This document shows positions 1-10,601 of a stretch of DNA of 10,601 nt, piece after piece. The translations under genes were made by a program, and so were the position numbers. Each line of letters starts with the position of its first letter. Within the stretch, counting starts at the first letter, position 1. Origin of the DNA: Gammaproteobacteria bacterium (GTDB taxonomy: Bacteria > Pseudomonadota > Gammaproteobacteria > Arenicellales > Poriferihabitantaceae); contig VXPI01000362.1 in the NCBI GenBank assembly GCA_009839585.1, forward strand, positions 1-10,601, given 5' to 3'. The notes beneath the pieces are model-generated. The model saw nothing but the letters and a program-made list of their open reading frames with translations. It ran no database searches and had not been told where the DNA came from.

Positions 1-256
1 ACGTTTTTTTTTCAAGTTCATAACTCCCGATATCCAAACGAACGTCCGTCAGTCCGGTATCAGCAGAAATCAGGCAGCTCTTTATGTCATCCAGAAGGTT
101 GCTACGAATGTGCTCGAGGACATACTGGTTTGGCGCCAACAGCTTTAGCACCGAGTTTTTCTTATGGTAGTGAAGAACGGAAATCGATGAATCAATTTCT
201 TTTTCGGTCATGACTTCCTTTAGTTTCTCTATGCAATCTCCCCAAAACTCATCCAT
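1..256 (-). CDS. dnaA: Chromosomal replication initiator DnaA, N-terminal part (3' end outside window)
   Basis: DnaA is the ATP-dependent initiator that binds DnaA boxes and opens oriC. Translating the minus strand from the ATG at 256-254 gives 85 codons open to the left edge, beginning MDEFWGDCIEKLKEV. Residues around 40-60 read LLAPNQYVLEHIRSNLLDDI, which aligns with the E. coli DnaA domain I segment ([20 protein letters not shown]). Only domain I, which contacts helicase loader or helicase and other DnaA molecules, is visible; the AAA+ and DNA-binding domains lie outside. A GGAG motif sits about 11 bases before the ATG. The opening residues differ noticeably from the usual SLWQQCL type, so the species is probably not a close relative of the enterics. 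The AT-rich, DnaA-box-containing region just upstream supports the call and suggests the usual autoregulation. Confidence 0.88.
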   Translation of the reverse strand, partial: MDEFWGDCIEKLKEVMTEKEIDSSISVLHYHKKNSVLKLLAPNQYVLEHIRSNLLDDIKSCLISADTGLTDVRLDIGSYELEKKT

Positions 257-480
257 AGTAAAAATTTCTCCACAACCAAAAATTAAAACGAAATCACATT
301 CTTATAAAACAAAATCTCAGAAAAAGGATTAATTAAATTATTGAATTTCAATTAATTTATTATCCAAATTAGAGATAAGCCATTAGTAATATACAGTCAT
401 TCTATTCCAAACAAAAATTGTTATCCACAGGAAAAGCGAAAAAATTTCCGTTTTTTATGAGGTTTTCCAGGAGTGTTGTT
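257..480. other. Candidate chromosomal origin oriC / dnaA regulatory region
   Basis: This non-coding stretch directly upstream of dnaA is strongly AT-rich, especially 285-420, where runs such as attaattaaattattg could serve as a DNA unwinding element. It holds a perfect DnaA box at 421-429 (TTATCCACA) and one-mismatch boxes at 360-368 (TTATCCAAA) and 266-274 (TTCTCCACA), all in the same orientation. Further boxes lie outside it at 762-770 (TCATCCACA, one mismatch) and 788-796 (perfect, opposite strand). In gammaproteobacteria such as Pseudomonas, oriC lies in the dnaA-rpmH gap, which matches this position. Box number is modest, so it could be only the dnaA promoter with autoregulatory boxes. 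I could not compute GC skew by eye. Confidence 0.6.
421..429 (+). promoter_or_regulatory. Consensus DnaA box
   Basis: The nonamer TTATCCACA is an exact match to the high-affinity DnaA-binding consensus TTATNCACA. It flanks the AT-rich stretch 285-420, the arrangement expected for an origin with an adjacent unwinding element. Confidence 0.7.
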
Positions 481-543
481 ATGCGGTGCACATATCAAGG
501 AGCGGGAAACAGAGAGAACGGCGAAATAGTGAAAAGACAGTGA
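481..543 (+). other. 20-codon ORF with good ribosome binding site, possible remnant of rpmH start
   Basis: An ATG at 481 is preceded by AGGAG with 7 bases of spacing, an excellent Shine-Dalgarno arrangement. The frame encodes MRCTYQGAGNRENGEIVKRQ and stops at 541-543. Its position and orientation, divergent from dnaA across the candidate origin, are where gammaproteobacteria carry rpmH (ribosomal protein L34, starting MKRTFQPS). The first six residues MRCTYQ resemble MKRTFQ by conservative changes, but the similarity ends there and only M, T and Q are identical. It may be the decayed 5' end of rpmH, a leader peptide, or chance. No intact rpmH is present in this window. Confidence 0.22.
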
Positions 544-761
544 AGTACACCGAACCGGGTTGTGGCTAGGCAATAGATCGTAAACGATTTCGCCTCATTA
601 TTTTCGATGATTGATTCAGACTATTCCCCGGGTTTTCGGTTAGTGCCTTATCCTCTTTTTCTTCAGTATTTTGGGTGATCTACTGGAGCAGTTTGATACA
701 AATTTAGGCAGCTCGTCACTGATGTGTTCCAAAGTATGGACAGGTAGGGCTTCCGGTTATT
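544..761. other. Non-coding spacer with an imperfect hairpin
   Basis: I see no coding sequence here. The only structure noticed is an imperfect inverted repeat at 568-595 (AGGC...GCCT outside, ATCG-TAAA-CGAT inside) followed by an AT-rich stretch (cattatttt). It could act as a weak terminator for a plus-strand transcript passing 543. The spacer ends at the decayed 3' end of the Fic pseudogene. Confidence 0.3.
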
Positions 762-1883
762 TCATCCACAGCCTTGTCCACTGATTTTGTGGATAAGTTC
801 GAGGGAAATGTGTCTGTAATTTCCATGGGACTCCAGTTTTGCGAATCGTGGACGGTGGTCAGGTGTGGCTATTTCCTCCATTAGTAACCAGCCCAGCCTT
901 TTCGCCACAAACTGTGCAAAAGGGACGATATCCTGATCGATACTAGCCTTCTCAAGAGCAGTCATATACAGGTCGCGATCCTCAACCCTGATAACTGTCC
1001 ACGGATATCCTCCAGATGCCAGCATCGCATCGCGAATCGCTTCCCTGCGTGGAGGCACATGTCGTGATTCCTGAATATACACAGCATGATTACGATATTC
1101 GACAAGATCGGTAGCCTCGATCAACCCAGCCATGACGCAAGGCAAAAACAACTCGCGATACCATTTATTGTGGTCCTTGCGGACTAGGGCGCCGGCATTT
1201 GCACCATGTAATATTTCGCGGATTGATTTCCTTGCCATCTGGAATGACTGCCAGTAACCTCGCGCGGCCAATGCATCGCTACTCTTTCGGTCTGTATCAA
1301 GCTTGTCTGGATTCCAGTTGCCCGAACGCACCCGGTATATCAGCCCCGGTGTGACGCGGCACCCCTCAATCGAAAGGGAGTGATAGGTATCGCTTTGATA
1401 AATATTGTCAACCAGGGACAAATATATTGGAATATCTTCGGGCGGGCTTGGTGGGGTAGGAAATGCAGTGATCGCCGGTTTTCGCATTCAATTGGAGTTT
1501 GCGTCTGGACGGACAGACCAAAAACCTGGGTTGGTTCAAAAGGGTTATTCTCGTATACAGCTAACCAACGCGTCTCATGACATTCAGGATTTCAGTAACG
1601 ATTGCTCAGGGGTCAGATGCTAGTCGCTCTTAAACCTTTCCGTACAATAACTCGTACAAAACTTCCACAAAGAAGCGAACCAGGATGTTGTGTCGTTAGG
1701 ACTCGTATCCGGGCTGGTAGAGATGAGCCAGCCTTTCATCACCGGACACAAAAACCCGTTTTTTATCAGCCGCTCGCGATGAACCCATGATAACTCGCTG
1801 GAGCGAAAGACCCGTCGTCTGCGGTTTTGGAGTTTTTGAAGCCTCGTCAGTGAAGTAGCAAGTTTTTCATTGAGTCTGGTCAT
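762..1883 (-). pseudogene. Fic-family protein gene, decayed, catalytic motif deleted
   Basis: Intact Fic proteins transfer AMP or a related group to a target using a HPFxDGNGR loop. Three pieces of one Fic gene are recognisable. Piece one, from the ATG at 1883, has MTRLNEKLATSL, RRVFRSSELS and NGFLCPVMKGWLIS, then hits TAG (1622-1620) exactly where the family has Trp; downstream codons still read HLTPEQSLL. Piece two, in another frame within about 1490-1560, reads NNPFEPTQVFG. Piece three is an open frame from 1487 to 762 with the Fic inhibitory-type motif SLSIEG, then RGYWQSF, NKWYRELF, SRHVPP and LASGGYPWTVIRVEDRD. Between REAIRDA and MLASGG (near 1023-1028) roughly 40 residues are missing in frame, and these include the HPFxDGNGR motif. 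Family comparisons are from memory. The gene cannot encode an active Fic enzyme; the 241-codon piece could still make an inert protein. Confidence 0.8.
788..796 (-). promoter_or_regulatory. Consensus DnaA box at the 3' end of the Fic pseudogene
   Basis: TGTGGATAA is the exact reverse complement of TTATCCACA. A one-mismatch box, TCATCCACA, lies 18 bases away at 762-770 in the opposite orientation. Both overlap the last codons of the decayed Fic reading frame, so they may belong to the origin region or be chance matches. Confidence 0.4.
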
Positions 1884-1939
1884 ACAGCATATCAAGAAAC
1901 CAACACAAGTATAAAGTGCTTTCCTTTTTCAAGAAAACC

Positions 1940-3133
1940 CTATCCTTGAACGATATCCGTCTGGTGGCTTTCGTTCTCAACAACGCACTCGTATACCAGT
2001 CTGGCAAAGTGCTGCAGTACCGGGTCCCAGTAAGGAGACAGCACTCCACCATCGAAACCTTCAGAATATCGCCCCGCCTGCATGCGCTCAATGATCCCAA
2101 TGTCTTCCACATTCAGCGCTCTCCAGTTTTCCGCCACCCTTTTCCTTGCATCAGCATACTGTGGGGCTGTAGCCCCTTCACCGACAAAATAAAGCGCTAT
2201 TGTTTCTCGCGATGCATCAACCCGTAATGGAGATACAGTGAACACATCCACTTGGTCAGGAAAAACCTCAAAAGCGAAATTTGGAAAAAGAACATACCAA
2301 TCTCCCCGTTTCTTTTTCTGCTCTGGCAATCCCGGAAAATACGGCAGGCCCTCACCACGAGCCGGGTCGGTATGTTGAAAATCATATCCGCACATCAGGA
2401 CATGACGATCAAAGGTCGGTGCTGTTCGCTCGTTCATGCCAACAAAGTCATTTAGCCATGGATGGCACGAGAACACATGATAGGGTTCTATAAAATTCTC
2501 GATAACAAGTTTCCAGTTTGCCTTGATATCGAATTCCATTGATGTGGAAAATGACAGTGCACTGAAATCATACTCATGCAACCGGCTAAGCAAGGGCTCA
2601 AGATACTGCACAAGATCGACTGCCTTGCCATCAAGATTGACAAATATCCAGTCATGCCAGATATCACAGCGAACAGGAACGAGACCACTGTTTTGACCGT
2701 GATTGCTGTTGATATCATGCCGGTCACCGCCGTAAAAATGCGGGCGAGCCATCAGTTTTCCATCAAGCGAATAGCTCCAGGAATGGTTGGGGCAGATGAT
2801 TGAACGACCTCCTTGAATGGTGTCAAGCACTAATTTCGCACCCCGATGACGACAGGCGTTGTGGAAGGCCCGAATCCTGGCGTCACGCCCCCGCACCAAT
2901 ATCAACGGGCTACCCGCAATCTCAACCGGCATTATGTCGCCTGGATTGGCGATTTGGTGAGCAAACCCAGCAAAAACCCAGGTTCTTCGAAATACTTGTG
3001 TGCGCTCTATTTTCTCGAACGACTCACTGGTATAGACAATGTTGGGCAATGCCGAACCGTCCTGCACAGCGCAATAAAGCTTTTCTCTCAACCTCTCGTC
3101 AAAGAAATCGCTTGCAGTGGATGCAACCTTCAT
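1940..3133 (-). CDS. Rieske non-heme iron oxygenase, quaternary-ammonium (betaine) demethylase type
   Basis: This 397-residue protein is the terminal oxygenase of a two-component Rieske system: a [2Fe-2S] cluster passes electrons to a mononuclear iron that activates O2, typically hydroxylating an N-methyl group so that formaldehyde is lost. The Rieske ligands are Cys94-x-His96 and Cys114-x2-His117. The iron site sits in NWKLVIENFIEPYHVFSCHP, with His219 and His224 and Asp344 as the likely third ligand. Glu216, where ring-hydroxylating dioxygenases have Asp, is typical of the carnitine/glycine betaine/stachydrine group (CntA, GbcA, Stc2). I chose the ATG at 3133 because it gives the normal family length and lies downstream of a good promoter; the longer frame to 3235 would start upstream of that promoter. 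No ferredoxin reductase partner is visible. It is divergent from a demethylase-type flavoenzyme, suggesting a shared betaine substrate. The exact substrate is unknown. Confidence 0.85.
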   Translation of the reverse strand: MKVASTASDFFDERLREKLYCAVQDGSALPNIVYTSESFEKIERTQVFRRTWVFAGFAHQIANPGDIMPVEIAGSPLILVRGRDARIRAFHNACRHRGAKLVLDTIQGGRSIICPNHSWSYSLDGKLMARPHFYGGDRHDINSNHGQNSGLVPVRCDIWHDWIFVNLDGKAVDLVQYLEPLLSRLHEYDFSALSFSTSMEFDIKANWKLVIENFIEPYHVFSCHPWLNDFVGMNERTAPTFDRHVLMCGYDFQHTDPARGEGLPYFPGLPEQKKKRGDWYVLFPNFAFEVFPDQVDVFTVSPLRVDASRETIALYFVGEGATAPQYADARKRVAENWRALNVEDIGIIERMQAGRYSEGFDGGVLSPYWDPVLQHFARLVYECVVENESHQTDIVQG

Positions 3134-3186
3134 AGACAAGCCCAAGAAACTCTGATTTAATCTACAGGATAAGACACTGTACTTGG

Positions 3187-3215
3187 AATATAGTTTTATT
3201 TCTATCCATTCGCAA
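3187..3215 (-). promoter_or_regulatory. Sigma-70-type promoter for the Rieske oxygenase gene
   Basis: On the minus strand TTGCGA (3215-3210, 4/6 match to the -35 consensus) is followed after exactly 17 bases by TATATT (3192-3187, 5/6 match to the -10 consensus). Transcription would begin near 3180, leaving a leader of about 45 bases before the ATG at 3133. I found no comparably good promoter for the divergent plus-strand gene in the same 117-base gap. Confidence 0.5.
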
Positions 3216-3250
3216 GAAAAAATCAGCCCGTCCATTTTTGTATCAGTCTA

Positions 3251-5206
3251 ATGCATGATTGTCTACTTGAACCCGTCTGGCTCGGCCCCGTTCGAGCCCA
3301 GAATCGGGTGTTCAGCCCGCCCCATGGAACTACTCTCGGTAAGAACGGAACAGTTTCTGAGGCCCTGATTGCCTATCATCGTGAACGAGCCAAAGGTGGG
3401 GTTGGTCTCATTATCCTGGAAGGCATGACCATTCATCCGAGCTATAGTTTCGAGGAATCATTCCTTTACGCCGGATCAGATCAAATTATCGCTGGATTAG
3501 AGAAGCTTGCTACGGCCTGCCACCCGTATGGTGCTCCCATGTTCGGTCAATTGTTTCACGCTGGCCGGGCCGTACGTCTCAGTCGGGATGGTTCTCGTCC
3601 CGTTACCTATTCGGCCTCGGATGTTCCCGATGAGCGGTACCGGGTCGTCCCCTGCCCAATGCCAAACGAGATGGTCTGGGAAGTTATAGAAAGCTATGCC
3701 CAGGCGGCTAGTCGGCTTATCGAAGGAGGGCTCGATGGCGTAGAAATTCTTGCGAGCATGGGCTACTTGATCGCCCAGTTCCTAAATCCAAATACCAATC
3801 AGCGCGAAGACGAATTCGGGGGTGATCTTGCCAATAGAATGCGAATGCTGCAGGAAATTCTGGTTCGATGTCGCGAACGCATTGGGAATGACAAGACGCT
3901 AGGTGTGCGTATCACCCTTAATGAAAATACGAATTCTGGAATGGCACGTGAGGAAATGCTTGAAGCCTGTCGAATTATCGATCAAGGCAGTCTTGTCGAC
4001 TACTTCAGTGTGATTGCCGGTTCAAGTGCTTCAATGCGAGGCTGGGTTCATGTGTTTCCGCCCATGGCCGTACCACATGCTTTTGTTGCCGATGACGCTC
4101 TGGCATTAAAGCAGGTTGTTAGGAGACCAGTGTTGGTAGCCGGACGGATAAATCAACCACAAGTCGCAGCGGACATAATTAAGAAAGGCTATGCTGAGAT
4201 GGTCGGTTTGGGTCGGGCTCTGATCGCTGATCCTGAATTCGTGAATAAATTTGCTTCGGGGAAGGCAGACAACATTCGTGCCTGTGTTGCGTGTAACCAA
4301 GCCTGCGTTGGCCACCGCTTGGCACACCACCCGATCTCCTGCATTCAGCACCCTGAAAGCGGACGAGAAACCCTGTTTCCAAAAACCGGAACATCCACTC
4401 CGCCGAAAAAGGTACTGGTTATTGGTGGGGGGCCAGGAGGAATGAAAGCTGCGGCTCTGGCGGCAAATAGCGGTCAATGGGTGACTCTGATCGAAAAGGA
4501 GAATGTGCTCGGAGGCCAGGTGCGACTCGCCGAACGACTGCCGGGAAGGGCTGAGTTCGGTGGCGTCATTACCAATTTGATCAAGGAACTTGAAACAGGC
4601 AACGTAACCATACTTCTCAATACTCCGGCAACTGAAGGACTTGTCCAAGAACATCAACCCGACTTGATCGTCATCGCTACTGGGGCCAAACCCCGATTGC
4701 CAGACTCACCCGTCGGTGGCATGCAGCATCTAAACTCATGGTCTGCGTGTGAAGAGAAAGAGAGGGTAGGACAACAGATTGTCATTGCGGATTGGGCTTG
4801 CGACTGGGCCGGACTTGGACTTGCCCACAAATACGCTTTGGCAGGACATCATGTCCGGCTATTTTCAAACGGCACAGCGCCTGGCGAATCCCTGCAAGGC
4901 ATCGTACGTGACCAATGGATTGCTGAAATTCATCGGATAGGGGTTGAAATCACCCCCTACGCACGGTTTTTTGGTGCTGACAATACTACTGCATGGTTTC
5001 AGCATACTGTAAGCGATGAAGCGATCGTTTGTGAAAATGTCGATACGCTAATAAGCTGTTATGCATCATCCTCTATACGCATGCCGAAATGGCTTGAGGC
5101 TTCGAATGCGCCACTTAAAATTATCGGTGATGCCTTGTCCCCGAGAACCGTTGAGGAAGCCATATTGGAAGCTTGGGTGACCGTAGCCTCAATCAATACA
5201 TCGTGA
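3251..5206 (+). CDS. FMN/4Fe-4S/FAD NADH:flavin oxidoreductase family enzyme, likely N-demethylase (StcD/HpbA/DgcA type)
   Basis: The 651-residue protein has the layout of the 2,4-dienoyl-CoA reductase/trimethylamine dehydrogenase family. An Old-Yellow-Enzyme-like FMN barrel fills about residues 1-335 (GPVRAQNRVFSPPH, HAGR at 103-106, YLIAQFLNPNTNQREDEFGG from Tyr172). A 4Fe-4S site follows with Cys345, Cys348, Cys352 and Cys364. An FAD-binding Rossmann fold starts at VLVIGGGPGG (388-397), with a second dinucleotide-type domain around residues 520-550. Relatives include N-methylproline demethylases (StcD, HpbA) and dimethylglycine demethylase subunit DgcA, which oxidise N-methyl groups left after a Rieske enzyme removes the first methyl. 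Pairing with the divergent Rieske oxygenase fits that scheme, but the family also includes enoate reductases, so the substrate is an inference. The Shine-Dalgarno is weak; the ATG at 3251 is the first in frame and aligns with the family start. Confidence 0.82.
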   Translation: MHDCLLEPVWLGPVRAQNRVFSPPHGTTLGKNGTVSEALIAYHRERAKGGVGLIILEGMTIHPSYSFEESFLYAGSDQIIAGLEKLATACHPYGAPMFGQLFHAGRAVRLSRDGSRPVTYSASDVPDERYRVVPCPMPNEMVWEVIESYAQAASRLIEGGLDGVEILASMGYLIAQFLNPNTNQREDEFGGDLANRMRMLQEILVRCRERIGNDKTLGVRITLNENTNSGMAREEMLEACRIIDQGSLVDYFSVIAGSSASMRGWVHVFPPMAVPHAFVADDALALKQVVRRPVLVAGRINQPQVAADIIKKGYAEMVGLGRALIADPEFVNKFASGKADNIRACVACNQACVGHRLAHHPISCIQHPESGRETLFPKTGTSTPPKKVLVIGGGPGGMKAAALAANSGQWVTLIEKENVLGGQVRLAERLPGRAEFGGVITNLIKELETGNVTILLNTPATEGLVQEHQPDLIVIATGAKPRLPDSPVGGMQHLNSWSACEEKERVGQQIVIADWACDWAGLGLAHKYALAGHHVRLFSNGTAPGESLQGIVRDQWIAEIHRIGVEITPYARFFGADNTTAWFQHTVSDEAIVCENVDTLISCYASSSIRMPKWLEASNAPLKIIGDALSPRTVEEAILEAWVTVASINTS

Positions 5207-5236
5207 AAGTTACTGACTGATTTAACTAAATCATAC

Positions 5237-5776
5237 AGAAATCGGATCCTCCTTAGTGCTATAGAGCATAAATGCATCCTGTCACTCGGACACGTATTAG
5301 AGGGACAGTATGGCTTCATAGTGGATATGATCCCTGTGGACCGAAATGGTCACATCAAAATTACGGAACTGGAGCGACTACTCGGAGAAGATGTGCTTCT
5401 CGCTTCCATCATGGCTGTGAACAATGAAATCGGTTCCATACAGGATATAGAAGTACTTTCCGAGATCAACAGGAAAAATGGCACCATCTTTCATAACGAT
5501 GGATCTCAAGCTCCCATGGCAATGACCTTGGGGGATATTTCAGAGCATGTAGACATGCTTAGCCTATCTGGACATAAGATGTACGGCCCCAAAGGAGTCG
5601 GGGTGCTTTACATTCGCCGAGACTTCCAAAATCAGACAGAACCTTTGATTTACGGGGGTGGGCAACAAAATGGGATAAGATCAGGGACATTACCGACTCC
5701 ATTATGCGTTGGTATGGGGGCCGCTTGCCGACTACACCTGTTTATTCTTGACTGTGTGGTTTCTCTCGGCTATTAG
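5237..5776 (+). pseudogene. Cysteine desulfurase (IscS/NifS-type) gene fragment, both ends lost
   Basis: Cysteine desulfurases are PLP enzymes of about 400 residues that move sulfur from cysteine to a catalytic Cys. This frame holds only the central part. It enters recognisable homology at RNRILLSAIEHKCILSLG (from about 5237) with no start codon there, continues through MAVNNEIGSIQDI and FHNDGSQAP, the PLP-lysine motif SLSGHKMYGPKG (Lys codon 5576-5578) and YGGGQQNGIRSGTLPTPL. It leaves homology after CVGMGAACRL near 5735, then has about 13 unrelated residues before TAG at 5774. The N-terminal domain and the catalytic cysteine loop are absent. The frame is open from the TGA that ends the upstream flavoenzyme gene and is in phase with it, so readthrough could in principle extend that protein, but this looks accidental. 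A GTG at 5321 could start a 151-residue product, which could not be active. Confidence 0.8.
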
Positions 5777-5790
5777 AATCCCTTCCATGA

Positions 5791-6225
5791 TCATTTGGTC
5801 GGGCAATTTGTCAACCATGGATTTATTGTCTTTACCTCCGCGAAATCAAAGTCGGCGAGATTTCTAGTGACGACCGTCATGCCGTGCACCATGGCAGTTG
5901 CGGCAATCAATACATCCCTTTCAGGTCTCGGGTCGGGAACATGTAGTTTGGCACATTTCAGGGCAATGGCGGCATCAACAGGCAGTATGCGTCCCAGAAA
6001 CTCGGTCAGGACGTTCCGATCCATCCATTCCCGCAAACGATTGCCCTGTTCCGTATCACGCCGTTTTATGCGCAGAATGCCGATCTCGATCTCTAAAAGA
6101 GTGAGAGCCGATATATGAAAGCTCTCGGCATCCTGCTCTGCAACCCACGTTGCAACATTCACATTTACTCGTGCGTCTCCGATCTTGCGCAATTCGGAGA
6201 TGACATTCGTATCCAGGAGAAACAT
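5791..6225 (-). CDS. PIN-domain toxin, VapC/FitB-like
   Basis: PIN-domain toxins are small metal-dependent RNases that cleave tRNA, rRNA or other RNA and are held inactive by their antitoxin. The 144-residue protein opens with MFLLDTNVISELRK and has the expected acidic quartet: Asp5, Glu45 (in ALTLLEIEIG), Asp104 (in PERDVLIAATA) and Asp125 (in TRNLADF). The length is typical of the FitB branch. I chose the ATG at 6225-6223 because it overlaps the antitoxin stop as TGATG, the usual coupled arrangement; a GTG two codons upstream is possible. All catalytic residues are present, so the toxin is predicted active. It is convergent with the broken cysteine desulfurase fragment, 14 bases away. The RNA target cannot be inferred. 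Confidence 0.88.
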   Translation of the reverse strand: MFLLDTNVISELRKIGDARVNVNVATWVAEQDAESFHISALTLLEIEIGILRIKRRDTEQGNRLREWMDRNVLTEFLGRILPVDAAIALKCAKLHVPDPRPERDVLIAATAMVHGMTVVTRNLADFDFAEVKTINPWLTNCPTK

Positions 6226-6479
6226 CAGCACAGTTCGTCCAATGACAGGCCCAGATTCATGCGTGGCGGATCAAGATTGATTTCGGAGAGCCCTTTCATT
6301 GATAAGGAATCCAGAAGATTTCGTCGCTCTTTCGAAAGCTTTTCATAGGCTTTAATGTCGAGCAGCACGTGAGCGGGTCTTCCGCGATCAGTAATGATTA
6401 CGGGACCAGAAGCGGCTGCTCTTTTTGCCTCGGAAGGGTTCTGATTGAATTCACGGCTGGTAAGGGTCGTGATCGTCAT
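6225..6479 (-). CDS. Phd/YefM-family antitoxin
   Basis: This 84-residue protein is the partner of the downstream PIN toxin. Its N-terminal half, with SREFNQNPSEAKRAA and GPVIITDRGRPAHVLLDIKAYEKL, is the Phd/YefM DNA-binding and dimerisation fold. The C-terminal part, from about residue 50, would be the toxin-wrapping segment. The ATG at 6479 has a strong Shine-Dalgarno (GGAG, 7 bases upstream), and the stop overlaps the toxin ATG, so the two are co-translated. Proteins of this family bind palindromes at their own promoter alone or with toxin. A 7-base inverted repeat lies 18-39 bases upstream of the start and just downstream of a good promoter, fitting autorepression. Confidence 0.88.
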   Translation of the reverse strand: MTITTLTSREFNQNPSEAKRAAASGPVIITDRGRPAHVLLDIKAYEKLSKERRNLLDSLSMKGLSEINLDPPRMNLGLSLDELC

Positions 6480-6496
6480 GGCAAGTCTCCGGTTAG

Positions 6497-6518
6497 GATG
6501 TAGTTATGTTGCTACATC
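6497..6518. promoter_or_regulatory. Palindromic candidate operator of the toxin-antitoxin operon
   Basis: GATGTAG at 6497-6503 and CTACATC at 6512-6518 form a perfect 7-base inverted repeat with an 8-base spacer. It sits between the predicted transcription start (about 6521) and the antitoxin ATG, where a bound Phd-family dimer would block transcription. Confidence 0.55.
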
Positions 6519-6528
6519 AGGCGTCTGA

Positions 6529-6557
6529 AGTAAACTCCAGTCCTTGATTAATGTCAA
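6529..6557 (-). promoter_or_regulatory. Sigma-70 promoter of the toxin-antitoxin operon
   Basis: On the minus strand a perfect -35 TTGACA (6557-6552) is followed after exactly 17 bases by TTTACT (6534-6529, 4/6 match to TATAAT). Transcription would start near 6521, immediately before the palindromic repeat at 6497-6518. Confidence 0.6.
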
Positions 6558-6601
6558 GAGCAAGTCGAAATGCCTGCTTGATTATCCGGGCATAGGAACT
6601 T

Positions 6602-6619
6602 GCCTGCCCTATTTCAGGC
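6602..6619 (-). terminator. Weak hairpin after the vWA operon
   Basis: GCCTG (6602-6606) and CAGGC (6615-6619) form a 5-base stem with an 8-base loop, 12 bases beyond the stop codon of the last operon gene. No U-tract follows on the minus strand, so at best it is an inefficient terminator, and transcripts may read on into the toxin-antitoxin genes. Confidence 0.25.
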
Positions 6620-6631
6620 GTGAATCTACTG

Positions 6632-7585
6632 TTATCCGGCAACCGCTACAAAAGCCCCGCCATTCTGGCGGGCAACTTCCCGCATCAATGCCGAGTACTG
6701 CTGATTTGTAACCGGTGTAAGCGGGTTAAAAAAGCCTATGCCATGAATTCGTGCCTGGCTTTTCTGGGTCTTGGGATCGGTATTGAGTCTCGATATCTGT
6801 TGAAGCGGGATATCGTAAGACCCTCCGGAATATTCATCCCCCATCACATAAATGGAAAGATCCTTTCGGTAACTTGAATAAGCCCTGAGCGCAGCCTTGA
6901 TACCGGGCACGGGATCACTATATGACATTGCAGCCCAGTTTTTTATCGCACGCAACACCGAAGTACGCCTCGCTGGCGAATCGGGTATCCATCTTCGTGC
7001 GTACGAGGATATCAAATGACTTCCACTGTCATTCATCACCTGAAAACCCTCTACCTCCGGATGAGCTTCCAAAAGGCTTTCCACCTGCGCCATGACTCGT
7101 GGCCAGATCTGCTGCATGCTGCCTGAAGTATCAATCACGAAAACAACATACTTTCGGTCAACCGGAATTCCTCCTACATTTTCGATCTTTGGCGACGGGG
7201 CGGGCGGCTTTTTCTCCTTGCTCGCCTGATTGATGCTCTCTTTGAGGACAGCGACGCGTTGTTCATGCTCGTTAATTCTGCGATCAACATCGCCAAGATT
7301 CTGCTCGGTTAGATTAATCATCTCCGTACCCAGTGCAATCCGTGTTTTTTCCACCGTAATCTGTTCCTGGATTTCACGAATTCGACTCATCGCTTCATCA
7401 CGCCTGGTCATCTCGGCGGCCAGTGCATCAAGCCGGGCAGTTGCTGCTTGTGCGTCATGCACTGAAGGGTCTGGACTGTCCTTGGCAAGCAAAACCAGTA
7501 ACACAATCGCGCCAAAGCCACAGGCAATAATGTCAAGAAACGATGTGCTTGTGAAGTTGTTTCTTCTTTGTCCCAGCTCGCTCAT
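6632..7585 (-). CDS. Membrane-anchored vWA protein 2 with ExbD/TolR-like transmembrane helix
   Basis: The ATG at 7585 overlaps the upstream stop as ATGA and gives 317 residues; an upstream in-frame start at 7642 lies inside the previous gene and is less likely. Residues 15-34 form one transmembrane helix starting SFLDIIACGFGAIVLLVLL. Asp18 sits where ExbD/TolR have their proton-binding Asp (FIDVM in ExbD). Residues about 44-124 are rich in charged heptads and probably form a coiled coil, followed by a Pro-rich linker (PPAPSPK). A vWA domain begins near 145 (YVVFVIDTSGSM) with metal-site residues Asp152, Ser154 and Ser156; the usual TDG motif is replaced by MGDE around Asp250. Predicted topology is a short cytoplasmic N-terminus with coiled coil and vWA outside. 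It is the last operon gene and a paralogue of the preceding one. Its ligand is unknown. Confidence 0.85.
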   Translation of the reverse strand: MSELGQRRNNFTSTSFLDIIACGFGAIVLLVLLAKDSPDPSVHDAQAATARLDALAAEMTRRDEAMSRIREIQEQITVEKTRIALGTEMINLTEQNLGDVDRRINEHEQRVAVLKESINQASKEKKPPAPSPKIENVGGIPVDRKYVVFVIDTSGSMQQIWPRVMAQVESLLEAHPEVEGFQVMNDSGSHLISSYARRWIPDSPARRTSVLRAIKNWAAMSYSDPVPGIKAALRAYSSYRKDLSIYVMGDEYSGGSYDIPLQQISRLNTDPKTQKSQARIHGIGFFNPLTPVTNQQYSALMREVARQNGGAFVAVAG

Positions 7586-8667
7586 GGCCAGCCTGCTCCC
7601 GGACTTGTTACGGTGCCGCCTGTGGAGGAAGCCAGCGTCCAATAAGCGTAAACCGCATAAGGGTCTCCCTCCAGTGGCATGAGTATGGTATTGACGGTTG
7701 CATTGGTGCTGTCATGATACAGGCTACGCGCGTCAGCAAACAACGCCAATCTGCATGAGCCTGAGATCGTGCTCTTGGATAATCCGATGGGGTTGCAGCC
7801 CAAACGGGCAAGCGTAGTCAGTGCTGGAGTTGGGCCCAAAGTGGGTAATCCATCGGTGATCAGGTAAATATTCGTGGGGTTAATGCCACGGCGGACAATA
7901 AACTCGATCGCACTGTGCAAATTGGTGGAACCATCCGGAACCAGATTCGACAGAGCCTTCATGGTTCTTCCGGCTTGTCTTCCGTCGTTCGGCTTGGTCC
8001 ACCGGTTACCAATCAGGAAATCCGCTTTCTTGGCATAGTGGACTATCATGTACTGACTGCCTTCAGGAACGCGCTCGACTAGCCATTTAACCGCCCTCAG
8101 CGTCCTTTGCCATTTTGGAGACTTGCGCTTGGTAGCGTCGTCCGATACCTGGGTTTTTACGATATCGATAATTCGAGAATCGGTCATGGAAGCACTGCGA
8201 TCGATCAGAATCAATATACGCCTCCCCTCAACTCGAATTCCGAGTAGATGATGTTGCGTTGGCCCCGGTGTTTCAACAACCGGCACTGGCTCCTCGCTAC
8301 TTGCGAGCCTGACCTCTTCCACAGCCTTCTCAAGAGCCTGTATTTCCGCCATTACCTGCTGGAGCTTCTTTTCCTTGCCCTCCTGTTCAGCCACCCGAAA
8401 GGCCATCCGGGCTTCTTGGTCATCCTTCTCTTCGGTTAATGCCCTGTATTCGGCAACCAGTTCTGCGCTCTCTCGTTCTATTGTGCTTTGCTGGGCGCGC
8501 AGTTCGGCAATATCACTATCCAGGTTGCCGTGATCTGTCTCTGCCTCCGAAACATTGGCGTGGTACTTGACCAACATGAAAATAAGTGTGACCGCACCAA
8601 GCCCACATGCCATTACATCCAGAAATGCCAGTCCAAAAGACGAGGTAAGTTGTCTATTCCTCGGCAT
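7582..8667 (-). CDS. Membrane-anchored vWA protein 1 with ExbD/TolR-like transmembrane helix
   Basis: The 361-residue protein starts at the ATG at 8667, 14 bases inside the end of the channel gene. Residues 14-34 form one transmembrane helix (AFLDVMACGLGAVTLIFMLV) with Asp17 placed like the proton-carrying Asp of ExbD/TolR. Residues about 46-122 are a strong coiled-coil candidate. A Pro-rich linker (EEPVPVVETPGP) leads to a vWA domain starting near 149 (RRILILIDRSASM) with a complete metal site: Asp156, Ser158, Ser160, Thr248 (DGSTN) and Asp272 (TDG). Such domains usually bind protein ligands through a Mg ion. The helix and general layout match the next gene, so the two arose by duplication, though the vWA parts have diverged. 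The context suggests it is a rod subunit of a TolQ/ExbB-type channel. No peptidoglycan-binding OmpA-like domain is present. Confidence 0.86.
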   Translation of the reverse strand: MPRNRQLTSSFGLAFLDVMACGLGAVTLIFMLVKYHANVSEAETDHGNLDSDIAELRAQQSTIERESAELVAEYRALTEEKDDQEARMAFRVAEQEGKEKKLQQVMAEIQALEKAVEEVRLASSEEPVPVVETPGPTQHHLLGIRVEGRRILILIDRSASMTDSRIIDIVKTQVSDDATKRKSPKWQRTLRAVKWLVERVPEGSQYMIVHYAKKADFLIGNRWTKPNDGRQAGRTMKALSNLVPDGSTNLHSAIEFIVRRGINPTNIYLITDGLPTLGPTPALTTLARLGCNPIGLSKSTISGSCRLALFADARSLYHDSTNATVNTILMPLEGDPYAVYAYWTLASSTGGTVTSPGAGWP

Positions 8668-9475
8668 CCGCCTTGCCTATGCGATTCAGTAAAAACTGTT
8701 CGCAGTAGGACCGAATTTCAGTAATCTGACTGTCCTGAATGCGTTGCAGTTGATGCAGGAAGAACATCAGGAATATGCTGATTATTAAAGCCACAAATGT
8801 GGAGTTGAAAGCAACACCGAGGCTGGACGCCATATTTGCGATGTCGCCTGAAAGTGCCTCATCAGCATGAGTCAGCGCTTCGCCAATACCCCTTACCGTA
8901 CCGATAAATCCAATTGAGGGAATCGCCCAGATCAGATAGCGTATCATTGCATTTTCGGATTCCATTTGATGGGCCAGCGCCTCTACGCCGGTGATGATTG
9001 CCTCTGAAGTATTGTGAACACTGCGGGTGATAATGAACCGCCTTATCGAAGCGCTCAGGACCTGAATCAAGGGCGTGGACTGGACCTTCTCCGGCAGTTG
9101 CTTGAGGGTATTGAAACTATCTTCCATTTGCTGGTTGATATTTTCCCTGGAATCCAGGGATTCGCCCCCGGAATGTGTATGCAGGAAGTCGATATCAAAC
9201 AAATGGCGGTTGCGAATAATTGACATTGACTTCTCGGCGATCAAGTACGTACCCCACAGCATCAGGATGATGCATATTTCCTGCTCCACATCCTTGAGAA
9301 TGACAGCCAGAGTTCGTACCGTCGACTGCCCTGCCTCTTGCGCCAGTGCCAGATCGGTCTCGGCTTGAGGCCATATCAATTCAAGATAGACAAGGTGAAC
9401 CACCACCGTGCTGATAGCAAGTGCCAAAAGACTGCCGAGTGGTACGATACGTTTGTATGATGATGCTGTAATCAC
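8654..9475 (-). CDS. MotA/TolQ/ExbB proton-channel family protein
   Basis: Proteins of this family form pentameric rings in the inner membrane that convert proton flow into motion of two central rod proteins. The 273-residue protein has likely transmembrane helices at about 12-34, 66-82, 180-201 and 216-241. The signature is in helix 3, IPSIGFIGTVRGIGEAL (compare TolQ APYIGLFGTVWGI), and helix 4, LGVAFNSTFVALIISIF. Thr193 and Thr226 fall where ExbB/TolQ have conserved pore threonines. The cytoplasmic part between helices 2 and 3 is about 100 residues, and there is no long C-terminal tail of the kind seen in ZorA. The start is the GTG at 9475; no in-frame ATG occurs before helix 2. The gene overlaps the first vWA gene by 14 bases, implying coupled synthesis of channel and rods. 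No separate ExbD/TolR or MotB gene is present. Confidence 0.87.
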   Translation of the reverse strand: MITASSYKRIVPLGSLLALAISTVVVHLVYLELIWPQAETDLALAQEAGQSTVRTLAVILKDVEQEICIILMLWGTYLIAEKSMSIIRNRHLFDIDFLHTHSGGESLDSRENINQQMEDSFNTLKQLPEKVQSTPLIQVLSASIRRFIITRSVHNTSEAIITGVEALAHQMESENAMIRYLIWAIPSIGFIGTVRGIGEALTHADEALSGDIANMASSLGVAFNSTFVALIISIFLMFFLHQLQRIQDSQITEIRSYCEQFLLNRIGKADAEE

Positions 9476-9524
9476 GACATATCTTCGCTGGGTATCATGA
9501 ATTTTAAGACCGGATTCTCGATTA

Positions 9525-9537
9525 CGGGATATTCCCG
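9525..9537 (-). other. Small hairpin in the 66-base gap before the channel gene
   Basis: CGGGA (9525-9529) and TCCCG (9533-9537) form a perfect 5-base stem with a 3-base loop, just after the stop codon of the 53-residue gene. It occupies the only real gap of the operon and could pause transcription or protect the downstream mRNA. It has no U-tract, so it is not a typical terminator. Confidence 0.3.
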
Positions 9538-9541
9538 AGGC

Positions 9542-9703
9542 TTAGATGTCGACCGGAAATGTTAATGGAGAATTCAGGCTTACGGAATAGGGTTTCTCAT
9601 CCTGTGCCGAGATTTTTTCATGATAGAAGAACCATGCTGAGGCAATAACCAGAGCCAGGCTCATCGAAAGACTTGCAACAATTATTTTTCGTGTTTGTTT
9701 CAT
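9542..9703 (-). CDS. Small single-span membrane protein (53 aa), unknown
   Basis: This short gene starts at the ATG at 9703, overlapping the stop of the SUMF1-fold gene as ATGA, and ends with TAA at 9544-9542. The product begins MKQTRKIIVASLSMSLALVI: a positively charged N-terminus, then a hydrophobic segment at about residues 7-27, then a roughly 26-residue tail ending in SLNSPLTFPVDI. It may be an inner-membrane single-span protein with the tail outside, or a small secreted protein if the segment is a signal peptide; the ASA at 21-23 could be a cleavage site, leaving about 30 residues. The four-base overlap and its place inside the operon argue that it is translated and belongs to the system. 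I do not recognise a family. It is short enough to be missed by gene callers. Confidence 0.7.
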   Translation of the reverse strand: MKQTRKIIVASLSMSLALVIASAWFFYHEKISAQDEKPYSVSLNSPLTFPVDI

Positions 9704-10601
9704 TGTTCCACACCATAAACATAACGCGCAACCCGGAATCCAACATCGTCCCGGGGCTCCGAGACTCCCTCGCGGAAACTTGATCGCATCTCACTTACTC
9801 TCGCGGTTCGAAAATTACTTCCCTTCACAACATGACTCGGTCCCCTCTGCAATCCCATCGGATCAACCCTGATTGTCCCGGATGCCGGTGGAGCCAAATG
9901 ATAGACATCATGCATCCATTCGCTGACATTGCCGGCCATGTCATGCAGGCCATTTATATCAGCGAGAAAAGACCCCACTGGTGATATTTCCGGGAAACCA
10001 TCATTGTAATCAGGGATAATTCTGGATAATACACCCTTGGCACTCTCATCAGCAAAATTGCCCGCTTTCTCCGGAATTTCAAGACTGTTTCCCCATAAGA
10101 AGCGAAACATTCTGGAACGACCAGCCAATCTCGCCAGCCACTCCCATTCAGCTTCTGAAATCAATCGATACCCGGTCGCTTGAGGGTTATGCCCAATGAC
10201 GTTACCCGATGCATCAAACTGATATACAGGGTCGAACTTTTCCTGATTGCTTAACCAGTTGCAAAATCTGGCAGCATCGACCCATGACAAATTGGTCTTG
10301 GGTAAAGATGGGCCAGGGGTTTTCTCGCCACTGAACTTGTCAAACTGCTGGTTGGTGACCTCTGTGACTCCCGCATAAAAGGGCTTTTCCAGAACAGTAC
10401 TACGTAAAAATTCATTGGCTCGTTGCCCCGGCTCGTCAGGCGGAGCACCCATGGTAAAACGAACCCCGTCTGGTTTGAACAGTTTCACCCTGATGCCAGT
10501 CGAACTTGTGGCTTGAGGCTTCGCCTCGGCAATACTTGCTTCTGCTTCCGTTTGCAGGGTTTTCTCAATCAATAACGGGAAACTCGCATCTGGCATAAAA
10601 C
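9700..10601 (-). CDS. SUMF1/formylglycine-generating-enzyme-fold protein, 5' end not certain
   Basis: The SUMF1 fold includes formylglycine-generating enzyme, EgtB, PvdO and many binding-only members. From the ATG at 10596 there are 298 residues, but the frame stays open to the window edge, so the protein may be longer. After a linker-like first 35 residues the hallmarks appear in order: FTMG (47-50), EVTNQQFDKF (79-88), LSWVDAARFCNWLS (103-116), GYRLISEAEWEWLARLAG (142-159), WGN (168-170), GLHDMAGNVSEW (216-227), KGSNFR (258-263) and VGFRVAR (285-291). The only cysteine is Cys112; the paired catalytic cysteines that formylglycine-generating enzymes carry in the C-terminal part are absent, as is an EgtB-like HxxxHE iron motif. 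It is therefore probably a binding or structural protein, not a sulfatase activator. The stop overlaps the 53-residue gene, placing it first of the visible operon. Confidence 0.85.
   Translation of the reverse strand, partial: FMPDASFPLLIEKTLQTEAEASIAEAKPQATSSTGIRVKLFKPDGVRFTMGAPPDEPGQRANEFLRSTVLEKPFYAGVTEVTNQQFDKFSGEKTPGPSLPKTNLSWVDAARFCNWLSNQEKFDPVYQFDASGNVIGHNPQATGYRLISEAEWEWLARLAGRSRMFRFLWGNSLEIPEKAGNFADESAKGVLSRIIPDYNDGFPEISPVGSFLADINGLHDMAGNVSEWMHDVYHLAPPASGTIRVDPMGLQRGPSHVVKGSNFRTARVSEMRSSFREGVSEPRDDVGFRVARYVYGVEQ

Follow-up and report, generated by a model that had tools for sequence, protein, structure and literature searches.

Background and organization of the locus

To our knowledge, few types of proton-driven trans-envelope motors have been characterised, namely Mot, Ton, Tol, Zorya and T9SS. 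Zorya is composed of ZorA and ZorB, together with cytosolic ZorC and ZorD or ZorE. In 2025, Williams-Jones et al. proposed a motor in which TolQ is combined with paired vWA axles, and their Fig. 4c,d presents a second vWA family anchored on Idiomarina loihiensis (PMC12204202). PorK has an FGE fold without the catalytic cysteines and functions as a hub for docking (PMC12421860).

The window analysed here, a stretch of 10,601 nucleotides, is an entire contig of a Gammaproteobacteria bacterium, and its end cuts inside the first gene (D). Five genes lie on the minus strand, three of the junctions being overlaps (4, 14 and 4 bases) and one a gap of 66 bases, in agreement with the compact five-gene operon of the initial annotation. 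They make up the 3' half of a conserved operon of eight genes, A-B-C-D(FGE)-E-F(TolQ)-G(vWA1)-H(vWA2). The features of the window are the following:

9700..10601, minus strand: gene D, of which the contig end leaves the C-terminal part with the FGE/SUMF1-fold domain
9542..9703, minus strand: gene E, 53 aa, with a signal sequence followed by about 20 aa of tail, proposed to be the precursor of a secreted peptide
9545..9577, minus strand: conserved C-terminal tail of E, LNSPLTFPVDI, with the core F-P-x-[D/G]-I at the extreme end
8654..9475, minus strand: gene F, channel of the TolQ/ExbB/MotA family, 273 aa, starting with GTG
7582..8667, minus strand: gene G, vWA1, 361 aa, with pore helix, coiled coil and vWA domain
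8566..8637, minus strand: ExbD/TolR-like transpore helix of vWA1, Asp17 (codon 8617-8619), Asp motif in 77/77 loci
6632..7585, minus strand: gene H, vWA2, 317 aa, with pore helix, long helix and vWA domain
7481..7543, minus strand: ExbD/TolR-like transpore helix of vWA2, Asp18 (codon 7532-7534), Asp motif in 74/74 loci

The missing 5' half of the operon sits on another contig of the same assembly, C11, which carries just A, B, C and the beginning of D, with A extending to the contig end. The N-terminal 370 aa of D, comprising the TM helix and the PEGA region, are encoded there (L094:1-1110, minus strand), and about 8 codons are absent between the two halves of D when compared with the locus L014. 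The possibility of a hidden ExbD gene directly upstream of the window was rejected on the content of this C11 half, which reaches no further than A.

Conservation and spread of the operon

Among the best 80 of 232 loci, the exact order A to H was found in 57, and in 40 of the 46 where the available space allows all eight genes. In the same 80 loci, vWA1 was present in 77, vWA2 in 74 and E, detected by profile, in 78. In these loci the channel gene did not turn out to travel mostly without the vWA genes, and the conserved co-occurrence and order looked for after the initial annotation were recovered. Its claim that the genes make one machine is supported by this order and by correlated divergence of the genes.

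The spread of the operon is patchy, with the system in 10 of 299 genomes, and named strains of Methylophaga, Mariprofundus, Magnetovibrio and Denitrobaculum carry all eight genes. In a tree of 57 rows, built from five proteins per locus strung together and aligned with MAFFT in quick mode, and with uneven composition, Desulfobacteraceae were placed beside a mainly Methylophaga clade, a placement that suggests transfer.

The channel and the two vWA proteins

Protein F belongs to PF01618 (2.6e-14, 53.5 bits against a cut-off of 22.9). It has two invariant threonines, T193 (8897-8899) and T226 (8798-8800), which by motif are taken as the putative pore threonines. No ExbD gene was found within 10 kb of the channel on the same contig in 20 channel-bearing relatives, the reach being bounded by contig ends; all 20 hold ordinary ExbD-family genes elsewhere in their genomes.

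Both vWA proteins bear an ExbD-like helix motif with an Asp, found in all 77 vWA1 loci and all 74 vWA2 loci when frames were read back to the previous stop and a wider expression was used; late starts and a narrower expression gave 56/77 and 68/74, respectively. A vWA1 start at a late ATG or TTG, by which the pore helix would be lost wholly or partly in 22 loci, was rejected because a CTG stands 13 codons ahead of the motif in 22/22 of them. The vWA domain of vWA1 has the MIDAS residues D156, S158, S160, T248 and D272. The pore-helix Asp would accept protons; the likeness to ExbD follows PMC12204202. The vWA proteins are likely the rods of channel F, as the initial annotation had claimed; it had also named an ExbD or MotB gene just outside the window as a case that would refute its reading, and the 10-kb neighbourhoods of the 20 relatives held no ExbD. 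In sequence searches of the PDB, no match was obtained with the TolQ and vWA1 profiles at E up to 0.001, or with vWA2 up to 0.01.

Protein D and the upstream partners

Protein D consists of an N-terminal membrane helix, PEGA repeats and then an FGE fold, and the FGE-sulfatase family PF03781 was matched by 17 of 17 D members. Of the 73 D tails matched by a pattern, 72 were without Cys and one had a Cys, with 3 of 76 tails unmatched; D was also aligned to human FGE. Both catalytic cysteines near the C-terminus are thus absent from the family, and the reading of the FGE part as an enzyme was not supported. The match of D to PorK spans about 205 profile positions; the 350-bit cut-off of TIGR03525 (PorK/GldK) was not reached either by the full-length L014 relative (67.4 bits) or by the window part (57.4 bits). 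The operon is a second kind, besides that of PorK, in which a motor is accompanied by an FGE fold that has lost its cysteines.

Gene B encodes a putative outer-membrane lipoprotein with a lipobox, a predicted TolB-N/CsgG/PelC/FlgT-like domain and a glycine-zipper hairpin, and it appears to resemble the ring-forming PelC, CsgG and TraT; a PDB sequence search with B gave no useful match. Protein C has TPR repeats and a conserved C-terminal domain. By Pfam, no Pal/OmpA, TolR or TolA family member was found in A to H.

The small protein E

The E gene is so short that it is easily overlooked, while the end of its tail is invariant: F-P-x-[D/G]-I closes the protein in 78/78 profile-detected copies. 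One further copy was found by eye (L087), and the variants L087, L095 and L096 keep the last residues only (FPNDI, YPVDI and FPVDI). In the E of the window, cleavage of the signal sequence was placed by eye after ISA. A secreted peptide with FPVDI at its end is the probable identity of E, in preference to the 53-aa membrane protein originally annotated.

The canonical sulfatase motif is L-C-T-P-S-R. The LNSPxS stretch of E as a degenerate form of it, bound by D, was rejected as the leading idea: some loci have lost the Pro, and the three variants above keep end residues only. A sorting signal common to many exported proteins was rejected on genome counts of the FPVDI-stop pattern. In 40 relatives, 20 matches were obtained: 13 were E genes next to the channel, and 7 lay elsewhere; of the latter, 4 read TGG instead of a stop and 3 were true stops, with 2 matches in the reversed control. 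Across 20 system-bearing genome entries, of which G087 and G341 share coordinates and are probably one genome, 20 matches were obtained, of which 18 lay at E and 2 elsewhere, both TGG, and the reversed control again gave 2.

Proposed machine and alternative explanations

We think it probable that the operon A to H specifies a single machine that crosses the envelope and runs on the proton gradient, with a TolQ pentamer, two vWA axles, a periplasmic and outer-membrane assembly, and docked E. In such a machine, F would form a TolQ-type pentamer in the inner membrane that holds G and H as its axle. The N-terminal helices of G and H would bring the proton-accepting Asp in place of ExbD, TolR or MotB, and their long coiled coils would extend the vWA heads into the periplasm, where they may act on an assembly of D, C, A and B. 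Protein D, with its membrane-anchored PEGA repeats and cysteine-less FGE fold, could be the docking hub, and E would be secreted and dock into the assembly by its C-terminal FPVDI. The complex itself, its proton-driven rotation, the force on the outer membrane and the processing and docking of E are what we infer from these features; as to function, the transmission of force to the outer membrane seems the most plausible. More tentatively, and rather improbable in its full form, the rotating vWA axle pair would work a PEGA-FGE hub and a ring of outer-membrane lipoprotein, while a secreted E peptide of 16-20 residues (FPx[D/G]I) would be a ligand belonging to the machine itself: docking through its C-terminal carboxylate into the metal site of a vWA domain or the groove left empty in the FGE fold, it would gate or couple the motor, and the machine as a whole would be new.

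A type IX-like secretion or surface-assembly machine, in which a proton motor turns the FGE-fold hub and E or a polymer is the cargo, is possible although doubtful. It would share with T9SS the outline of a 5:2-type motor, an FGE-fold pseudo-enzyme and an outer-membrane lipoprotein, and the PorK match of D and the ring-forming relatives of B agree with it. However, no PorL, PorM or PorN family and no outer-membrane translocon were recognised in the operon, and the 7 of 20 FPVDI-stop matches outside E, with their 3 true stops, reveal no cargo family bearing the E tail. A Tol-Pal-like tether, with F, G and H standing in for TolQRA and the TolB-N-like lipoprotein B pulled at the division site, seems unlikely: the 20 relatives retain ExbD-family genes, so nothing has taken the place of the standard systems; Pfam revealed no Pal/OmpA member in A to H; and presence in so few genomes is unlike an essential division system.

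The initial annotation had suggested an energised sensor or effector in the envelope and mentioned conflict systems. One alternative is an energised envelope sensor or a Zorya-like anti-phage system, in which the channel or motor is triggered by a ligand or phage component at the vWA or FGE part. MIDAS-type vWA domains and the lectin-like FGE fold can indeed bind ligands, and F weakly matches ZorA in PADLOC (18 bits, 2.3e-4). However, none of the five window proteins matched ZorC or ZorD, the matches of the vWA proteins were weak (E 0.0035 and above) and lay in coiled-coil parts, to long defence proteins, and no PADLOC match was found for the FGE part or E, nor for B, C and D at 0.01; A was weakly matched, in its protease part. 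The nearest ORFs, read by eye (53 loci for the 5' side, 63 for the 3' side) and some of them probably not genes, included no recognised defence gene, and no neighbour family outside the operon was shared by more than 11 of 68 loci. Some of these flanking ORFs look like anmK, tyrS or groEL. In vWA-MoxR systems a MoxR AAA ATPase lies next to the vWA gene; here, extra neighbours stay at or below that count of 11 in 68 loci. A defence role was thus not borne out and is held to be very improbable. A further alternative is a chance cluster, with the channel and vWA genes independent of the FGE and upstream genes; in its favour, one locus (L057) has D-E-F set apart from A-B-C-G-H in opposite orientation. 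All eight genes are nevertheless side by side there, the order is kept across classes, and TolQ, vWA1 and B co-occur in the same genomes, so that we give this explanation almost no credence.

Comparison with known systems

The preferred reading, a vWA-axle motor working on an envelope assembly, can be set against what is in print. Like the second vWA family of PMC12204202, the operon has a TolQ-like gene, two different vWA genes, a pore-helix Asp and no TolR or ExbD, and occurs in Proteobacteria; judging by these features, its TolQ-vWA core would be identical with that family. Section 8 and the Fig. 4 legend of that article name no FGE/PEGA, TPR or lipoprotein genes and no E for that family. 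In searches of open PMC papers, with few preprints among them, the lipoprotein B, the TPR protein, the PEGA-FGE hub and E were found nowhere described; PMC12905483, which mentions the title of PMC12204202, does not mention vWA, and PMC4488436, PMC11932112, PMC5915273, PMC10600179 and PMC11668736 deal, to judge by title and abstract, with other subjects. The motor core thus seems already published as a candidate, whereas the outer parts, including the tiny secreted peptide, seem undescribed; the earlier statement that no named system of this composition was known holds in part, failing for the core. If the preferred reading is true, one more trans-envelope motor is added, with a complete and compact parts list, and the 2025 motor proposal becomes a concrete eight-component system.

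With PorKLMN (GldKLMN) of T9SS and gliding, the operon would share a proton motor coupled to an FGE-fold docking hub without catalytic cysteines, as described for PorK in PMC12421860. Unlike PorK, D is no lipoprotein: its N-terminal part consists of a membrane helix and PEGA repeats, and it reaches 67 of the 350 bits of the GldK cut-off; the axle is vWA and not PorM, and no PorN, Sov or CTD cargo was recognised. Like Tol-Pal, the operon has a TolQ-family channel and, in B, a TolB-N-like domain; it differs in its vWA axles and in coexisting with ExbD-bearing systems, and no TolR, TolA, Pal or beta-propeller was recognised. A MotA/ExbB-family channel with a periplasm-facing axle is also found in ZorAB, while the operon lacks a ZorC or ZorD match, has extracytoplasmic partners and carries vWA in place of the ZorB head. 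Finally, the channel family and the Asp-bearing axle helix are common to the operon and to MotAB and ExbBD, from which it is set apart by the vWA head of its axle and by its two different axle genes.

Gene content and order of the unit

The window is an entire contig (C290) of its assembly, and the FGE frame (gene D) continues past its end; in most relatives the product at this place is about 670 aa long. Contig C11 (4,925 bases) of the same assembly holds A, B (an outer-membrane lipoprotein), C (a TPR protein) and residues 1-370 of D; with locus L014 as reference, this part of D breaks off about eight residues short of the window's D frame. The initial annotation had pointed to the genes beyond position 10601; the upstream partners A, B and C and most of the rest of D lie on C11, and its five-gene set proved incomplete. 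Neighbour clustering in the 68 loci that span 9 kb or more found three families upstream of the window's five genes, in 48, 55 and 55 loci; they are the A, B and C of contig C11. The flanking genes differ between loci, with no family from outside the unit shared by more than 11 of the 68.

Other features of the window and of C11
C11, L094:3855-4925:- (minus strand): protein A of the window's genome, with a clan AA aspartyl protease domain at its C-terminal end (TIGR02281, 89.9 bits vs a cut-off of 57.95; PF13975, 6.4e-25); the DTG motif is absent from all 64 other A proteins
Window 2-256: ORF truncated at the contig end, presumably resembling the DnaA N-terminal domain
Window 1940-5206: Rieske/ring-hydroxylating oxygenase divergent to an NADH:flavin oxidoreductase (Oxidored_FMN family)
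Window 5321-5776: class-V aminotransferase fragment spanning only positions 118-267 of a 371-position model, which looks like a broken gene
Window 5791-6479, directly downstream of the operon: Phd/YefM antitoxin and PIN-domain toxin pair

A scan of named genome contigs with the TolQ alignment gave 232 relatives. The exact order A-B-C-D-E-F-G-H was found in 57 of the best 80 of these, with profiles built from the very 80 loci then scored, and in 40 of the 46 where the channel start is preceded by 6.5 kb or more of sequence and followed by 3.5 kb or more. Gene order across genomes, a check proposed at the outset, is conserved. Three of the six deviating loci show an additional fragment match to B, C or D; L082 has masked sequence inside vWA1, L087 has no profile match for A and E (an E-like frame is present by eye), and L057 consists of two opposed blocks, D-E-F on one strand meeting A-B-C-G-H tail to tail on the opposite strand, an order unique among the 80 loci. 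Individual genes are present in 80 (F), 78 (E), 77 (G), 76 (D), 74 (H), 73 (C), 68 (B) and 64 (A) loci, short contigs accounting for at least some of the absences.

In the distant systems L095 and L096, an additional gene of 434-451 aa without Pfam match is inserted between F and G, and H is followed by three genes, two of them small; the larger one is an M48 peptidase by Pfam in L096 and alike by eye in L095.

Distribution

The loci are spread over Alpha-, Beta-, Gamma- and Zetaproteobacteria, Desulfobacteraceae and one Binatota bin, and the tree suggests some transfer between phyla. Pairwise identities across seven families correlate at 0.78-0.93 (58 to 79 rows per family, leaving out rows with X or below 85% of median length), which would also be raised by shared descent alone.

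Since the 80 loci are the nearest relatives by TolQ, 299 genomes drawn evenly from the phylum were also searched (E≤1e-40 for TolQ, 1e-20 for B, 1e-30 for vWA1). TolQ and B occurred in an identical set of 10 genomes, the window's included; seven belong to a single genus, so that the sample represents four genera. The initial annotation had considered that the channel might mostly occur without the vWA genes elsewhere; vWA1 accompanied it in nine of these ten genomes and in 77/80 loci. TolQ shared a contig with vWA1 in 9/9 genomes and with B in 8/10 (exceptions G000 and G168). The tenth TolQ (genome G162) ends at model position 167 with no stop codon, which was read as a contig end. At a looser threshold (1e-3), the matches listed comprise at least 6,891 proteins for the channel family vs at least 520 for B, and remoter channels may therefore pair with partners other than the A-H set.

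The channel and its vWA partners

Both vWA proteins start with FLD[VI]...CG.GA and continue into a hydrophobic helix, which we take to be the pattern of ExbD/TolR pore helices; the Pfam ExbD model matched neither. With frames read back as far as the preceding stop, the helix Asp is present in 77/77 vWA1 and 74/74 vWA2. A strict MIDAS expression (D-x-S-x-S) was matched by 69/77 vWA1 and 72/74 vWA2, the misses including one masked vWA1 and one vWA2 that is a 68-residue stub. Channel residues T193 and T226, presumably equivalent to the ExbB/TolQ pore threonines, are invariant in 24/24 sequences.

A normal ExbD/MotB gene just outside the window had been the other concern. A near full-length channel match was found in 20 of 40 relatives, the window's genome counted in; all 20 carry ExbD genes, on contigs different from that of the channel except in genome G032, where ExbD lies 11.3 kb away, although this is a limited test because many contigs are short.

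At 22 of the 76 plus-strand loci, no ATG/GTG/TTG stands 8-45 codons ahead of the vWA1 pore-helix motif, and a CTG lies exactly 13 codons ahead of it:
L018, L019, L020, L021, L023, L026, L027, L028, L030, L031, L034
L038, L040, L041, L055, L056, L059, L064, L066, L079, L083, L090
This CTG is probably a conserved start codon, which could hold the axle protein at a scarce level.

Gene E

The 53-aa frame of E is a genuine gene. Its matches in 78/80 loci all end in F-P-x-[D/G]-I (75 DI, 3 GI); the profile itself is weighted to the tail, so the match at the same place in 78 loci is the stronger fact. An Ala cleavage site was called in 74/78 copies, leaving 16-20 residues in 62 of the 74, by a home-made simple -3/-1 rule used without a control or a trained predictor. 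At the same position, L095 and L096 bear a gene with a signal-like start and a linker, ending SVSYPVDI or SVSFPVDI. Because of these predicted sites and signal-like starts, E is better read as a putative secreted peptide than as the membrane protein first annotated. Away from E the tail pattern occurs at near-chance level in the relatives searched, so it is not a general sorting tag; the conserved tail could be a candidate ligand, received by the FGE groove or by a metal site of a vWA domain.

Proposed function and comparison with known systems

Most likely, the vWA pair would sit inside the TolQ ring and be driven by the proton gradient, and the vWA heads would work a D-C-B assembly, putting force on the outer membrane. 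Two specific uses of such force lead: secretion or surface assembly, which is a tentative reading, and a Tol-Pal-like tether, which appears rather doubtful. A role in defence is considered quite improbable. We prefer the force-transmitting motor as the general reading.

The motor idea is not new, since section 8 of Williams-Jones et al. (2025; PMC12204202) puts forward the same motor, in which TolQ is combined with transpore-helix vWA proteins in heterologous pairs, without tolR/exbD, the AF3 models there placing the Asp pair within a threonine ring. PEGA, SUMF and sulfatase gave no match in a text search of that paper, and a description of the whole eight-gene parts list was not found in the literature searched. 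The early statement that no named system has this composition is therefore only partly right, the motor core having already been proposed in print. The conserved parts list around this published candidate motor is real.
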